Below are positions 1-64,000 of a stretch of DNA of 64,000 bases, piece by piece. Source of the DNA: Parvibaculum sp. (lineage in GTDB: Bacteria; Pseudomonadota; Alphaproteobacteria; Parvibaculales; Parvibaculaceae); NCBI GenBank assembly GCA_030645235.1, contig JAUSMV010000005.1, positions 248,001-312,000 on the forward strand, written 5' to 3'. The notes under the pieces are model-generated. The model had not been told where the DNA came from. It searched no databases and saw only the letters and a list, made by a program, of their open reading frames with translations. Numbering within the stretch: the stretch's first letter is position 1; each line of letters opens with the position of its first letter. The position numbers and the translations under genes are program-made.

Positions 1-924
1 CCGCGCATTATCGACGACACTCTGTGCATAAATTTTGAAATCGGGACGCAGCGCTTCACCGAAAGCAACGGCCTTGCCTGCAATAACATGCATGAGCGGG
101 CCGCCCTGAATGCCGGGGAAGATTGCTGAATTGATTTTTTTGCCGAGATCTTCGTTGTTCGACAGGATCATGCCGCCGCGCGGGCCACGCAGCGTCTTAT
201 GCGTTGTGGTCGTAACGATATCAGCATAAGGCAGCGGGCTCGGATGGACACCACCGGCCACGAGGCCTGCAAAATGGGCCATATCAACCATCAGGAATGC
301 ACCAACACTATCGGCGATGTCGCGAAAGGCTTTGAAGTCTATGACGCGGGGATAAGCGGAACCACCGGCAATGATGAGTTTGGGCTTGTGCTGTTTTGCA
401 AGCGAGGCGACTTCATCAAGATCGATCTGGTGATCCTGAGCGCGCACGCCGTATTGAACGGCGTTGAACCACTTGCCGGACTGGTTCGGCGCGGCACCAT
501 GGGTGAGATGGCCACCGGCGGCGAGGCTCATGCCGAGGATCGTGTCGCCCGGTTTGATCAGCGACATCATCGCGCCCTGATTGGCCTGCGAACCGGAATT
601 GGGCTGAACGTTCACATAAGCGCAGTTGAAAAGTTTTTTCGCGCGCTCAATCGCCAGTTCTTCGGCAATATCCACGAACTCGCAGCCGCCATAATAGCGT
701 TTGCCGGGATAACCTTCGGCATATTTATTGGTCATCACCGAACCCTGCGCCTCCATGACGGCACGCGAGACGATGTTTTCAGACGCAATCAGCTCAATCT
801 GGGTCTGCTGGCGATGAAGCTCTTTGTCGATCGCCGCCTGAATATCCGGATCACTCTTGGCCAAACTATCCGTGAAAAAACCAGAGGCAACAGCCCGACC
901 CGCGACCGCATTGCTTGACGACAT
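1..924 (-). CDS. glyA: Serine hydroxymethyltransferase, 3' end cut by the window edge
   Basis: This PLP enzyme interconverts serine and glycine while loading tetrahydrofolate with a one-carbon unit, in the cytosol. Translating the minus strand from the ATG at 924 gives 308 residues that run off the window without a stop; the usual length is about 430. The PLP-lysine motif [14 protein letters not shown] is present, with the Schiff-base lysine at residue 243. Family blocks such as ELIASEN and [13 protein letters not shown] are also intact. A GAGAAGG ribosome binding site lies about 8 bases upstream of the ATG. The N-terminus is a little longer than in E. coli, as is common in alphaproteobacteria. 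Identity is secure. Confidence 0.97.
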
Positions 925-1435
925 CAACTAGACCTTCTCAAACGGAAATATACCTGACGGACCTGAAACGACATCTGAGTGCGAAAGGTCCAACCACAGC
1001 CGAAACGACCCCACTCCGGCGTCTGTCCCGCTGGCTGGCGTCTTACCACATATCGCGGCTCAGGGCCAACCGGCCACAACAGGTTCCGGAGATGAAATAT
1101 CCGTTTTGTGTAGTCGCCAGTTGTTCAATTGACGGCTCAATACTCAGCTGAAATACATGAGCAGAAGGGGAATGGTGCGGGTTACTTGAAATAATAATGT
1201 GAGTTTTAGCTACTGTCTAGGAAATGGCTACTTAGATCGTAATTACACTATTAGATCTTAAGTTTACTTCCACTGTAAACAAAGCAGTTCACTCAGAATC
1301 ATCCTAGTCTGCAAGAACATCTGGGCTAAACTACTTGAATATAACCTCTCACTATCCCTAGGATGACGAGCCTTCCGCGTAATAATACAAACAGCAAGAT
1401 GACGACCGTAAGGGTTTGCGAGGGACCCCGCAGCA
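925..1435. promoter_or_regulatory. Divergent intergenic region between glyA and the mucR-like gene
   Basis: These 511 bases carry no convincing gene. The part next to glyA is fairly GC-rich. From about 1180 to 1350 the sequence becomes clearly AT-rich and full of TA steps. MucR/Ros proteins bind AT-rich sites containing TpA steps and often repress their own genes, so autoregulation here is plausible. No single promoter can be assigned by eye. Both glyA (leftward) and the mucR-like gene (rightward) must start from this region. Confidence 0.4.
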
Positions 1436-1888
1436 ATGAGTGATCAAGACATCAAGTCCGGAACGGAAATGCCTCACCTGCTAAAACTGGTCAGTCAGAT
1501 TGTGTCGGCCTATGTCAGCAACAATACGCTGACCCTGAGCGACCTCCCGGATTTTATTCGCAGCGTCCATGACACTCTGAACGAGCTGGAAAGTGGAGGC
1601 GAACGTACGTCGAACCGTGACCTCACGCCCGTTGTACCCATCAAAAAATCAGTGACACCCGACTACATCATCTGTCTGGAAGACGGCAAAAAACTAAAAA
1701 TGCTGAAACGCTATCTGCGTTCGCAATATGGCATGTCACCGGAAGATTATCGTGCGCGCTGGGGCTTGCCGCCGGACTATCCGATGGTCGCGCCCAACTA
1801 TGCTTCGCAGCGCTCGCGACTTGCCAAGCAAATTGGCCTTGGCAAAGCAGCAACAAGCGGCAGCATGCGCGCCCGTAAGAAAAAATAA
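1436..1888 (+). CDS. mucR: MucR/Ros-family transcriptional regulator without canonical zinc ligands
   Basis: This 150-residue protein has the layout of the MucR/Ros family: an N-terminal oligomerisation helix region (residues 12-55), then the DNA-binding finger with CLEDGKKLKMLKRYL and the conserved tail DYPMVAPNYA. These proteins regulate exopolysaccharide, motility, cell-cycle or virulence genes in Hyphomicrobiales and act as AT-rich-DNA binding, H-NS-like repressors. In Ros the zinc is held by Cys-X2-Cys-X9-His and a second His. Here only Cys80 remains: Asp83 is at the second position, Tyr93 replaces the first His, and the second His is Gln97/Tyr98. Some Mesorhizobium Ml proteins are known to fold without zinc, so the protein may still work. 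It is convergent with the next gene, 2 bases apart. Confidence 0.9.
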   Translation: MSDQDIKSGTEMPHLLKLVSQIVSAYVSNNTLTLSDLPDFIRSVHDTLNELESGGERTSNRDLTPVVPIKKSVTPDYIICLEDGKKLKMLKRYLRSQYGMSPEDYRARWGLPPDYPMVAPNYASQRSRLAKQIGLGKAATSGSMRARKKK

Positions 1889-1890
1889 GT

Positions 1891-2178
1891 TCAGACGATA
1901 ATACCGCCACCCGATGACGAGCCCGGACCCTTAGGCGGCTCGTCGCCAGCATCCGCAATATAGCCTTCCCGCACCAGACGTTGCTTGAGCTTTGCCAACG
2001 CCACACGTCGCAATCCAGCTTGCGCCGTAATGCCCTCAGGCCCGACAACCTGAACTTCAACGCCGGTCGCCACATCAATCGCAGACGCACGGACACTGCC
2101 GTTCATCAGCACAAACTCAAATATAATTTCGCGGCCGCCGCCGCCACCGCCGCTATTGCCTGTTGGCCTAGGCGGCAC
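1891..2178 (-). CDS. Small conserved hypothetical protein, DUF6898-like
   Basis: This small protein of about 95 residues has a glycine-rich start ([11 protein letters not shown]) followed by a compact region [19 protein letters not shown] and a helix rich in Leu/Lys. It resembles a family often found immediately downstream of hemA in Hyphomicrobiales, which I recall as DUF6898; the name comes from memory, not a search. I chose the GTG at 2178 because a GGAAG ribosome binding site precedes it. A TTG at 2211 would lengthen it by 11 residues. It overlaps the hemA 3' end by 11 bases, so the two are probably co-translated. No function is known. Confidence 0.7.
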
Positions 2179-3379
2179 GTGAAATCTTCCGGCGCGTCCA
2201 TACCTGATCAAGTGCTTTGACGAGATCGCTCATCATCTCATCGGTATGGACGGGCAAAGGCGTGAAGCGCAGACGTTCGGTGCCGCGCGGCACGGTCGGG
2301 TAATTGATCGGCTGCACATAGATACCGTGATCCTGAAGAAGATCGTCGCTGACCTGTTTGCAGATCACAGGGTCACCGACAAACACGGGCACGATATGGC
2401 TCTCGCACATCATCACGGGCAGACCAGCATCGGCAAGCATCCGGCGCAGCCTGGCGGCGCGCTCCTGATGACGATCTCTCTCTGCACTGCTTGCTTTCAG
2501 ATGCTTGATCGACGCCAGCACGCCAGCCACAAGCACGGGCGCGAGGGAGGTCGAAAAGATGAAGCCCGGCGCATAAGAGCGCAGCACGTCGATCAAGACA
2601 GACGAGCCAGCAATGTAGCCGCCCATAACACCAAAGCCTTTGGCAAGGGTGCCTTCGATGATGTCAACCTTATCGAGCACGCCATCGCGCTCGGCAATGC
2701 CGCCACCGCGCGGGCCGTAAAGGCCAACCGCGTGAACTTCATCGAGATAAGTCATCGCACCATATTGTTTGGCGAGATCGCAAATCGCACCTATGGGAGC
2801 GATATCGCCATCCATTGAATAAACGGATTCGAAAGCAACGATCTTCGGCTGGGCCGGATCGAGCTGCTTGAGCAGAATTTCAAGATGGCCGAGATCGTTG
2901 TGACGCCACAGGCGCTTCGGACCACCGCCGCGCTTAATACCTTCGATCATGGAAGCATGGTTCATCTCGTCGGAGATGATGACGCAATCATTGAACACAC
3001 GCGCCAGCGTGGAGAGTGTCGCGTCATTGGCCGCGTAACCCGATGTGAACAGAAGCGCCGCTTCCTTCTGGTGAAGGTCGGCAATCTCATTCTCAAGCTC
3101 AACATGATAATGCGTCGTGCCGGAAATATTGCGTGTGCCGCCGGAGCCTGCACCGGCTTCATCAATCGCCTTATGCATGGCGTCGAGCACAGCCGGATGT
3201 TGGCCCATGCCGAGATAGTCATTGGAACACCAGACGATGATGTCACGCTTGCCTTGCGGCGTGTGAAATGTGGCGCGGGGAAAGTCACCGCGATGACGCA
3301 GGATGTCAGCGAAGACGCGGTATCGACCTTCTTCTTTTACAGAAGCGAGCGCGTCATTGAGCTTTGCCTGATAGTCCAT
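2168..3379 (-). CDS. hemA: 5-aminolevulinate synthase
   Basis: HemA condenses glycine with succinyl-CoA to 5-aminolevulinate, the first step of the C4 (Shemin) haem pathway typical of alphaproteobacteria. The 403-residue PLP enzyme shows [12 protein letters not shown] near residue 50, the cofactor-binding [10 protein letters not shown] around 213, and the Schiff-base lysine in [13 protein letters not shown] at residue 247. The ATG at 3379 is preferred because AGGA lies 8 bases upstream; an in-frame GTG two codons earlier is the alternative. The next haem enzyme, HemB, is 6.5 kb away on the other strand. The 137-base gap upstream should hold its promoter. Confidence 0.96.
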
Positions 3380-3516
3380 AGCCACAATCCTGTAACTGTT
3401 CGCGCCTGCAGCAAAATCGAGTGCCGCTCCCCTACGCTTCCGGCGTTAACTTAACAAGCCTGAACGGGCTGACCATATGCTAATTGTCGCACAAATCCAC
3501 AGACTTAGCTGGTCAT

Positions 3517-4296
3517 TTAAGACGCCCAGAGGCCTCTTTCCACCAGAACAGCCTTCAAAACCGCAGGCTCGTCAGACATCAACCCGTCAACACCGAGATC
3601 AATCAGACGATTCATCTCAGCCGGATCGTCAATCGTCCAGACATGCACCTGCAAACCAATCGCATGAGCACGCGCAATCATCAGCGGATCAACAAGCCTG
3701 ATGCCGCCCTGCACAATCGGAATTTGCAGACAGCCGCCTGTATATGTACCCCACAAAAATCCAAGCGGGCCGGACCAACTAGAAAACCGCACACGCGCCG
3801 TCGCCATCGGCCCCAATCCGGTGCAGAGCTTCGGCCCCAAGGCTTCACGTGTGGCCGCGATGCGCGCGCCTGAGAAAGACGTAACGCAAACGCGCTCAAC
3901 CGCATTGCAATCGCGCAAGGCGGCGATCAATGGCTGCACGGCATTATCGCGTTTTGGATCGATATTGATGCGCGCTTGCGGAAAGGCAAGCAGCAACTCC
4001 TCAAGGCGCGGAATAGGCTCGAGACCATCAACACGGGCGCGCGCAACATCGACAAAATCCATCTCGGCAATGACGCCGACTTTGTCGGTCACACGGTCAA
4101 GTTGATCATCATGGAACGCCAGCAACACACCATCACGCGTCGCGTGAACATCAGTCTCGATGTAGCGGAAACCAAGATCCATCGCGCCTTGAAACGCAGG
4201 CATCGTATTTTCCGGCCAATTACCTGCACCCCCTCGATGGGCAAAAGCCAGAATGCCGTCATGTTCAAGATACGGATATTTTGCGACGCGCGGCAT
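3517..4296 (-). CDS. Glycerophosphodiester phosphodiesterase family protein
   Basis: This 259-residue enzyme hydrolyses glycerophosphodiesters to glycerol-3-phosphate and an alcohol, recycling phospholipid head groups. The GDPD signature is complete near the N-terminus: HRGGAGNWPEN with the catalytic His and Glu, then IETDVHATRDG and FHDDQLDR, which supplies metal and general-acid residues. There is no signal peptide, so a cytoplasmic UgpQ-like role is likely. It lies in the same direction as the LD-transpeptidase gene, 62 bases downstream of it, and may be co-transcribed. The C-terminal VWTIDDPAEMNRLIDLGVDG block also fits the family. Confidence 0.92.
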   Translation of the reverse strand: MPRVAKYPYLEHDGILAFAHRGGAGNWPENTMPAFQGAMDLGFRYIETDVHATRDGVLLAFHDDQLDRVTDKVGVIAEMDFVDVARARVDGLEPIPRLEELLLAFPQARINIDPKRDNAVQPLIAALRDCNAVERVCVTSFSGARIAATREALGPKLCTGLGPMATARVRFSSWSGPLGFLWGTYTGGCLQIPIVQGGIRLVDPLMIARAHAIGLQVHVWTIDDPAEMNRLIDLGVDGLMSDEPAVLKAVLVERGLWAS

Positions 4297-4358
4297 CGGC
4301 GTGAGTTCCCCTGATCGACGAACGCAATGCCCGTTGATTCTTCCCGTGTCAGCCTATG

Positions 4359-5651
4359 CTAGTTTGGGACGAAAGGTGTAGTGACTTTGGGCACGGCCCT
4401 CGCGTCACGCTTGTAAATATCATCACGGAAATTGACGACGCCGTCCTCGCCCACCCAGGCGGTCAGATAGAGCATATAAATCGGAACGGTTTTAGCGAGC
4501 GTCACATCCATATGCTCGCCGCTCGTAATGACTCTATCGATGCGCGGACGATCCCAGCCCGGCGTTTCTTCAAGAAGCCACGCTACGAGATCACGCACTT
4601 CTTCCACACGTACGCAGCCGGAACTGAAATTGCGCGCATTACGTCCGAACAGGCTTTTAACCGGCGTGTCATGGAGATAGACCGCCTGAGTATTGGGAAA
4701 GTTGATTTTGACTGTGCCGAGCGAATTGAGACGGCTGGGATCCTGACGGAGACGATAGCGGCTTGTCACCGCCGGATCAGACCAGTCGATGGTCGAGGGA
4801 TCCACTTCCACTTCGCCGCCGCTGCCCGTGGGCTTGAGCACTTTCATACCCATGCGACTCAGAAATTTTGGATTTTTCTTAATCTTGGGCAGCAAGTCTT
4901 TGGTGGCGATCGACAGTGGCACATTCCAATAAGGGTTGAGCGCAATGAAATTGATCTTGCTCGTATATTCCGGAGTCTGACGATCTTCCTTGCCGACAAT
5001 CACACGTTTGCGGATGACGACTTCGCCATTCTCAACCGCTTCGACCTCCTGACCCGCGATATTGACGAACACATAACGCGGCCCAAGCGTCGGGGCAATT
5101 TTACTAAGACGGTTCAAATTGACTTCAAGCTGACGGATACGTTTTTCTACCGGTACGTTAAGCGCGTTGATAGTACCACGCCCGCCCACACCATCGGGCA
5201 CGAGACCATGGCGCGACTGGAAACGGCGCAAACCATCGTAAACACTCTGATCGAACGAACGCTGGTCACCTTCCGACGCAGACATGTCTCCTGTCGCCAG
5301 CAACCGCTTACGCAGGAGCGGTACGCGACTGTCATGCATGCCTTTACGCAACTGTTCGCCTTGCGGGATAGGTTCCCAGCCACCCCAATTCTGAATTTGA
5401 CGATACATTGAGATGGCACGCACAACGGGCCAAAAGCCTGCATCACCGAGCATCGGCACTGTGGACTTAAGCGCCGGGTCGGTTGTGACCTGAAGTTGCG
5501 AACTGGGAGCCCAGGGGTCGATCCACTGTGATTCTGAATCATAGGACGATGCGGCATAAGCCGAAGACGCGACGCCGCATAGGGCCGCAACCAATACGGC
5601 GGCCCGCATGGCTATCAGCCCAAGGCGCTTGAAAATGCGTCTCCGCGTCAC
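4359..5651 (-). CDS. ldtP: Periplasmic L,D-transpeptidase with peptidoglycan-binding domain
   Basis: This 430-residue enzyme should make 3-3 cross-links in, or otherwise modify, peptidoglycan in the periplasm. It begins with a signal peptide (basic start, hydrophobic core to about residue 33, cleavage near AYA). A peptidoglycan-binding repeat is visible around 130-170 (YDGLRRFQSRHGLVPDG). The YkuD catalytic domain follows, with YLHDTP and the active-site motif SSGCVRVEE. The size and inserted segment resemble the YcbB-like class. The MarR gene 166 bases upstream on the same strand is its likely regulator, the LdtR-LdtP arrangement described in Liberibacter and Sinorhizobium. The symbol is given by that analogy. 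Confidence 0.92.
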   Translation of the reverse strand: MTRRRIFKRLGLIAMRAAVLVAALCGVASSAYAASSYDSESQWIDPWAPSSQLQVTTDPALKSTVPMLGDAGFWPVVRAISMYRQIQNWGGWEPIPQGEQLRKGMHDSRVPLLRKRLLATGDMSASEGDQRSFDQSVYDGLRRFQSRHGLVPDGVGGRGTINALNVPVEKRIRQLEVNLNRLSKIAPTLGPRYVFVNIAGQEVEAVENGEVVIRKRVIVGKEDRQTPEYTSKINFIALNPYWNVPLSIATKDLLPKIKKNPKFLSRMGMKVLKPTGSGGEVEVDPSTIDWSDPAVTSRYRLRQDPSRLNSLGTVKINFPNTQAVYLHDTPVKSLFGRNARNFSSGCVRVEEVRDLVAWLLEETPGWDRPRIDRVITSGEHMDVTLAKTVPIYMLYLTAWVGEDGVVNFRDDIYKRDARAVPKVTTPFVPN

Positions 5652-5817
5652 TCATTCCCTCATTTCGTTCCGGCACATTATCCGGCACTAAGACTGCCAA
5701 TATGACAAATCATAACCGATTTTGTCTCGCGCTGTCCGCAATCGGGGCTAAGACGCAGGCAGCCGGGCTCACACTCTTAGAGTGCAAGATTTGGGCAACG
5801 TCAGACAGGACGATGAA

Positions 5818-6330
5818 TTAGAGGCGATAGCGGATTTGATCGGTCCAGAAACGCTCAAGTTTATGCAGCGTCGCGTTGATCTGATTCAGCTCTTCGACGC
5901 TGATATCACCCACTTCAGCAACCGAACGGCAATGCTTGTTGTAAAGCTCGTCGATTGACTTGCAGATGGCGCGACCCTTGTCAGTGAGACGCACACGCAC
6001 CGAACGACGGTCAAGGCGTGAACGCTGATGACTGATGTAATCAGCCTCGACGAGCTTCTTGAGATTGTATGACACGTTGGAGCCGAGATAATGACCACGC
6101 GTTCGCAATTCACCCGCTGTCATTTCGGCGTCACCGATATTAAAAAGCAACAGCGCCTGAACAGAGTTGATTTCCGAGCAACCCACGCGGTCAAGCTCAT
6201 CTTTAATCACGTCGAGCAAACGGCGATGCAGACGCTCCACATAGGTCAGGGCTTCGAGATATGCAGGCTTTGATGCCGCATGATCTTCGCTTCTTACAAC
6301 CACACTGGCTTGTGAATTTGTAATGCCCAT
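5818..6330 (-). CDS. ldtR: MarR-family regulator LdtR
   Basis: This 170-residue winged-helix protein contains the MarR core: EMTAGELRTRGHYLGSNVSY (recognition helix) and the wing with SRLDRRSVRVRLTDKGR. LdtR in related bacteria controls the neighbouring LD-transpeptidase gene and links cell-wall remodelling to osmotic stress. Here it lies directly upstream of the transpeptidase on the same strand, so the name rests on sequence type plus position. The ATG at 6330 has AGAAGG about 9 bases upstream. The 306-base gap before it probably holds its promoter. Confidence 0.88.
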   Translation of the reverse strand: MGITNSQASVVVRSEDHAASKPAYLEALTYVERLHRRLLDVIKDELDRVGCSEINSVQALLLFNIGDAEMTAGELRTRGHYLGSNVSYNLKKLVEADYISHQRSRLDRRSVRVRLTDKGRAICKSIDELYNKHCRSVAEVGDISVEELNQINATLHKLERFWTDQIRYRL

Positions 6331-6636
6331 GAGAACTGCCCTTCTGACGCACGTGAATCGCGGCAGCGCCGCTTCGGCTCCTGCCTTTCACGTAATCTAA
6401 CGGTCATCCTCCTAACGACTGGTTTATGCAGTCGCTACCACAGATTGACCACTAATTGCAGAGTGCTGAATTACACTCAAATATCAGTGTTTTTGTCTAC
6501 GCAAGGGCTTAAAAAACGACAGTTTCGTTTCAGAAAGAAACAACAGTCAGAACAGTTGAACTAAAGTTCACGAAAAATTATCCATGAGAAGATTTTGCAA
6601 TTTGAACCAATTGCTTCGCCTGTTGCTGTCCGTTGT
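6331..6636. promoter_or_regulatory. Intergenic region upstream of ldtR
   Basis: These 306 bases separate the ldtR start from the stop of the valine-degradation operon, both reading leftward. The sequence is AT-rich from about 6410 to 6620 and holds no open frame that looks coding. It should contain the ldtR promoter. I found no strong hairpin with a T tract that would terminate the upstream operon. Confidence 0.4.
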
Positions 6637-7527
6637 TCAAATTTGACCTTTGATCATTTTGATAATGCCTGAGAAATCTAATCCGTCATGGCCTGACGCT
6701 TCCATCAGCGCATAGAGCTGGGCGGCCTGCGCACCGAGCGGCGTCGGCGTTTTAGCGGTCTTGGACGCATCCTGCGCGAGACGCAGGTCCTTAAGCATCA
6801 TAGCAGCGGAGAAGCCCGGCTGGTAATCACGGTTAGCGGGAGATGTCGGTACCGGGCCCGGTACGGGGCAATAGGATGTCATCGACCAGCACTGGCCAGA
6901 CGCGGTGGACGAAATATCAAAAAGCTTCTGCGCATCAAGGCCGAGCTTCTCACCGAGCGCAAAAGCTTCCGAGACCGCGATCATCGAAATACCGAGGATC
7001 ATATTGTTACAGACTTTGGCCACCTGACCATTGCCCGCCCCACCCGCATGAAAGATATTTTTGCCCATTTTTTCAAGCACAGGTTTGGCAAGCGTGAAGG
7101 CATCGTCAGTGCCGCCGACCATAAAGGTAAGCGTACCGGCTTCCGCCCCGCCAACGCCGCCCGATACCGGCGCGTCGATCATCCACATGCCTGCGGCCCC
7201 TGCTGCGGCAATCACATCGCGCGCAGACGGCACGTCGATAGTCGAGCTATCGATGAAGAGCGTGCCTTTTTTGGCAACCGCGATAAGACCGCCGTCGCCG
7301 AGATAGACAGAACGCACATGCTCGCCTGCAGGGAGCATCGTGACAACAAACTCAACGTCCTTCGCAGCATCAGGCGCTGTTGCTGCTTTCGTGGCGCCGG
7401 CGGCGACGAGTACGGCGACCGCCTTCTCGCTCAGGTCGAACACTTTAAGCGTATGTCCCGCCTTGACGAGATTGCGGGCCATGGGACCGCCCATATTGCC
7501 AAGTCCGATAAAGCCGATGGTCGCCAT
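6637..7527 (-). CDS. mmsB: 3-hydroxyisobutyrate dehydrogenase
   Basis: This NAD-dependent enzyme oxidises 3-hydroxyisobutyrate to methylmalonate semialdehyde in valine breakdown. The 296-residue protein has the Rossmann start IGFIGLGNMGGPMARN, the substrate-binding DAPVSGGVGGAEAGTL, and the catalytic-lysine region GGAGNGQVAKVCNNM with Lys near residue 172. The ATG at 7527 is chosen because a GGAG site lies 8 bases upstream; an ATG eight codons earlier has none. It is the last gene of a three-gene operon with the acyl-CoA dehydrogenase and hydrolase, 20 bases after the hydrolase. This context separates it from the similar enzyme at 12.6 kb. Confidence 0.94.
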   Translation of the reverse strand: MATIGFIGLGNMGGPMARNLVKAGHTLKVFDLSEKAVAVLVAAGATKAATAPDAAKDVEFVVTMLPAGEHVRSVYLGDGGLIAVAKKGTLFIDSSTIDVPSARDVIAAAGAAGMWMIDAPVSGGVGGAEAGTLTFMVGGTDDAFTLAKPVLEKMGKNIFHAGGAGNGQVAKVCNNMILGISMIAVSEAFALGEKLGLDAQKLFDISSTASGQCWSMTSYCPVPGPVPTSPANRDYQPGFSAAMMLKDLRLAQDASKTAKTPTPLGAQAAQLYALMEASGHDGLDFSGIIKMIKGQI

Positions 7528-7547
7528 TTTGTTTTCTCCCTGAGCCT

Positions 7548-8597
7548 TCAAATATCGAAATTCAACTCATCATCACCAAGCGATGCAAAATACGCTTCCA
7601 CATCCGCTGCGGCGACTGCCTCAAGCGTCGGCGGCGACCATTTCGGTGCCTGATCTTTATCAATGATAATGGCGCGCACACCTTCATAGAAATCCTTGCC
7701 ACGCATGAAACGATTGGTGAGGCGAAACTCAAGCTTCATGGCCTCTTCAAACGAGAGCGAGCGTCCTGCCCTGATTTGAGCATAAGCCACGAGCAGGCTC
7801 ATCGGTGATTTGGTGGCGAGCGTCGCCAAGACCTTATTAGCCCACTCACTGCCATCTGCTTTGAGCGAAGCGATGATTTCGGCGACCGACCCTTTGGAGA
7901 AATGCGTGTCAATGGCGACAGCATGAACGGCCAAAGGTGCCGGACCGGCATCACCCGAGAGACCTTTGAGTGCTGCATCAAAATTATCACCCGCGGCCAG
8001 ACGCAATTTCAGCGCCGCAAAATTTTCAGACGGCACAAACACATCGGCAATGCCCGCATAAATCGCATCAGCCGCTTTCAGTCGTTCACCGGTCAATCCT
8101 AAAAACATGCCGATCTCGCCCGGACAACGCGGCAGAAAGAAAGTGCCGCCGACATCGGGAAACAAGCCGATGCCGGTTTCGGGCATCGCAAACGTCAACC
8201 GCTCACTTGCCACACGATGCGAACCGTTAACCGAGATGCCGACGCCGCCACCCATATCAATTCCGCCCATCAACGCCACATAGGGCTTGGGATAATTTTT
8301 GACATAGACGTTGAGACGATATTCTTCGCGGTAAAAATCGATCACATTGCGGTCACCCGCCTTACCCCAATCATGCAGCGCGCGGATATCGCCGCCCGCG
8401 CAAAAGGCTTTCTCGCCTGCCGCTTCGATGATGACGAGTTTCACAGCATCATCCGCCGCCCATGCCTTCAACTGCGGATGGATCGCCCGCACCATGCCGA
8501 AGGTGAGCGCATTGAGCACTTTCGGGCGATTGAGCGTGATGATGCCCGCAACGCCATCGCGCGAAAACAAGACTTCAGGTTCGGCTGTCTCAGACAT
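7548..8597 (-). CDS. 3-hydroxyisobutyryl-CoA hydrolase (crotonase fold)
   Basis: This enzyme releases CoA from 3-hydroxyisobutyryl-CoA, the valine-pathway step between the hydratase and MmsB. The 349-residue length and the motifs AFCAGGDIRAL, MGGIDMGGGVGISVNGSHR and PETGIGLFPDVGG are typical of the HIBCH branch and not of ordinary enoyl-CoA hydratases, which are about 260 residues. It starts 2 bases after the stop of the acyl-CoA dehydrogenase gene and is followed at 20 bases by mmsB, so the three form one transcript. Annotation pipelines often call this family enoyl-CoA hydratase/isomerase. Confidence 0.92.
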   Translation of the reverse strand: MSETAEPEVLFSRDGVAGIITLNRPKVLNALTFGMVRAIHPQLKAWAADDAVKLVIIEAAGEKAFCAGGDIRALHDWGKAGDRNVIDFYREEYRLNVYVKNYPKPYVALMGGIDMGGGVGISVNGSHRVASERLTFAMPETGIGLFPDVGGTFFLPRCPGEIGMFLGLTGERLKAADAIYAGIADVFVPSENFAALKLRLAAGDNFDAALKGLSGDAGPAPLAVHAVAIDTHFSKGSVAEIIASLKADGSEWANKVLATLATKSPMSLLVAYAQIRAGRSLSFEEAMKLEFRLTNRFMRGKDFYEGVRAIIIDKDQAPKWSPPTLEAVAAADVEAYFASLGDDELNFDI

Positions 8598-8599
8598 AT

Positions 8600-9739
8600 T
8601 CAGTTCTTCAGCAATTCGCGTGCGATGATGACGCGCATGATTTCGTTGGTGCCTTCCAAAATCTGATGTACACGCAAATCACGTACGTGACGTTCCAGCG
8701 GGAAGTCATTGAGATAGCCATAGCCACCGTGAATTTGCAGCGCCTCATTTGCAACATTAAAGCTCACATCCGTCGCAAAGCGTTTGGCCATAGCCGCATG
8801 CATCGTCGCATCGGCTGATTTCGCATCAACCTTTGTCGCAGCCTGAAGCAACAAAAGACGCGCGGCTTCAAGCTCGGTCACCATATCAGCGAGCTTGAAC
8901 TGCAAGGCCTGAAAGGACGCAAGCGGCTTGCCGAATTGTTGACGCTCCGTGAGATAAGATTTGGCCCGCACCAAAGCGGCGTTGGCTGTGCCCAATGCGC
9001 AAGCGCCAATATTGAGGCGGCCACCATCGAGACCCATCATGGCGATCTTGAAGCCCTGACCTTCTTCACCAATCAAGTTAGAAACCGGCACACGGCAATC
9101 TTCAAAATTCACTTGCGCTGTCGGCTGGCTGTTCCAGCCCATCTTCTTTTCAGGGGCACCGAACGTAAGACCCGCTGTGCCCTTCTCAACGATGATGCAG
9201 GAAACACCCTTGGCTCCCTCGCCGCCTGTGCGCACCATACAGACATAAATGTCCGATGTTCCGCCGCCGGAGATGAAAGCTTTGGAGCCGTTGATCACAT
9301 AATGGTCGCCGTCGCGCACCGCCTTGGTGCGGAGAGACGCGGCATCCGATCCCGCCGATGGCTCGGTGAGGCAATAGCTCGCAATCAGTTCCATTGTCGT
9401 GAGGCGCGGCAGAAATTTACGTCGCAACGTCTCATTACCAAATGTATCGATCATCCATGAGGCCATGTTGTGGATCGATAGGAAGGCGGCCGTCGAGGTG
9501 CAGCCCGCCGACAGCGCCTCAAACACGAGCGCCGCATCAAGACGCGTCAGCGCCGAGCCGCCCACATCTTCACGCACATAGATACCGGCAAGACCCAAGG
9601 CAGCTGCTTTACGCAATGTCTCGACCGGAAAGAACGCTCGACGGTCCCAATCGGCTGCGTAAGGGGCCAATTCCTCTGCGGCAAAGGCACGCGCCATGTC
9701 CTGAAACGCCTGCTGATCCGGGTTCAGCTCAAATCTCAT
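8600..9739 (-). CDS. Acyl-CoA dehydrogenase, probably isobutyryl-CoA dehydrogenase
   Basis: This FAD enzyme introduces the alpha-beta double bond into a short branched acyl-CoA. The 379-residue protein shows [17 protein letters not shown], the FAD-binding [17 protein letters not shown] block and the C-terminal [10 protein letters not shown], whose first Glu is the catalytic base. The start at 9739 is fixed by an AGGGAGG site six bases upstream; the open frame runs further but without a ribosome site. Being first in an operon with the valine-pathway hydrolase and mmsB argues for isobutyryl-CoA as substrate. That assignment is inferred from context. Confidence 0.92.
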
Positions 9740-9872
9740 AGATGCCTCCCTCTGCGCTTTTTGCACAGTTAACCCCTGATACTGGCAGGCTTTTGCACTG
9801 TCAACGAAACCGCTAAGTTTCCGTTCCCCTGACGTTGCGGCACATTGCATCAAACCGGCCCTTTCGCTATGA

Positions 9873-11350
<1,478 letters not shown>

Positions 11351-11384
11351 TTTAACGCCGTTCTTCTTTTGTCCGACAAGCTTA

Positions 11385-11403
11385 ATGTTATCGATGTTAA
11401 CAT
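11385..11403. promoter_or_regulatory. Inverted repeat, candidate TetR operator
   Basis: The 19-base sequence ATGTTA-N7-TAACAT lies between the ornithine decarboxylase gene and the tetR start codon. It also contains the perfect palindrome ATGTTAACAT. Its position, 35 bases upstream of the TetR start, is typical of an autoregulatory operator. This is an inference from symmetry and location only. Confidence 0.4.
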
Positions 11404-11457
11404 AAAAGTCAAGCGAAAACCAAGAACAGTCCGTGAACGGATAGTTAAAAATTCATT

Positions 11458-12594
11458 TCAAAAACCAGATATCGTGCTTGCGCCGGAAACCTGCACAACT
11501 GTGTCTGTGAAGAAGCCGTTAAAGCCGCTCTGCATGCCGATGGAATAAGCACCCATCCGGGCAAACTCAATCCAGTCACCCTCCGCGATATCGGCGGGCA
11601 GCTCGAACTTCACTTTGAACACATCGAGGCTATCGCAAGTTGGACCGAAGATACGAAACGGTTTCTTCGCCCCCTGCACTTCGCCATTGCGTGCAATAGC
11701 ACGAACCGGCGGACGCAAATCGGCAAGGTGGATCTCTGACATGCTGCCATAGATGCCGTCATTGATATAAAGGTCATCACCCTTGCGAAGCTGAACCTGC
11801 ACCAGCACCGAACAACCATCGGCGACAAGCGCACGACCAGGCTCGGCATAGAGCGGCACGTTGATGGCGAGGTCACGCTGAGCCTGCCGGATTACCTCGA
11901 AATATTCTTCGAGCGGCGGAATAGGGTCCCCATAATCAGCCGGAAAGCCGCCGCCAATGTCGAAATAGGAAATTTCAACGCCAGCTTGCTTGGCGACAGC
12001 GACCGCCACTTCAAGCGACTTGCGATAGGCGCTCGGATCAGGGCATTGGCTGCCGACGTGAAAGGATATGGCCGTACGTGAACCGCGCTTGTGAGCTTCT
12101 TTGAGAAGTTCAACAGCAACGTCAGGCTGGGCACCAAACTTTGAGGAGAGGTTATAGACAGAATTGTTTTTGGGTGTAGTCACGCGCACTTCGACGGTGA
12201 TGTCGGTGCCAACCACCTGATTAAGTTTATCGAGTTCGCTGATGTGATCGACGACATAGTGCTCAATGCCATAAACATCGGAAGCAGACTCCAAAGCACC
12301 GCGCGATTTCACCGGATGGTTGAAATAGCAATGTGCGTCAGGCAGCAGTTCCGAAATCTTGGCAATCTCAGGCAGCGACGCTGTATCAAAATGCCGGATG
12401 CCCGCACCGTAAAGCGCGCGCAACACATGCGGATCTGGATTACATTTAACGGCGTAGAGCACCGTTCCCGGAAAACCTGCAATGAAATCCCGCGCACGCC
12501 GAGCGAGCACATCGGGAAATACCACGAACACCGGATAGGACGGGTTAAGTCGCGCCACGACTTCATCAACAGAGCTGAATCGAGTTTCTTTCAT
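11458..12594 (-). CDS. Ornithine decarboxylase, alanine-racemase-fold (type III)
   Basis: This PLP enzyme decarboxylates ornithine, and in some relatives also lysine, to start polyamine synthesis. The 378-residue protein has the PLP lysine in LYAVKCNPDP (Lys50), the phosphate-binding DIGGGFP loop, EPGRALVADG, and the partner-subunit motif FGPTCDSLDV with the catalytic Cys and Asp. Length and motifs match the eukaryote-like group IV decarboxylases of alphaproteobacteria. Whether it is ornithine-specific or bifunctional with lysine cannot be read from sequence by eye. A dehydrogenase gene ends 9 bases upstream on the same strand, so the two may be co-transcribed. Confidence 0.92.
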   Translation of the reverse strand: MKETRFSSVDEVVARLNPSYPVFVVFPDVLARRARDFIAGFPGTVLYAVKCNPDPHVLRALYGAGIRHFDTASLPEIAKISELLPDAHCYFNHPVKSRGALESASDVYGIEHYVVDHISELDKLNQVVGTDITVEVRVTTPKNNSVYNLSSKFGAQPDVAVELLKEAHKRGSRTAISFHVGSQCPDPSAYRKSLEVAVAVAKQAGVEISYFDIGGGFPADYGDPIPPLEEYFEVIRQAQRDLAINVPLYAEPGRALVADGCSVLVQVQLRKGDDLYINDGIYGSMSEIHLADLRPPVRAIARNGEVQGAKKPFRIFGPTCDSLDVFKVKFELPADIAEGDWIEFARMGAYSIGMQSGFNGFFTDTVVQVSGASTISGF

Positions 12595-12603
12595 TCCCCA
12601 TCC

Positions 12604-13485
12604 CTATTTCGGCTTTGTGGCCTTATTCAGGCGAGCCACAAGGCTCGATGTGTCCCAGCGATGGCCGCCCATGGACTGCACTTCGGAATAAAACTGATCG
12701 ACAATGGCCGTGACAGGTAAATGCGCACCGTTGCTGCGCGCTTCATTGAGACAGATCGACAAATCCTTGCGCATCCAATCAACCGCGAAACCGTGATTGA
12801 ACTCGCCCGCAATCATTGTCTTGTAACGATTTTCCATCTGCCAGCTTTGCGCCGCTCCTTTAGAAATCACATCAATGACAGCAGCTGGATCAAGCCCCGC
12901 CGCTTGCGCAAAATGGATGCCTTCAGACAGGCCTTCAACAAGACCGGCAATACAAATCTGATTGACCATCTTGGTGAGTTGGCCTGCGCCGGCCGGTCCC
13001 ATCAAACGACAAGCGCGCGCATAAGCGGCGATGGCGGGTTCAGCGATTGAGTAGGAGGCTTCGTCGCCACCGCACATGACGGTAAGGATACCCTTCTCCG
13101 CACCACCCTGCCCGCCTGACACCGGCGCATCGACAAAGCCGAGACCAGCGGCTTTCGCCGCAGCATCAAGTTCACGCGCGAGATCGGCTGATGCCGTTGT
13201 GTGGTCGACAAACACCGCGCCGCGCGCCATGCCTGCAAATGCACCATCAGCGCCGAGCGTAACGGAACGCACATCATCGTCATTACCGACACAGGCGAAT
13301 ACAATGGCGGCACCAGCGGCGGCTTCGCGTGGGCTAGCAGCAGCGCGTCCGCCACAATCTTTCACAAAGGCATCGACTTTAGCTTTTGTCCGGTTAAACA
13401 CTGTGACCGTGTGGCCCGCTTTGATGAGATGACCCGCCATCGGATAACCCATCACCCCAAGTCCAAGAAAAGCAACGCTCGCCAT
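12604..13485 (-). CDS. NAD(P)-dependent beta-hydroxyacid dehydrogenase family protein
   Basis: This 293-residue oxidoreductase belongs to the 3-hydroxyisobutyrate / tartronate-semialdehyde reductase superfamily. It shows the Rossmann motif FLGLGVMGYPMAGHL, the substrate loop DAPVSGGQGGAEKG and the catalytic-lysine region GAGQLTKMVNQI. It is a distant paralogue of mmsB in this window but is not in the valine operon, so its substrate is open (glyoxylate, succinic or tartronate semialdehyde are possible). The ATG at 13485 has GAAGAGG six bases upstream, favoured over an ATG six codons earlier. It is followed closely by the ornithine decarboxylase gene. Confidence 0.9.
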   Translation of the reverse strand: MASVAFLGLGVMGYPMAGHLIKAGHTVTVFNRTKAKVDAFVKDCGGRAAASPREAAAGAAIVFACVGNDDDVRSVTLGADGAFAGMARGAVFVDHTTASADLARELDAAAKAAGLGFVDAPVSGGQGGAEKGILTVMCGGDEASYSIAEPAIAAYARACRLMGPAGAGQLTKMVNQICIAGLVEGLSEGIHFAQAAGLDPAAVIDVISKGAAQSWQMENRYKTMIAGEFNHGFAVDWMRKDLSICLNEARSNGAHLPVTAIVDQFYSEVQSMGGHRWDTSSLVARLNKATKPK

Positions 13486-13567
13486 ATCAGCCTCTTCACG
13501 CATTTGATTTGGCGCAAAGTTAGCAGGCTATGCGGCGCGTCGCATGTTTTTCAATACGGGGGATATC

Positions 13568-14221
13568 TCACTCAATCCTGCCCGTGCCCGCCTTGCGGCC
13601 GGACTTGCAAAGCATGGAGCTTTCACCGGTGCAGGGTGCGTAATAGAGATGCAACGTCGGCCCCTCCATCGACATGTCGTAACAGTCTTTGGTGTTATTA
13701 TTGATTGCCTTCGATTGCATACATAAGCTATTGCCGTTAATCCACCAACGGCCCTTTGCAGTCTCGCTGCGCGTTGATGAGTATTTCTCGTGATAAGTCT
13801 GGAAGAAGCGATGTGTCACAGAAATATCGGCTGTGCCATCGGCATTAAGTTTTATCTCAGAATTGATGGCACCGTTTTCACCCTGATAGTGCCCGCTACC
13901 AAGAAGATTGAGCCTCAAAGTATGACCCGTCACTTGAGACTGGATTTCGCTGACGGAGATTATATTCCCGCGTTGAACCCGTGTAGCAGTCGGCATCATC
14001 TGCGGATGGGACGCTCGGTAAGCGTCGAGTTCTTCTTCAAGCGTCACCACAAGCGGAGGTAAAAATAGCTTATCCGACGGTGATTTATATGACGTAACGA
14101 AATCAGCACGCAGTGGGTTGTCCGCTAAAACGAAGATGAAAGCAGTCATTCCAACCACTGCGCTGGCACGACAGAGGAAACCAAGAAGCTCAAAACGCTT
14201 CTGTCTTTTTTTCCGCGACAT
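13568..14221 (-). CDS. Membrane-anchored or secreted paralogue of the neighbouring TonB-like protein's C-terminal domain
   Basis: This protein of 217 residues has a basic start (MSRKKRQKRF) followed by a hydrophobic stretch at about 16-35, so it is anchored or exported. Its last 120 residues match the C-terminal domain of the TonB-like protein 134 bases upstream: both contain G-x-WWI-x-GN, NTKDCYD, a GPTL-x-YYAPC block and CKSGR. Four cysteines are conserved between the two, consistent with two disulfides in the periplasm. The Pro/Lys-rich linker is missing here. I recognise no named family. The ATG at 14221 has a GGGGGA ribosome site. It is probably the last gene of the exbBD operon, arisen by duplication. 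Confidence 0.75.
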   Translation of the reverse strand: MSRKKRQKRFELLGFLCRASAVVGMTAFIFVLADNPLRADFVTSYKSPSDKLFLPPLVVTLEEELDAYRASHPQMMPTATRVQRGNIISVSEIQSQVTGHTLRLNLLGSGHYQGENGAINSEIKLNADGTADISVTHRFFQTYHEKYSSTRSETAKGRWWINGNSLCMQSKAINNNTKDCYDMSMEGPTLHLYYAPCTGESSMLCKSGRKAGTGRIE

Positions 14222-14253
14222 TCGTTCCCCCAAAAAAACGTGAATGTTCACGC

Positions 14254-14334
14254 TCACTCAATCCTACCCATACCCGCCTTGCGGCCGGACTTGCAAAGCA
14301 TGGAGCTTTCGTCCGTGCGAAGCGCAAAATAAAT
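14254..14334 (-). pseudogene. Remnant of a third copy of the four-cysteine-domain gene (3' end only)
   Basis: This short stretch, read on the minus strand, encodes SSMLCKSGRKAGMGRIE followed by a stop. It is almost identical in both DNA and protein to the end of the gene at 13568-14221, whose tail is SSMLCKSGRKAGTGRIE. Similarity fades beyond about 14334 and there is no start or body. It sits between the two intact paralogues, so it looks like debris of a tandem duplication followed by deletion. Confidence 0.8.
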
Positions 14335-14355
14335 AGGCGTCACAACAGACTAGGT

Positions 14356-15225
14356 TTATTCAACCTTGCCGAAAGCAGCGCGACGTCCGGATTTGCATTG
14401 CGCTGAACTCTCCTGCGTGCAGGGCGCATAGTACATGTACAAAGTCGGGCCATCCATAGTGAGATCATAGCAGTCTTTTGTATTGTAGTTGATCGCTTCC
14501 GACTGGTGACACCAACGATTTCCTTCAATCCACCAGCGTCCCGTCGCACTTTCACTACGGGTTGCAGAATACTGTTCGTGATACATTTGAAAAAAGTATT
14601 GGGTCAGCGTGATTTCGGTGGTTCCATCTGAATTCAGCTTGATCCGCGTGTTGATATTATTGTTCCCGCCCTTGTAATCATCGCGGCCCATCACGTTGAG
14701 CATGAACGAACGACCGCGCATCTCCGTGGCAATCATTGAACCTGTAAGTGAATTGCCTTTTTTATTCAAGATCGTCTCAGGCGCATTGCCACGGGCACCG
14801 CGCCCCTTACCACCCGCGACTCCCATGCCCGCAAGCTCTTCTTCAAGCGTAAGCTCCGGTTGCGGCTCTTCGATAACTTCCTCAACAACAGGACGTGGCG
14901 CTTCGTCTTTCTTTTTGCGGGGCGCGACTTCGACCTTTGGTTTGGGCTTCGGCTTGGGTTTGACCTTGGGCTTTTCAACAACAGGCTTTGTCTTGGCGAT
15001 ATCTGTCTTTGGTGCCGCAAAGCGATCATGCGCATCGCCTGCCGCCAACTGAAATGTCAGCGCATTGCCACCGCCGGGTCCGGGCACACCATAAATCCCG
15101 CCGAACAAAAGGCCCATGAAGAACAGCGCCAGATGAACAATGACTGCGACGATGACGAACGGCGTGAGCTTCGGAGAACGCGGCGTCTCGATATCGGAAA
15201 GTGTGTGCGACATAGCCATGCTCAT
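14356..15225 (-). CDS. TonB-like energy-transducing protein with a novel C-terminal four-cysteine domain
   Basis: This 289-residue protein has a TonB-style layout: a short cytoplasmic start, one membrane segment (residues 21-45, FVIVAVIVHLALFFMGLLFG), and a long periplasmic linker rich in Lys-Pro pairs (KPKPKPKPK) and Glu-Pro. The C-terminal 120 residues are not a TonB_C domain. They form a domain with GRWWIEGNRWC, NTKDCYD, YYAPC and QCKSGRR, shared with the smaller gene at 13568. The start codon overlaps the stop of exbD2 (ATGA), so it is translated together with the energiser. By family logic it would carry proton-motive-force energy into the periplasm; its partner is unknown. Confidence 0.82.
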   Translation of the reverse strand: MSMAMSHTLSDIETPRSPKLTPFVIVAVIVHLALFFMGLLFGGIYGVPGPGGGNALTFQLAAGDAHDRFAAPKTDIAKTKPVVEKPKVKPKPKPKPKVEVAPRKKKDEAPRPVVEEVIEEPQPELTLEEELAGMGVAGGKGRGARGNAPETILNKKGNSLTGSMIATEMRGRSFMLNVMGRDDYKGGNNNINTRIKLNSDGTTEITLTQYFFQMYHEQYSATRSESATGRWWIEGNRWCHQSEAINYNTKDCYDLTMDGPTLYMYYAPCTQESSAQCKSGRRAAFGKVE

Positions 15226-15626
15226 TGTGCTTGTGTCGTTTGCAGCGTCACTTCTTTCACGCCGGCCTTGCGCAACGCTTCCATCAGGGTCAGCAATGAA
15301 TCAGCGGGCGCATTGAGATCTGCGCTGATTGCAACCCGGTCGGTACCCTGCTCCTTCAGATAATTTTTCACCATCATGTCGGCGAGTTCCGGCGGCGCCA
15401 TATTTTTCCCAAACCAGACAAAGCCGTCCTTCTCCATATAGATCAGAGCCGGTTGGCGTGAGTTTTTATCGTCGATCTGGCCTGCCGGCAGATCAACTTT
15501 AACTTCTTGAGTCGGTCCCATCGTCCCGACAAGAATGAAAAAGATGATAAGCAGAAACACCACGTTGATGAGAGGCACCATCGTTTCATAAGGCGGCCGG
15601 CGGCGTGGTTCGTCAAATTCGATCAT
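15222..15626 (-). CDS. exbD: ExbD/TolR-family protein (second copy)
   Basis: This 134-residue protein has a short cytoplasmic start, one transmembrane helix (MVPLINVVFLLIIFFILVGT) and a periplasmic domain, the ExbD/TolR layout. The membrane-helix aspartate that carries protons in ExbD is replaced: the segment reads PLINVVF where the first copy reads PLIDVVF. That suggests only the first copy takes part directly in proton transfer. Start and stop overlap the neighbouring genes by four bases (ATGA) on both sides, indicating tight translational coupling in the order exbB-exbD-exbD-tonB-like. Confidence 0.9.
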   Translation of the reverse strand: MIEFDEPRRRPPYETMVPLINVVFLLIIFFILVGTMGPTQEVKVDLPAGQIDDKNSRQPALIYMEKDGFVWFGKNMAPPELADMMVKNYLKEQGTDRVAISADLNAPADSLLTLMEALRKAGVKEVTLQTTQAQ

Positions 15627-16030
15627 GGTTTGAACTTATCCACTCTGGCGGTCGCAACATTTTTAACACCTGCCTGACGTGCAGCCTCAATGGCTGAGAC
15701 AAATGCCTGCGTACGGGAACCTTTCTCGGCAAAAATCGAAACCGTGAGGTCGATCCGGCCACCGAGTACGGCTTTAAGAGCATCCCCCAAACTCTCAGGC
15801 GTCACCGGCTTTTCAGCCACGCGCGTGGACCCGTCAGCCATCAGCCATATCTCGACGACATTCGCATCCTGCGGCAAACCACCATCAGACGCGGCCGGTG
15901 TCGTTACCGTCAACATCTGCGCCTGCATAAATGTTGTCGTTAGCATGAAGAACAGCAACAACTGGAATACGACGTCGATCAGCGGCGTAAGACTGAACAA
16001 ACCGCGTCGTCTGATTGGCTCCTCGAACAT
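15623..16030 (-). CDS. exbD: ExbD/TolR-family protein (first copy)
   Basis: This 135-residue biopolymer-transport protein has one membrane helix near the N-terminus (SLTPLIDVVFQLLLFFMLTTTF) that includes the conserved proton-carrying Asp, then a periplasmic domain of about 95 residues. With ExbB it forms the proton channel that energises TonB-like proteins. It follows exbB after a 33-base gap and overlaps the second exbD by four bases. The pair of non-identical ExbD subunits is unusual but known from other TonB-type operons. Confidence 0.92.
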   Translation of the reverse strand: MFEEPIRRRGLFSLTPLIDVVFQLLLFFMLTTTFMQAQMLTVTTPAASDGGLPQDANVVEIWLMADGSTRVAEKPVTPESLGDALKAVLGGRIDLTVSIFAEKGSRTQAFVSAIEAARQAGVKNVATARVDKFKP

Positions 16031-16063
16031 TTCGAGCGCTCCCTTCTGACGTACTGGCCTGAC

Positions 16064-16816
16064 TTACTGAGCCGCTTTCGACCGAGGTGATCCCGGTCGC
16101 GCGTGCAAGCCCGCAATAACGCGTGCCGAAGCATCGCGCATTGAGAGGCGCACCTGATCGACTTTGCCTTCGAAGAGATTGAGTGCCGTGATCGCGGGAA
16201 GCGCCACAACGAGACCAACAGCGGTTGTGAGCAGCGCCGTCCAGATACCGCCTGATAGAAGAGCTGGATCAACTTTACTGCCGCCTGCTTCCATCTGCTG
16301 AAACGCCTGGATCATGCCGATCACTGTGCCAAGGAGGCCAAGGAGCGGTGAGATATTGCCGATGATTTCGAGCCAACGGAAATAGCTCTGCAACGTGCCG
16401 AGTTCGACCGCGCCAACACGGGCAATTTCAGAGGCCACATCCTCGTCACGCAAATCGCCGCGCAGCTTTGCTTTGATGCCGGCGGCCATAGCCCGCGCAA
16501 GCGGCGTGCGATTTTTTGAAACAATTTTAAGCGCCCCCTCCAGATCACCTGCCTCAATGCGCTCGACAGCCGGATCGACAAAGCCGCGCTTGGAAAGACC
16601 CGACGTCCAGTATTGAAACACCTTCAAAAGGACGACGGCTGCCGAAATGACGGACAAGATCAAAAGGATTGTGACAATCGGCCCGCCCTTGTCGATCAGG
16701 GGTCCTAGCGCATACCAAGGCTCTGCCGCACTGCCGCTCACAAGCGTTGTCGTCACAAGATCTGCCGCAGATTGCGTCGTTTGCGCCGCGTCAACGGCTA
16801 CTTGTTCTCCAGCCAT
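16064..16816 (-). CDS. exbB: MotA/TolQ/ExbB proton channel family protein
   Basis: This 250-residue inner-membrane protein has a predicted periplasmic N-terminus, a first helix at about 45-67 (GPIVTILLILSVISAAVVLL), a cytoplasmic loop, and the two C-terminal helices typical of ExbB/TolQ (ISPLLGLLGTVIGMIQAF and ALLTTAVGLVVALPAITALN). It should form the pentameric proton channel with the ExbD subunits encoded next. The linked TonB-like gene argues for ExbB and not TolQ; there is no tolA, tolB or pal here. It is the first gene of the operon and is divergent from a MarR regulator 165 bases away. Confidence 0.92.
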   Translation of the reverse strand: MAGEQVAVDAAQTTQSAADLVTTTLVSGSAAEPWYALGPLIDKGGPIVTILLILSVISAAVVLLKVFQYWTSGLSKRGFVDPAVERIEAGDLEGALKIVSKNRTPLARAMAAGIKAKLRGDLRDEDVASEIARVGAVELGTLQSYFRWLEIIGNISPLLGLLGTVIGMIQAFQQMEAGGSKVDPALLSGGIWTALLTTAVGLVVALPAITALNLFEGKVDQVRLSMRDASARVIAGLHARPGSPRSKAAQ

Positions 16817-16882
16817 ATTCGTCTCCCCTAAACTTTACTGACGTCTCTTATGGAAAATAAATGACCACCGGACATCTTTTTA

Positions 16883-16892
16883 GTAAATTTAC
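16883..16892. promoter_or_regulatory. Palindrome in the exbB/marR divergent promoter region
   Basis: The perfect palindrome GTAAATTTAC sits in an AT-rich stretch midway between the divergent exbB and marR-type genes (gap 16817-16981). MarR-family proteins commonly bind such AT-rich palindromes between themselves and a divergent target. The repeat is short, so the call is weak. Confidence 0.25.
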
Positions 16893-16981
16893 ATTACGAA
16901 ACCATCGAGCGGGCCAAAGGTCAAGTCGAACTAATGTGACAGCCGTGCTAAAGAGGCATCAGAAGCTGGGAATTTGGCGAA

Positions 16982-17509
16982 ATGACGACGACAAAGCTGG
17001 ATGCAAACGCCGCAAAAGTGGCCGTGGAAAACCGCTCCATGACGAACATGGAGGACGAGCGTTTTTCTCCGCAATATCTACTTAATCTGCTGATGAATGT
17101 GGGGACATTACTATCCACCATTTATGACAGGCGCAGCCCGCTGACACGTCAGCAAACGCGACTGATCGGTGTGCTACTTGAAAATGACGGGCAAACACAA
17201 ACCGACCTCGCCAACGCGCTCGAAATTCACAAAGTGTCAGTCGGCATTTACATCAGCGAACTCGAATCACTCGGCCTCGTGGAACGTCGCCAACATCCGA
17301 CAGACCGCCGCGCCAAATGCATTTTCCTGACACCGTTATTGCACGCGACGAAGCATATCGGCTTGGAGAATTACAGCGCCGTCCATCATTTAGCGACCGA
17401 AGGTATCGACCAAAAAGCTTATCTGGGCATGCTCGATTGTATTGAACTGATGCGCTCAAACCTGAGTGCACAAGATCGCAAAGAGCGAGACGCCACCGAC
17501 GGAAAATAA
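16982..17509 (+). CDS. MarR-family transcriptional regulator
   Basis: This 175-residue regulator has the MarR winged helix: LTRQQTRLIGVLLENDGQTQ, then the recognition helix ALEIHKVSVGIYISELESLG, then the wing GLVERRQHPTDRRAKCIFLT. The start is uncertain. The ATG at 16982 has GGGA about 10 bases upstream, while ATG codons at 17039 and 17048 would give a more usual N-terminus. Possible targets by position are the divergent exbB operon and the convergent flavin reductase gene, which ends 9 bases away. No ligand can be predicted. Confidence 0.88.
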   Translation: MTTTKLDANAAKVAVENRSMTNMEDERFSPQYLLNLLMNVGTLLSTIYDRRSPLTRQQTRLIGVLLENDGQTQTDLANALEIHKVSVGIYISELESLGLVERRQHPTDRRAKCIFLTPLLHATKHIGLENYSAVHHLATEGIDQKAYLGMLDCIELMRSNLSAQDRKERDATDGK

Positions 17510-17518
17510 AGGGCTAAC

Positions 17519-18010
17519 TTAGAGATTGCCGACGGCAAGTCCCTGATAACCACCGCGATGATAAAGCAGCGGACGACCGTCCTCGCTATACTCAAAATGT
17601 GTCACACGACCAAGCATGATGATGTGATCACCGGCTTCATGGCGCGCATAAACATCGCACTCGAAATGTGCAAGCGCCTGTTCAAGCGCCGGACATCCGT
17701 TGCTACCTTTGCGGATCGCCAAGCCTTCAAGACTATGATCGCCCTGCTTGGCCAGTTGGTTGGAAATCTCGCGATGATCTTCACGCAGAATATTGACGGT
17801 GAAATGGTCAACGGAATTGAACAAAGCGAACGTATCGGACTTCTTATCGAGGCTCCAAAGGATGAGCGGCGGATCAAGTGACACCGACGAGAATGAATTG
17901 ACCGTGATACCGATGGGCGACTTGCCTTGACCGCATGTCGTGATGACCGCAACACCCGTGGCGAAGTGCCCAAGCGCATTGCGGAATTTTCTTTTGACGT
18001 CGTCAGTCAT
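17519..18010 (-). CDS. Flavin reductase (FMN-binding split-barrel) family protein
   Basis: This 163-residue protein belongs to the family that supplies reduced flavin to two-component monooxygenases, using NAD(P)H. Visible motifs are FATGVAVITTCG, GITVNSFSSVSLDPPLILWS (flavin phosphate binding) and the C-terminal RPLLYHRGGYQGL with the His/Arg cluster. The start at 18010 has AAAGG about 9 bases upstream, in preference to a start seven codons earlier. No monooxygenase partner is present in the window, so the substrate system is unknown. It faces the MarR gene tail to tail. Confidence 0.9.
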   Translation of the reverse strand: MTDDVKRKFRNALGHFATGVAVITTCGQGKSPIGITVNSFSSVSLDPPLILWSLDKKSDTFALFNSVDHFTVNILREDHREISNQLAKQGDHSLEGLAIRKGSNGCPALEQALAHFECDVYARHEAGDHIIMLGRVTHFEYSEDGRPLLYHRGGYQGLAVGNL

Positions 18011-18158
18011 CCGGAGACCTTTTGTTAACACTCAGATACGCGGACGTGACCTTTAACTACGCGTAAACGGCTCTCTTTTTCGCTGTTCTCCGCGATTTTG
18101 ACGTTGTTTGCCCCCAGCGCAACCCAGCGAGAATGCAACTCAACAGATTTTCATGCAA

Positions 18159-18192
18159 AACGGCCGGTATACACTTGGTATTAATAGCCGTT
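18159..18192. repeat. Inverted repeat upstream of motA
   Basis: The 256-base gap between the flavin reductase and motA has no gene. It contains the arms AACGGC and GCCGTT separated by 22 bases that include two GGTAT copies. The repeat could be an operator or a leader hairpin for motA. The evidence is symmetry only. Confidence 0.25.
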
Positions 18193-18278
18193 GACCACAA
18201 TGCATCGTGACAGGACGTCTGCGGGTGCACCTTGCGCCCGTATCGGTGGGACTTCAGTAGAAGAAAGTGGCGGACGCG

Positions 18279-19145
18279 ATGCGGCTAATCGTGGGCATTC
18301 TCATAGTATTAGGCAGTGTATTCGGGGGCTATGCAGCATCCGGTGCCCATTTGGCTGTTCTTTATCAACCCTTTGAATATGTCATCATTCTCGGCGCTGC
18401 CGCTGGCGCCTATGTGGTCGGCAATCCGCCTACGGTGTTGAAGGGTACGCTCGGCATTTTAGGAACCCTGTTCCGTGGTCCCCGTTACGCGAAGGCCGCG
18501 TACCTCGAACTCCTCGGCCTGCAATTCACATTGTTCAAGCTCGCCAAGAGCAAGGGTAACCTCGCGCTCGAAGTACATGTTGAGAACCCGCAAGACTCAA
18601 CAATCTTTAATTCTTTCCCGACTTTCATGGCCGATCACCATGCCGTTGAATTCATGTGCGACTACCTGCGCATGATCACGCTTGGTACCGAAAACGCACA
18701 TGAGCTGGAAACACTCATGGACGAAGAACTCGAAACCCATCACCAGGAACGCGAACAACTCGTTGGTGCCATTCAGGCCCTCGCCGACGGTACGCCCGCT
18801 CTCGGCATCGTGGCCGCTGTGCTCGGCGTTATTCACACCATGGGTTCGATTGATCAACCGCCGGAAATTCTCGGCCACCTCATCGGCGGCGCGCTCGTGG
18901 GTACATTCTTCGGCGTGCTTGTCGCTTATGGCTTCTTCGGTCCGATGGCTCAATCGCTCAAGACAATCTTTGCAGCTGAATCAAAATATTACTTGTCAAT
19001 GAAAGCTGGCCTGCTTGCTCACATGGCCGGTTACGCTCCCGCGGTATCGATTGAATTCGCTCGCAAAGCTTTGATGTCAGATGTTCGTCCGACATTCCTC
19101 GAAGTCGAAGCATCCACTGCCAATCTGCAACCCGCACAGGCATAA
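18279..19145 (+). CDS. motA: Flagellar motor stator protein MotA
   Basis: MotA forms the ion-conducting stator with MotB and drives the flagellar rotor. The 288-residue protein has four membrane helices: two at the N-terminus (IVGILIVLGSVFGGYAASG, VIILGAAAGAYVVG) and two after the cytoplasmic domain (PALGIVAAVLGVIHTMG, HLIGGALVGTFFGVLVAYGF). The cytoplasmic loop with FPTFMADHHAVEFMCDYLR is typical of the alphaproteobacterial branch. I chose the ATG at 18279 because MotA proteins usually begin directly at the first helix; a GTG at 18267 is also possible. motB follows after 24 bases. No other flagellar gene is present here. Confidence 0.95.
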   Translation: MRLIVGILIVLGSVFGGYAASGAHLAVLYQPFEYVIILGAAAGAYVVGNPPTVLKGTLGILGTLFRGPRYAKAAYLELLGLQFTLFKLAKSKGNLALEVHVENPQDSTIFNSFPTFMADHHAVEFMCDYLRMITLGTENAHELETLMDEELETHHQEREQLVGAIQALADGTPALGIVAAVLGVIHTMGSIDQPPEILGHLIGGALVGTFFGVLVAYGFFGPMAQSLKTIFAAESKYYLSMKAGLLAHMAGYAPAVSIEFARKALMSDVRPTFLEVEASTANLQPAQA

Positions 19146-19169
19146 CGACAGACACTACGGGTACAGATT

Positions 19170-20111
19170 ATGGCCGACGCTCCTATCATCTATAAGAAAG
19201 TCAAAAAGGCCGCCCATGTGCATCATGGCGGCGCATGGAAGATTGCTTATGCCGACTTCGTGACCGCGATGATGGCGTTCTTTCTGCTCATGTGGCTCAT
19301 CAGCATGACCACGCCGGAACAAAAGCAAGGCCTTGCCGACTATTTCGCGCCTGCCAGCGCCAGCCGCTCGACCAGCGGCTCCGGCGGCGTGCTCGGCGGC
19401 ACGGCATTCGACACGGAAGGCGCACGCATGGCGGGCTCTGCGCCGCGCGTCGTCATGACGATCTCAACGCCCGCTGCGCCCAAGAGTCCCGAAACAAACA
19501 ATCAGAAAACCGCAAGCGCATCCGACGGCTCACGCGAGTCAACTGCCGAGCAAGCAGCGGCTGAAGGTCAAATCGGCAAGAATACATCAACCATTGAGAC
19601 AAACTCCGTCGAAGAGCAAAATTTCCGCAGCGCCGCACAAAGCCTGCGTCAGGCCATGCAGGACAATCCTGAACTCGCTGAGTTATCGAAGAACGTCATC
19701 ATCGACGAAACACCGGAAGGCCTGCGCATCCAGATCATCGATCAGGATGGTCGCTCCATGTTCCCTTCGGGTCACGCCGAACCTTATGAGCGCACACGCA
19801 CACTGCTCGAAGCTGTCGGCAAAATCCTCCTACGTTTGCCCAACCGCATCAGCATTGCCGGCCATACAGATAGCGCGCCCTACCAGGGTTTACCTGGCTA
19901 TTCCAACTGGGAGCTCACCTCCGACCGCGCCAATGCAGCCCGCCGTGTGATCGCATCCGAAGGCCTGCCCAGCGACCGGATTTTTCAGGTCGTTGGCAAG
20001 GCAGACTCAGAACCTCTGTTCCCTGAGGACACACGCATGGCGGCCAACCGTCGCCTGACTGTTGTTCTGCTGCGAGAAGCCCCGCCAACTCCTCCAGACA
20101 TGAAACCCTGA
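19170..20111 (+). CDS. motB: Flagellar motor protein MotB
   Basis: MotB is the peptidoglycan-anchored half of the stator. Its single membrane helix carries the proton-binding Asp29 in IAYADFVTAMMAFFLLMWL, matching Asp32 of E. coli. A low-complexity linker of about 80 residues follows. The OmpA-like peptidoglycan-binding domain (about 195-300) contains ISIAGHTDSAPYQG and SNWELTSDRANAARRVI. At 313 residues it is full length. It lies 24 bases after motA in the same operon. Confidence 0.96.
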   Translation: MADAPIIYKKVKKAAHVHHGGAWKIAYADFVTAMMAFFLLMWLISMTTPEQKQGLADYFAPASASRSTSGSGGVLGGTAFDTEGARMAGSAPRVVMTISTPAAPKSPETNNQKTASASDGSRESTAEQAAAEGQIGKNTSTIETNSVEEQNFRSAAQSLRQAMQDNPELAELSKNVIIDETPEGLRIQIIDQDGRSMFPSGHAEPYERTRTLLEAVGKILLRLPNRISIAGHTDSAPYQGLPGYSNWELTSDRANAARRVIASEGLPSDRIFQVVGKADSEPLFPEDTRMAANRRLTVVLLREAPPTPPDMKP

Positions 20112-20192
20112 TATTACGGAGCAGACTTGTCGTTTCCCATCCTGCTTCCTATGTTTGACAGGTTGTAGGATGGATTGGGAGCCTCTGGGCCT

Positions 20193-20687
20193 ATGAGTGA
20201 GCAAAACAATGCCGTCAGTCGTGCCGACCGCGAGGCTGGCCGCTCAAGTGACTATGTCTGGCCAGAAGGTACATTCGACGGCATTATCTGGGCACGATCC
20301 CTCGCCTTCATCGCCGATATAATCATAATCGGCGTCATCTTATTGGCGATATCAATCGTGGTTGGCATCTTCGGTCTGCTGACATTTGGGCTGGCTTTGC
20401 CTCTGTTCTCGCTCATGCCGCTCATCCCCCTAGCTTATTTCACCATCACACTGGGGGGGCCGGACTCCGCAACGCCGGGCATGCGCTGGCAGGGCATTGA
20501 ACTACGCACATGGGATGGCTACCGCCCCGGTTATGTGCAGGCCGCCATTCAGACCATTCTATTTTATGTGGTTACATTCACAGTTTTTCTGCTCCTTGTT
20601 CCCTTTTTCAACTATCGTCGCCGCTGTTTGCACGACTACCTCTGCGGCACAGTGTTTATCCGCACTCCGGGCTTTCGTTCGCTCTGA
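20193..20687 (+). CDS. RDD-family membrane protein
   Basis: This 164-residue inner-membrane protein has the RDD domain: an Arg near the first helix (IWARSLAFIADIIIIGVI), hydrophobic segments at about 35-60, 65-90 and 115-140, and the PGMRWQGIELRTWDGYRP block. RDD proteins are mostly uncharacterised; some act in ion or Na+/H+ transport. A position before the N-end-rule transferase gene and parC is common in Hyphomicrobiales. The ATG at 20193 has GGGAG upstream. A short hairpin with a T7 tract ends the transcript just after the stop. Confidence 0.85.
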   Translation: MSEQNNAVSRADREAGRSSDYVWPEGTFDGIIWARSLAFIADIIIIGVILLAISIVVGIFGLLTFGLALPLFSLMPLIPLAYFTITLGGPDSATPGMRWQGIELRTWDGYRPGYVQAAIQTILFYVVTFTVFLLLVPFFNYRRRCLHDYLCGTVFIRTPGFRSL

Positions 20688-20700
20688 CGCGATCCGTTGC

Positions 20701-20720
20701 CGAGTTGCACTCGTTTTTTT
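20701..20720 (+). terminator. Rho-independent terminator after the RDD gene
   Basis: The stem CGAGT-TGC-ACTCG is followed directly by seven T residues, 13 bases after the RDD stop codon. The stem is short (5 base pairs) but the T tract is clean. It would separate the motAB-RDD side from the transferase gene that follows. Confidence 0.6.
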
Positions 20721-20782
20721 CCACCTAAAGCCCTATTGTAGCTCAGTCGGCCAGCCGCCGACGCTTGGAACAAGAGCGACCT

Positions 20783-21514
20783 GTGACAGAGCATTTCGGC
20801 AATAGGTTTCCACAATTTTACATCACGGCTCCCCAGCCGTGCCCCTATTTGCCGGGCCGTTTTGAGAAGAAGGTATTCACCCACCTGCTGAGTGAAAATG
20901 CCGTCACCCTCAATGACACACTAAGCCAGGCAGGTTTTCGCCGCAGCCAGAACATAGCCTATCGCCCCGCCTGTGACGGCTGCTCGGCCTGCGTCTCGGT
21001 ACGCATTCGCGTCAACGACTTCACTCCCAACAAGAGTTTCCGCCGCATCCTTGCGCGCAATGATGATCTGGTGAGCACCTCAAAACCGGCACGCGCAACG
21101 CAGGAACAATTCTCACTGCTGCGCTCTTATCTCGACACGCGCCACCCGCAAGGCGGCATGGCCGACATGACGCCGCTCGACTATGTGTCGATGATCGAAG
21201 ACACAACGGTCCGCAGCTCGCTTATCGAGTACCGCCTAATGAAAGATGAACCCTCGCCGCTCTATGCGATGGCGCTGACCGACCAGCTGCAGGACGGATT
21301 GTCGATGGTCTATAGTTTTTACAATCCGCAGGATGACAGCCGCAGCCTTGGTACATTCATGGTGCTCGACCATATCGCCCGCGCCCGCGTCCTGGGTTTA
21401 CCCTATGTCTATCTCGGTTATTGGGTCGCAGACTGCCGCAAGATGTCTTACAAGATGCGCTTCCGCCCATTGGAAGCCCTTGGACTTGACGGCTGGAACG
21501 CCGTAACCGATTGA
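20783..21514 (+). CDS. bpt: Aspartate/glutamate leucyltransferase (Bpt, N-end rule)
   Basis: This 243-residue enzyme transfers leucine from Leu-tRNA to proteins with N-terminal Asp or Glu, marking them for ClpS/ClpAP. It contains [17 protein letters not shown], the cysteine cluster [13 protein letters not shown] and the acyltransferase core [20 protein letters not shown]. These match the ATE family; prokaryotic members with Asp/Glu specificity are leucyltransferases, often labelled arginyltransferase. The GTG at 20783 gives the usual N-terminus and has an AAGAG site upstream; a TTG six codons earlier is less likely. Confidence 0.94.
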
Positions 21515-21546
21515 CAGCCGACAAAAAGAAAATTCAGGAGACGACC

Positions 21547-22026
21547 ATGGCCGACCCAACGCCGGTGAAAGACCTCGGCAAAAGCATGATGAACCAGGCT
21601 TTCGTGGTCACGGCCATGGTCCTATTGATTTTCTATTTCGTTTACACCGGCAAGGTTCAGCCTGACGAACCTGTGACGCTGGAAATATCAGCGACGCAGG
21701 GCACCACTACGCCCGGCAAGGACATTCCGGTCGCCGTCTCTGTCAAACTTTCCAACAATACCAAAGAAGGCATATCCCTGACCGTCCCGACACAATGCGA
21801 TACATTCAACTGGTTCCTGACCGGGCCGGACAAAGAATTTGTACAAGCAAAAGGCACTGAAGACGTCTGCCCCAAAACAGCAGTCTCAACATGGCTTGAA
21901 GGTGAAAAGGCCATGCAAGAAAACTTCATGTTGCAACTCGATCCCGCCCGCGTGCGTCCGGGCGAGTACAAATTGTTCATGCGCTATTGGGGCCATGAAA
22001 TGACGCAAGACATCACAATTAAATAA
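21547..22026 (+). CDS. Membrane-anchored BsuPI-like beta-sandwich protein
   Basis: This 159-residue protein has one N-terminal membrane helix (QAFVVTAMVLLIFYFVYTG, about residues 20-38) and a periplasmic domain. The pattern VAVSVKLSNNTKEGISL, a Cys-Asp-x-Phe strand, and a final RPGEYKLFMRYWG resembles the BsuPI proteinase-inhibitor fold (a beta-sandwich with an n-n-t motif). This is a fold-level resemblance judged by eye. Two cysteines could form a disulfide. AGGAG lies six bases upstream of the ATG. It follows bpt by 32 bases and ends 4 bases from convergent parC. Confidence 0.6.
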   Translation: MADPTPVKDLGKSMMNQAFVVTAMVLLIFYFVYTGKVQPDEPVTLEISATQGTTTPGKDIPVAVSVKLSNNTKEGISLTVPTQCDTFNWFLTGPDKEFVQAKGTEDVCPKTAVSTWLEGEKAMQENFMLQLDPARVRPGEYKLFMRYWGHEMTQDITIK

Positions 22027-22030
22027 TCGC

Positions 22031-24286
22031 TTACGCCGCGCCGAAGCCGCCGCCGAATTTGTAGCCTGACGGATAACCCTTAGGCGGCAAACGTCCCGCT
22101 TGCGCCCGCTCGCCGCGCCACTCTTTCAAATCGCTCTGTGAGAAATTGCGCGCCCGGTTAGAGCGGTCATAGACAATCAGACCTTCCTTGAGCGTGAAGC
22201 ACTTCACATCGCCCAACCCGCCATCCTTATACTTCTGGAGGCGAACGCCTTTGCCGCGCGTCATCTCGTTGACTTCTTTCAGCGGAAAGATAACGAGTTT
22301 ACGATTTTCACCAATGACGGCGACGTGATCGCCCTGCACCACAGTACAGGCTACTGCCTCGTCCGTACCTGTCACATTAAGCACCTGCTTGCCCGCTCGG
22401 CGCATGGCCACAACTTCGGCTTCCGGCACGATAAAGCCATTGCCTTCATGTGACGCCACAAGGAGTTTGCGGTCCGGCTGATGCACAAAAATCTGCACCA
22501 CGTCGCGGCCCTCCTCCATATCAATCAGAAGACGCACCGGCTCACCGTGGCCGCGTCCGCTGGGCAGCTTGTCACAAGGTAGCGTATAGAAACGCCCATC
22601 CGTTCCGAACAGGATCAGCTTATCCGTCGTCTCGGCATGGATGATAAAGCGATCCTTGTCACCTTCTTTGTACTTAATGTCCGCATCGGCTTCGAGATGA
22701 CCCTTCATCGAACGAATCCAACCCTTGGCCGAATAAACAATAGTAATCGGCTCGCGCTCGATCATCGCTTCGATCGGAACAAAATCGACTGACGGCGCAT
22801 CAGCGAATGTCGTACGGCGTTTGCCGAGCGGTGTGTTCTTGCCGAATTTCGTTTTGACGTCCTTGATCTCGTCCGAAACGCGCGACCACAGATCATCATC
22901 CGATTTGAGCAAAGCCTTCAGAGCCTTTTGCTCAGCGGTGAGGGCTTTGTGCTCACCACGAATTTCCATTTCTTCAAGCTTGCGCAAGCTGCGCAGACGC
23001 ATATTCAAAATGGCCTCGGCCTGATTATCCGTAAGCTTAAATATACGGATCAGATCTTTCTTCGGCTCATCTTCCTCGCGGATGATGCGGATCACCTCAT
23101 CGAGATTGAGATAGGCAACGAGATAGCCTTCGAGAACTTCGAGGCGCTTCGCAATCTTCTCAAGACGGAAATTCGAACGACGGACAAGCACATCTTTGCG
23201 ATGGTCAAGCCAGGCGCGCAAAACATCGCGCAGGCTCATCACCTGAGGTACTTGTCCCGCTGACAACACATTCATGTTGAGCGAAAAACGATTTTCGAGG
23301 TCCGACGTGCGGAAGATCGACTCCATCAGATGTTCAGCATCAACCGTCTTTGCCTTCGGCACGAGCACAAGACGAATATCCTCAGATGATTCATCGCGCA
23401 CGTCTTCAAGCAGTGGCAGCTTTTTCGCCATCAAAAGTTCGGCGAGCTTCTCGACAAGCTTCGACTTCTGCACCTGATAGGGAATTTCGGTAACAACGAT
23501 CTGCCAAAGCCCGCGTGGCAGTTCCTCAATCTCCCAGCGCGCGCGCACGCGAAAACCGCCGCGACCTGTCGCGTAGGCTTCGGCAATCGCTTCCTTGCTC
23601 TCAACGATAATGCCGCCGGTCGGGAAGTCCGGCCCTGGCACGATCCCTGTGAGCGTTGCGGCCGACGCATTGGGATGCTTGATGAGGTGGAGCGCCGCCT
23701 CGCAGAGCTCGGCTGCATTATGCGGCGGGATGCTGGTCGCCATGCCGACCGCGATGCCTGCCGATCCATTAGCGAGCAAATTGGGGAAGGCACCCGGCAA
23801 GACCAGTGGCTCTTCTTCGCTGCCATCATATGTTTCACGGAAGTCGACCGTGTCTTCATCAAGACCGTCGAGCAGCAAAGCGGCAACCTCAGTCAAGCGC
23901 GCTTCGGTGTAACGCATCGCAGCTGCATTATCGCCATCGACATTGCCGAAATTGCCCTGCCCGTCGATCATCGGATAGCGCACAGCAAAATCCTGCGCCA
24001 GACGCACGAGAGCGTCATAAACCGACTGGTCGCCATGCGGGTGATATTTGCCGATCACGTCGCCGACGACGCGGGCGCATTTTTTGAAACCCGAACCCGG
24101 ATCAAGCTTGAGCTGGCGCATGGCAAAGAGCACGCGGCGATGAACAGGCTTCAACCCGTCGCGCACATCCGGCAGCGCACGATGCATAATTGTTGAGAGC
24201 GCATAGGCGAGATAGCGCTCTTCCAGCGCCTCCCGCAAATTAATGTCTTGCGCTGGCCCTTCTGGGGGCATGATGACCTTGGCCAT
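22031..24286 (-). CDS. parC: DNA topoisomerase IV subunit A
   Basis: ParC cuts and rejoins DNA to separate replicated chromosomes, with ParE. The 751-residue protein begins with the GyrA/ParC core: [33 protein letters not shown], and the catalytic Tyr126 in [12 protein letters not shown]. The C-terminal beta-pinwheel region lacks a clear GyrA box (QRRGGKG), and the length is shorter than GyrA, which supports ParC. Its start lies 77 bases after recO. Confidence 0.96.
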
Positions 24287-24362
24287 GTCTCAACTTTCGG
24301 TAGGAAACTCAAGTCGTCGTTATAGCAACGATTCGAGGCAGGGTAACGTGATAGGAGGACAA

Positions 24363-25091
24363 TCAGGCAATTCGGGCGGCCAAACGCTGCATCAACCTGA
24401 TTCGCGCGTCCGGCAGATGCCGATCAAGCGGCGCATAAAAATGCCGCTCCAGAAAATGACCAGTGATTTTCAAACCTTCAGCAATATCATCGGGATCACC
24501 AATGCCTGCTTGCGACCCCACGAGAAATGGCGGCAGGCGAAACAGTCGGTCAGCATAAGGCGCGCCCGCTGTGCGGCTCACTGCCCCGCCACTACGTGGC
24601 GAGACATAGGCCAGATCATCACGCACACCCGTCGCCGCACATTGCGCAAGGTCGAGACCGAAGCCGAGTTCCTGCAACAACCCAAGTTCCCAACGCACGA
24701 AAATAGCCGGCCAAATATCAGCATCTTCCATCGTGTCGAGCAGGAAAGAGAAAGCTTCAAACAACCCTGCGTGGGTTTCGCGCTCCGGCAGAATGGCGGC
24801 GACCGAACAGGCCGCACTAAGACCCGTGAGCGCGAAGGCATCATCCATCAGCACACCGGCGCGAGGCTTCAGAAGCTCGACAGTGTATGCGCCGAGATGT
24901 TCGTTCAACCGCGCGCGCCAATGCGCCGTTACCGTGTTCCCAGGCTGGAGCATGCTGGCATAGCGACGCCCCGCACCTCCGCGCAAGAGGCCCATATGCC
25001 GTCCGTGATCGCGCGTGAAAAGTTCGACTATGGCACCGCTCTCGCCATAGCTGCGCGACGACAAAACGATGCCCTGGTCATGCCAATCCAT
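24363..25091 (-). CDS. recO: DNA repair protein RecO
   Basis: RecO helps load RecA onto SSB-coated single-stranded DNA in the RecFOR pathway. The 242-residue protein starts with the OB-fold DQGIVLSSRSYGESGAIVELF and continues with the helical domain containing AYVSPRSGGAVSR. Length is normal. It lies 78 bases downstream of era, in the conserved rnc-era-recO order of alphaproteobacteria. Confidence 0.95.
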   Translation of the reverse strand: MDWHDQGIVLSSRSYGESGAIVELFTRDHGRHMGLLRGGAGRRYASMLQPGNTVTAHWRARLNEHLGAYTVELLKPRAGVLMDDAFALTGLSAACSVAAILPERETHAGLFEAFSFLLDTMEDADIWPAIFVRWELGLLQELGFGLDLAQCAATGVRDDLAYVSPRSGGAVSRTAGAPYADRLFRLPPFLVGSQAGIGDPDDIAEGLKITGHFLERHFYAPLDRHLPDARIRLMQRLAARIA

Positions 25092-25169
25092 AAGCGACCA
25101 CGCTAATGCAGAATCTCAACATACGGCGATTATAGCTATATGTGAGGCACTTGCCTGCCAGATTTGATC

Positions 25170-26120
25170 TTAGTTCTTGGGAAAATCGAGACCCATTTCA
25201 CGATAACGCTCGCGGTCATCGCCCCAGTTTTCACGCACTTTGACGAACAGGAACAAATGCACCTTTGCGCCGAGCATTTCCTGCAGCTCTTCGCGCGCCA
25301 GCGTTCCCACCGTTTTAATAGTTTGCCCGCCCTCGCCCAACGCAATCTTACGCTGGCTCTCACGCTGCACAAAAATGATCTGCTGAATTCGAATAGAGCC
25401 GTCCTTCTTGGTCTCGTAGGACTCGGTCTCGACCGTTAGCGAATAAGGAATTTCATCATGGAGACGCAGAAATAATTTCTCGCGCGTCACTTCAGCAGCC
25501 AGCGAACGCAACGGCACGTCGGCTAACTGGTCTTCGGGATAATGCCACGGACCTTTGGGCATGAGACCCGCGATATGATGCTTGAGGTCTTCGACGCCGC
25601 TGCCGCTCTGGGCTGAAATCATAAACGTGTCAGAGAACAAATCCGTCTCGTTGAGTTCCGTCGCAAGCTTCAGCATCCGCTCGCGACCCTTCTCGTTCAG
25701 AACATCAACCTTGTTGAGCGCCAACACGGCCTTGCGTTTCGGGCCATCACCATAACCCTTGAGGCCATCAATAACGCGGGTGAAATCATCATCATGCCCG
25801 CGCTCGGCATCTATTAAAGCAATCACGGCATCGGCATCGCCCGCCCCGCCCCATGCGGCATCGACCATTGCTCGATCAAGACGGCGCTTGGGCTTAAAGA
25901 TACCCGGCGTATCCACGAACACAATCTGCGTCGCGCCATCAATCGCGATGCCGCGGATACGCGAACGCGTTGTCTGCACTTTATGCGTGACAATGGCAAT
26001 TTTCGCGCCGACAAAGCTGTTCAGTAGCGTCGATTTGCCAGCGTTGGGCGCGCCAATAATAGCGGCGAAGCCGGAGCGCGTTTCACCCGTCGGGGATTTC
26101 GGGTTTTCGGTATCAGTCAT
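25170..26120 (-). CDS. era: GTPase Era
   Basis: Era is an essential GTPase that helps 16S rRNA maturation and 30S assembly. The G domain shows G1 GAPNAGKST, G3 DTPG and G4 NKVD. The C-terminal KH RNA-binding domain includes IFVQRESQRKIALGEGG. The ATG at 26120 has a GGA six bases upstream; an ATG two codons earlier is possible. Either start lies inside the 3' end of rnc, so the two are translationally coupled. Confidence 0.96.
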   Translation of the reverse strand: MTDTENPKSPTGETRSGFAAIIGAPNAGKSTLLNSFVGAKIAIVTHKVQTTRSRIRGIAIDGATQIVFVDTPGIFKPKRRLDRAMVDAAWGGAGDADAVIALIDAERGHDDDFTRVIDGLKGYGDGPKRKAVLALNKVDVLNEKGRERMLKLATELNETDLFSDTFMISAQSGSGVEDLKHHIAGLMPKGPWHYPEDQLADVPLRSLAAEVTREKLFLRLHDEIPYSLTVETESYETKKDGSIRIQQIIFVQRESQRKIALGEGGQTIKTVGTLAREELQEMLGAKVHLFLFVKVRENWGDDRERYREMGLDFPKN

Positions 26121-26817
26121 TCTCATTCCAAACTTTTTCCCTGAGCAACATTGCCCGCGCTGCCGCTTGCTCGGCGATGCGCTTTGAACTGCCTGACCCG
26201 CTCAAGGGTTTCAGACCGCTTATTTCTACCTGCACCTCAAAACTCGGCGCATGATCCGGTCCACTGCGACCTGTCGCGTTATAAACCGGAATACCGCGCC
26301 CGCGCTTTTGCGACCACTCCTGCAGCGACGTCTTGGCATCAACGCGCTGCGTCGGCTCGGACAGAAAGCGCGCCCACTCGGTCTCAATAAACCGGCGCGC
26401 AGGCTCTAATCCGCCATCAAGATAAAGCGCTGCAATCACGGCTTCACAGGCATCAGCAAGAATTGCGGGTTTCTTGCGCCCGCCTGCTCTGTCTTCACCT
26501 GCACCCAAAACCAGAAACTCGCCAAGGCCAATCCGTTCAGCCACATCGGCGCAGGTCTCTTTGCGCACCAAGCCATTATAGCGCACAGCCAACTCGCCCT
26601 CGACGGCATCGGGAAAATCGCGCATCAGCCATTCGGCAACGACGAGACCCAATACGCGGTCGCCCATGAATTCAAGGCGCTCGTTGCTGAGATGGGTTTC
26701 GTTGCGTGCAATCGCACTCGAATGGCGCAGAGCGCGATGAAGCACGCTGTCATTGGCAAATCGGTGGCCAAGTCGCGCCTCAAGCGCTGCTACGGAACTT
26801 GCCGGGTTGGGGCTCAA
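26113..26817 (-). CDS. rnc: Ribonuclease III
   Basis: RNase III cleaves double-stranded RNA in rRNA and mRNA processing. The catalytic domain shows HSSAIARNETHLSNERLEFM with GDRVLGLVVAEWL, and a second acidic cluster ADACEAVIAALYLDGG. A double-stranded RNA-binding domain (KTSLQEWSQKRGRG to the end) follows. No ATG starts the frame. I place the start at the TTG at 26817, which overlaps the lepB stop as TTGA and gives 234 residues, a normal length. TTG codons at 26862 and 26826 are alternatives. Confidence 0.93.
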   Translation of the reverse strand: MSPNPASSVAALEARLGHRFANDSVLHRALRHSSAIARNETHLSNERLEFMGDRVLGLVVAEWLMRDFPDAVEGELAVRYNGLVRKETCADVAERIGLGEFLVLGAGEDRAGGRKKPAILADACEAVIAALYLDGGLEPARRFIETEWARFLSEPTQRVDAKTSLQEWSQKRGRGIPVYNATGRSGPDHAPSFEVQVEISGLKPLSGSGSSKRIAEQAAARAMLLREKVWNEND

Positions 26818-27572
26818 TCCACCCAACTCATCATGCGTTCCCAACGAATAGACGACGGCCAACGCCAGAACTGCCAGAAGGCAGCGCTACCATCCGTTGA
26901 GAAGAAAATCACTTCCGCTTTGCCCACCAGATTTTCAAAGGGCACATAGCCAACGGCGCTTGGCACGCGGCTATCGTTTGAATTGTCGCGATTGTCGCCC
27001 ATGAAGAAATAATGTGCCGGTGGCACGACATAAACACCCGTATTATCGGTCAGGCTTTCTTCGACCAGATCAAGCGTGTTGTAAGACACGCCATTGGCCA
27101 GCGTCTCTCGATATTGCGGAATACGCTGCACATTGCCGAACTCATCACGGCGTACAAAATCTTCAACACGAACACGCGGCACGGCAACGCCGTTGATGAA
27201 CAAGACGCCATGCTTCATCTGAATTTTATCGCCAGGCAAGCCAACGAGACGTTTTATGAAATCAGTACGGTTATCCGTCGGCACTTTGAACACGATAACA
27301 TCGCCGCGTGTAGGCTCGCGACCAATGATACGGCCATCGAACAGCGGCGGGCTAAACGGCAAAGAATGTTTGGAATAGCCGTAGCTATACTTGGCAACGA
27401 AAAGGTAGTCGCCGATCAGCAATGTCGGAATCATTGAGCCGGAGGGAATGTTGAAAGGCTGGAAGAAGAAGGCGCGGATCACCAATGCGATCAGCAGCGC
27501 ATAGCCGATCGTGCGGAAATTTTCCGTCCAGGCACTGTGGCGCACATTGTTCAGCTTTTCAGACATCGACAT
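26814..27572 (-). CDS. lepB: Signal peptidase I
   Basis: LepB removes signal peptides from exported proteins at the periplasmic face of the membrane. The 252-residue protein has one N-terminal membrane helix (TIGYALLIALVIRAFFF) and the Ser-Lys dyad: Ser46 in PSGSMIPTL and Lys107 in FIKRLVGLPGD. The box GDNRDNSNDSR is also present. AGGT lies just upstream of the ATG. It precedes rnc with a four-base overlap, the usual order. Confidence 0.96.
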   Translation of the reverse strand: MSMSEKLNNVRHSAWTENFRTIGYALLIALVIRAFFFQPFNIPSGSMIPTLLIGDYLFVAKYSYGYSKHSLPFSPPLFDGRIIGREPTRGDVIVFKVPTDNRTDFIKRLVGLPGDKIQMKHGVLFINGVAVPRVRVEDFVRRDEFGNVQRIPQYRETLANGVSYNTLDLVEESLTDNTGVYVVPPAHYFFMGDNRDNSNDSRVPSAVGYVPFENLVGKAEVIFFSTDGSAAFWQFWRWPSSIRWERMMSWVD

Positions 27573-27696
27573 CTTTTACCTACAGCTCCAATTCCAAGTC
27601 CGCCTAAAGGCAGCATCCGGCAGCAGCGGACCATACCATAACAACCTGCGCCGTCGCCCCCTTGGCATGGGGTCGCGCTTGGTCAAAATCGCTGCA

Positions 27697-28107
27697 TCAC
27701 CCCTTGTTAGCCACAGGTTCCGCCGAAATTATGACGAAAGCTTGAGCAAGCGGCCCGTCATCCGTGATTGTGAGGTGAATTATGGGCTCAAAACCGGCAG
27801 GCGTTATGGCCTGAAGCCGGGCCAGCGCGCCCCCCGTCAGCGCCATTGTAGGCTTGCCGCCACGCAGATTCACCACACCCATATCCCGCCAATAGACACC
27901 GCGCGACATACCGGTACCCAGCGCTTTGGCGCAGGCTTCCTTGGCCGCAAAACGCTTGGCATAGGATGCCGTACGATTTTTCCGCTTGTCAGATTTGTCC
28001 TGTTCAATCTCAGTAAAAATCCGATTGATAAACCGCTCACCAAACCGTTCGATCGATTTTTCAACGCGAGGAATGGTGATGATGTCATTGCCAATGCCGA
28101 TAATCAT
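27697..28107 (-). CDS. acpS: Holo-[acyl-carrier-protein] synthase
   Basis: AcpS attaches 4'-phosphopantetheine from CoA to acyl carrier protein. The 136-residue trimeric enzyme shows [16 protein letters not shown] with the metal-binding Asp, and the second motif [15 protein letters not shown] with the catalytic Glu and Lys. The start codon overlaps the stop of pdxJ (ATGA). lepB follows after 124 bases. Confidence 0.95.
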
Positions 28108-28859
28108 GCTTCCCTCTTCGGCGCGCGAGCCTGATCCATCAGATCGCGCATCCGCCGGATCGTTGCGGGCAACCCATCGAATATGGCTTCGCCAATCAGA
28201 AAATGACCAATGTTCAATTCGCGTATTTCGCGCAAGGCGGCAACCGGCGTCACATTATCAAAGGTCAATCCGTGACCGGCATGAACCTCCAGCCCCAGCG
28301 CAAAACCTTCACGCGCGCCATTGGCGAGACGCTGAAACTCAGCATCAATTTTGGCAGCGTCTTTGGCGTCACCCGCATGGGCATAAGCCCCCGTATGCAA
28401 TTCCACAACCGGCGCACCGAGCGACACTGCCGCTTTAAGTTGCACCCGGTCTGCATTGATGAAAAGCGAAACACGAATACCCGCATCGGCAAGACGTGAC
28501 ACAAAAGGTTTCAGATGATTATGCTGACCGGCGGCATCCAGCCCGCCTTCGGTCGTCACTTCCTCGCGCCGCTCCGGCACAATGCACACCGCATGCGGGC
28601 GATGACGCAAGGCAATCGCCAGCATCTCTTCCGTCGCCGCCATTTCAAGATTGAGCGGCAGCGACATCTCTCCCATCAGACGCTCAATGTCATGGTCGCG
28701 GATATGGCGGCGATCCTCACGCAGATGCGCAGTGATACCATCGGCACCGGCAGCAGCGGCCATTTCAGCAGCACGCACGGGATCGGGATGCTCCCCGCCG
28801 CGTGCGTTGCGAATGGTTGCCACGTGATCGATATTCACACCGAGACGCAAATTCACCAT
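28104..28859 (-). CDS. pdxJ: Pyridoxine 5'-phosphate synthase
   Basis: PdxJ condenses 3-amino-1-hydroxyacetone-1-phosphate with deoxyxylulose-5-phosphate to form pyridoxine phosphate, the last step of DXP-dependent vitamin B6 synthesis. The 251-residue TIM barrel has [29 protein letters not shown] and VELHTGAYA. The ATG at 28859 gives the standard N-terminus and has GGCGGGG upstream. It starts 13 bases after the DUF2062 gene and overlaps acpS by four bases. Confidence 0.96.
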
Positions 28860-28872
28860 GCGATCCCCGCCC

Positions 28873-29451
28873 TTACTCTTCTTCTGCGCCATCTGCTGCA
28901 CGCTGCGTCATCCGCACCAAAACAAGCTCTTCAAGCTTTTCACGCCGCCGTGCCTGATAAGCACTGACGGCACTTCTGGTGACCACATAGGTAATCAATG
29001 CCGCAACAATGCCGATCGGGATAGAGCCAATTGCCATTGGCACAATGAACGGCACAATCACGTCAAAGGCTTTGGAACTCATTAGCGTTGCCACGAGATC
29101 GACATCACTTGCCGGATGAGTGCCCGCGATCCAGTTGCCAAGGTCATAGCTCGCCCACCAGATCGGCGGATAGGTGATCGGGTTGCCGACATTTGTGCCA
29201 AGCACCGCCGCCACCAGATTGCTGCGGAACACCCATGCAAAAAGCATCGCACCAACAATGTGAAAACCGAGATAAGGCGAGCAGCCTAAAAATGCGCCAA
29301 TGGCCATACCCAGGGCAACTGAATGAGGCGTTCCTGTGAGCCGCCGCACGCGCCGCCAATAAAGCACGGAAACACGCTTCCAGCCCATGCGGGGCCAGAT
29401 CGATTCACGCAATTTTGTAAGTGGGCGAAGTTCGATCCTACGCTGAAACAC
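28873..29451 (-). CDS. DUF2062 domain membrane protein
   Basis: This 192-residue protein carries the DUF2062 pattern: [28 protein letters not shown] and the [15 protein letters not shown] block, with about three membrane helices (residues 45-65, 68-92, 130-155). The function is unknown. It lies between pyrE and pdxJ, an order often seen in Hyphomicrobiales, which suggests envelope or housekeeping linkage but proves nothing about activity. Confidence 0.88.
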
Positions 29452-29473
29452 AATAGCTGCTTTCTATCAACAC

Positions 29474-30061
29474 TCAGGCAAGACCGCGGCTGCCGGGTTT
29501 CGTCGCGGGAAGCACAGCAAGATCAAGCGGCAGTTTATCGGCGGGATAAGCCGGAATGGCAATCTGAGCGAGCGAAATAAGTTTAACACCCACTTTGGCC
29601 TTGCCACCCGACCGATCGATAAGGCACGCCGCCGCCACAACCTTGGCACCCGTCGCACGGATCGTTGCGATACATTCGCGTGACGACACACCCGTCGTCA
29701 CAATGTCCTCGACCATCAGCACGCGCATGCCCTTGGTCAGCGGAAATCCGCGACGCACAACAAACTCACCGTTCTCGCGCTCAACATACATGGCAGGCAC
29801 ATTAAGATAACGCGCCGTTTCATAGCCCGGAATAATGCCGCCGACGGCAGGCGACACGATGGCATCGACCTTCGACATGTCGATTTCTTCCGCCACTTTT
29901 TTGGCCAGCGCCTTGCAAAGTTTTGCCGTGCGCTTGGGGTGCATAAACACCAAAGCTTTTTGCAGGAACATAGGACTGTGCAGACCTGAAGACAGAACGA
30001 AATGACCTTTAAGCAAAGCACCGGCTTTTTCAAATTCCTTCAGAACAGTCGCAGTTTTCAT
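29474..30061 (-). CDS. pyrE: Orotate phosphoribosyltransferase
   Basis: PyrE converts orotate and PRPP to orotidine monophosphate in pyrimidine synthesis. The PRPP-binding motif [18 protein letters not shown] is complete. The N-terminal [18 protein letters not shown] and [15 protein letters not shown] also match the family. At 195 residues it is of normal length. It lies 65 bases downstream of the rsh gene on the same strand. Confidence 0.95.
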
Positions 30062-30126
30062 TTCTTATGTTCCCCTTGGTGACATTGCACCCGTTTATCA
30101 ATTTTTCAGAAAGTCTTCCGGCCAAT

Positions 30127-32277
30127 CTACCGGCGCGGCCTGATTACCTGCGCGACAACAGACACGCCATTCAGCGCTGACATAATGCGCGTCAGATGTT
30201 TGAAGTCACGCACCTCAAGATCAAGCTGCATATCAAAAAAATCCGTATCGCGCTGCGTCATCATCAGGTTCGTGATATTGCTGCCATAGTCCGCAACGAG
30301 TGAGGCAATATGACCGAGCGCGCCCACTTCGTTGCGCACCGTCACATTAAGCCGTGCCGGAAAAAGCTGCGGATGCTCAGGATCAATATCCCATGCCACG
30401 TCGAGCCAGCGCGTCGTCTCACCGTCAAATTCCTCAAGTGCGGGCGCATCAATCGGATAGATCACAACGCCTTCACCCGGCGTGATAATGCCGACAATGC
30501 GCTCGCCCGGCAGCGGGAAACTGTTTGTCGCCATGCGGATCGCAAGGCCCTGTCCCGCACCTGTGATGCGCACCACACCTGCATGATCATCACCGGTCAC
30601 AGATTTCAGCGACTTCTTTCGTCCACCCTTTTTAACCGGCAATTCGGGAAAGACTGTCTCCAGCACTTGCTGCGCCGTAATGGTACCGTCACCGACCGAT
30701 GCCAGGAGTTCGTTGAGGTCATCCTGGTGCAAGACACGCAGCGCACGCTGCAGGACAACATCCGTTGCTTCACGACCTGCGGCTTCAAACACACCCTTCA
30801 ATATCTGGCGACCCAAGCGACCAAACTCTGCTTCCTTGGCGGAACGGATGGAACGGCGAATAGCCGAGCGCGCTTTGCCGGTCTGCACGAAGGCTTCCCA
30901 TGCGGGCGACGGGCGCTGCGCCTGCGAGCGGATGATCTCAACTTCGTCACCATTCACAAGCACGGTGCGCAGCGGCATATGGCGACCGTTAATCTTGGCC
31001 CCCACGCAACTGTCGCCGACTTCAGTATGCACGGCATAGGCGAAATCCACCGGCGTCGCGCCGCGCGGCAAGGTAATGAGCGTGCCTTTAGGCGTGAAAC
31101 AGAACACCTGATCGGAGAACATCTGAAGCTTTGTATGCTCCAGGAACTCTTCCGGCGAGCCGCCATGCTCAAGCATTTCAATGAGCTGCTTGAGCCAGCT
31201 AAACGTACCGGCAAATTCCTCAGACCGCTCCGCGAGGCTCGACCCTTCTTTGTAAATCCAATGTGCCGCGATGCCGAGTTCGGCGACTTCGTGCATCTTT
31301 TTGGTGCGTACCTGAATTTCAACACGCTTGCGCTTCGGTCCGATCATCGTTGTATGGATCGAGCGATAGCCGTTGTTCTTCGGCGTCGAGATGTAATCCT
31401 TAAAACGTCCCGGCACCATCGGCCAGTTCATGTGCAACACGCCGAGCGCACGATAGCAATCGTCCACATCTTCGACGATCACACGAAAGCCAAAAATATC
31501 TGACAGTTGCTCCAACGAAATCGCGCGACGCTCCATCTTGCGCCATACCGAATAGGGCCGCTTCTGCCGTCCATCGACTTCGCACTTGATGCCGGACGCC
31601 GTGAGCTTGAGGCGCAATTCTTCGGCAATGCTTTCAACCGTATCACCGCTCTCAGAATTAAATTCATTGAGGCGCTTCACCAGCGTCTCGCGCGCTTCGG
31701 GATTAAGTTCCTTGAAGGCCAGATCTTCCAGCTCTTCGCGGATTTCCTGAATACCCATGCGCCCCGCGAGCGGTGCATAAATGTCCATCGTCTCCTGCGC
31801 GATACGCTGACGCTTTTCCGATGATTTGATGAAATGCAACGTACGCATATTGTGCAAGCGATCCGCAAGCTTCACCAGCAACACGCGAATGTCATTCGAC
31901 ATAGCGAGCAAAAACTTGCGGAAGTTTTCAGCCTGTTTGGAACGCTCTGATGTCAACTCAATACGCGTGAGCTTCGTGACACCGTCAACGAGATTGGCAA
32001 TTTCAAACCCAAAGAGATCGGCCAACTCGCCGACCGTTGCGCCTGTATCCTCGATCGTATCGTGCAGAATCGCCGTCACGATGGTCGCTGTGTCGAGCTT
32101 GAGATCCGTGAGGATGCCCGCGACTTCAATCGGATGCGAAAAATAAGGGTCGCCGCTCGCACGCATCTGGCTACCATGTTTTTTCATGGCATAGACATAA
32201 GCACGGTTGATCAGGGCTTCGTCCGCGCGCGGATCGTAGCCCAGAACTCTATCAACCAGCTCATATTGCCGTAGCAT
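30127..32277 (-). CDS. rsh: Bifunctional (p)ppGpp synthetase/hydrolase, RelA/SpoT family
   Basis: This enzyme makes and breaks the alarmone (p)ppGpp; alphaproteobacteria usually have this one long Rsh. The 716-residue protein shows the HD hydrolase domain (YFSHPIEVAGILTDL, AILHDTIEDT, KLADRLHNMRTL), so hydrolysis should be active. The synthetase domain (NNGYRSIHTTMIGP and EIQVRTKKMHEVAELG) is intact. The TGS domain (VFCFTPKGTLITLPRGATP) and a C-terminal ACT domain (VRNEVGALGHIASLVADYG) follow. It lies downstream of rpoZ and its terminator. Confidence 0.96.
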   Translation of the reverse strand: MLRQYELVDRVLGYDPRADEALINRAYVYAMKKHGSQMRASGDPYFSHPIEVAGILTDLKLDTATIVTAILHDTIEDTGATVGELADLFGFEIANLVDGVTKLTRIELTSERSKQAENFRKFLLAMSNDIRVLLVKLADRLHNMRTLHFIKSSEKRQRIAQETMDIYAPLAGRMGIQEIREELEDLAFKELNPEARETLVKRLNEFNSESGDTVESIAEELRLKLTASGIKCEVDGRQKRPYSVWRKMERRAISLEQLSDIFGFRVIVEDVDDCYRALGVLHMNWPMVPGRFKDYISTPKNNGYRSIHTTMIGPKRKRVEIQVRTKKMHEVAELGIAAHWIYKEGSSLAERSEEFAGTFSWLKQLIEMLEHGGSPEEFLEHTKLQMFSDQVFCFTPKGTLITLPRGATPVDFAYAVHTEVGDSCVGAKINGRHMPLRTVLVNGDEVEIIRSQAQRPSPAWEAFVQTGKARSAIRRSIRSAKEAEFGRLGRQILKGVFEAAGREATDVVLQRALRVLHQDDLNELLASVGDGTITAQQVLETVFPELPVKKGGRKKSLKSVTGDDHAGVVRITGAGQGLAIRMATNSFPLPGERIVGIITPGEGVVIYPIDAPALEEFDGETTRWLDVAWDIDPEHPQLFPARLNVTVRNEVGALGHIASLVADYGSNITNLMMTQRDTDFFDMQLDLEVRDFKHLTRIMSALNGVSVVAQVIRPRR

Positions 32278-32316
32278 GACGTAACCTTACTCCAACACAC
32301 TCTTTATCTTAGACAC

Positions 32317-32356
32317 AAACAAAAGCGCCGCCCAACCTTCCGGCGGGGGCGGCGCT
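32317..32356 (-). terminator. Rho-independent terminator after rpoZ
   Basis: On the minus strand the stem AGCGCCGCC / GGCGGCGCT (9 base pairs, arms 32348-32356 and 32324-32332, inner loop of 15 bases) is followed by TTTGTTTGTG. It lies about 47 bases after the rpoZ stop and about 40 bases before the rsh start. It should separate rpoZ from rsh, though partial read-through is possible. Confidence 0.8.
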
Positions 32357-32403
32357 CAAATGTGCTAGCCGTTCGTGAGTGAAAGCTTCACTCCTCCCTG
32401 CGC

Positions 32404-32826
32404 TCAGTCGTCTCCGTCCATATCGTCTGCGTCGGCAGATTTCTGCTGAGGCGAGTCGATCTGGGTCTGAATGGCGCGAAGCAGCTCTTCTTCGCTCATA
32501 CGGTCGCTGGAGCCGACAGCCGCGCCGAACGTGTCCGGCGTCTCTGAACTTTCGCCCGATGTGAGCAAAGCCACGGCTTCTGTTTCAGACTCGTCGGTAT
32601 CCACGCGCTTCTGCATGCTGCCGATCAGGTCTTCGCGCAAGTCCATCGGAATGATCGTGCGTTCGGCGATTTCGCGCAACGCCACGACGGGGTTCTTGTC
32701 ATTGTCGCGGTCGATCGTCAGTTCCGAACCGGCCGACATAGCGCGGGCACGATGCGCCGAGAGCAGAACCAACTCAAAGCGGTTCGGCACCTTATCGACA
32801 CAGTCTTCAACGGTAACGCGCGCCAT
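32404..32826 (-). CDS. rpoZ: DNA-directed RNA polymerase subunit omega
   Basis: Omega helps assemble RNA polymerase and is a (p)ppGpp contact site in some bacteria. The 140-residue protein starts with the standard [28 protein letters not shown], followed by the [11 protein letters not shown] helix. It has a long acidic C-terminal tail, usual in alphaproteobacteria. The ATG at 32826 has GGAG eight bases upstream. Linkage to rsh is conserved widely. Confidence 0.96.
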
Positions 32827-32932
32827 ATAACGGACTCCGAGGTGAAATGAGGTTAGCCCGTATGTAGGGGCTGGCGACCGGTAAGGCAAGCAAAAACAGG
32901 TGCTTAAGCCCGCGATTCCGCCCTTTTCGCGA

Positions 32933-33472
32933 TCATATCCGGCGGATTCCCGCGACCGCCGACGGCCCTTCAGCGGCTTTCAGGCGCTCCAAAAGCGCGA
33001 CCGCGGTCACTCCCAAGCGCGGGTGGACCCAATTTGGGGCTACTTCGGCCAAAGGAACCAGCACAAAACCGCGGGCTTCGATGCCGGGATGGGGCAGAGC
33101 GAGTGGCAATGGGCCCGCACCGGCATCGGCGCCGCGGGGACCCTGCGCCGTGACGATTTGCCCCTGATAGTCCAGGAGGTCGAGATCGAGCGTGCGGGCC
33201 GCCCAGCGCGTGTGGCGAACCCGTCCGAACTGGATTTCGATTCGATGCAAAGCCGCGAGCAGATCCCGCGCGGGCATGGCAGACGCGACCACGGCGACCG
33301 CATTCACATAAGGCGGCTGCACCGTATGGGCGAGCGCGGGCGTGCTGAAAAAGGACGAACAACGGACCGGCGAGATACCAAAGGCGGGCATCAGCCGCAA
33401 CGCCGCTTCAAGCGTTTGACGCGGGCTTCCCTCAACTGTTGGTAAATTTGCGCCCAATCCGATCAGGATCAT
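32933..33472 (-). CDS. folK: 2-amino-4-hydroxy-6-hydroxymethyldihydropteridine pyrophosphokinase
   Basis: FolK transfers pyrophosphate from ATP to the pterin in folate synthesis. The 179-residue protein shows [10 protein letters not shown] at the start, the motif [16 protein letters not shown] with the Mg-binding Asp-x-Asp, and [21 protein letters not shown]. It lies 106 bases upstream of rpoZ in the same direction. No other folate gene is nearby. Confidence 0.94.
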
Positions 33473-33582
33473 CGCTTTCCCTTTAAAATCACACCGTCAT
33501 TCCGACCTGACCGTTTCAAAAGTCATATCGCTTCTATAACCTTGAACTCATATTTTAAGAATAGAACGCAACAGGTTTTTCC

Positions 33583-34209
33583 ATGAATTTTTACCCGCAA
33601 GAACGCGTCGCCCTTTTCATTGACGGTGCCAATCTCTACTCCGCCGCACGCGGCCTCAACTTCGACATTGATTACCGCCGCCTGCTCGAACACTTCCGCA
33701 GCAAAGGCCGGTTGATCCGCGCTTTCTACTATACGGCCCTCATCGAAGATCAGGACTTCTCACCGCTGCGCCCGCTCATCGACTGGCTCGATTACAACGG
33801 CTTCACGGTCGTTACCAAACCCGCCAAAGAATTCACCGACGCACAAGGGCGCCGCCGCATCAAAGGCAATATGGATATTGAGCTCGCCATCGACGCAATG
33901 GAAATGGCGCCCAATATCGACCACCTCGTCCTTTTTTCCGGCGACGGCGATTTCCGCCGATTGGTTGATGCCGTGCAGCGCAAGGGCAAACGCGTCACCG
34001 TGATCTCTACAACACGCTCACAACCACCAATGATTGCTGACGAATTACGCCGTCAGGCGGATCAGTTCATCGAGCTTGAAACACTACGCGGCGTCATCAC
34101 CCGTGCGCCGAACGCACAGAACGCCACCAAAGCACCAGCCGCCATTGATGAGGATCTCGACGAAGACTTTGAATATGAGGACGAAGAAGACGACGTGCCC
34201 GCGCGCTGA
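33583..34209 (+). CDS. NYN-domain (LabA-like) putative ribonuclease
   Basis: This 208-residue protein has the NYN/PIN-like nuclease fold: ALFIDGANLYSAAR with Asp14, the central GNMDIELAIDAM with an Asp, and LVLFSGDGDFRRLVDAV. These acidic residues form a metal site in LabA/DUF88 proteins, thought to act on RNA. The tail is strongly acidic (DEDLDEDFEYEDEEDD). The stop codon shares one base with the start of the next gene (TGATG). Divergent folK lies 110 bases away. The biological target is unknown. Confidence 0.88.
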   Translation: MNFYPQERVALFIDGANLYSAARGLNFDIDYRRLLEHFRSKGRLIRAFYYTALIEDQDFSPLRPLIDWLDYNGFTVVTKPAKEFTDAQGRRRIKGNMDIELAIDAMEMAPNIDHLVLFSGDGDFRRLVDAVQRKGKRVTVISTTRSQPPMIADELRRQADQFIELETLRGVITRAPNAQNATKAPAAIDEDLDEDFEYEDEEDDVPAR

Positions 34210-34868
34210 TGGCCACGCTCATGGACACAAACCCCGCAGAAGCCCCGCATGATTGCCCGCTTTGCCCTCGCCTCGTCGCTTACCGCGAGGCCAATGCGCG
34301 CGTGCATCCCGATTGGTTTAACGGCCCCGTTCCATCCTTCGGCCCGACCAATGCACGATTGCTGATCGTTGGTCTGGCCCCCGGTGTCGCGGGCGCGAAC
34401 CGCACGGGTCGTCCGTTCACGGGCGATTTCGCAGGCGACCTCCTCTACTCGACACTCAGAGAATTTGGTTTCTCCAAAGGCATATTCAAAGCGCATCGCG
34501 ATGACGGACTGGAACTTGTTGATGTGATGATCAGCAATGCCGTGCGCTGCGTCCCACCGCAAAACAAACCGACGCCACTCGAAGAAGAAACCTGCCGGCC
34601 GTTCCTCGTGAACCGCATCAATGCACTGCCAAATCTCAAAGTCATTCTCGCACTTGGCCGCGTCGCGCATGACAATGTGCTTTCAACTTTCGGCGCACGC
34701 AAAGCGCGCTTTCCGTTCGGACATAAATCGAGCCACGACCTCAAAGAGGACTTGCGACTCTTCGACAGCTATCACTGCTCACGCTACAACACGAATACGG
34801 GACGGCTCACAACAGAGATGTTTCATGCTGTTTTTGAGGACATAAAAACGCATCTCGACGCAAAGTAA
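34209..34868 (+). CDS. Family 5 uracil-DNA glycosylase (UDGb-type, [4Fe-4S])
   Basis: This enzyme removes uracil, and in this family some other deaminated bases, from DNA. The 219-residue protein shows motif A GLAPGVAGANRTGRPFTGD, the NAVRCVPPQNKPTP block and the C-terminal SYHCSRYNTNTGRLT. Cys16, Cys19, Cys114 and Cys129 are spaced as expected for the iron-sulfur cluster ligands. The Ala in GLAPG, where family 4 has GEAPG, marks family 5. It is translationally coupled to the NYN gene. Confidence 0.9.
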   Translation: MATLMDTNPAEAPHDCPLCPRLVAYREANARVHPDWFNGPVPSFGPTNARLLIVGLAPGVAGANRTGRPFTGDFAGDLLYSTLREFGFSKGIFKAHRDDGLELVDVMISNAVRCVPPQNKPTPLEEETCRPFLVNRINALPNLKVILALGRVAHDNVLSTFGARKARFPFGHKSSHDLKEDLRLFDSYHCSRYNTNTGRLTTEMFHAVFEDIKTHLDAK

Positions 34869-35121
34869 CCCCACTCGCAAAAGCGGGGATAAGAAAAATT
34901 CAGGCTCGGCTCCAACTCGAAAATGATAGCATTTCTTGCAAGAGATCGAGTGTTTCCATGTCAAGATCGTTAGTCAGTTCGTCGAGTGTCTGAATGTCAG
35001 ACAAAAAAGATAATTCCCGGGTGGGGATAGAGATGAAAAAATTTAATTTCCCCACTTGAACACCCACCCTCCCCTCTTTCCTGTTCGCGCCTACGCGCGA
35101 GGCGAGGAGGGTGAATAGAAA
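34869..35121. other. Intergenic region with inverted repeats between two convergent genes
   Basis: These 253 bases lie between the UDG stop and the stop of the oxidoreductase gene on the other strand. No coding frame is visible. Just after the UDG stop, a weak hairpin (CGC-AAAA-GCGGGG pairing back to CCCC with a bulge) may end that transcript. A larger inverted repeat is listed separately at 35065-35113. Confidence 0.5.
35065..35113. repeat. Imperfect inverted repeat, possible terminator or dispersed repeat
   Basis: The arms CACCCTCCCCTC (35065-35076) and GAGGAGGGTG (35104-35113) pair with a small bulge. The inner part, about 35086-35103, is itself GC-rich and partly symmetric (CGCC...GGCG). 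It lies 9 bases beyond the stop of the minus-strand oxidoreductase gene. It lacks a T tract directly after the stem, so it could also be a copy of a dispersed palindromic repeat. Confidence 0.45.
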
Positions 35122-35793
35122 TCAACTATACCGTTGTTCCGTCCACGGATCAGCTTCGTTGTGATAGCCGCGCTCCTCCCAGAAACCCGGCTTGTCGGCA
35201 TTGGCGAACTCGATGCGGTTCACCCATTTGGCGCTTTTCCAGAAATACCATTGCGGCACGATGGTGCGCACAGGTCCGCCATGCTCGCGCGTCAGGCGTT
35301 TGCCTTCCCAACTATGGGCGATGATGACATCCGGCTCGTTGAAAACTTCGAGTTTGATATTGGTCGTGTAGCCGTCATAGGAATGAAAAATGACATGGGT
35401 GGCGTCAGCACGCGGGCGCACGAGATCAAGGATTGTTTGTGAGGCGACACCGTCCCAATGATTGTCGTAGCGGCTCCATGTCGTGACGCAATGAATGTCA
35501 CTGATGTAATGCGACTGCGGCAGTGCCATGAAATCATCGAAGGAAAGATCGAGCGGATTTTCCACCGCGCCGTCAACTTTCAAACGCCAATCGGTGAGAG
35601 AAATCTCCGGCTGAATACCGAGATCAAGCACCGGCCATTTTTCAACGAGATGCTGGCCCGGCGGCAAGCGGTTGGCGTGGTCGCGGTCGGCGCGGCCTGT
35701 GATGTGGCGACCACTCGCTGCCGTCTTTTCTTTGGACGCGATGAGCTTGTCTTTGATCTTGCCGATGAAGCCCGGCTTGTCCCCATCGCTCAT
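35122..35793 (-). CDS. Sulfite oxidase-like molybdopterin-dependent oxidoreductase (cytoplasmic)
   Basis: This 223-residue protein is a stand-alone sulfite-oxidase fold. Cys102 in DIHCVTTWSRYDN is the expected molybdenum ligand, with LKVDGAVENPLDLSFDDF before it and HGGPVRTIVPQWYFWKSAKW after, both typical. It lacks the dimerisation domain and has no signal peptide or twin-arginine motif, unlike MsrP/YedY. The substrate is unknown. smpB ends 16 bases upstream on the same strand, so the two may be co-transcribed. Confidence 0.88.
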   Translation of the reverse strand: MSDGDKPGFIGKIKDKLIASKEKTAASGRHITGRADRDHANRLPPGQHLVEKWPVLDLGIQPEISLTDWRLKVDGAVENPLDLSFDDFMALPQSHYISDIHCVTTWSRYDNHWDGVASQTILDLVRPRADATHVIFHSYDGYTTNIKLEVFNEPDVIIAHSWEGKRLTREHGGPVRTIVPQWYFWKSAKWVNRIEFANADKPGFWEERGYHNEADPWTEQRYS

Positions 35794-35809
35794 GTCAAGT
35801 CACTCATGC

Positions 35810-36307
35810 TTACCCCTTGTCGCGCATCAATCTGGCTTTATCGCGCTGCCAGTCGCGCTGCTTTTCGCTCTCGCGTTTGTCGGCCATCTTCTTACCGGCG
35901 GCGAGCGCGATTTCGACTTTCACGCGACCCTTCTCATTGAAGTACATGCGCAGAGGAACGAGCGTCATGCCCTGACGCTGGATCGCCTGAGACAGTTTGT
36001 CGATCTCGCGGCGATGGAGCAACAGCTTACGCGGACGACGCGACTCATGATTGAACTGATGCGCTTGCAGATAGATCGGGATGTAGGCATTGACGAGCAT
36101 GATCTCGCCGGCGCGTGTCGCCTGCGCATGGGCCTCGTTGAGACTGCCTTGCCCACCGCGCAAAGATTTGACCTCGGAGCCGTGCAACTGAATGCCCGCT
36201 TCAATCTTGTCGCCGATCGCATAATGAAAATGTGCCTTCCGGTTGTCGGTAATGAGCGTCCGACCTTCACCGAGCTTCCGTTTGGCACCACCACTTTTTG
36301 CTGACAT
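35810..36307 (-). CDS. smpB: SsrA-binding protein SmpB
   Basis: SmpB binds tmRNA and delivers it to stalled ribosomes. The 165-residue protein shows [34 protein letters not shown] and the basic C-terminal tail [18 protein letters not shown] that enters the ribosome. The order dapA-smpB is conserved in Hyphomicrobiales. It starts 23 bases after dapA. Confidence 0.96.
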
Positions 36308-36330
36308 GACCTCTCAACCAGACCTTCCGC

Positions 36331-37206
36331 TCAGTTGAGCAAGCCTGCATGGCGCATGGCATCGCGCACTTTGACCTGAGCAGGCTCTGTGACCGACGTC
36401 ATCGGCAGACGGATTTCATCGCGGCAAAGACCTAGCAGGCTCGCGGCATATTTCACCGGACCGGGGCTCGGCTCGACAAACATCGCATTGTGGAGCGGCA
36501 TCAGACGGTCCTGAATTTCCAGCGCGCGCGCGAAGTCACCCCTGAGCGTTGCGGTCTGAAATTCAGCGCAAAGCTTCGGTGCGACATTGGCCGTGACCGA
36601 AATGGCACCGACGCCGCCATGGGCGTTGAAGCCAAGCGAGGACGCATCTTCGCCGGACAACTGGATGAAGTCTTTGCCGATCAATTGGCGTTGCAGGCTG
36701 GTGCGCGCGAGATTGGAGGTCGCATCCTTGACGCCGACGACATTCTTCAGCGTGGCAATGCGCACCATTGTTTCGACACTGATATCAACAATCGTGCGGC
36801 CCGGAATGTTGTAGAGGAAGATCGGCAGATCGACAGCATCACTGATCGCCTTGAAATGCTGATACTGGCCTTCCTGCGTCGGCTTGTTGTAATAGCCGGT
36901 CACGCTCAGAACAGCGTCGGCCCCGACCTTCTTGGCAAATTTTGTGAGTTCAATCGCTTCAAGCGTATTGTTGGAACCGGCACCGGCCATCACGGGCACG
37001 CGCTTCTTCGTTACCTCGACGCAAATCTCGACGACACGGCGATGCTCCTCATGGCTGAGCGTCGGCGATTCACCGGTCGTGCCGCAGGGAACGAGGCCAT
37101 GCGTGCCTTCCGAGATCTGCCACTCCACCAGTTTGGCGAACGCGTCCTCATCAACCTTGCCGTCCCGAAACGGGGTAATGAGAGCGACGAACGAACCCTT
37201 AAACAT
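36331..37206 (-). CDS. dapA: 4-hydroxy-tetrahydrodipicolinate synthase
   Basis: DapA condenses pyruvate with aspartate semialdehyde in lysine and diaminopimelate synthesis. The 291-residue TIM barrel has Thr44 in GTTGESPTL, Tyr132 in LYNIPGRT and the Schiff-base Lys160 in VGVKDATSN, which are the catalytic triad members. The ATG at 37206 has GGAGC upstream; the longer frame is not supported. It is divergent from the lytic transglycosylase gene across about 316 bases. Confidence 0.96.
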
Positions 37207-37522
37207 AATTAAGCTCCATAAGCCCCAAAAATAATGAGCGGGGCGGCGCGCAAGATAACCATTAGGACCGCAGGCGGCAAGGAAACAGGCCGAAACAAGC
37301 CAAAATCCATAGCTATGAAGGTCCACTTGCTGCGTTTGTTAGCACGTTGGTAGGCTCATGCGAGCACAATTGTGGCAACCAGAACGCGCAAACCACGCGG
37401 CCCGTGCGCGTCAGAGTGACCTAATCCGTCATTCCATACTTTATATAGGGATGCGTCCCTTATATAGGCATGAAAGTCTGGTTAGAAATGGTCGGGCCTC
37501 ACAGGCCATATTAAGGAGTGGA
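37207..37522. promoter_or_regulatory. Divergent promoter region with a tandem TATATA repeat
   Basis: The 316 bases between dapA and the lytic transglycosylase should hold both promoters. Two copies of TTATATAGG-S-ATG lie at 37441-37453 and 37460-37472, 19 bases apart. The same stretch can also be read as an inverted repeat (TATATAGGG...CCCTTATATA). The TATATA units could act as -10 elements or as a binding site. The open frame that continues upstream through this stretch looks non-coding. Confidence 0.4.
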
Positions 37523-39925
37523 TTGTTCCAAGTGTCTGATCGAACAAGCGTATCGCGGGACGTCATAAGCAAGCCAAGGCTGGACCGCACCCCGCGCCGG
37601 ACATTTGCCAAGTCACGTCTGCTCGCCCTGAGTCTGGCGCTCGGCCTCGTCTTCGCCCTGCCGCCGGAAGGCTATGCCGCGACCAGCAGCGCCCCGACGC
37701 CCACCGCCAAGCCAGCCGCATCAACGGCCAAGGCAGAAGCCACCCCGAAGAAAAAGACCACCACGAAGAAGGCGGCCAAAAAGAAAACCAAAAAGGAGGT
37801 CGCCGCCGCAAAGCCAAAACCTGCACCCGCACTACCCATCACATCCGCCATCCTTTCTGCCAATGACATATCGGCCCTCAAGGACGCACTTGCCGAAGCC
37901 GACCGGGGCCACTGGTCCGAGGCCATGCGCCACCGCCTGCGCATCACCAACAAACCGGTTCAGAAATTTATTCTCTGGTATCGCCTGGTCAACAAAGACT
38001 CCGGCGCAACGCTGGCCGAGATCACCGCTTTTCAGGAAAAGAACCCGGCATGGCCACGCATAGCCACGCTGAAGCGCCGCGCCGAAGAGGCCTTGCTCAG
38101 ACAATCACCGAGTCAAAAAGATGTGCTGACCTGGTTTGTCACCCATCCGCCGCAAACCGGCGAAGGCAAGATCGCCTATGGCAAGGCGCTGATGGCATCG
38201 GGCAATGCCAAAGACGGTAAAAGCTGGATTCAACGCGCATGGGCCGAGAATGATTTTTCCTCAAGCCGCCAGCGCGAGATCATCAACACCTATCGCGCGC
38301 AGATCACGCCCGCCGTCCATAAAGAGCGCCTCGACCGTCTCTTGTGGGATCGCAGCACAGCAGACGCCCGTTACACAGCCTCCCTCATCGGCAGCAACGC
38401 AACGCATCTTGCCGAGGCGCGCATCCGCCTGATGACGCGTTCCAGCGCCGCACGCGACGCTGTTGACCGTGTGCCAAGCGCCCTCAGAGGTGATGCAGGT
38501 CTGCTGTTTGACCGCATCCGCTATGAACGCAAAGCTGGCAATGATCAGGCAACTGTACCGCTGATCCTCACCGCCCCCGGTCTGCCGCATCAAATGGTGG
38601 CCCCCGACGCCTGGTGGCTCGAACGCAAAATCGCCGCGCGTGTGGCGCTTGCCAACGGGCAATATCAGGACGCTTACACAATCGTCTCCAAGCACGGACT
38701 GAAGGACGGCTCTGATTTTGCCGATGCCGAATTTATGTCCGGTTGGATCGCACTTCAGTTTCTGAACAAGCCCGACATTGCGCTGACGCATTTCAAGAAA
38801 CTGAAGAATGCAGTCTCGACACCGATCAGCACCGCGCGCGCTGATTATTGGATGGGTCGCTCAGCATCTGCCAAAGGCGATAAGCAGAATGCCGAAGTCT
38901 ATTACCGCCTTGCCTCAAACAACCCGACAACCTTTTACGGCCAGCTTGGCAGCGCCGCCCTCGCCCATCTGAAGGGCGGTGAAGCCATTCTGAAACTGCC
39001 CGCAGAACCCAAGCCAACGGCGGCACAAAAAGCGGAGTTCAAAAAGAACGAACTCGTTATCGTGTCGCAGGTGCTGAATGATTTCCATCGCGACGTGCAA
39101 AAATGGAGCTTCATGCTTCATCTAGCCGACACATTGCAGACATCGCATGAGCTTGTCCTGCTTTCCGATCTCGCCCTGCAATTTGGCGACCCCAAACTCT
39201 CGTTGCGCGTCGCAAAGACAGCCGCCCAGCGCAATTTCCTGCTGCCGCAACGCGCCTATCCGACCAAATATATGCCTGCCTATATGATCAAAGGTCCGCA
39301 AGTTGAAAGAGCACTTGTCTATGGCCTGTCCCGTCAGGAAAGCGAGTTTGATCCTGAAGCCCAAAGCCCGGTCGGCGCACGCGGATTGATGCAACTGATG
39401 CCCGCGACCGCGCGCGCGACTGCGAGACAAATCGACGTTCCCTATTCGCTGCCGCGCCTCACCAGCGATCCGGCCTACAACGCCATGCTCGGCTCGGCCC
39501 ATCTCGGCGACCTCATCGAAGGCTATGACGGCTCCTACATTATGAGCATCGCCGCCTATAATGCAGGTGCGTCACGCGTCAGCGAATGGCGGGGCGATTA
39601 CGGCGATCCGCGCTCAACTATTATCGATCCGATTGATTGGATTGAGAACATTCCGTTTTCTGAAACACGCAACTATGTGCAGCGCGTGATTGAAAATATG
39701 GAAGTTTACCGGACACAACTCAGCACAACGCCGCAGAAAATCCGCATCTCCGATGACATCCGCCGCAACACAGGCGCACCGATCTCAACGCCTGCGCCTA
39801 AACCGGGGCAGACACCGCTTGCGGCACCGGCACCCAGCATGGCACCTGTTATTGAGCAAGTTGAAACCGATCCGTCTGTTCGCGCGCCGCTCGCACCCGT
39901 CAGACGTCAACAAGCCAAGCCCTGA
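37523..39925 (+). CDS. Periplasmic lytic murein transglycosylase (Slt-type)
   Basis: This 800-residue enzyme cleaves peptidoglycan glycan strands to 1,6-anhydro ends. It has a signal peptide (basic start then LLALSLALGLVFALPPEGYA), an Ala/Pro/Lys-rich segment (about 55-105), a long alpha-superhelical U domain, and a C-terminal SLT domain with the catalytic Glu in YGLSRQESEFDP, then GARGLMQLMPATA and YIMSIAAYNAGASRV. A Pro-rich tail ends it. I chose the TTG at 37523, four bases after AGGAG; a GTG at 37532 is equally plausible. dapA-smpB with this gene divergent is a common arrangement. Confidence 0.92.
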   Translation: MFQVSDRTSVSRDVISKPRLDRTPRRTFAKSRLLALSLALGLVFALPPEGYAATSSAPTPTAKPAASTAKAEATPKKKTTTKKAAKKKTKKEVAAAKPKPAPALPITSAILSANDISALKDALAEADRGHWSEAMRHRLRITNKPVQKFILWYRLVNKDSGATLAEITAFQEKNPAWPRIATLKRRAEEALLRQSPSQKDVLTWFVTHPPQTGEGKIAYGKALMASGNAKDGKSWIQRAWAENDFSSSRQREIINTYRAQITPAVHKERLDRLLWDRSTADARYTASLIGSNATHLAEARIRLMTRSSAARDAVDRVPSALRGDAGLLFDRIRYERKAGNDQATVPLILTAPGLPHQMVAPDAWWLERKIAARVALANGQYQDAYTIVSKHGLKDGSDFADAEFMSGWIALQFLNKPDIALTHFKKLKNAVSTPISTARADYWMGRSASAKGDKQNAEVYYRLASNNPTTFYGQLGSAALAHLKGGEAILKLPAEPKPTAAQKAEFKKNELVIVSQVLNDFHRDVQKWSFMLHLADTLQTSHELVLLSDLALQFGDPKLSLRVAKTAAQRNFLLPQRAYPTKYMPAYMIKGPQVERALVYGLSRQESEFDPEAQSPVGARGLMQLMPATARATARQIDVPYSLPRLTSDPAYNAMLGSAHLGDLIEGYDGSYIMSIAAYNAGASRVSEWRGDYGDPRSTIIDPIDWIENIPFSETRNYVQRVIENMEVYRTQLSTTPQKIRISDDIRRNTGAPISTPAPKPGQTPLAAPAPSMAPVIEQVETDPSVRAPLAPVRRQQAKP

Positions 39926-39949
39926 CCTCAAGGCCATGACCTCAAAACC

Positions 39950-40822
39950 ATGACTGACGCAACCGAGCCGAAAGACTTTTTCTATACGTCGCAAGACGGG
40001 CTGCGTCTCTATGCGCGCGACTATGGCGACCGCATGGCGCGCGAAACGCCGGTGATTTGCCTACCCGGCCTCACCCGCAATTCAAAAGATTTCGACATGC
40101 TCGCGCGGCATCTTGCGCCAACGCGCCGTGTGCTCTGTCCCGATTTGCGCGGTCGCGGCCGCTCACAATATTGCGAGAGCTGGACGGACTACACGCCGCA
40201 AAATGAAATGCTCGATATTTTTGATCTGATGAGCGCCCTCAGCATCCGCCATGCTATTTTCATCGGCACATCGCGCGGCGGCATCATCACCATGCTGATG
40301 GCAGCAAACCGCCCCAATACCGTGCGCGGCGCGATCCTCAATGACATCGGGCCTGAAGTGGAATTGGCGGGCCTTAAACGCATCGCGACTTATGCCGGTG
40401 TGATGGAAAATCCGCCAAGCTGGACAGAAGCCGCCTTCAAATTGCGCCTGATGAACGAGCGCGATTTTCCGACGCTCAACGGCGATGATTGGTACGACTA
40501 TGCGCGCCGTACCTTTGCCGAAGAAGCTGGTCTGCCAAAAATTGATTACGACGCAAAAATCGGTGTCGGCCTGCGCAAAGGCCTCGACGCGGCACCCGAT
40601 GGTCCGCCCGCCATGTGGCCCCAGTTCAAGGCGCTCGGCCATGTGCCGACGCTTGTTGTGCGCGGCGAGAACTCAGACATTCTGAGTGCCAGGACCGTGG
40701 CGCGCATGGCGAAAGAACATCCGAACCTCGCCCATGTGACGGTAAAAGATCGCGGCCATGTGCCTTTCCTTGATGAACCGGAAGCCATTGCCGCTATTGA
40801 TACGTTTCTCGGCAATTTTTAG
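39950..40822 (+). CDS. Alpha/beta hydrolase
   Basis: This 290-residue protein has the alpha/beta-hydrolase fold: the oxyanion region VICLPGLTRNSKDFD, PDLRGRGRS, the nucleophile elbow GTSRGG with the catalytic Ser, and the late DRGHVPFLDEPEA with the catalytic His. There is no signal peptide. The substrate cannot be told; relatives include esterases and C-C hydrolases. It follows the transglycosylase after 24 bases and overlaps the end of the convergent methyltransferase by four bases. Confidence 0.9.
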   Translation: MTDATEPKDFFYTSQDGLRLYARDYGDRMARETPVICLPGLTRNSKDFDMLARHLAPTRRVLCPDLRGRGRSQYCESWTDYTPQNEMLDIFDLMSALSIRHAIFIGTSRGGIITMLMAANRPNTVRGAILNDIGPEVELAGLKRIATYAGVMENPPSWTEAAFKLRLMNERDFPTLNGDDWYDYARRTFAEEAGLPKIDYDAKIGVGLRKGLDAAPDGPPAMWPQFKALGHVPTLVVRGENSDILSARTVARMAKEHPNLAHVTVKDRGHVPFLDEPEAIAAIDTFLGNF

Positions 40823-41544
40823 TCCTTCCGCACACGCAGCATCTTTGTCGCGCCGATCTGAAATTCAAAATCAACGTCACAGAGTTCCGGCACGAAACCG
40901 TCAGCCCGCATCGCCTGCATCACCACGGGCAAATGGCTCGATGGTCGCCCGTCGAGATTGAGCAGCGGAAAGACCCGCACCTCGCCCGCCACACGCATCA
41001 ATTCGCGTAAAGCACTGACGTGAAAATCAGCGTTCAATTCATCGCCATAGAGAAACAGCAAATGCGACGACAATGCGAGATCGAAGGTTCCGTCGGCAAA
41101 GGGCAGATCGGGCAATGATCCCGGCACATAGCGGACCGCTCCCTCGCGCGCATAATCAGCGAGGAATAAATCGAGTGCCTCACGCCGCCGCTTATGGACA
41201 AGCTCTTCCGAGCCGTAGAACTTCCAGTTGAAGCGATAGCGCGCCGCTGTCATGCCCGCCTTCATGGCCTTGGCTGTGCGCTCAAACTGCGCGCGGATGG
41301 CACCGCCTTCAGCCGCATAGATCGGATCAATGGCCGTGACGTGACGACCTTGCGCTGAGGCTTCACCGGCAAAGGAGGCCGGACCACCGCCGACATCAAG
41401 AATACGGGCGGCCAACGGCACATCGCTCAAGGCGAAAAAGGCCTCATATTCATCAAGCCGACGCCCCCAGGGCACGATGCCGTCGAGATTGAACTCGCTC
41501 TGCCGGTGCGTGGGTCGGTGTTTTGTCTCTTTTTTCGCGATCAT
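40819..41544 (-). CDS. Class I SAM-dependent methyltransferase behind a Trp-type attenuator
   Basis: This 241-residue protein has the Rossmann methyltransferase motif I ILDVGGGPASFAGEA (residues 48-62), the acidic HVTAIDP strand end, and the motif IV-like LPFADGTFDLALSSH region. The N-terminal FNLDGIVPWGRRLDEYEAFF block recurs in an uncharacterised bacterial family. The substrate is unknown. GGAGAG precedes the ATG. The striking feature is upstream: a leader peptide with two Trp codons and an attenuator end 72 bases before the start, so expression should respond to charged tRNA-Trp. No trp gene is in the window. Confidence 0.85.
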   Translation of the reverse strand: MIAKKETKHRPTHRQSEFNLDGIVPWGRRLDEYEAFFALSDVPLAARILDVGGGPASFAGEASAQGRHVTAIDPIYAAEGGAIRAQFERTAKAMKAGMTAARYRFNWKFYGSEELVHKRRREALDLFLADYAREGAVRYVPGSLPDLPFADGTFDLALSSHLLFLYGDELNADFHVSALRELMRVAGEVRVFPLLNLDGRPSSHLPVVMQAMRADGFVPELCDVDFEFQIGATKMLRVRKD

Positions 41545-41616
41545 TTTTCTCTCCGTTCAAAGCCGGAGACCGCGCCTCAGGGAAGGCGGCGCGTTTTCAA
41601 AGGAACCTACGAAAAC

Positions 41617-41691
41617 AAAAAAGCCGCCTCCAAAAGGGGCGGCCAAACCGGCAGGTCGATATGCGACATGTCTGGGCCACCCGTCAGGTGG
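41617..41691 (-). promoter_or_regulatory. Transcription attenuator (segments 1-4) with terminator
   Basis: Read on the minus strand, four segments form mutually exclusive pairs. Segment 1 is CCACC (41687-41691), directly after the Trp codons and before the leader stop. Segment 2 is GGGTGGCC (41675-41682). Segment 3 is GGCCGCCC (41637-41644). Segment 4 is GGAGGCGGC (41623-41631) followed by T6 (41617-41622). 1:2 pairs 5 bases; 2:3 pairs 8 bases with one G-U and forms the antiterminator; 3:4 forms the terminator (GCCGCCCC / GG-A-GGCGGC, TTTT loop). This is the standard trp-leader logic. The regulated gene by position is the methyltransferase. Confidence 0.75.
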
Positions 41692-41731
41692 TCCACCATG
41701 CGCCATTGCTGCCAATCAAAAATGTCATCAT
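41684..41731 (-). CDS. Leader peptide with tandem Trp codons
   Basis: The 15-residue peptide MMTFLIGSNGAWWTT is encoded on the minus strand, with TGG TGG at 41693-41698 near its end. The first ATG has AAGGA four bases upstream and the second, in frame, has it seven bases upstream, which is ideal. The stop codon lies between attenuator segments 1 and 2, exactly where it should be for ribosome-controlled attenuation. It resembles trp leader peptides in size and Trp placement, though those of Rhizobiales often have three Trp codons. It acts as a sensor, not as a protein. Confidence 0.72.
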   Translation of the reverse strand: MMTFLIGSNGAWWTT

Positions 41732-42054
41732 CTCGTCCTTATTTCGCGGGCGACCCTACGCCAATGCCCGAAGCCTGCCAAGAGCCTCCGGATTGCGCCT
41801 GCGACACATGGCCTAATGCAATGCAGCAATCACAGGATATAGATAGGCCGTTCACGTCGAATCCCGCAGCTTTCTGCGCCTTTACCTGCATTATGCGTCC
41901 ATCCCCCCGCTCAGGACGCATTTGCGCCGCGTAAACCTCATCTCCGGCCCTTTTGCCGACCCGACCGCCGCTATATACCCTATATTCAGACGCAGCCCTT
42001 TCCCCCCAAGCACTCAAGGGCTCACCCCCGCCCCATTTCGTTCCGGAGTCCCCC
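41732..42054. promoter_or_regulatory. Divergent region between the attenuator and the RND operon, with an inverted repeat
   Basis: This 323-base region must hold promoters for the leader transcript (leftward) and the RND operon (rightward). It contains a perfect 8-base inverted repeat, ATGCGTCC (41893-41900) and GGACGCAT (41914-41921), with a C-rich spacer of 13 bases. That could be an operator for the pump or a transcript end. No coding frame looks convincing on either strand. Confidence 0.4.
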
Positions 42055-43188
42055 ATGTTGACGAAACGCATGATCATCATGCTGGCCATCACCGGCTCTA
42101 TCCTCGGCCTCATTGTCGCCTGGTTGGTCTTTATGAACGTCATGGCCGGCATATTCATTTCCGGCATGAAGTCTCAACCCCAGACGGTTTCAACAACCGT
42201 GGTCGGCTATGAGGAATGGGAACCCAAAATCAACGCCGTCGGCACGATGAAAGCCAAAAAGGGCACCGACATCACGCCGCAACTCTCCGGCATCGTCTCG
42301 AACATTTCGTTTGAGTCCGACAGCGACGTCAAAGAAGGCGACATTCTCATCAGCTTTGCCGATGAAGATGATGTGGCCAAACTGAAGGCGCTGGAAGCCT
42401 CCGCCGATCTCGCGCGCCTCACCTATAACCGCAGCAAAGAGCTTGTCCGCAAACGCGCGGTGAGCCAGGCCCAGCTCGACACATCCACCGCCAATCTCAA
42501 AAACGCCGAAGCGCAGGTCGCCGCCCAACAGGCTCTGGTGGACAAAAAGCAAATCCGTGCGCCCTTCGACGGCCATGTCGGTATCCGCCTTGTCGATATC
42601 GGCCAATTCCTCAATGCAGGCCAAAAGGTCACGACGCTACAAGCGCTGGACCCGATCTTCATCGACTTCACATTGCCCCAGCGCGAAGTGCGTCTCATCG
42701 CCATCGGTCAGGACATTTCGATCCACACAGACGCTTATCCCGACCAGACCTTCACCGGCAAAGTGCTGGCCATGGACCCCAAGCTTGATCCCGTGACGCG
42801 CAACATTTCGGTGCGCGCCGAACTTGCCAATCCCGACCGCAAGCTGCTGCCCGGCATGTTCGCCTCGGCCTCAATCACAACCGGCGCGACAGAAAAGAAG
42901 CTGACACTGCCGCAGACCGCCATCACCTATAATCCCTATGGCGAAACCGTCTTCCTCGTTCTCAAAGGCGAGCCGGACGAAGACGGCAAAGAAACGCTGA
43001 AGGCGAAACAAAAATTCGTCAAAACCGGCACCAAGCGCGGTGATCAGGTCGCCGTCATTGAAGGTGTTGCGGAAGGCGATACCGTTGTCACCAGCGGTCA
43101 GTTGAAACTGAAGAACGACACGCCGCTCACAATCAACAATGACGATCCGCTGCCCAATGACGCTGCCCCCGTGATGCAGGACCAGTAA
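42055..43188 (+). CDS. RND efflux periplasmic adaptor (membrane fusion) protein
   Basis: This 377-residue adaptor links an inner-membrane RND pump to an outer-membrane channel. It has an N-terminal membrane anchor (IIMLAITGSILGLIVAWLVF), the lipoyl halves (VGTMKAKKGTDITPQLSGIV and KQIRAPFDGHVGIRLVDIGQF), a helical hairpin between them, and a beta-barrel domain (FTLPQREVRLIAIGQDI). The pattern is close to MexH/AcrA-type adaptors. The ATG at 42055 has a GGAG eight bases upstream. The pump gene follows after 5 bases. Confidence 0.93.
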   Translation: MLTKRMIIMLAITGSILGLIVAWLVFMNVMAGIFISGMKSQPQTVSTTVVGYEEWEPKINAVGTMKAKKGTDITPQLSGIVSNISFESDSDVKEGDILISFADEDDVAKLKALEASADLARLTYNRSKELVRKRAVSQAQLDTSTANLKNAEAQVAAQQALVDKKQIRAPFDGHVGIRLVDIGQFLNAGQKVTTLQALDPIFIDFTLPQREVRLIAIGQDISIHTDAYPDQTFTGKVLAMDPKLDPVTRNISVRAELANPDRKLLPGMFASASITTGATEKKLTLPQTAITYNPYGETVFLVLKGEPDEDGKETLKAKQKFVKTGTKRGDQVAVIEGVAEGDTVVTSGQLKLKNDTPLTINNDDPLPNDAAPVMQDQ

Positions 43189-43193
43189 GCCAG

Positions 43194-46100
43194 ATGAATT
43201 TCACAGACATCTTCATTAAGCGTCCTGTCCTTGCCACTGTCGTGAGCCTGCTCATTCTGGTGCTCGGCTTACGCTCGGTCTCGCTTTTGCCCGTGTTGCA
43301 GTTTCCGCGCACGGAAAACGCCGTCGTCACCGTCTCGACCACCTATTTCGGGGCCAGCGCCGATCTCGTTTCAGGCTTCATCACGACGCCGCTTGAAAGC
43401 TCCATCGCGCAGGCCAACGGCATCGACTATATGAACTCGACAAGCTCGCCCAGCGTGTCGGTCATTCAGGTCCAGATCCGTCTGAACTATGACAGCGCCA
43501 AGGCGCTCACTGAAATCAACACGCGCGTCAACGCCGTGCGCAACCAACTGCCAAGCGAAGCGCAACAACCTGTCATCACTATTGCTGTCGGCGAAACAAT
43601 CAGCAGCATGTATATGGGCTTCTCGTCCGATGTGCTGGCCAACAATCAGATCAGCGACTATCTGCTCCGCGTCGTCGCACCAAAACTGCAGGCCGTCGAA
43701 GGCGTGCAACAAGTCGAATTCCTCGGCGAAAAACGCTTCGCGCTGCGCGTCTGGATGGACCCCGACAAACTCGCTGCCTATAACCTCACCGCCACCGACA
43801 TCCGCACAGCACTTGCGCGCAACAGCTTCCTGTCCGCCCTCGGCGCCACTAAGGGCCAGATGGTGCAGGTCGATCTGACGGCCGATACAAGCGCCAGTTC
43901 GCTTGAAGACTTCCGCAAACTCATCGTCAAAACCGCCAACGGCTCCTCCGTCCGTCTCGAAGATGTCGCCAACGTATCGCTCGGCGCGGAAGACTATGAA
44001 TCATCGGCCTATTTCGACGGCAAGCCATCTGTGCAAATCGGCATCAAAGTCGCGCCGACTGCAAACCTTCTGGACGTCACCAAGCGCATCCGCAATATCT
44101 TCCCGGAAATTCACGCGCAGCTGCCGGAAGGCCTGAACGGCGCCATCGCTTATGACGCCACCAAATTCGTCAACAGCTCAATCAATGAAGTGGTACGCAC
44201 GCTTGTTGAAGCGCTCGTCATTGTGACGCTTGTGGTGTTCCTGTTCCTCGGCTCACCGCGCTCGGTCCTCATCCCGACGCTCGCCATCCCGCTGTCACTC
44301 ATCGGCGCCTTTGCCTTCATGGTGATGTTCGGCTTCTCGATCAATCTCCTGACGCTGCTCGCGCTTGTCCTCTCCATCGGCCTCGTGGTTGATGACGCCA
44401 TCATTGTCGTTGAAAACGTCAACCGGCATCTGGAAGACGGTCAGCCACCACGACAAGCGGCCATCCTCGCCGCGCGCGAGTTGAGCGGCCCGATCATCAC
44501 CATGACAATTGTGCTGATCGCTGTTTACATCCCTATCGGTTTCATGGGCGGCCTCACAGGCGCGCTCTTCACCGAATTTGCCTTTACACTTGTCGGCGCA
44601 GTCACCGTCTCCGCCGTCATCGCTCTCACCCTGTCGCCGATGATGTGCGCGCGCTTTTTAAAGCCGCATAATGATCCGAGCACCAGTGATTGGGAAAAGC
44701 GCATCGTGAAGTATATCGATGACCGCTTTGAAAAATTACGCCATCGCTATCTGCAATGGCTGCACATGAGCCTTGACGAACTGCCTGTGGTCACCGTCTT
44801 TGCCTGCATCGTGGTGGTGAGCATTTTCTTCCTCTACAGCTATTCAAAAACTGAACTTGCGCCGGAAGAAGATCAGGGCATCGTCATCGGCTTCGTCACA
44901 TCAGCGCCGACCGCAACACTGCAACAGCGCCAGATCACCAGCGCCAAGGTGTTCAATACCTATGCGACGCATCCCGAGATGGATCACGTCTTCCAGTCCG
45001 TCTCGCCGTCCTTCACCGTCGCCGGTCTCGTGACAACGCCGTGGGACGAACGCACTGTCAGCACGTCACAGTTGCAGCAAAAACTGCAGCAGGAACTCGC
45101 CCATATTCCCGAAGCCCGCGTCGTCATGTTCCAGCCGCCTGCCCTTCCCGGCGCGAGCGGGTTGCCTATTTCGCTCGTAATCCAGACAACAGAATCTTTC
45201 GACCAGCTTTATGAAGTGGCGCAAAACATTCTTGCCAAGGCACAGGCGAGCGGCAATTTTATCTTCCTTGATTCAAACCTCAAATTTGACAAGCCGCAAA
45301 CCGAACTCATCATTGATCGCGACAAAGTCGCTCAGATGGGCCTCACCATGACCGATATCGGCGCAGCCATGTCGTCCATGCTCGGTGGCGGCTATGTCAA
45401 CTATTTCAGCCTTGAAGGCCGGTCCTACAAAGTTATTCCGCAGGTTCAGCAAAAATTCCGGCAAAATGCCGACCAGCTGTCCAACTATTACATCAGCACG
45501 GCAACCGGAGAATCGATCCCGCTTTCGACTGTCGCGCATTTCGAAACCAAAACCGTTCCTGAAACGCTCAATCACTTTCAGCAGTTGAATGCCGCCACCC
45601 TGTCCGGTGTGGCGATGCCCGGCGTCGCGACGGGTGACGCGCTGGCTTATCTCAGCGAGCTCGCAACCGAGAACATGCCGCAAAGCTACACGCTCGATTA
45701 CGCAGGCCCTTCGCGCCAGTTTATGAAAGAGTCGAGCGCCATCGTTGTCACGTTCTTCTTTGCGCTCGTCATCATCTTCCTGACGCTCGCGGCCCAGTTT
45801 GAAAGTTTCCGCGATCCGGTCATCATTCTTGTGACCGTGCCTATGTCGATCAGTGGCGCACTCTTGTTCATCATCACCGGCATCGGCGGCGCGAGCCTCA
45901 ATATCTATACGCAGGTCGGCCTCGTCACACTTATCGGCCTCATCAGCAAGCACGGCATTCTCATCGTGGAATTTGCCAACACGTTGCAGGAAGAAGGCAT
46001 GAGCAAGCGCGAAGCCATTGAGGAAGCGACCAGCATCCGCCTGCGTCCGATCCTGATGACAACAGCGGCCATGGTGCTCGGCGTCTTGCCGCTCATTCTC

Positions 46101-46283
46101 GCCAGCGGCGCAGGCGCAGCGTCACGCTACAATCTCGGCCTCGTGATTGCGACAGGTCTTGCCATCGGCACGCTCTTCACGCTTTTCGTCGTGCCTGCCA
46201 TGTATCTGATGCTGGCCGAAGAACACGATCCGAGCGAGCGCGACGAAGACGAAGACGTCCCGGCCACACTCGCCGAGGCCTAA
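43194..46283 (+). CDS. RND multidrug efflux pump, HAE1 family (MexI-like)
   Basis: This 1029-residue proton-driven pump has 12 membrane helices and two large periplasmic loops. It starts MNFTDIFIKRPVLATVVSLL, close to MexI-type pumps. Helix 4 keeps the proton-relay Asp-Asp pair in GLVVDDAIIVVENV, and helix 10 has a Lys in ISKHGILIVEF. Length is normal. It forms an operon with the adaptor; no outer-membrane factor is encoded here, so a TolC/OprM-like partner must come from elsewhere. The next gene, nasT, begins only 45 bases later, but the two functions look unrelated. Confidence 0.95.
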   Translation: MNFTDIFIKRPVLATVVSLLILVLGLRSVSLLPVLQFPRTENAVVTVSTTYFGASADLVSGFITTPLESSIAQANGIDYMNSTSSPSVSVIQVQIRLNYDSAKALTEINTRVNAVRNQLPSEAQQPVITIAVGETISSMYMGFSSDVLANNQISDYLLRVVAPKLQAVEGVQQVEFLGEKRFALRVWMDPDKLAAYNLTATDIRTALARNSFLSALGATKGQMVQVDLTADTSASSLEDFRKLIVKTANGSSVRLEDVANVSLGAEDYESSAYFDGKPSVQIGIKVAPTANLLDVTKRIRNIFPEIHAQLPEGLNGAIAYDATKFVNSSINEVVRTLVEALVIVTLVVFLFLGSPRSVLIPTLAIPLSLIGAFAFMVMFGFSINLLTLLALVLSIGLVVDDAIIVVENVNRHLEDGQPPRQAAILAARELSGPIITMTIVLIAVYIPIGFMGGLTGALFTEFAFTLVGAVTVSAVIALTLSPMMCARFLKPHNDPSTSDWEKRIVKYIDDRFEKLRHRYLQWLHMSLDELPVVTVFACIVVVSIFFLYSYSKTELAPEEDQGIVIGFVTSAPTATLQQRQITSAKVFNTYATHPEMDHVFQSVSPSFTVAGLVTTPWDERTVSTSQLQQKLQQELAHIPEARVVMFQPPALPGASGLPISLVIQTTESFDQLYEVAQNILAKAQASGNFIFLDSNLKFDKPQTELIIDRDKVAQMGLTMTDIGAAMSSMLGGGYVNYFSLEGRSYKVIPQVQQKFRQNADQLSNYYISTATGESIPLSTVAHFETKTVPETLNHFQQLNAATLSGVAMPGVATGDALAYLSELATENMPQSYTLDYAGPSRQFMKESSAIVVTFFFALVIIFLTLAAQFESFRDPVIILVTVPMSISGALLFIITGIGGASLNIYTQVGLVTLIGLISKHGILIVEFANTLQEEGMSKREAIEEATSIRLRPILMTTAAMVLGVLPLILASGAGAASRYNLGLVIATGLAIGTLFTLFVVPAMYLMLAEEHDPSERDEDEDVPATLAEA

Positions 46284-46328
46284 TCTCACAATTGCCAAGC
46301 CGGATCATTGCATGACATATAAGTCGTC

Positions 46329-46907
46329 ATGGTCCTGCGAATTGTATTGATTGACACCGACATCGAACGCGCCCGCGCGCTGGAAGCAAAGCTGTCCGAA
46401 GCCGGCTTTGCTGAGGTCATTCGCATTCAGGACGGGCCGGATATGGCGTCCGCCATTGACGGTGTGAAGCCGGACCTCATCATTGTCGATATGGCGCTGC
46501 CCGACCGCGACGTGCTGGACGACATCCGCATCGTGTCCGGCGCGCAACCCGTGGTCATGTTTGCCGGTGGCAATGACCCTTCCTTTGCCGAAGAAGCTAT
46601 TGCCGCAGGCGTCTGCTCCTACAACCTGTCCGGTGTGGCACTCGACGATGTCAAACCCATCCTCGCGTCGGCCATCGCGCTCTTCAAACGCTACCACCAT
46701 GTCGAAACAGAGCTGGCCGCCGCCAAGGCGCAACTTGAAGAGCGCCGCCTGCTGGAACGCGCCAAAGCGCTCCTCATGCGTGACCGCAAAATGACCGAAC
46801 CGGAAGCCTATCGCTGGCTACAGCGCAAGGCGATGAACGAGAACCGGAAGCTGGCTCAGGTCGTCTCCGATTTTGTGAGCCAACAAGAGAAGGGGCGCGA
46901 TCAATGA
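46329..46907 (+). CDS. nasT: Nitrate-responsive ANTAR antiterminator NasT
   Basis: NasT binds paired hairpins in leader RNA and prevents termination when nitrate is present. The 192-residue protein has a receiver-like domain (Asp54 in LIIVDMALPDRDVLDD) and a C-terminal ANTAR domain at about 131-185 (LEERRLLERAKALLMRDRKM, then TEPEAYRWLQRKAMNENRKL). Its stop overlaps the start of nasS (ATGA), the classical NasST pair in which NasS sequesters NasT without nitrate. The predicted RNA target lies at 48275-48337. Confidence 0.94.
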   Translation: MVLRIVLIDTDIERARALEAKLSEAGFAEVIRIQDGPDMASAIDGVKPDLIIVDMALPDRDVLDDIRIVSGAQPVVMFAGGNDPSFAEEAIAAGVCSYNLSGVALDDVKPILASAIALFKRYHHVETELAAAKAQLEERRLLERAKALLMRDRKMTEPEAYRWLQRKAMNENRKLAQVVSDFVSQQEKGRDQ

Positions 46908-48070
46908 CACAGCCCGTAAACAAAACCCCGAAGCTCCGCATAGGCTTGCTGCGGCTCACGGACTCCGCGCCGGTCATCGTCGCGCAGGAATTCGGCTACT
47001 TCGCGGATGAAGGCATCGACGCTGAACTCAGCATTGAACCGTCATGGGCCAATATCGCTGACAAGCTCACCTATGGTTTTCTTGACGCCGCTGTCATCGT
47101 GCCACCGCTCGCCTTTGCCGTGACCCTGGGTCTGCGCGGCCATGCCGAACCGCTGATCGTGCCGCATGTCCTGAGCCTTGGCGGTAACACAATCACGCTG
47201 CAACCCTCTCTGACCGCCAAAGTCCGCGCCGTCGCCGCACAAGACAACATCATCATGCCGCAGGCTTTCGCCTCTGTGCTGCGCGCCGAAAAGCTCGAAG
47301 GCCTCTCGCTCGGCATCGTGCATACTTATTCAACGCATAATCTCATGCTGCGCTACTGGCTGGCCGCAGGCGGCATCGACCCTGATCGCGATGTGCACCT
47401 CTCTGTTGTGCCGCCCGCGCTTGCCGTCGAGGCGCTCCGATCGGCCAAAATCTCCGGCTTCTGCGCCGGTGCCCCCTGGGGCAACATTGCCGAGCGCGCC
47501 GGTGTCGGCGCGAGCATTGCCACATCCAAAGACATTTGGCGCAACGCACCTGAAAAAGCCTTTGCCGTGCGGGAACGCTGGGCAACCGAACACACGGGCG
47601 CACTTCTCGGCGCACAACGCGCTTTGATCCGCGCCGCCCAGTTTTGTGATACGCCGGAAGATGCGTCCTACACAGGCGCGCTTCTCTCGCGCAAAAAATA
47701 TCTGAACGTGGACGCTCACGCGATCCTGTCATCATTGCCCGGCGGCAGCATCACGAGCGAAGGTGGCTCCTACTTCTTCCGCCACGCGACAAACTTCCCA
47801 TGGCGCTCACAAGCCATATGGCTTCTCAATCAGATGAAGCGCTGGACGCTGATCGGTGCCGATGTCGATACAGTGGCGCTTGCCGCACAGGTCTATCGCC
47901 CCGATCTCTACCGCGCCGCCGCCGAAACACTCGGCCTCTCCGCGCCGCTCGCCGACATAAAGAGCGAAGGCACGCATCGCGATGATTGGCAGCTCGACGG
48001 TACATCAGGTCCGATCACCATGGGGGCCGACACGTTCTGCGACGGCGCAACCTTTGACGTCAAATCGTGA
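46904..48070 (+). CDS. nasS: Cytoplasmic nitrate/nitrite sensor NasS (NrtA-like)
   Basis: This 388-residue protein resembles the periplasmic nitrate-binding protein NrtA (LRIGLLRLTDSAPVIVAQEFGYFADEG, GLSLGIVHTYSTHNLMLRYWL, GFCAGAPWGNIAERAG) but has no signal peptide or lipobox. That is the mark of NasS, which binds nitrate in the cytosol and releases NasT. There are no NrtB/NrtD transporter subunits here, which also argues against a transport role. It is translationally coupled to nasT. Confidence 0.94.
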   Translation: MTQPVNKTPKLRIGLLRLTDSAPVIVAQEFGYFADEGIDAELSIEPSWANIADKLTYGFLDAAVIVPPLAFAVTLGLRGHAEPLIVPHVLSLGGNTITLQPSLTAKVRAVAAQDNIIMPQAFASVLRAEKLEGLSLGIVHTYSTHNLMLRYWLAAGGIDPDRDVHLSVVPPALAVEALRSAKISGFCAGAPWGNIAERAGVGASIATSKDIWRNAPEKAFAVRERWATEHTGALLGAQRALIRAAQFCDTPEDASYTGALLSRKKYLNVDAHAILSSLPGGSITSEGGSYFFRHATNFPWRSQAIWLLNQMKRWTLIGADVDTVALAAQVYRPDLYRAAAETLGLSAPLADIKSEGTHRDDWQLDGTSGPITMGADTFCDGATFDVKS

Positions 48071-48176
48071 TGCCCAAAACCATCGCACTGCACAAAGCCT
48101 GATCGTCCCTGCCTGCGAATTGTGCATTTTCATCTGCGCGTGAAAGTCAGAAAACCTTGGCGAATCAGTGCTCTAT

Positions 48177-48190
48177 GGCGGAAACCCGCC
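48177..48190 (+). terminator. Hairpin after nasS, possible weak terminator
   Basis: The stem GGCGG-AAAC-CCGCC (5 base pairs) is followed by GTCTTTCG. It lies 107 bases after the nasS stop and just upstream of the sigma-54-type promoter. The T run is poor, so termination there is uncertain. Confidence 0.35.
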
Positions 48191-48212
48191 GTCTTTCGCA
48201 TCGCGGCAGACT

Positions 48213-48227
48213 TGGCCCGTCTCTTGC
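48213..48227 (+). promoter_or_regulatory. Sigma-54 promoter of the nitrate assimilation operon
   Basis: TGGCCCGTCTCTTGC matches the sigma-54 consensus TGGCACGNNNNTTGC at every fixed position except A to C. The GG at 48214-48215 and GC at 48226-48227 are separated by the required 10 bases. Transcription would start near 48239, giving a leader of about 180 bases before the transporter gene. TGCACA (48089-48094) and TGTGCA (48121-48126) upstream resemble NtrC half-sites, but this is weak. NtrC control of nitrate assimilation is expected in this group. Confidence 0.7.
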
Positions 48228-48274
48228 GAAGGACTAGGCATCGGCCACGCTTTCACAAATAAGGCGAGCCGGTG

Positions 48275-48337
48275 GGAGAGCACCTAACGGCGGGCGCTCT
48301 CCGCAATTCAGACACCCGCTAAAGGCGGCCTGTCTGA
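48275..48337 (+). promoter_or_regulatory. ANTAR (NasT) leader RNA: two stem-loops with A1/G4 hexaloops
   Basis: Stem-loop 1 (48275-48302) has the outer stem GGAGAGC / GCTCTCC and inner stem CCT / GGG around the hexaloop AACGGC. Stem-loop 2 (48308-48337) has the outer stem TCAGACA / TGTCTGA and inner stem GCT / GGC around the hexaloop AAAGGC. Both loops have A at position 1 and G at position 4, the known ANTAR recognition feature, and share the pattern AANGGC with a U-G closing pair. The 3' side of stem-loop 2 (GGCCTGT) can pair instead with ACA-GCG-GGCC at 48346-48355, giving an alternative hairpin, but no T tract follows. Confidence 0.72.
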
Positions 48338-48422
48338 CGGTAAAAACAGCGGGCCAATGGCGGTTCGCACCCGGACGAGATCCGGCAGCGCCTATGCGCT
48401 GGTTGCAGTGAGCCGCACGCAA

Positions 48423-49631
48423 ATGACATCACCTTTCCTCAAGGCCGGGCACTTGCCCACGCTTGCCACATGCTTTCTCTATTTTGATCTGAGCTTCATG
48501 GTCTGGGTTCTGCTCGGACCGATGGCCGTGCTCATCGCGCAGGACCTCGGCCTCACCGCAGGCCAGAAAGGTCTGCTCGTCGCCACACCCGTTCTCGCCG
48601 GTGCCGTGCTTCGCATCGTCGCGGGCATTCTTGTCGGACAACTCAAGCCACGCCTCACCGGACTCCTCATGCAAGCCATTGTTATCGGCGGATTGGGCAT
48701 CGCATGGTTTCTCGGCGTCCATAGCTTCGCGCAAGCTCTCGCGCTCGGCGTCATCCTCGGCGTTGCCGGTGCCTCCTTCGCCGTCGCGCTGCCCATGGTC
48801 TCCTTCTGGTATCCGAAAGAACATCAGGGCACGGCGCTCGGCCTTGCAGGCGCAGGCAATTCCGGCACGGTTCTCGCGGCTCTGTTTGTACCGACGCTCG
48901 CCGTCGCCTTCGGTTGGGTCAATGTGCTGGGCCTCGCCATGCTCCCCCTGCTTCTGGCGCTCACCTTCTTTGCGATCTTTGCCAAGAACAGCCCCACCTG
49001 CCCGCCGCGCAAAACGCTGGGTGACTATGCCGCCATGCTCAAGACACCCGACGCCTGGTGGTTCATGTTCTTCTACAGCGTCACCTTTGGCGGCTTTGTC
49101 GGCCTCGCCTCGTTCCTCCCCATCTATTTTCACGATCAGTTCAATCTCTCCGCCGTTCACGCCGGTTATTTCACTGCCGCCTGTGTGTTCGCAGGTTCGC
49201 TTGTGCGTCCCCTCGGCGGCGCGATTGCCGACCGCGTCGGTGGCACAAAATCTCTCACCGTGATTTATGCCGTCGTCGCCATCCTCCTTCTCCTCATCAG
49301 CCCCGGCACATTCTCGCCTTACATCACGCTCGCCCTCTTCGTCCTCAGCATGATCGCGCTCGGCATGGGCAATGGCGCGGTGTTCCAGCTCGTGCCGCAG
49401 CGTTTCGGCAATGACGTCGCGCTGATGACGGGCCTTGTCGGCATGACAGGCGGCATCGGCGGCTTCTTCCTCGCCGCCTCATTGGGCTATGTCCAGCAAT
49501 ATACCGGCAGCTATAGCGGCGGTTTCATCATCTTCGCCGTTCTCTCCTTCGCCGCTTTCATCGGCATCGCCCGCGTGCGTCTGCGCTGGCGCAGCGACAT
49601 GTCATCCGATCTCGCCACAGTGCGTATCTGA
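48423..49631 (+). CDS. narK: Nitrate/nitrite transporter, NarK-type MFS
   Basis: This 402-residue MFS protein has about 12 membrane helices and imports nitrate or exchanges it for nitrite. The start FLYFDLSFMVWVLLGPMAVL is typical of the NasA/NarK1 group, and AGAGNSGTVLAALFVPTLA resembles the nitrate signature. I place the start at the ATG at 48423, which gives the standard N-terminus; the frame is open back to 48357, but that part overlaps leader structures. It is the first gene of the operon and nirB follows after 12 bases. Confidence 0.93.
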   Translation: MTSPFLKAGHLPTLATCFLYFDLSFMVWVLLGPMAVLIAQDLGLTAGQKGLLVATPVLAGAVLRIVAGILVGQLKPRLTGLLMQAIVIGGLGIAWFLGVHSFAQALALGVILGVAGASFAVALPMVSFWYPKEHQGTALGLAGAGNSGTVLAALFVPTLAVAFGWVNVLGLAMLPLLLALTFFAIFAKNSPTCPPRKTLGDYAAMLKTPDAWWFMFFYSVTFGGFVGLASFLPIYFHDQFNLSAVHAGYFTAACVFAGSLVRPLGGAIADRVGGTKSLTVIYAVVAILLLLISPGTFSPYITLALFVLSMIALGMGNGAVFQLVPQRFGNDVALMTGLVGMTGGIGGFFLAASLGYVQQYTGSYSGGFIIFAVLSFAAFIGIARVRLRWRSDMSSDLATVRI

Positions 49632-49643
49632 AGGGACATGACC

Positions 49644-52100
49644 ATGAACATGATCGCAAACCCGCTCGAACATCTCGTCGTCATCGGCAACGGCATGGCC
49701 GGTATGCGCACCGTCGAGGAACTGTTGAAACGCGACGGCGCCGCGAAATACCGCATCACGGTTTTCGGCGCCGAACCACACGTCAATTACAACCGCATCA
49801 TGTTGTCATCCGTGCTTGCCGGTGACAAAACCATCGACGACATCGTTATCAATACGCACGAATGGTATGCCGAAAACGGCATCAACCTCATCACGGGCGA
49901 TGCGGTGACAGATATCAATCGCTCCATCCGCACCGTCACCTCGGCGTCAGGCCTTACCGTCCAATATGACAAGCTACTGATCGCCACAGGCTCGAAGCCG
50001 CTGGCACCACCCATTCCCGGCCTCGGCATGCCGGGCGTCTGCGCCTTTCGCGACATTGCCGATGTCGATAAAATGCTTGATGCCGCCCGCACGCAAAAAC
50101 GCGCCGTCGTCATCGGCGGCGGTCTCCTCGGTCTTGAAGCCGCATGGGGCTTAAAGCAACGCGGCATGTCGGTAGCGCTTGTTCATCTGATGCCGACGCT
50201 GATGGAGCGCCAGCTTGATGCGCCCGCCGCTCAACTCCTGCAACGCGATCTCGACCGGCGCGGCATCGCCTTTTTCACCGAAGGCCAGACCGAAGAAATC
50301 ACCGGCACGACACATGCCGAAGGCGTGCAGCTAGCGGATGGCCGCTTCATTCCCGCCGATCTCGTCGTGCTGGCCATCGGCATCCGACCCAATATCGATC
50401 TTGCCAAAGCCTGCGGTCTCGAAGTCAATCGCGGCATCGTCGTCACCGATGATATGCGCACGAGCGATCCGGATATTTTCTCGGTCGGCGAATGCGTCGA
50501 ACACCGCGGGTCCGTCTTCGGCCTCGTCGCCCCCATCTGGGATCAGGCAAAAGTCTGCGCCGCGCGCATGGCAGGCGACATCAATGCGCTCTTTGCCGCG
50601 CAAGCGCTTTCCACCATGCTCAAGATCACCGGCGTTGATGTCTTCTCAGCAGGTGCTCTGACCGCTGCCGACGAAGCCGACGATGAAATCACGCTGCGCG
50701 ACGACAATCGCGGCATGTACAAGAAAATCGTCATCCGCGACGGCAAGCTCGTCGGTTCCGTCCTCTATGGCGATGTCAGCGACGGCCAATGGTATCTGCA
50801 ACTGATGCGCGACAAGACGGACGTGAGTGAACTCCGCGACCGCCTCGTCTTCGGCCGCGCTTTCGCCGAGGCAGGCAGCGCCGTCAGCACCGGCCCCGAC
50901 TTTGCCGCCATGGCGGATGACACACAAATCTGCGGCTGCAACGGCATCTCCAAGGGCACGATCTGCTGTGCCATCAAAGACAAGGACCTGACAACACTGT
51001 CCGAAGTCCGCGCCCATACCAAAGCATCAGCTTCTTGCGGCCAATGCACGGGTCTCGTCGAAGGCCTGCTGGCCTTCACCACCGGCGTCACGACCGAGAA
51101 AAAAATCCCCGCCATCTGCGATTGCACAACAGCGGGCCACGACGAAGTCCGCGCCGCCATCCTCGCGCAGTCGCTCAAAACCATGGACGCCATACGCGAG
51201 ACATTCGGCTGGAAAAAGCCCGATGGGTGCCACAAGTGCCGCCCCGCGCTCAACTACTACCTCCTCTGCGCCTGGCCAGGCGAATATGTCGATGACAGCC
51301 GCTCGCGTTTCGTCAACGAACGCGTCCATGCCAATATCCAGAAGGACGGCACCTATTCGGTGATCCCGCGCATGTGGGGCGGCATGACAACGCCTGCCGA
51401 ACTCCATGCCATCGCCTCCGTTGCCGAAAAATTTCAGATCCCGTCTGTCAAAGTCACAGGCGGGCAACGCATCGATTTGCTCGGCGTCAAAAAAGAAGAC
51501 CTCCCCGCCGTCTGGGCCGACCTCAACGCAGCGGGCATGGTCTCCGGCCACGCCTATGCCAAGGGTCTGCGCACGGTGAAGACCTGCGTCGGCAGCGAAT
51601 GGTGCCGCTTCGGCACGCAAGACTCGACCGGCCTCGGCATCAAGCTCGAAAAAATGTGCTGGGGATCATGGACACCGCACAAGGTCAAATTCGCGGTTTC
51701 CGGCTGCCCGCGCAATTGCGCTGAAGCCACGATCAAAGATATGGGCATCGTCTGCGTCGAAGCAGGCTATGACATTCTCGTCGGCGGCAATGGTGGCATC
51801 GATGTGCGTGTCACCGATCCGCTGACGCGCGTCGCCACCGAAGACGAAGTGATGGAATATGCCGGTGCCTTCATGCAAGTCTATCGCGAAGAAGCCCACT
51901 ACCTTGAACGCACCGCCCCATGGATCGACCGCGTTGGCATCGACTATGTGAAAAAGCGCCTCGTCGATGACGCCGAAGGCCGCGCCGCACTCAACGCCCG
52001 CTTCCTCTATTCCCAATCTTTCGCGCAATCCGACCCCTGGGCCGAACGCGCCAATGGCACCGACGCGCATGAATTCGCGCGCATGCCGGAACTGGTGTGA
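49644..52100 (+). CDS. nirB: Assimilatory nitrite reductase [NAD(P)H], large subunit
   Basis: NirB reduces nitrite to ammonium in the cytosol. Domains in order: FAD/NAD(P)-binding reductase (LVVIGNGMAGMRTVEELL; VVIGGGLLGLEAAWGLKQ), a BFD-like [2Fe-2S] region (CGCNGISKGTICC...CGQC), a sulfite/nitrite reductase half-domain, and the siroheme-[4Fe-4S] site with CVGSEWC and SGCPRNCAEA, whose four Cys bind the cluster. At 818 residues it is full length. The ATG at 49644 has AGGG eight bases upstream. nirD follows after 3 bases. Confidence 0.96.
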   Translation: MNMIANPLEHLVVIGNGMAGMRTVEELLKRDGAAKYRITVFGAEPHVNYNRIMLSSVLAGDKTIDDIVINTHEWYAENGINLITGDAVTDINRSIRTVTSASGLTVQYDKLLIATGSKPLAPPIPGLGMPGVCAFRDIADVDKMLDAARTQKRAVVIGGGLLGLEAAWGLKQRGMSVALVHLMPTLMERQLDAPAAQLLQRDLDRRGIAFFTEGQTEEITGTTHAEGVQLADGRFIPADLVVLAIGIRPNIDLAKACGLEVNRGIVVTDDMRTSDPDIFSVGECVEHRGSVFGLVAPIWDQAKVCAARMAGDINALFAAQALSTMLKITGVDVFSAGALTAADEADDEITLRDDNRGMYKKIVIRDGKLVGSVLYGDVSDGQWYLQLMRDKTDVSELRDRLVFGRAFAEAGSAVSTGPDFAAMADDTQICGCNGISKGTICCAIKDKDLTTLSEVRAHTKASASCGQCTGLVEGLLAFTTGVTTEKKIPAICDCTTAGHDEVRAAILAQSLKTMDAIRETFGWKKPDGCHKCRPALNYYLLCAWPGEYVDDSRSRFVNERVHANIQKDGTYSVIPRMWGGMTTPAELHAIASVAEKFQIPSVKVTGGQRIDLLGVKKEDLPAVWADLNAAGMVSGHAYAKGLRTVKTCVGSEWCRFGTQDSTGLGIKLEKMCWGSWTPHKVKFAVSGCPRNCAEATIKDMGIVCVEAGYDILVGGNGGIDVRVTDPLTRVATEDEVMEYAGAFMQVYREEAHYLERTAPWIDRVGIDYVKKRLVDDAEGRAALNARFLYSQSFAQSDPWAERANGTDAHEFARMPELV

Positions 52101-52103
52101 GCC

Positions 52104-52442
52104 ATGGACACGCATATCTGGAAAAACATCGGCCCGCTCTCCGAAATCCCCGTGCGTGGCGCGCGCCGCCTCTGCTTCGGCCATGAAGGAAAACCCATCG
52201 CGGTTTTCCGCACCGGCGCCGACACATTTTTCGCGCTGATCGACGAATGCCCGCACAAGGCCGGGCCGCTGTCTGAAGGCATCATCGCAGGCAACACGGT
52301 GACGTGCCCGCTGCACAACTGGGTCATCGAACTCGACAGCGGCAACGTCGCCGCACCCGATGAAGGCAATGCGCGTTCGCTGCCCGTGCGCGTCGAAGGC
52401 GGCGAGCTTTTCGTCGGCCTGCCGGTCAGGGAATTAGCGTGA
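52104..52442 (+). CDS. nirD: Nitrite reductase small subunit (Rieske-type)
   Basis: NirD is the Rieske-like partner of NirB. The 112-residue protein keeps the cluster ligands Cys-x-His (ECPHKAGPLSEG) and Cys-x2-His (CPLHNWVIELDSG). Many enterobacterial NirD proteins have lost these, so this one should hold a [2Fe-2S] cluster. Its stop codon overlaps the GTG start of nasA. Confidence 0.94.
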   Translation: MDTHIWKNIGPLSEIPVRGARRLCFGHEGKPIAVFRTGADTFFALIDECPHKAGPLSEGIIAGNTVTCPLHNWVIELDSGNVAAPDEGNARSLPVRVEGGELFVGLPVRELA

Positions 52443-55099
52443 ACGAAATCCGCACCACCTGCCCCTATTGCGGCGTTGGCTGCGGCCTCAGGGTTGCGAA
52501 CGGCACGCTGAAGGGCGACGTGAGCCATCCGGCAAACTATGGACGCCTCTGCTCCAAAGGCGCGGCACTGAAAGACACGCTCGATCTGCCCGACCGGTTG
52601 CACACACCCACCATCGCAGGCCGCGACGCCGAATGGGACGAGGCGCTCGACCTCATCGCTCAGAAATTCGCCGATACAATCCGTGACCACGGCCCAGACA
52701 GCGTAGCCTTTTATGTGTCAGGCCAGTTTCTCACCGAGGACTATTACGTCGCCAACAAGCTGATGAAAGGCTTTATCGGCTCCGGCAATATCGACACCAA
52801 TTCACGCCTCTGCATGGCGTCCTCCGTCGCCGCACATGTCCGCGCCTTCGGTGAAGACATTGTGCCGGGCTGCTATGACGATCTCGAAGAAGCCGATCTT
52901 GTCGTCCTCACCGGCTCCAACATGGCATGGTGTCACCCCGTTCTCTATCAGCGCCTCATTGCCGCCCGCGAAAAACGCGGCACAAAAATAATCGTCATCG
53001 ATCCGCGCCGCACCTCCACCTGCGAAACCGCCGACCTCCACCTCGCCTTGAAAGCAGGCAGCGACGTCGCCTTGTTCAGCGGTCTCCTCGTTCACCTCGC
53101 GTCATCGAACGCCATCGACGAAACATGGATCGCCGATCACGTCTCAGGCTTTGCTGAAACACTTGAAGCCGCATGGGAAGCCACCCCCTCGCTCGACGCC
53201 ACCGCCGACGCCACAGGCATCGCACCCGCAGACCTCCAAACTTTCTACGACATGTTCACCAAAACCGAACGCGTGATGACGCTCTATTCTCAGGGCGTCA
53301 ATCAATCATCGACCGGCACCGACAACGTCAACGCCGTCCTCAACTGCCACCTCGCCACAGGGCGCATAGGTCGCGCAGGGATGGGTCCGTTCTCACTCAC
53401 CGGCCAGCCCAACGCCATGGGCGGCCGCGAAGTCGGCGGCCTCGCCAATCAGCTTGCTGCCCACATGTCGTTCAATGAAGCCGACATCAACCGCGTATCG
53501 CGCTTCTGGTCCGCGCCAAACATCGCCACCGCAGCAGGCCGCAAAGCCGTCGATCTCTTCGACGACATCGCATCCGGCAAAATCAAAGCCGTCTGGATCG
53601 CCGCGACCAACCCCGCCGTCTCCATGCCGCGCGCAGGCGACGTCCGCGACGCGCTCAAGGCCTGCCCCTTCGTCGTCGTGTCAGACGCATGGCCCACCGA
53701 CACAACAGCACTCGCCCATGTCGTGCTGCCAGCCGCCGCATGGGCTGAGAAAGACGGCACAGTCACAAATTCCGAACGTCGCATCTCGCGCCAGCGCGCC
53801 TTCCGCGCCGCGCCGGGTTCCGCCCGCCCCGATTGGTGGATGTTCGCGCAGGTCGCAAGCCGCATGGGCCACGCTGACGCCTTCGCCTTCCAATCCCCCG
53901 CCGACATCTTCCGCGAACACGCCGCGCTTTCTGCCTTTGAAAATACCGGCCAACGCCTCTTCGACATTGGCGCACTCGCAAACTTAAGCAACACCGACTA
54001 CGACGCGCTCGAACCGCTGCAATGGCCGCAACCAAAGCGTGCATCATCCACAGGCAGCACCCGCCTCTTCACCCGTGGCGGCTTCCCGACGCCCGATGGC
54101 CGCGCCCGCATGATCCCGCTCGCAAGCAGCACACCCAAGCGTGCGCCCGCAACACTGCGCCTCAATACGGGCCGCATCCGCGACCAGTGGCACACGATGA
54201 CCCGAACAGGCCGCGTGCCGCATCTGATGGCGCATACAGCCGCGCCGCTCATTGCCATGAACCCGCTCGACGCTCAGATGCGCAACATCGGTCAGGATAT
54301 GCTCGTGCGCATTTCCAACGCGCATGGCACAGCCCTTATGCGCGCCAATCTCACAACCGATCAACAGCCCGGTGATGCTTTCATGCCGATGCACTGGACC
54401 GACGAGTTCGCCTCTGCCGCTGTCGTTGGCAAGCTTGTTGCGAGCAATGTTGATCCCGTCTCCGGCCAGCCGGACCTCAAAGGCAGCGACGTCACGGTCA
54501 CGCCTGTTGAGACACTCTGGGTCGGCCGCCTCGTCCGCATATCCTCTGCCCTGCCCGACTCTGACGAGAATATCTTCTGGACCAAGACACCCAACATTTC
54601 AGGCACCGCCTTTGAACTCAGCGGCTCAAGCCCGCTCAACACGGTGATCACATCCGAAAGCGCATTGCGCCGCCTGCTGCAAATCCCGGCAAGCGCCGAA
54701 CTCGTCTCATACTCAGACCCGAAAAAATCCGTTTTCCGTTATGCGGGCTTCACCGGCGAGCGGCTCGATGCCTGCCTCTATCTCGCACCCGAAGGGGCGG
54801 CGCTGCCCCCGCGCGATCTTGCCGAGACTTTCCTTAGCCGCGCCATGTCGCCGCTGGAACGCATCTCGCTGCTGGCCGCTGCAACGCCCGCACTGACCGC
54901 CGCGCCAAAAGAAGTCATCTGCTCCTGCTTCGGCATCGATGCCGCGCGCATCAAAGCTGCCATCCGCGACCACAATCTCGCATCCGTCGGCGAAATCGGC
55001 GCGTCCCTCAAAGCGGGAACAAATTGCGGCTCCTGCATCCCCGAGTTGAAAAAACTGCTACAACAAAACAAGGAAACTGAAATGGCACCTGCAAAGTGA
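52439..55099 (+). CDS. nasA: Assimilatory nitrate reductase catalytic subunit
   Basis: This molybdopterin enzyme reduces nitrate to nitrite in the cytosol. The 886-residue protein starts with the [4Fe-4S] motif TCPYCGVGCGLRV, continues with the Mo-bisMGD domains (LTGSNMAWCHPVLYQRL; YSQGVNQSSTGTDNVNAV; TGRIGRAGMGPFSLTGQPNA), and ends with a BFD-like [2Fe-2S] domain (CSCFGIDAARIKAAI and CGSCIPELKKLL). No signal peptide is present, as expected for the assimilatory type. It begins at a GTG overlapping nirD and is followed after 13 bases by the hemD-like gene. Confidence 0.95.
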   Translation: MNEIRTTCPYCGVGCGLRVANGTLKGDVSHPANYGRLCSKGAALKDTLDLPDRLHTPTIAGRDAEWDEALDLIAQKFADTIRDHGPDSVAFYVSGQFLTEDYYVANKLMKGFIGSGNIDTNSRLCMASSVAAHVRAFGEDIVPGCYDDLEEADLVVLTGSNMAWCHPVLYQRLIAAREKRGTKIIVIDPRRTSTCETADLHLALKAGSDVALFSGLLVHLASSNAIDETWIADHVSGFAETLEAAWEATPSLDATADATGIAPADLQTFYDMFTKTERVMTLYSQGVNQSSTGTDNVNAVLNCHLATGRIGRAGMGPFSLTGQPNAMGGREVGGLANQLAAHMSFNEADINRVSRFWSAPNIATAAGRKAVDLFDDIASGKIKAVWIAATNPAVSMPRAGDVRDALKACPFVVVSDAWPTDTTALAHVVLPAAAWAEKDGTVTNSERRISRQRAFRAAPGSARPDWWMFAQVASRMGHADAFAFQSPADIFREHAALSAFENTGQRLFDIGALANLSNTDYDALEPLQWPQPKRASSTGSTRLFTRGGFPTPDGRARMIPLASSTPKRAPATLRLNTGRIRDQWHTMTRTGRVPHLMAHTAAPLIAMNPLDAQMRNIGQDMLVRISNAHGTALMRANLTTDQQPGDAFMPMHWTDEFASAAVVGKLVASNVDPVSGQPDLKGSDVTVTPVETLWVGRLVRISSALPDSDENIFWTKTPNISGTAFELSGSSPLNTVITSESALRRLLQIPASAELVSYSDPKKSVFRYAGFTGERLDACLYLAPEGAALPPRDLAETFLSRAMSPLERISLLAAATPALTAAPKEVICSCFGIDAARIKAAIRDHNLASVGEIGASLKAGTNCGSCIPELKKLLQQNKETEMAPAK

Positions 55100-55112
55100 A
55101 ACCCAAAGTAAA

Positions 55113-55931
55113 ATGAACACCAAACTCGACGGCCTGAAAATCCTGATCCCCGAAAGCCGCGAGCTTGATCTCTTCGCCTCCATGCTCGAAGCCGAAAGCG
55201 CCACAGTGCTGCGCTGCCCGCTTGTCAGCATTCTTGATCTTGAAGACCCGACCGAAGCGCTGGCATGGATCGACAGCTTCATCGCCGCGCCGTTTGACGA
55301 TCTTGTCCTGCTGACGGGCGAAGGTCTCCGCCGCCTCCTGAAACTTTGTGCATCCGACGAAACGCGCCTTGAAAAATTCAAAGCCGCGCTCGCAAAGACC
55401 CGCACCATCACACGCGGTCCCAAACCCGCCCGCGCGCTGCGCGAAATCGGCCTTGCCCCCATTCTCGCTGCCGCCACCCCCACATCATTGGGTGTGCTCG
55501 AGTCATTGGAAGGTGAAGACCTGAAAGGCCGCCGCATCGGCGTGCAACTCTATCCCGGCGACGGCGCCCAACACCTCATCACATCGCTCAAAGAGCGCGG
55601 CGCTGACGTCATTGCGATCACACCCTATCGCTACGCCACGCAATCAGAGGCCGCCAAAGTCGCTGACATGATCCGCGCCATCATCGCCCGCGACATCGGC
55701 ATGATCGCGTTTACCAGCACACCGCAAATCGACCGCCTGATCTCGGTCGCCCGCGACATTGGTCAGGAAAGCGCGTTTCTCTCAGCCATGAAAGAGACGC
55801 CCATCGCCTCCATCGGTCCCGTCGTGGACAACGTGCTGGAAGCTCATGGTCTCAAACCAACGGTGCGACCGGAATCGAGCTTCCACATGAAACCGCTGGT
55901 GCGAGCGATTGTGGCGTGGCGCGCCGCGTAG
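55113..55931 (+). CDS. Uroporphyrinogen-III synthase family protein (HemD-like)
   Basis: This 272-residue protein has the two-lobe HemD pattern: LKILIPESRELDLFASMLEA at the start, DDLVLLTGEGLRRLL, then LKGRRIGVQLYP and a second VIAITPYRYATQSE with FTSTPQIDRL. HemD closes hydroxymethylbilane to uroporphyrinogen III, precursor of siroheme and haem. As last gene of the nitrate operon it probably raises supply of siroheme for NirB. A separate housekeeping hemD may exist elsewhere. The methyltransferase (CobA/CysG) that completes siroheme is not in the window. Confidence 0.85.
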   Translation: MNTKLDGLKILIPESRELDLFASMLEAESATVLRCPLVSILDLEDPTEALAWIDSFIAAPFDDLVLLTGEGLRRLLKLCASDETRLEKFKAALAKTRTITRGPKPARALREIGLAPILAAATPTSLGVLESLEGEDLKGRRIGVQLYPGDGAQHLITSLKERGADVIAITPYRYATQSEAAKVADMIRAIIARDIGMIAFTSTPQIDRLISVARDIGQESAFLSAMKETPIASIGPVVDNVLEAHGLKPTVRPESSFHMKPLVRAIVAWRAA

Positions 55932-56001
55932 TCAGAACGCCGCCACCCATTCAATCAACGCATAGGCTTCAACGCCATTGACCTCCGACGCAAATCGTCG
56001 G

Positions 56002-56412
56002 TCAGGCCACCGGTTTACGGGATTGAGGAATGCGCGCGATGACTTTGATCTCGAAATCGAAACCCGCCAGCCAGTTCACACCCACTGCGGTCCAGTTCGG
56101 ATAGGGCGGCTCGCCGATCATCTTCATGCGGACGGTGTTGACCGCCTCAAACTGCACGGCGGGGTCGGTGTGAAAGCTGGTAACGTCGATAATGTCGTCG
56201 AGCGTGCAACCGGCGGCACCCAGCACGGCCACCAGATTATCGAAGGCAAGCTGAACCTGTTTCTCAAAATCCGGCTCCGGCGAACCGTCCTCACGGCTGC
56301 CGACCTGCCCTGAGACAAACAGAAGGTCGCCCGAGCGGATCGCGGCCGAATAGCGGTTGATCTCGTAAAGCGCCTGCCGACCGGCAGGGAAAATTGCATC
56401 GCGTTTGGCCAT
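56002..56412 (-). CDS. RidA/YjgF-family protein lacking the usual catalytic arginine
   Basis: This 136-residue protein has the Rid fold (YSAAIRSGDLLFVSGQVG; FDNLVAVLGAAGCTLDDIID). Archetypal RidA deaminates reactive enamines using an arginine in a P-x-R motif near the C-terminus. Here that place reads PYPNWTAVGVNWL, with Trp where Arg is expected, so it belongs to another Rid subgroup and enamine-deaminase activity is doubtful. AGGA lies eight bases upstream of the ATG at 56412. Confidence 0.85.
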   Translation of the reverse strand: MAKRDAIFPAGRQALYEINRYSAAIRSGDLLFVSGQVGSREDGSPEPDFEKQVQLAFDNLVAVLGAAGCTLDDIIDVTSFHTDPAVQFEAVNTVRMKMIGEPPYPNWTAVGVNWLAGFDFEIKVIARIPQSRKPVA

Positions 56413-56669
56413 TGTTTCAGTCCTGTTCAAACGAGGGTGGTGTGTCCCGTCAGCATGAGGGCTTCATGCCCATCTTCGCGCGTCCGTGTCCGGCGCGACC
56501 ATTGATATACGTCCCGCAGATCCTCACGCCGCCTTTAAAAAAGCCGTAGAAGCGTTCCGACGTCTCGCCGAACGCCATGCAACCGGTCGGCATTCGGACA
56601 AAAATCCGCAAGCTCAAATTAGGGCACACACCCTAAAATGGCAGAAACTCTATGATTTTTAAGGGGTTT
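56413..56669. other. Gap between the Rid gene and tRNA-Ser
   Basis: These 257 bases hold no confident gene. A 42-codon frame on the minus strand (56450-56578, beginning MAFGETSERFYGFF) has no ribosome site and is probably chance. The inverted repeat TTAGGG-N6-CCCTAA (56619-56636) lies downstream of the tRNA and, read on the minus strand, is followed by TTTG, so it may be a weak terminator. Confidence 0.4.
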
Positions 56670-56762
56670 TGGCGGAGACGGAGGGATTCGAACCCTCGAT
56701 ACGGCTTTACACCGTATAACGGTTTAGCAAACCGTCGCCTTCAGCCACTCGGCCACGTCTCC
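56670..56762 (-). tRNA. tRNA-Ser, anticodon GCU
   Basis: The minus strand folds as a class II serine tRNA with an encoded CCA end. The acceptor arms are GGAGACG and CGTCTCC with discriminator G. The anticodon loop holds GCT (complement at 56726-56728). A long variable arm (ATACGG...CCGTAT) and the T-loop GTTCGAATC are present. It reads AGC and AGU serine codons. Its 5' end lies 88 bases from tesB's stop, on the same strand. Confidence 0.97.
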
Positions 56763-56850
56763 GTGCCCCGTGTATGCCCAAGATTGCCTTTGGCTTCAAG
56801 TGAAACCCTGCGCCAGGACCCAAAATCTTGCGGCGACGCCTTGGCCCGGC

Positions 56851-57714
56851 TTAAGCCCTGTAGCGGATCAGCCCTTCCTGCGCCACCGACGCGACCAGCC
56901 GCCCGTCACGGGTATAAAGGCTACCGCGGTTAAAGCCGCGCCCGCCTGAGGCGCTGGGACTGTCCATGGCATAGAGGATCCATTCATCCGCTTTGAACGG
57001 CTCATGGAACCACATCGCATGGTCGAGGCTCGCCGATTGCAGCTTGCCCGAAATCCAGCTCACGCCATGCGGACGGATGCAGGTGTCGAGCAGCGTCATG
57101 TCGGAGGCATAGGCCATGATGCATTGATGCAGCGCATAGTTGCCAGGCTCGATCGGCTTGCGCGCACGGAACCAGACATAGTTATCCGAGGTCATCGGTT
57201 CGGGATTGATATATTTCTGCGGATTGACGGGACGCACTTCGATGGGGCGCGGCCGCGCGAAATGCTTGGCGATGCTCTCGGGCAACTGGCTCATCGCTTC
57301 TTTGCGCAATTCGATTTCAGTCGGCAGGTCTTCCGGCATCGGCACATCGGGCATTTTTGCCTGATGCTCAAAACCGGTTTCGGGTTTTTGAAACGAGGCC
57401 GCCAGATTGAAAATCTGTTTGCCGTGCTGAATGGCAATGACACGCCGCGTGGTGAAACTGCCGCCGTCGCGCGAGCGATCGACTTCATAGACGATAGGAA
57501 CTTTGGGATCGCCGGGGCGGATGAAATAGGCATGCAGCGAATGACAAACGCGGTCTTCGACTGTGCGATAAGCGGCGACGAGCGCCTGCCCGATCACCTG
57601 TCCGCCGAAAACGCGCTGCCAGCTCGCATCAGGGCTGTGGCCGCGAAACAGGTTTTCCTCGATCTTTTCGAGGTTGAGAATTTGGATCAGATCTTCGACG
57701 GCATTGTCGCTCAT
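56851..57714 (-). CDS. tesB: Acyl-CoA thioesterase II
   Basis: TesB hydrolyses medium- and long-chain acyl-CoA to free acid and CoA. The 287-residue double-hotdog protein shows LFRGHSPDASWQRVFGGQVIGQAL, SLHAYFIRPGD and the C-terminal SLDHAMWFHEPFKADEWILY with the catalytic Asp. The ATG at 57714 has GAGG eight bases upstream; the frame is open further but without a ribosome site. A small Sel1-type gene ends 84 bases upstream. Confidence 0.94.
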   Translation of the reverse strand: MSDNAVEDLIQILNLEKIEENLFRGHSPDASWQRVFGGQVIGQALVAAYRTVEDRVCHSLHAYFIRPGDPKVPIVYEVDRSRDGGSFTTRRVIAIQHGKQIFNLAASFQKPETGFEHQAKMPDVPMPEDLPTEIELRKEAMSQLPESIAKHFARPRPIEVRPVNPQKYINPEPMTSDNYVWFRARKPIEPGNYALHQCIMAYASDMTLLDTCIRPHGVSWISGKLQSASLDHAMWFHEPFKADEWILYAMDSPSASGGRGFNRGSLYTRDGRLVASVAQEGLIRYRA

Positions 57715-57798
57715 AGGGGGGTCCTCTTTGTTCGCGCCCGCAACATATGCGCAACGAGAAGACCTGTCACCCCACCGATGACGCAGCGTCAAAAACGA

Positions 57799-58068
57799 TC
57801 AATGCGAAGCGAGCCATTCGCGCGCCTGGCGCTGGGCTTCGGCCACTTCAGCGGGGTTCATTTCACGCGCCAGTTCGGTGCGGTAATGACGGGCCGGTTC
57901 ACTGCCGCGCACGGCGGCAAGGTTGAACCATTTATGCGCTGTGACGAGATCGACCTCGACGCCGCGGCCTGTCGAATAGATCAGACCCAGATCATAAAGC
58001 GCGTCGCTCTTGCCCCCTTCGGCCGCCTGCTCGAATGTTTCGAGCGTTTCCATATGCACGCGAGCCAT
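57799..58068 (-). CDS. Small Sel1-repeat protein
   Basis: This 89-residue protein contains one clear Sel1-like repeat (SDALYDLGLIYSTGRGVEVD then LVTAHKWFNLAAVRGS) and a charged helical tail. Sel1 repeats are protein-interaction helices. One repeat plus flanking helices is short for the family. Its function is unknown; it may be an adaptor or regulator. It lies upstream of tesB on the same strand with an 84-base gap. Confidence 0.82.
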   Translation of the reverse strand: MARVHMETLETFEQAAEGGKSDALYDLGLIYSTGRGVEVDLVTAHKWFNLAAVRGSEPARHYRTELAREMNPAEVAEAQRQAREWLASH

Positions 58069-58350
58069 CGGCCCATCTCCCCAAATCGCAGTCCGCGTGC
58101 CCCTGGCTTATCGCGGTCCCGCTGCCCAAAATGCAAAGTCACCCTTGCCCTGAGACGAGGATTCCATTGTCCCACTAAAAAAATGGTTAATGCCGCCGGA
58201 AGATAATTCAAGCAAATCGAAACAAAGCATGGAGGACAGGCGGAATATAGATGCAGGCAATGTCGCTGTTTTATGCTATTTCTGACCTGCGCACAGATGC
58301 AATGGGGCGGAAATACAAGGCAATGCCTTGGTTTCCCGGGGAGAAGTCCA
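58069..58350. other. Divergent region before the zinc-ribbon methyltransferase, with a short overlapping frame
   Basis: The 282 bases between the Sel1-type gene and the methyltransferase contain an AT-rich part (58165-58290) that should hold promoters. A 38-codon frame (58251-58367, beginning MQAMSLFYAISDLR) overlaps the methyltransferase start by 17 bases. GGAGG lies about 15 bases before its ATG. It may be a coupled leader frame or chance. Confidence 0.35.
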
Positions 58351-59196
58351 ATGTCGCCACACGATAACAGCGCCATGCAGGCGGCTGCGCCGGCGGTTCT
58401 CGACCGCGATTGCCCGCAGTGTAGCGCAAAGCATACAGACGCAATTTCTTTGAGCCATGGCAGCCAGGAATGGCCGATGGTCCGCTGCAACCGTTGCAAT
58501 TTCATCTATCTCACGCGCGCCCCGCGCTATGAAGAACTGTCAACGAACCTCGCTTGGGAAAAAACCTCGATCATCGAAGACGAGCGCCGCTTGGCAGATC
58601 GCCCGGTGTCCAAGCGTTTCAGCAAGGCCACACGCTGGCGCATGAAGATCCTGCCGCGGCGCAAAATGCCTGAACTTCTGCTCAGCGAAAATGCGCCCGC
58701 TGGTATCGTCGTCGATCTCGGTTGCGGCGATGGCGGCATGATGAACGGTCTCGACGAAAAATTCATTCCGGGCGGCGTCGAAATCTCGGCAGAGCTTGCC
58801 CACCGCGCCAACGAAAATTTCAAAACACGCGGCGGTGCCTGCCTCCATGCGCCCTCCGTCACAGGCTTGCGCCAGATCGAAGCGGGCACTGTGTCAGCGG
58901 TCACGCTTCGCTCCTATCTTGAACACGAACTCGACCCGCTCGGCGTACTGCACGAAATCAAACGCGTGCTGAAACCCGATGGCATCGTGCTCATCAAAGT
59001 GCCGAATTACGGTTCATGGAACCGCATGGTGACAGGCCGCAAATGGTGCGGCATCCGCCTGCCCGATCACCTGAATTATTTCACGCCGCGCTCGCTGAAA
59101 GACATGGCCAAAATCGCAGGCTTCAAAACCCGCCACGGCCTCACATGGGCATTGCCCACCAGCGACAATATGTGGGCCGTGCTGCGCCACGCTTGA
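58351..59196 (+). CDS. Class I SAM-dependent methyltransferase with N-terminal zinc ribbon
   Basis: This 281-residue protein begins with two Cys pairs, CPQC and CNRC about 28 residues apart, a likely zinc ribbon. A methyltransferase domain follows with motif I IVVDLGCGDGGMMNGL and the later EHELDPLGVLHEIKRVLKPDG block. This layout is common in sugar or glycan C-methyltransferases and other uncharacterised enzymes. The ATG at 58351 has GGAG eight bases upstream. No sugar-synthesis genes are nearby, so the substrate is open. Confidence 0.87.
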   Translation: MSPHDNSAMQAAAPAVLDRDCPQCSAKHTDAISLSHGSQEWPMVRCNRCNFIYLTRAPRYEELSTNLAWEKTSIIEDERRLADRPVSKRFSKATRWRMKILPRRKMPELLLSENAPAGIVVDLGCGDGGMMNGLDEKFIPGGVEISAELAHRANENFKTRGGACLHAPSVTGLRQIEAGTVSAVTLRSYLEHELDPLGVLHEIKRVLKPDGIVLIKVPNYGSWNRMVTGRKWCGIRLPDHLNYFTPRSLKDMAKIAGFKTRHGLTWALPTSDNMWAVLRHA

Positions 59197-59257
59197 GCTT
59201 TTGCGCCCCGCGCAAACGCCATCGGAGCCTACTGCCGCAACGCTTTCTCAAGCTGCC

Positions 59258-59887
59258 TCAGACTTTCGGAATGGCCATCCCGCGCACCACCGCCGGGCGC
59301 TCACCGACGGCTTTCAGCCAGCGCCGCACATTTGCGCCCTCGCCCACCACATCCGGTTTCGCCTTGGCAATCAGTTCAAAGGCCGGTGCGATCCAGGGAT
59401 AGGTGATGATGTCAGCAATCGAATAATCGCCGCCGAGATAAGCCGCCTCGCCGAGACGCTTGTCCAAAATCCCCATCAGCCGCGCCGCTTCATTCTGATA
59501 GCGGTTAATCGCATAAGGAATTTTCTCCGGCGCATTCATAAAGTGAGAAAGTTGACCAAGCATCGGCCCGACGCCACCCATCTGCCACATCAGCCATTCA
59601 AGCGCCTTGGCCCGCTGCGCGCCTTTGGGTGCCAAAAACTTGCCGGTTTTTTCCGCGAGATAAATCAGGATCGCACCGGATTCAAACACCGATAGCGGCC
59701 CGTCCTCGGCATCATGATCAACAATCGCCGGAATGCGGTTATTCGGGCTGATTTTCAGAAACGCGGGCGCAAATTGCTCGTCCTTGCCGATATTCACCGG
59801 ATGCACCGTGTACGGCAGACCGCATTCCTCAAGCATGATCGAAGCCTTACGCCCGTTCGGCGTTGTCCATGTATAGAGATCAATCAT
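59258..59887 (-). CDS. Glutathione S-transferase family protein (Ure2p/YfcG-like)
   Basis: This 209-residue protein has the thioredoxin-fold start IDLYTWTTPNGRKASIMLEE, then NRIPAIVD with the cis-Pro and VFESGAILIYLAEKTG for glutathione binding, and the helical C-terminal domain (YLGGDYSIADIITYPW). The T-x-N-G-x-K start places it with YfcG/YghU enzymes, which have disulfide-bond reductase activity. It is a paralogue of the transferase at 60490. GGGAG lies six bases before the ATG at 59887. Confidence 0.92.
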   Translation of the reverse strand: MIDLYTWTTPNGRKASIMLEECGLPYTVHPVNIGKDEQFAPAFLKISPNNRIPAIVDHDAEDGPLSVFESGAILIYLAEKTGKFLAPKGAQRAKALEWLMWQMGGVGPMLGQLSHFMNAPEKIPYAINRYQNEAARLMGILDKRLGEAAYLGGDYSIADIITYPWIAPAFELIAKAKPDVVGEGANVRRWLKAVGERPAVVRGMAIPKV

Positions 59888-59966
59888 CGCCATCTCCCGT
59901 CGCGCGCAACTCCGCCGACCCGCTCATCGCAGCCCGCGCCGTCGCATGTCCGGATTTCAATCAGGT

Positions 59967-60320
59967 TCAGTAAGTCGCGGTCACTTCAATGTGGTGATGG
60001 CGATGTTTTTTGCAAACATAGGGATCGATCACATAGGTGCCTGCGGGCAATGACAGACCGACCGCCTGCTGCGGATCGAGAAAACTCGCCACCTGCACGC
60101 CTGCCTCGGTCTTGATATCAAAACCATAGGTGCCGTCCATCACGCGGGTAATCTTGCCTTCACTCGGCAAAACCAGCTTGGTGCCCCATTGTTCCTTGGA
60201 ATTATACGCATCTTTCATCACGACGGATGAACTGGCATCCGTCTCGGCAGCCTGAACAGGCGCAACAAGACCTGCTGCCAGCATAACAATCAGTGCAAAC
60301 CGTCCGAAATCACGTTTCAT
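59967..60320 (-). CDS. Small secreted hypothetical protein
   Basis: This 117-residue protein starts with a clear signal peptide (RFALIVMLAAGLVAPVQAAE, cleaved near residue 24). The mature part is a small beta-rich domain ending in a His-rich stretch (CKKHRHHHIEV) with one Cys, which could bind metal. I recognise no family. Three ATG codons in a row follow an AGGTGAG site; I use the third. It lies between the two glutathione-transferase genes on the same strand. Confidence 0.72.
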   Translation of the reverse strand: MKRDFGRFALIVMLAAGLVAPVQAAETDASSSVVMKDAYNSKEQWGTKLVLPSEGKITRVMDGTYGFDIKTEAGVQVASFLDPQQAVGLSLPAGTYVIDPYVCKKHRHHHIEVTATY

Positions 60321-60379
60321 CATCATCTCACCTGACCCAAAGCACTCTCAACCCGGCCACCATGCGTCGCAAACCGCCC

Positions 60380-60417
60380 AAAAGCAATCAGCGCGTCCAG
60401 TTTCCCGAACGCGCTGA
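60380..60417 (-). terminator. Rho-independent terminator after the histone-like/GST operon
   Basis: A perfect 9-base stem, TCAGCGCGT (60388-60396) with ACGCGCTGA (60409-60417), has a 12-base loop. On the minus strand it is followed by TTGCTTTT. It lies 73 bases after the stop of the glutathione-transferase gene at 60490. Confidence 0.6.
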
Positions 60418-60489
60418 GCCTTGGCAAGGGATAAGCGGTGCGCTGGCGCCACCATTCCCTCATGTATCCTGACGGTGTGTGCTCCGTCT

Positions 60490-61308
60490 TTACCTTGCGC
60501 GTTGCCCGAAAAGGATCTTGCGAGCCTTTTCGGCGTCTTTGGTTTTGTCCCCGACTGTGCCCTTGCGCATTTCGCGACCAAGGGTAAAGCCTCGCTGGAC
60601 GGCCGGCCGGGCACTGACCCGATCAAACCAGTCCTTGAGGTAGGGAAAGTCTGTGAGCTGCTGGCCCTGGTTTTTGTATGGAACAATCCAGCCCCAGCAG
60701 GCCATGTCCGCAATCGAATAGCGACCGCCGAGATAATCCCGATCTTTCAGGCGCGTATTCATCACGCCATAGAGCCGGTTCACTTCATTGGTATAGCGAT
60801 CAATTGCGTACGGGATTTTTTTCTGTGCGTACTGACGAAAATGATGGGCTTGCCCCGCCATGGGGCCAAGCCCGGCCATTTGCCAGAACAGCCATTGATC
60901 GACCTCAACCCTTTGCCGTTCAGACGCAGGATAGAACTTCCCCGTCTTCCGGCCGAGATATTGAAGGATCGCCCCCGACTCGAACAGCGAGATCGGTTTT
61001 CCGCCGGGACCATCCGGGTCAACAATAGCTGGCATCCGGTTGTTCGGAGCAATCTTCAGAAAAGACGGCTCGAACTGTTCGCCAATACCGATATTCACCG
61101 GCCTTGCCACATAGGGCAGACCGCACTCCTCCAGCATAATCGAGATCTTCCAGCCATTAGGTGTAGGCCAGTAGAACAATTCGATCGGCTTCGGTTCCCT
61201 CCTTTTGGCAGGCGCCTTCTTTGCAGAAGGCGCCTTGCCAGAGGTCCCCGACTTCGAGGGGCGCGTGGCCGCCGCACTCCTTGCGGCAGGCCGGCGACTA
61301 ACAGTCAT
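60490..61308 (-). CDS. Glutathione S-transferase family protein with a basic histone-like N-terminal tail
   Basis: This 272-residue protein has a YghU/YfcG-like transferase core (ELFYWPTPNGWKISIMLEE; NRMPAIVDPDGPGG; FESGAILQYLGRKTG; YSIADMACWGW). Unlike its paralogue at 59258 it carries about 40 extra N-terminal residues rich in Arg, Lys, Ala and Ser (SGKAPSAKKAPAKRREPKP). Its ATG shares one base with the stop of the upstream histone-like gene (TAATG), so translation is coupled. The tail could bind nucleic acid or arise from fusion with part of the histone-like gene. Confidence 0.9.
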   Translation of the reverse strand: MTVSRRPAARSAAATRPSKSGTSGKAPSAKKAPAKRREPKPIELFYWPTPNGWKISIMLEECGLPYVARPVNIGIGEQFEPSFLKIAPNNRMPAIVDPDGPGGKPISLFESGAILQYLGRKTGKFYPASERQRVEVDQWLFWQMAGLGPMAGQAHHFRQYAQKKIPYAIDRYTNEVNRLYGVMNTRLKDRDYLGGRYSIADMACWGWIVPYKNQGQQLTDFPYLKDWFDRVSARPAVQRGFTLGREMRKGTVGDKTKDAEKARKILFGQRAR

Positions 61309-61715
61309 TACTTCTTCGCGGCGGGCTTACGCTTCGCAGCGGGCTTCTTCGCAGCTTTTTTGGCTGCGGGCTTCTTGGCAGCGGCCTTCTTCGGTGCTGC
61401 TTTCTTAGCCGCAGGCTTCTTGACCGCTGCTTTTTTGGCGGCGGGCTTCTTCACTGCCTTCTTAGCAGCAGGCTTCTTCGCTGCCGGCTTTTTGACCGCT
61501 GCCTTTTTGGCGGCGGGCTTCTTCACCGCTGCTTTTTTGGCAGCAGGCTTCTTGGCGGCAGGCTTTTTCTTCGCAGCAGGCTTCTTCTTGGCGGCCGTGG
61601 TCTTGGCGGCAAGCTTCTTCACTGCTGGCTTCTTGGCGGCTGCCTTCTTCGCTGCCGGCTTTTTAGCGGCAGGTTTTTTAGCAGCTGTCGGTTTCGCTTT
61701 TGCTTTCGTAGCCAT
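61308..61715 (-). CDS. H1-histone-like Ala/Lys/Pro repeat protein
   Basis: This 135-residue protein consists almost wholly of AAKKP-type repeats after a short [10 protein letters not shown] start. Such proteins resemble the C-terminal tail of histone H1, bacterial Hc1 and AlgP, and bind DNA or polyphosphate without a fixed fold. The exact repeat number may vary between strains because the DNA is itself repetitive. GGAG lies 12 bases before the ATG at 61715. The stop overlaps the start of the glutathione-transferase gene. Confidence 0.88.
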
Positions 61716-61935
61716 TGTTTTCTCTAGCTCCTGATGTGCCGTTATCGTCCGGCGACAATCCATTGACTCGCAACGCACACACTCTTTGCGCCCAAGTACC
61801 CCTTAGACGCTGAAATAATATGAGCGTCGTCGCTCACCTCTGCAACACACTGTTGCAATTTTGTGCAAGCGGGGCCCTGCCACTCTCAACAGAAAGTAGT
61901 TTACAAATCGTTCACCGGAGCGGTGGATTTTTTAA
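61716..61935. other. Gap between gatB and the histone-like gene with three hairpins
   Basis: The 220 bases hold the histone-like gene's promoter (leftward). On the plus strand three inverted repeats occur in a row: TGAGCG-TCGT-CGCTCA (61821-61836), TGCAACA-CAC-TGTTGCA (61841-61857), and CACCG-GAG-CGGTG followed by T6 (61913-61933). The last could end a short plus-strand RNA or, read the other way, serve as a weak gatB terminator. Confidence 0.5.
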
Positions 61936-63450
61936 TCAGTTATCGGACGATATGCCCAACTTGCGCGCAAGAATTTCATTGACGACTTGCGGATTAGCCT
62001 TGCCAGACGTGGATTTCATGACTTGTCCGACAAACCAGCCTGCAAGCGCAGGCTTTTCTTTTGCTTGCGCAACCTTATCCGGATTGGCCGCCATGATGGC
62101 GTCCACAGCGGCCTCAATCGCACCCGTATCGGTCACTTGACGCAGACCATCTTTTTCGACGATTTCCAGCGGGTCACGACCCGTTTTGTACATCGAATCA
62201 AAAATGTCCTTCGCGATTCGACCTGAAATCGTGCCATCCGTGATGAGATCAACGAGCTCTCCGAGCTGTTTTGGAGTGACCGGAGAGGCCTCAATCGTGT
62301 GTCCCTCGCGGTTCAAAGCACCGAACAAATCACCCGTGACCCAGTTCACGGCGATCTTCCCGTCACGCTTTTTGGAACCGCTTTTCATCACCGCTTCGTA
62401 ATAGTCAGCGGTCGCCGCTTCACCGACAAGCACGGTCGCGTCATAGGCCGACAAGCCGTAGTCGGACATCAGACGCGCCTTTTTATCGTCGGGAAGTTCC
62501 GGCAAATTTGCTGCGATGCGGTCAACGTCCGCCTGCTGAAGCACTAGCGGCAGCAAATCCGGATCGGGGAAGTAACGATAGTCATGCGCCTCTTCTTTGG
62601 AACGCATGGAGCGCGTTTCGCCCGCCTTCGGATCAAAAAGTCGCGTCTCCTGACGGATCGAACCACCCTCTTCGAGGATTTCAATCTGTCGGCGCGCTTC
62701 ATATTCAATCGCCTGACCGATGAAACGGATCGAGTTTACGTTCTTGATTTCGCAGCGCGTGCCGAGCGGTTCGCCGGGGCGGCGCACCGATACGTTGACG
62801 TCCGCACGGAGCGAACCTTCCTCCATATTGCCATCGCATGTGCCGAGATAACGAAGGATGGTGCGGAGTTTTGTTACATAAGCCCGCGCTTCATCCGACG
62901 AACGCATGTCCGGCTTTGAAACAATTTCCATCAGCGCGACGCCGGAACGGTTGAGATCGACATGGCTGTAACCCGGCGAAAGATCATGCACGCTCTTGCC
63001 CGCATCCTGTTCCATATGCAGCCGCTCAATGCCGACAGCAACGCTGCGGCCGCCCGCCAGATCGATGATGACCGTGCCTTCACCCACGATGGGATGCTTG
63101 AACTGCGAAATCTGATAGCCCTGCGGCAGATCAGGATAGAAATAGTTTTTGCGGTCGAACGTGGACTTCAGATTGATCTGCGCCCGCAGTCCGAGGCCGG
63201 TTTTCACCGCCTGCTCGACGCAATAACGGTTGATGACCGGCAACATGCCGGGCAAGGCCGCGTCCACAAGGCTCACCTGCGTATTGGGTTCAGCGCCGAA
63301 CGCGGTTGAGGAGCCTGAGAACAGTTTGGCCTGGGACGTGATCTGCGCATGAACTTCCAGACCGAGAATAATCTCCCAGTCGCCCGTCGCACCCTTGATC
63401 AGATCTTCATCGCGCGGGTCGCGATGCTGCATGCTGTAAACGACGCTCAT
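61936..63450 (-). CDS. gatB: Asp-tRNA(Asn)/Glu-tRNA(Gln) amidotransferase subunit B
   Basis: GatB phosphorylates and, with GatA and GatC, amidates mischarged Glu-tRNA(Gln) or Asp-tRNA(Asn). The 504-residue protein shows [20 protein letters not shown], the catalytic region [20 protein letters not shown] and the tail domain with [20 protein letters not shown] that contacts tRNA. The start at 63450 overlaps the gatA stop (ATGA). Presence of GatAB implies indirect Gln-tRNA synthesis, as is usual in alphaproteobacteria. Confidence 0.97.
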
Positions 63451-64000
63451 GCTGTCCACCATGTCTTCGGTTCGGCTTTGAACTCAGCCGCCTGCTCCAG
63501 CGCGTAAGCCGCACGCAGAAGCGTTTCTTCATCAAATGTTTTACCGATAAGCTGCAAGCCGAGCGGCAGCCCGTCGCTTGAAAGGCCCGCAGGCACCGAA
63601 ATACCCGGCAGGCCTGCAAGGTTCACCGTCACGGTGAACACGTCATTGAGATACATAGCGAGCGGATCAGATGTCTTCTCGCCGATGCCGAAAGCTGCCG
63701 AAGGCGCGGTCGGCGTCAGCAGCACGTCGCATTTTGCATAGGCATTGGCAAAGTCACGCGCGATCAGCGTGCGCACCTGCTGGGCCTTGAGGTAATAGGC
63801 ATCGTAATAGCCCGCCGACAGAACATAAGTGCCGATCATAATGCGCCGACGCACTTCAGGCCCGAAGCCCGCCGCACGTGTCTTCTCATAAAGATCGGTG
63901 ATGTCCTTGCCTTCGACGCGCAAGCCGTAACGCACCCCGTCATAGCGCGCGAGGTTCGATGAACACTCGGCAGGCGCGACGATATAATAAGTCGGCAGCG
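63447..64000 (-). CDS. gatA: Asp-tRNA(Asn)/Glu-tRNA(Gln) amidotransferase subunit A, 5' part outside the window
   Basis: GatA is the amidase subunit that releases ammonia from glutamine. The window holds the last 184 codons plus two bases; the reading frame is open to the right edge ([20 protein letters not shown], then GVRYGLR). The segments [18 protein letters not shown] and [20 protein letters not shown] are standard for GatA. The Ser-Ser-Lys amidase triad lies upstream, outside the window. It is translationally coupled to gatB. Confidence 0.96.

Follow-up and report, generated by a model that had tools for sequence, protein, structure and literature searches.

The methyltransferase locus and its leader

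The window analysed here is a 64,000-nt stretch of a Parvibaculum sp. contig (JAUSMV010000005.1). Its minus strand carries a short leader ORF with two adjacent Trp codons (WW), an intrinsic terminator and the gene for a class I SAM-dependent methyltransferase (Table 1). The initial annotation had described the region between the leader start and the end of the T-run (nt 41617-41731) as a tryptophan-type attenuator, and direct reading of the minus strand bore out each anatomical detail: the 15-codon leader with its SD, double ATG, two Trp codons and stop, the position of that stop between segments 1 and 2, the alternative pairings 1:2, 2:3 and 3:4 with the T6 terminator, and the 72-nt gap to the methyltransferase.

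Table 1. Features of the leader and the gene it is predicted to control.
Feature	Position (nt)	Strand	Basis and remarks
Predicted leader promoter	41753-41781	-	-35 TTGGCA (41781-41776), 17-nt spacer, -10 TAGGGT (41758-41753); no transcript data
Leader SD, AAGGA	41736-41740	-	Sequence
Leader ORF, MMTFLIGSNGAWWTT and stop	41684-41731	-	15 codons; ATG at 41731 and 41728; 14 codons from the second ATG
Adjacent Trp codons, TGG TGG	41693-41698	-	Sequence
Segment 1, GGACCACC	41687-41694	-	Partner of segment 2; shares bases with the second Trp codon and with two Thr codons
Leader stop, TGA	41684-41686	-	Sequence
Segment 2, GGGTGGCCC	41674-41682	-	Begins 13 nt past the first base of the second Trp codon
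Segment 3, GGCCGCCCC	41636-41644	-	Pairs either with segment 2 (antiterminator, -21.9 kcal/mol) or with segment 4 (terminator, -17.2 kcal/mol)
Segment 4, GGAGGCGGC (GG-A-GGCGGC)	41623-41631	-	Forms the 3' side of the terminator hairpin
T6 run of the intrinsic terminator	41617-41622	-	Sequence
Methyltransferase, class I SAM-dependent (241 aa), putatively controlled gene	40819-41544	-	Pfam Methyltransf_11; ATG at 41544

The predicted fold of nt 41610-41740 is better than that of 200 out of 200 shuffled sequences (z -3.69). A search of the whole window with Rfam at gathering score returned no trp leader, the sole match being a tRNA, and none was found when nt 41450-41900 were searched up to E = 5, where the best match of any kind had an E of 0.17. 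With a looser scan, 74 terminator-like sites were detected in the window. Four of these have an in-frame TGGTGG ORF upstream (two sharing one ORF), and among the four only the present locus has a short ATG leader. A loose pattern of WW, stop and T-run matched 11 times in the whole genome of this strain and eight times in a reversed control. On visual inspection of the matched sequences, one alone of the 11 resembles a leader with a terminator, and this is again the present locus.

Conservation of the leader

Orthologues of the methyltransferase occur in 24 of 27 Parvibaculum genomes, including that of the present strain, and in three of 10 other genomes of the family; exclusion of a partial match in genome G036 (28% identity) reduced the number of loci from 28 to 27. 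The initial annotation had proposed to search such orthologues for a conserved Trp leader, and one is present at all 27 loci, in Parvibaculum and in two sister genera. Each has an in-frame leader with an ATG, which encodes WW in 26 cases and WR in the remaining one (L022, where the second TGG is CGG); the first TGG is kept throughout. The other residues and the length of the peptide vary, so that WWT alone is conserved. By eye, an SD-like stretch precedes the orthologous leaders, with no clear SD in L024, L026 and L027. The 3:4 terminator can form at every locus (-15.2 to -21.2 kcal/mol), as can the 2:3 hairpin (-20.6 to -26.6 kcal/mol, with a weaker one of -13.4 in L008), and segment 2 always starts 12–15 nt from the first base of the second Trp codon. 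The stop codon lies beyond segment 2 in five loci (L007, L008, L016, L017 and L020).

A promoter-like sequence (TTGGC[AG]-N17/18 plus a -10-like hexamer) is found no more than 110 nt upstream of the leader ATG at 23 of the 27 loci, although the level expected by chance was not computed. In L024 and L027, which belong to a sister genus, a different promoter-like sequence (TTGCAA-N16-TATTCT, seen by eye) ends only 7 nt before the ATG and there is no SD, so these two leaders may be translated from leaderless mRNAs. The trpL of S. meliloti has likewise been proposed to be leaderless (PMC7298713, excerpt). At many of the loci (L001-L027) a further, small hairpin is visible between segments 2 and 3, its sequence differing from locus to locus (e.g. 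GTCG-CATAT-CGAC, GATCG-CGATC); such a hairpin would draw these two segments towards each other.

Compensatory stem changes, a further check named in the initial annotation, were found only outside the genus. Within Parvibaculum none of 17 pairs is changed on both sides, and as the stems of these 22 sequences are nearly invariant, covariation says little. Against the sister genus there is one compensated pair: in L024 and L027 segment 1 reads CCGCC in place of CCACC and segment 2 GGCGG in place of GGTGG, which replaces A-U by G-C in helix 1:2 and at the same time turns a U-G pair of helix 2:3 into C-G. A covariance model gave one strong match (at least 58 bits) in each of the 24 Parvibaculum genomes carrying the gene and no strong leader match in the three genomes without it; further matches reach 35.7 bits and were not inspected singly. 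The leaders of the sister genera score 29.8, 25.9 and 21.5 bits, within the background. As the model does not separate these three from background, their identification rests on position and anatomy.

Genomic context and trpE

The genes upstream of the leader differ in all three places that were read (the window, genome G013, taken to be that of P. lavamentivorans DS-1, and genome G033), while the leader stays with the methyltransferase. In DS-1, the upstream position is occupied by two genes (L132:8132-9767) that we take to resemble glycine/sarcosine and dimethylglycine (glycine-betaine) methyltransferases. They end at the leader promoter, the -35 box of which overlaps the end of the second gene, and this gene end can also be seen in several relatives. 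In the window, an RND efflux pair (a membrane fusion protein and a pump) is encoded on the plus strand (nt 41953-46283), divergently from the leader; it is absent from this position in DS-1 and G033, where the neighbours differ. The peptide peTrpL of S. meliloti acts on a multidrug resistance operon (PMC7298713, excerpt).

The possibility that trpE has a leader of its own, also raised in the initial annotation, was not borne out. The trpE start could be located in 32 genomes of the family, including all Parvibaculum genomes except G002, G021 and G023 (24 of 27), and in none of the 32 does a WW ORF lie within 350 nt upstream. This also rules out that the leader of the methyltransferase is a relic of a trpE leader.

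Properties of the methyltransferase

The protein matches Methyltransf_11 (PF08241) with 34.6 bits against a cut-off of 21.2. It is not recognised as the malonyl-ACP O-methyltransferase BioC, for which it scores 20.8 bits against an NCBIfam equivalog cut-off of 342, and no rRNA methyltransferase family (Erm, RlmA) was matched in Pfam or NCBIfam up to an E of 0.001. Pfam detected methyltransferase domains only, with no RNA-binding domain. There is no close match among solved structures; the best was YcgJ (E 0.06), followed by, among others, glycine and glycine-sarcosine N-methyltransferases (E 0.7–1). An AlphaFold model built from an alignment of three rows reached a pLDDT of 44.5 and was discarded. 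Searches for antiphage-defence proteins returned a single methyltransferase, mad2, as a weak partial match (17.9 and 25.4 bits).

Distant relatives and their control

Outside the family, relatives of the enzyme are mostly 33–45% identical and sporadic. They were detected in 10 of 385 genomes of the class (E up to 0.001, some of them weak), in six of 398 genomes of the phylum (one weak) and on 22 of 72,556 plasmid records (23 in a further count); a search of plasmids for near-identical DNA gave two 36-base matches only. In one set of relatives, 21 of 23 loci were left out as partial or weak. No relative was confirmed in viral contigs, nor did the Niallia protein described below match any phage. 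Upstream DNA was read for 27 distant relatives, namely 17 plasmid records (six of the 23 were left out) and L029, L030, L154-L158 and L174-L176. For 21 of the 27, neither a WW ORF within 450 nt upstream nor a T-box was found, the T-box scan having covered 24. Two relatives without visible Trp control (L162, L182) are carried by small Acinetobacter plasmids, beside toxin-antitoxin genes.

A WW ORF is present upstream of five of the 27, all of them on Rhodococcus plasmids. Here the leader is MTLTQHWWPYF, preceded by an SD, with 13 nt between the second Trp codon and segment 2. Three alternative hairpins are possible (-10.6, -11.8 and -11.7 kcal/mol), and there is no U run. The DNA is nearly identical in seven of seven Rhodococcus records, which are therefore counted as a single observation.

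A T-box (RF00230, 135.3 bits) was found before one relative, that of Niallia sp. Man26, where it occupies L172:2181-2432 and ends 50 nt before the methyltransferase gene. Its specifier bulge ends in GAA-UGG-G before the CUUC strand, so that the central frame reads UGG, with AUG one base upstream as a rival. The last five bases of the bulge are read in three frames by TBDB (PMC7778990, in the section available), and a purine is described as following the specifier (PMC7583486, likewise in part). A BLAST search with this T-box gave nine matches, of which two from Listeria were left out and one was judged from positions only. The two best full-length matches on other plasmids, those of Cytobacillus spongiae and Priestia flexa, both precede trpS, as does a partial match in P. 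megaterium NZ_CP064272.1, and the match in NZ_CP127876.1 fits a trpS arrangement by position. The first three of these, before trpS in Cytobacillus and Priestia, are T-boxes (L184, L185 and L187; 133–149 bits) that carry GAA-UGG-R aligned with the GAA-UGG-G of Niallia. Given the same codon in the same position, we take the Niallia specifier to be Trp (UGG); the shared loop settles the choice against AUG. On an Enterococcus gilvus megaplasmid two T-boxes stand in tandem (L186:1486-1717 and 1842-2068), the better of which has UGG after GAA; no gene is annotated downstream in the stretch examined. The record of a further match, from Acetoanaerobium, has no annotation at that place.

Two relatives lie close to a trpS gene. 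On the P. megaterium plasmid pN447-3.2, a trpS behind a T-box (trpS at 24495-25496) is followed 2.5 kb away by a relative (27967-28674), the interval holding one GNAT gene and one hypothetical gene. The number of plasmid records expected to carry both trpS and a relative by chance is 0.04 (23 x 127 / 72,556, from 23 records with a relative and 127 with trpS). None of 10 other plasmid records with a relative, those of Niallia and Rhodococcus included, carries trpS. GNAT genes also neighbour the relatives in Synechocystis and Sulfuricurvum. In genome G486, the single full TrpRS gene stands 65 nt upstream of the relative, within what we presume to be the run ribH-nusB-trpS-MTase-scpA-scpB-rluB (names other than trpS are our assumption), and this adjacency may reflect an insertion into a housekeeping operon. 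In a tree of 30 rows, the Trp-controlled rows require three changes, forced by well supported branches; these could also be one gain and two losses. Parvibaculaceae, Rhodococcus and Niallia thus gained Trp control separately, or other lines lost it.

Auxiliary trpS genes and the frequency of WW leaders

Four of the 27 Parvibaculum genomes (G010, G013, G022 and G023) encode a second full-length TrpRS (L199, i.e. G013:C1:2552238-2553218 on the minus strand, L200, L201 and L218). All four copies are preceded by a WW leader (MKTETNIANFWWLAC or similar) and then a terminator, and helices 1:2, 2:3 and 3:4 are possible in each, the 2:3 form being weaker in L200 and L201 (-14.1 against -17.7 kcal/mol). 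The covariance model did not list these leaders and is therefore unsuited as a general test for Trp leaders. No WW leader was seen before the main trpS in the four genomes checked (G000, to which the window belongs, G013, G003 and G016). The auxiliary gene of DS-1 adjoins, by eye, an integrase-like ORF. Together with the survey of trpE, these data indicate that the Trp attenuators found in the genus sit on the extra TrpRS and on the methyltransferase and not on trpE. Only four of the 24 Parvibaculum genomes carrying the methyltransferase have an auxiliary TrpRS.

The frequency of such leaders was assessed over 405 ORFs of at least 150 aa in 17 stretches, the window included. The rule called for an SD-preceded ATG leader of 8–25 codons that contains WW and lies within 250 nt of the ORF. 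It was satisfied by 11 of the 405 ORFs: seven methyltransferases, three auxiliary trpS genes and one unrelated ORF. The rule missed the methyltransferase at two loci for want of an SD (L133 and L134) and at L165, whose record splits the gene. Since the stretches were partly picked around these genes, the single unrelated match is the informative figure; WW leaders are otherwise rare, with one unrelated ORF among 405.

Regulatory mechanism

The leader very probably acts in cis as a ribosome-mediated transcription attenuator that couples the methyltransferase to the charging of tRNA-Trp, although there are no expression data. It shares with the classical trp attenuators (E. coli trpL, trpL-trpE(G) of Rhizobiales) a leader with adjacent Trp codons, four segments, a choice between 2:3 and 3:4, an intrinsic terminator and a stop between segments 1 and 2. 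It differs from them in that a methyltransferase is controlled, in the lack of a WW leader before trpE (32/32 genomes) and in matching no Rfam trp leader. Of the two explanations offered by the initial annotation, a new member of the Trp regulon under classical attenuation is supported by the 27 orthologous loci and by Trp-controlled relatives in two other phyla. The initial annotation did not see the probable link, which is to tRNA-Trp charging and TrpRS rather than to Trp biosynthesis.

With charged tRNA-Trp available, the ribosome would pass the WW codons to the stop and cover segment 2, so that the 3:4 terminator would form and end the RNA at about 130 nt; in the five relatives with a later stop, it would reach the stop just past segment 2. 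If Trp-tRNA runs short, through Trp starvation or inhibition of TrpRS, the ribosome would be expected to stall at the Trp codons and leave segment 2 free, allowing the 2:3 antiterminator to form and the methyltransferase to be transcribed. That segment 2 is free in one case and covered in the other is deduced from its 12–15 nt spacing and from the general size of ribosome footprints. Leader anatomy, geometry and conservation rest on sequence and its comparison, as does Trp-specific control of some relatives in other phyla; the switching itself is inferred. The T-box of Niallia, with its UGG specifier, presumably responds to the same signal through another RNA and by another mechanism, and no T-box is present here.

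The other explanation in the initial annotation was that the attenuated RNA works in trans like rnTrpL of Sinorhizobium. The leader peptide might also do so, as peTrpL does, and in either case the methyltransferase would be a bystander. The layout of the terminated RNA does resemble that of rnTrpL, and the peTrpL of Bradyrhizobium has 15 residues, with WW close to the end (PMC7298713, excerpt). Against this, the leader adjoins the methyltransferase at all 27 loci while the upstream genes differ in the three places read, there is no strong match in the three Parvibaculum genomes without the gene, and no WW leader lies before trpE in the 32 genomes, unlike the position of rnTrpL-type RNAs before trpE(G). 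The peptide, moreover, is not conserved outside WWT. We therefore find no support for this explanation and consider it unlikely, although a trans role is not excluded, given that conservation of peTrpL is likewise poor in other species (PMC7298713, from the part available).

Methyltransferases behind a leader peptide and terminator are also known from antibiotic responses of the yxjB/erm type, in which drug-stalled ribosomes are sensed and 23S rRNA is methylated; yxjB, encoding RlmA(II), is induced by tylosin (PMC6851288, excerpt). It is conceivable that the present leader senses ribosomes stalled at WW by such a drug and that the enzyme is an rRNA methyltransferase, but this is very unlikely given the absence of rRNA methyltransferase families from the Pfam and NCBIfam matches up to E 0.001, the free variation of the peptide before WW, and the occurrence of a T-box before one relative, since T-boxes respond to uncharged tRNA rather than to ribosome stalling. 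Finally, only promoter and terminator might be conserved, with the WW ORF a by-product of the stem sequence. Part of the conservation of the second Trp codon can indeed be structural, since segment 1 overlaps it. The first TGG, however, is unpaired in the consensus 1:2 stem and is still kept at 27 of 27 loci, and the in-frame ATG is kept equally while the residues between vary, which leaves the by-product explanation scarcely credible. Ribosome-mediated attenuation in cis remains the preferred mechanism.

Function of the methyltransferase

As some relatives are also tied to tRNA-Trp, the enzyme probably helps these bacteria when charging of tRNA-Trp is blocked. Compounds with that effect include chuangxinmycin, an inhibitor of TrpRS. 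In Streptomyces, Vecchione and Sello reportedly described an auxiliary, indolmycin-resistant TrpRS in 2009 and, in 2010, control of this resistance gene by ribosome-mediated attenuation. Duplicated TrpRS confers indolmycin resistance in that genus (PMC6804068 and PMC9437257, both in excerpt), an attenuator has been predicted before trpS2 of S. avermitilis (PMC1262725, excerpt), and S. lividans has a trpL2-trpS attenuator arrangement (PMC8079986, excerpt). The present locus resembles these, as do the auxiliary trpS genes of Parvibaculum, in placing a Trp-codon attenuator on a gene linked to TrpRS and not to Trp biosynthesis; it differs in that the gene is a methyltransferase without a demonstrated resistance phenotype.

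Protection from an inhibitor is suggested by the control of relatives through uncharged tRNA-Trp in unrelated bacteria, by their frequent location on plasmids and by the kind of control shared with auxiliary TrpRS. We propose tentatively, with nearly as much reason to believe as to doubt it, that the methyltransferase belongs to the response to blocked tRNA-Trp charging, where it probably detoxifies a TrpRS inhibitor of the indolmycin/chuangxinmycin type. The role as an indolmycin-type resistance determinant is inferred from regulation and gene neighbourhood only, and resistance is untested. On a wider scale, the relatives could represent a widespread, mobile and unrecognised family of resistance genes that inactivate TrpRS inhibitors by methylation, switched on by uncharged tRNA-Trp via independently evolved RNA devices, namely an attenuator in Alphaproteobacteria, a WW leader in Actinobacteria and a T-box in Bacillota, with an additional TrpRS nearby in some cases; this is a possibility about which we are somewhat more doubtful than confident.

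The main alternative is that the same cis attenuator serves an enzyme with no connection to antibiotics. By methylating tRNA-Trp, TrpRS or a metabolite derived from Trp, such an enzyme would aid charging, decoding or Trp supply under starvation. A gene kept in 24 of the 27 Parvibaculum genomes resembles one with a permanent role more than a resistance gene of scattered occurrence, and this near-genus-wide presence fits such a substrate as well. Control of the kind seen on auxiliary trpS agrees with it too, as does the relative adjoining the only full TrpRS of G486. It is less easily reconciled with the sporadic and often plasmid-borne distribution outside the genus (10/385 class and 6/398 phylum genomes, 22/72,556 plasmid records), and Pfam detects no RNA-binding domain. 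A purpose of this sort is possible, but on the present evidence we consider it rather doubtful.

No report of a Trp-controlled methyltransferase was found among the matches listed in the open-access literature, a scope that leaves out supplements and most subscription papers. Naville and Gautheret (2010) do not use the word methyltransferase in their main text, and in Wels et al. (2008) it occurs twice, both times as methionine synthase. Through three different RNA arrangements, each in another phylum, the data connect this orphan methyltransferase family with the charging of tRNA-Trp, and a gene known by nothing but its methyltransferase annotation thereby acquires a function that can be tested. 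They also reveal Trp attenuators in a genus in which trpE lacks them, as judged from 24 of the 27 genomes. If the enzyme does act on an inhibitor, it would represent an enzymatic route of resistance to TrpRS inhibitors, which is absent among the literature matches listed, and would point to naturally occurring TrpRS inhibitors where these bacteria live. Genes for TrpRS are themselves found on plasmids: trpS is present on 127 plasmid-labelled records, some of them chromosome-sized and others of 15–43 kb, at least 25 of the records being from Staphylococcus, and some of these genes are possibly auxiliary TrpRS genes.
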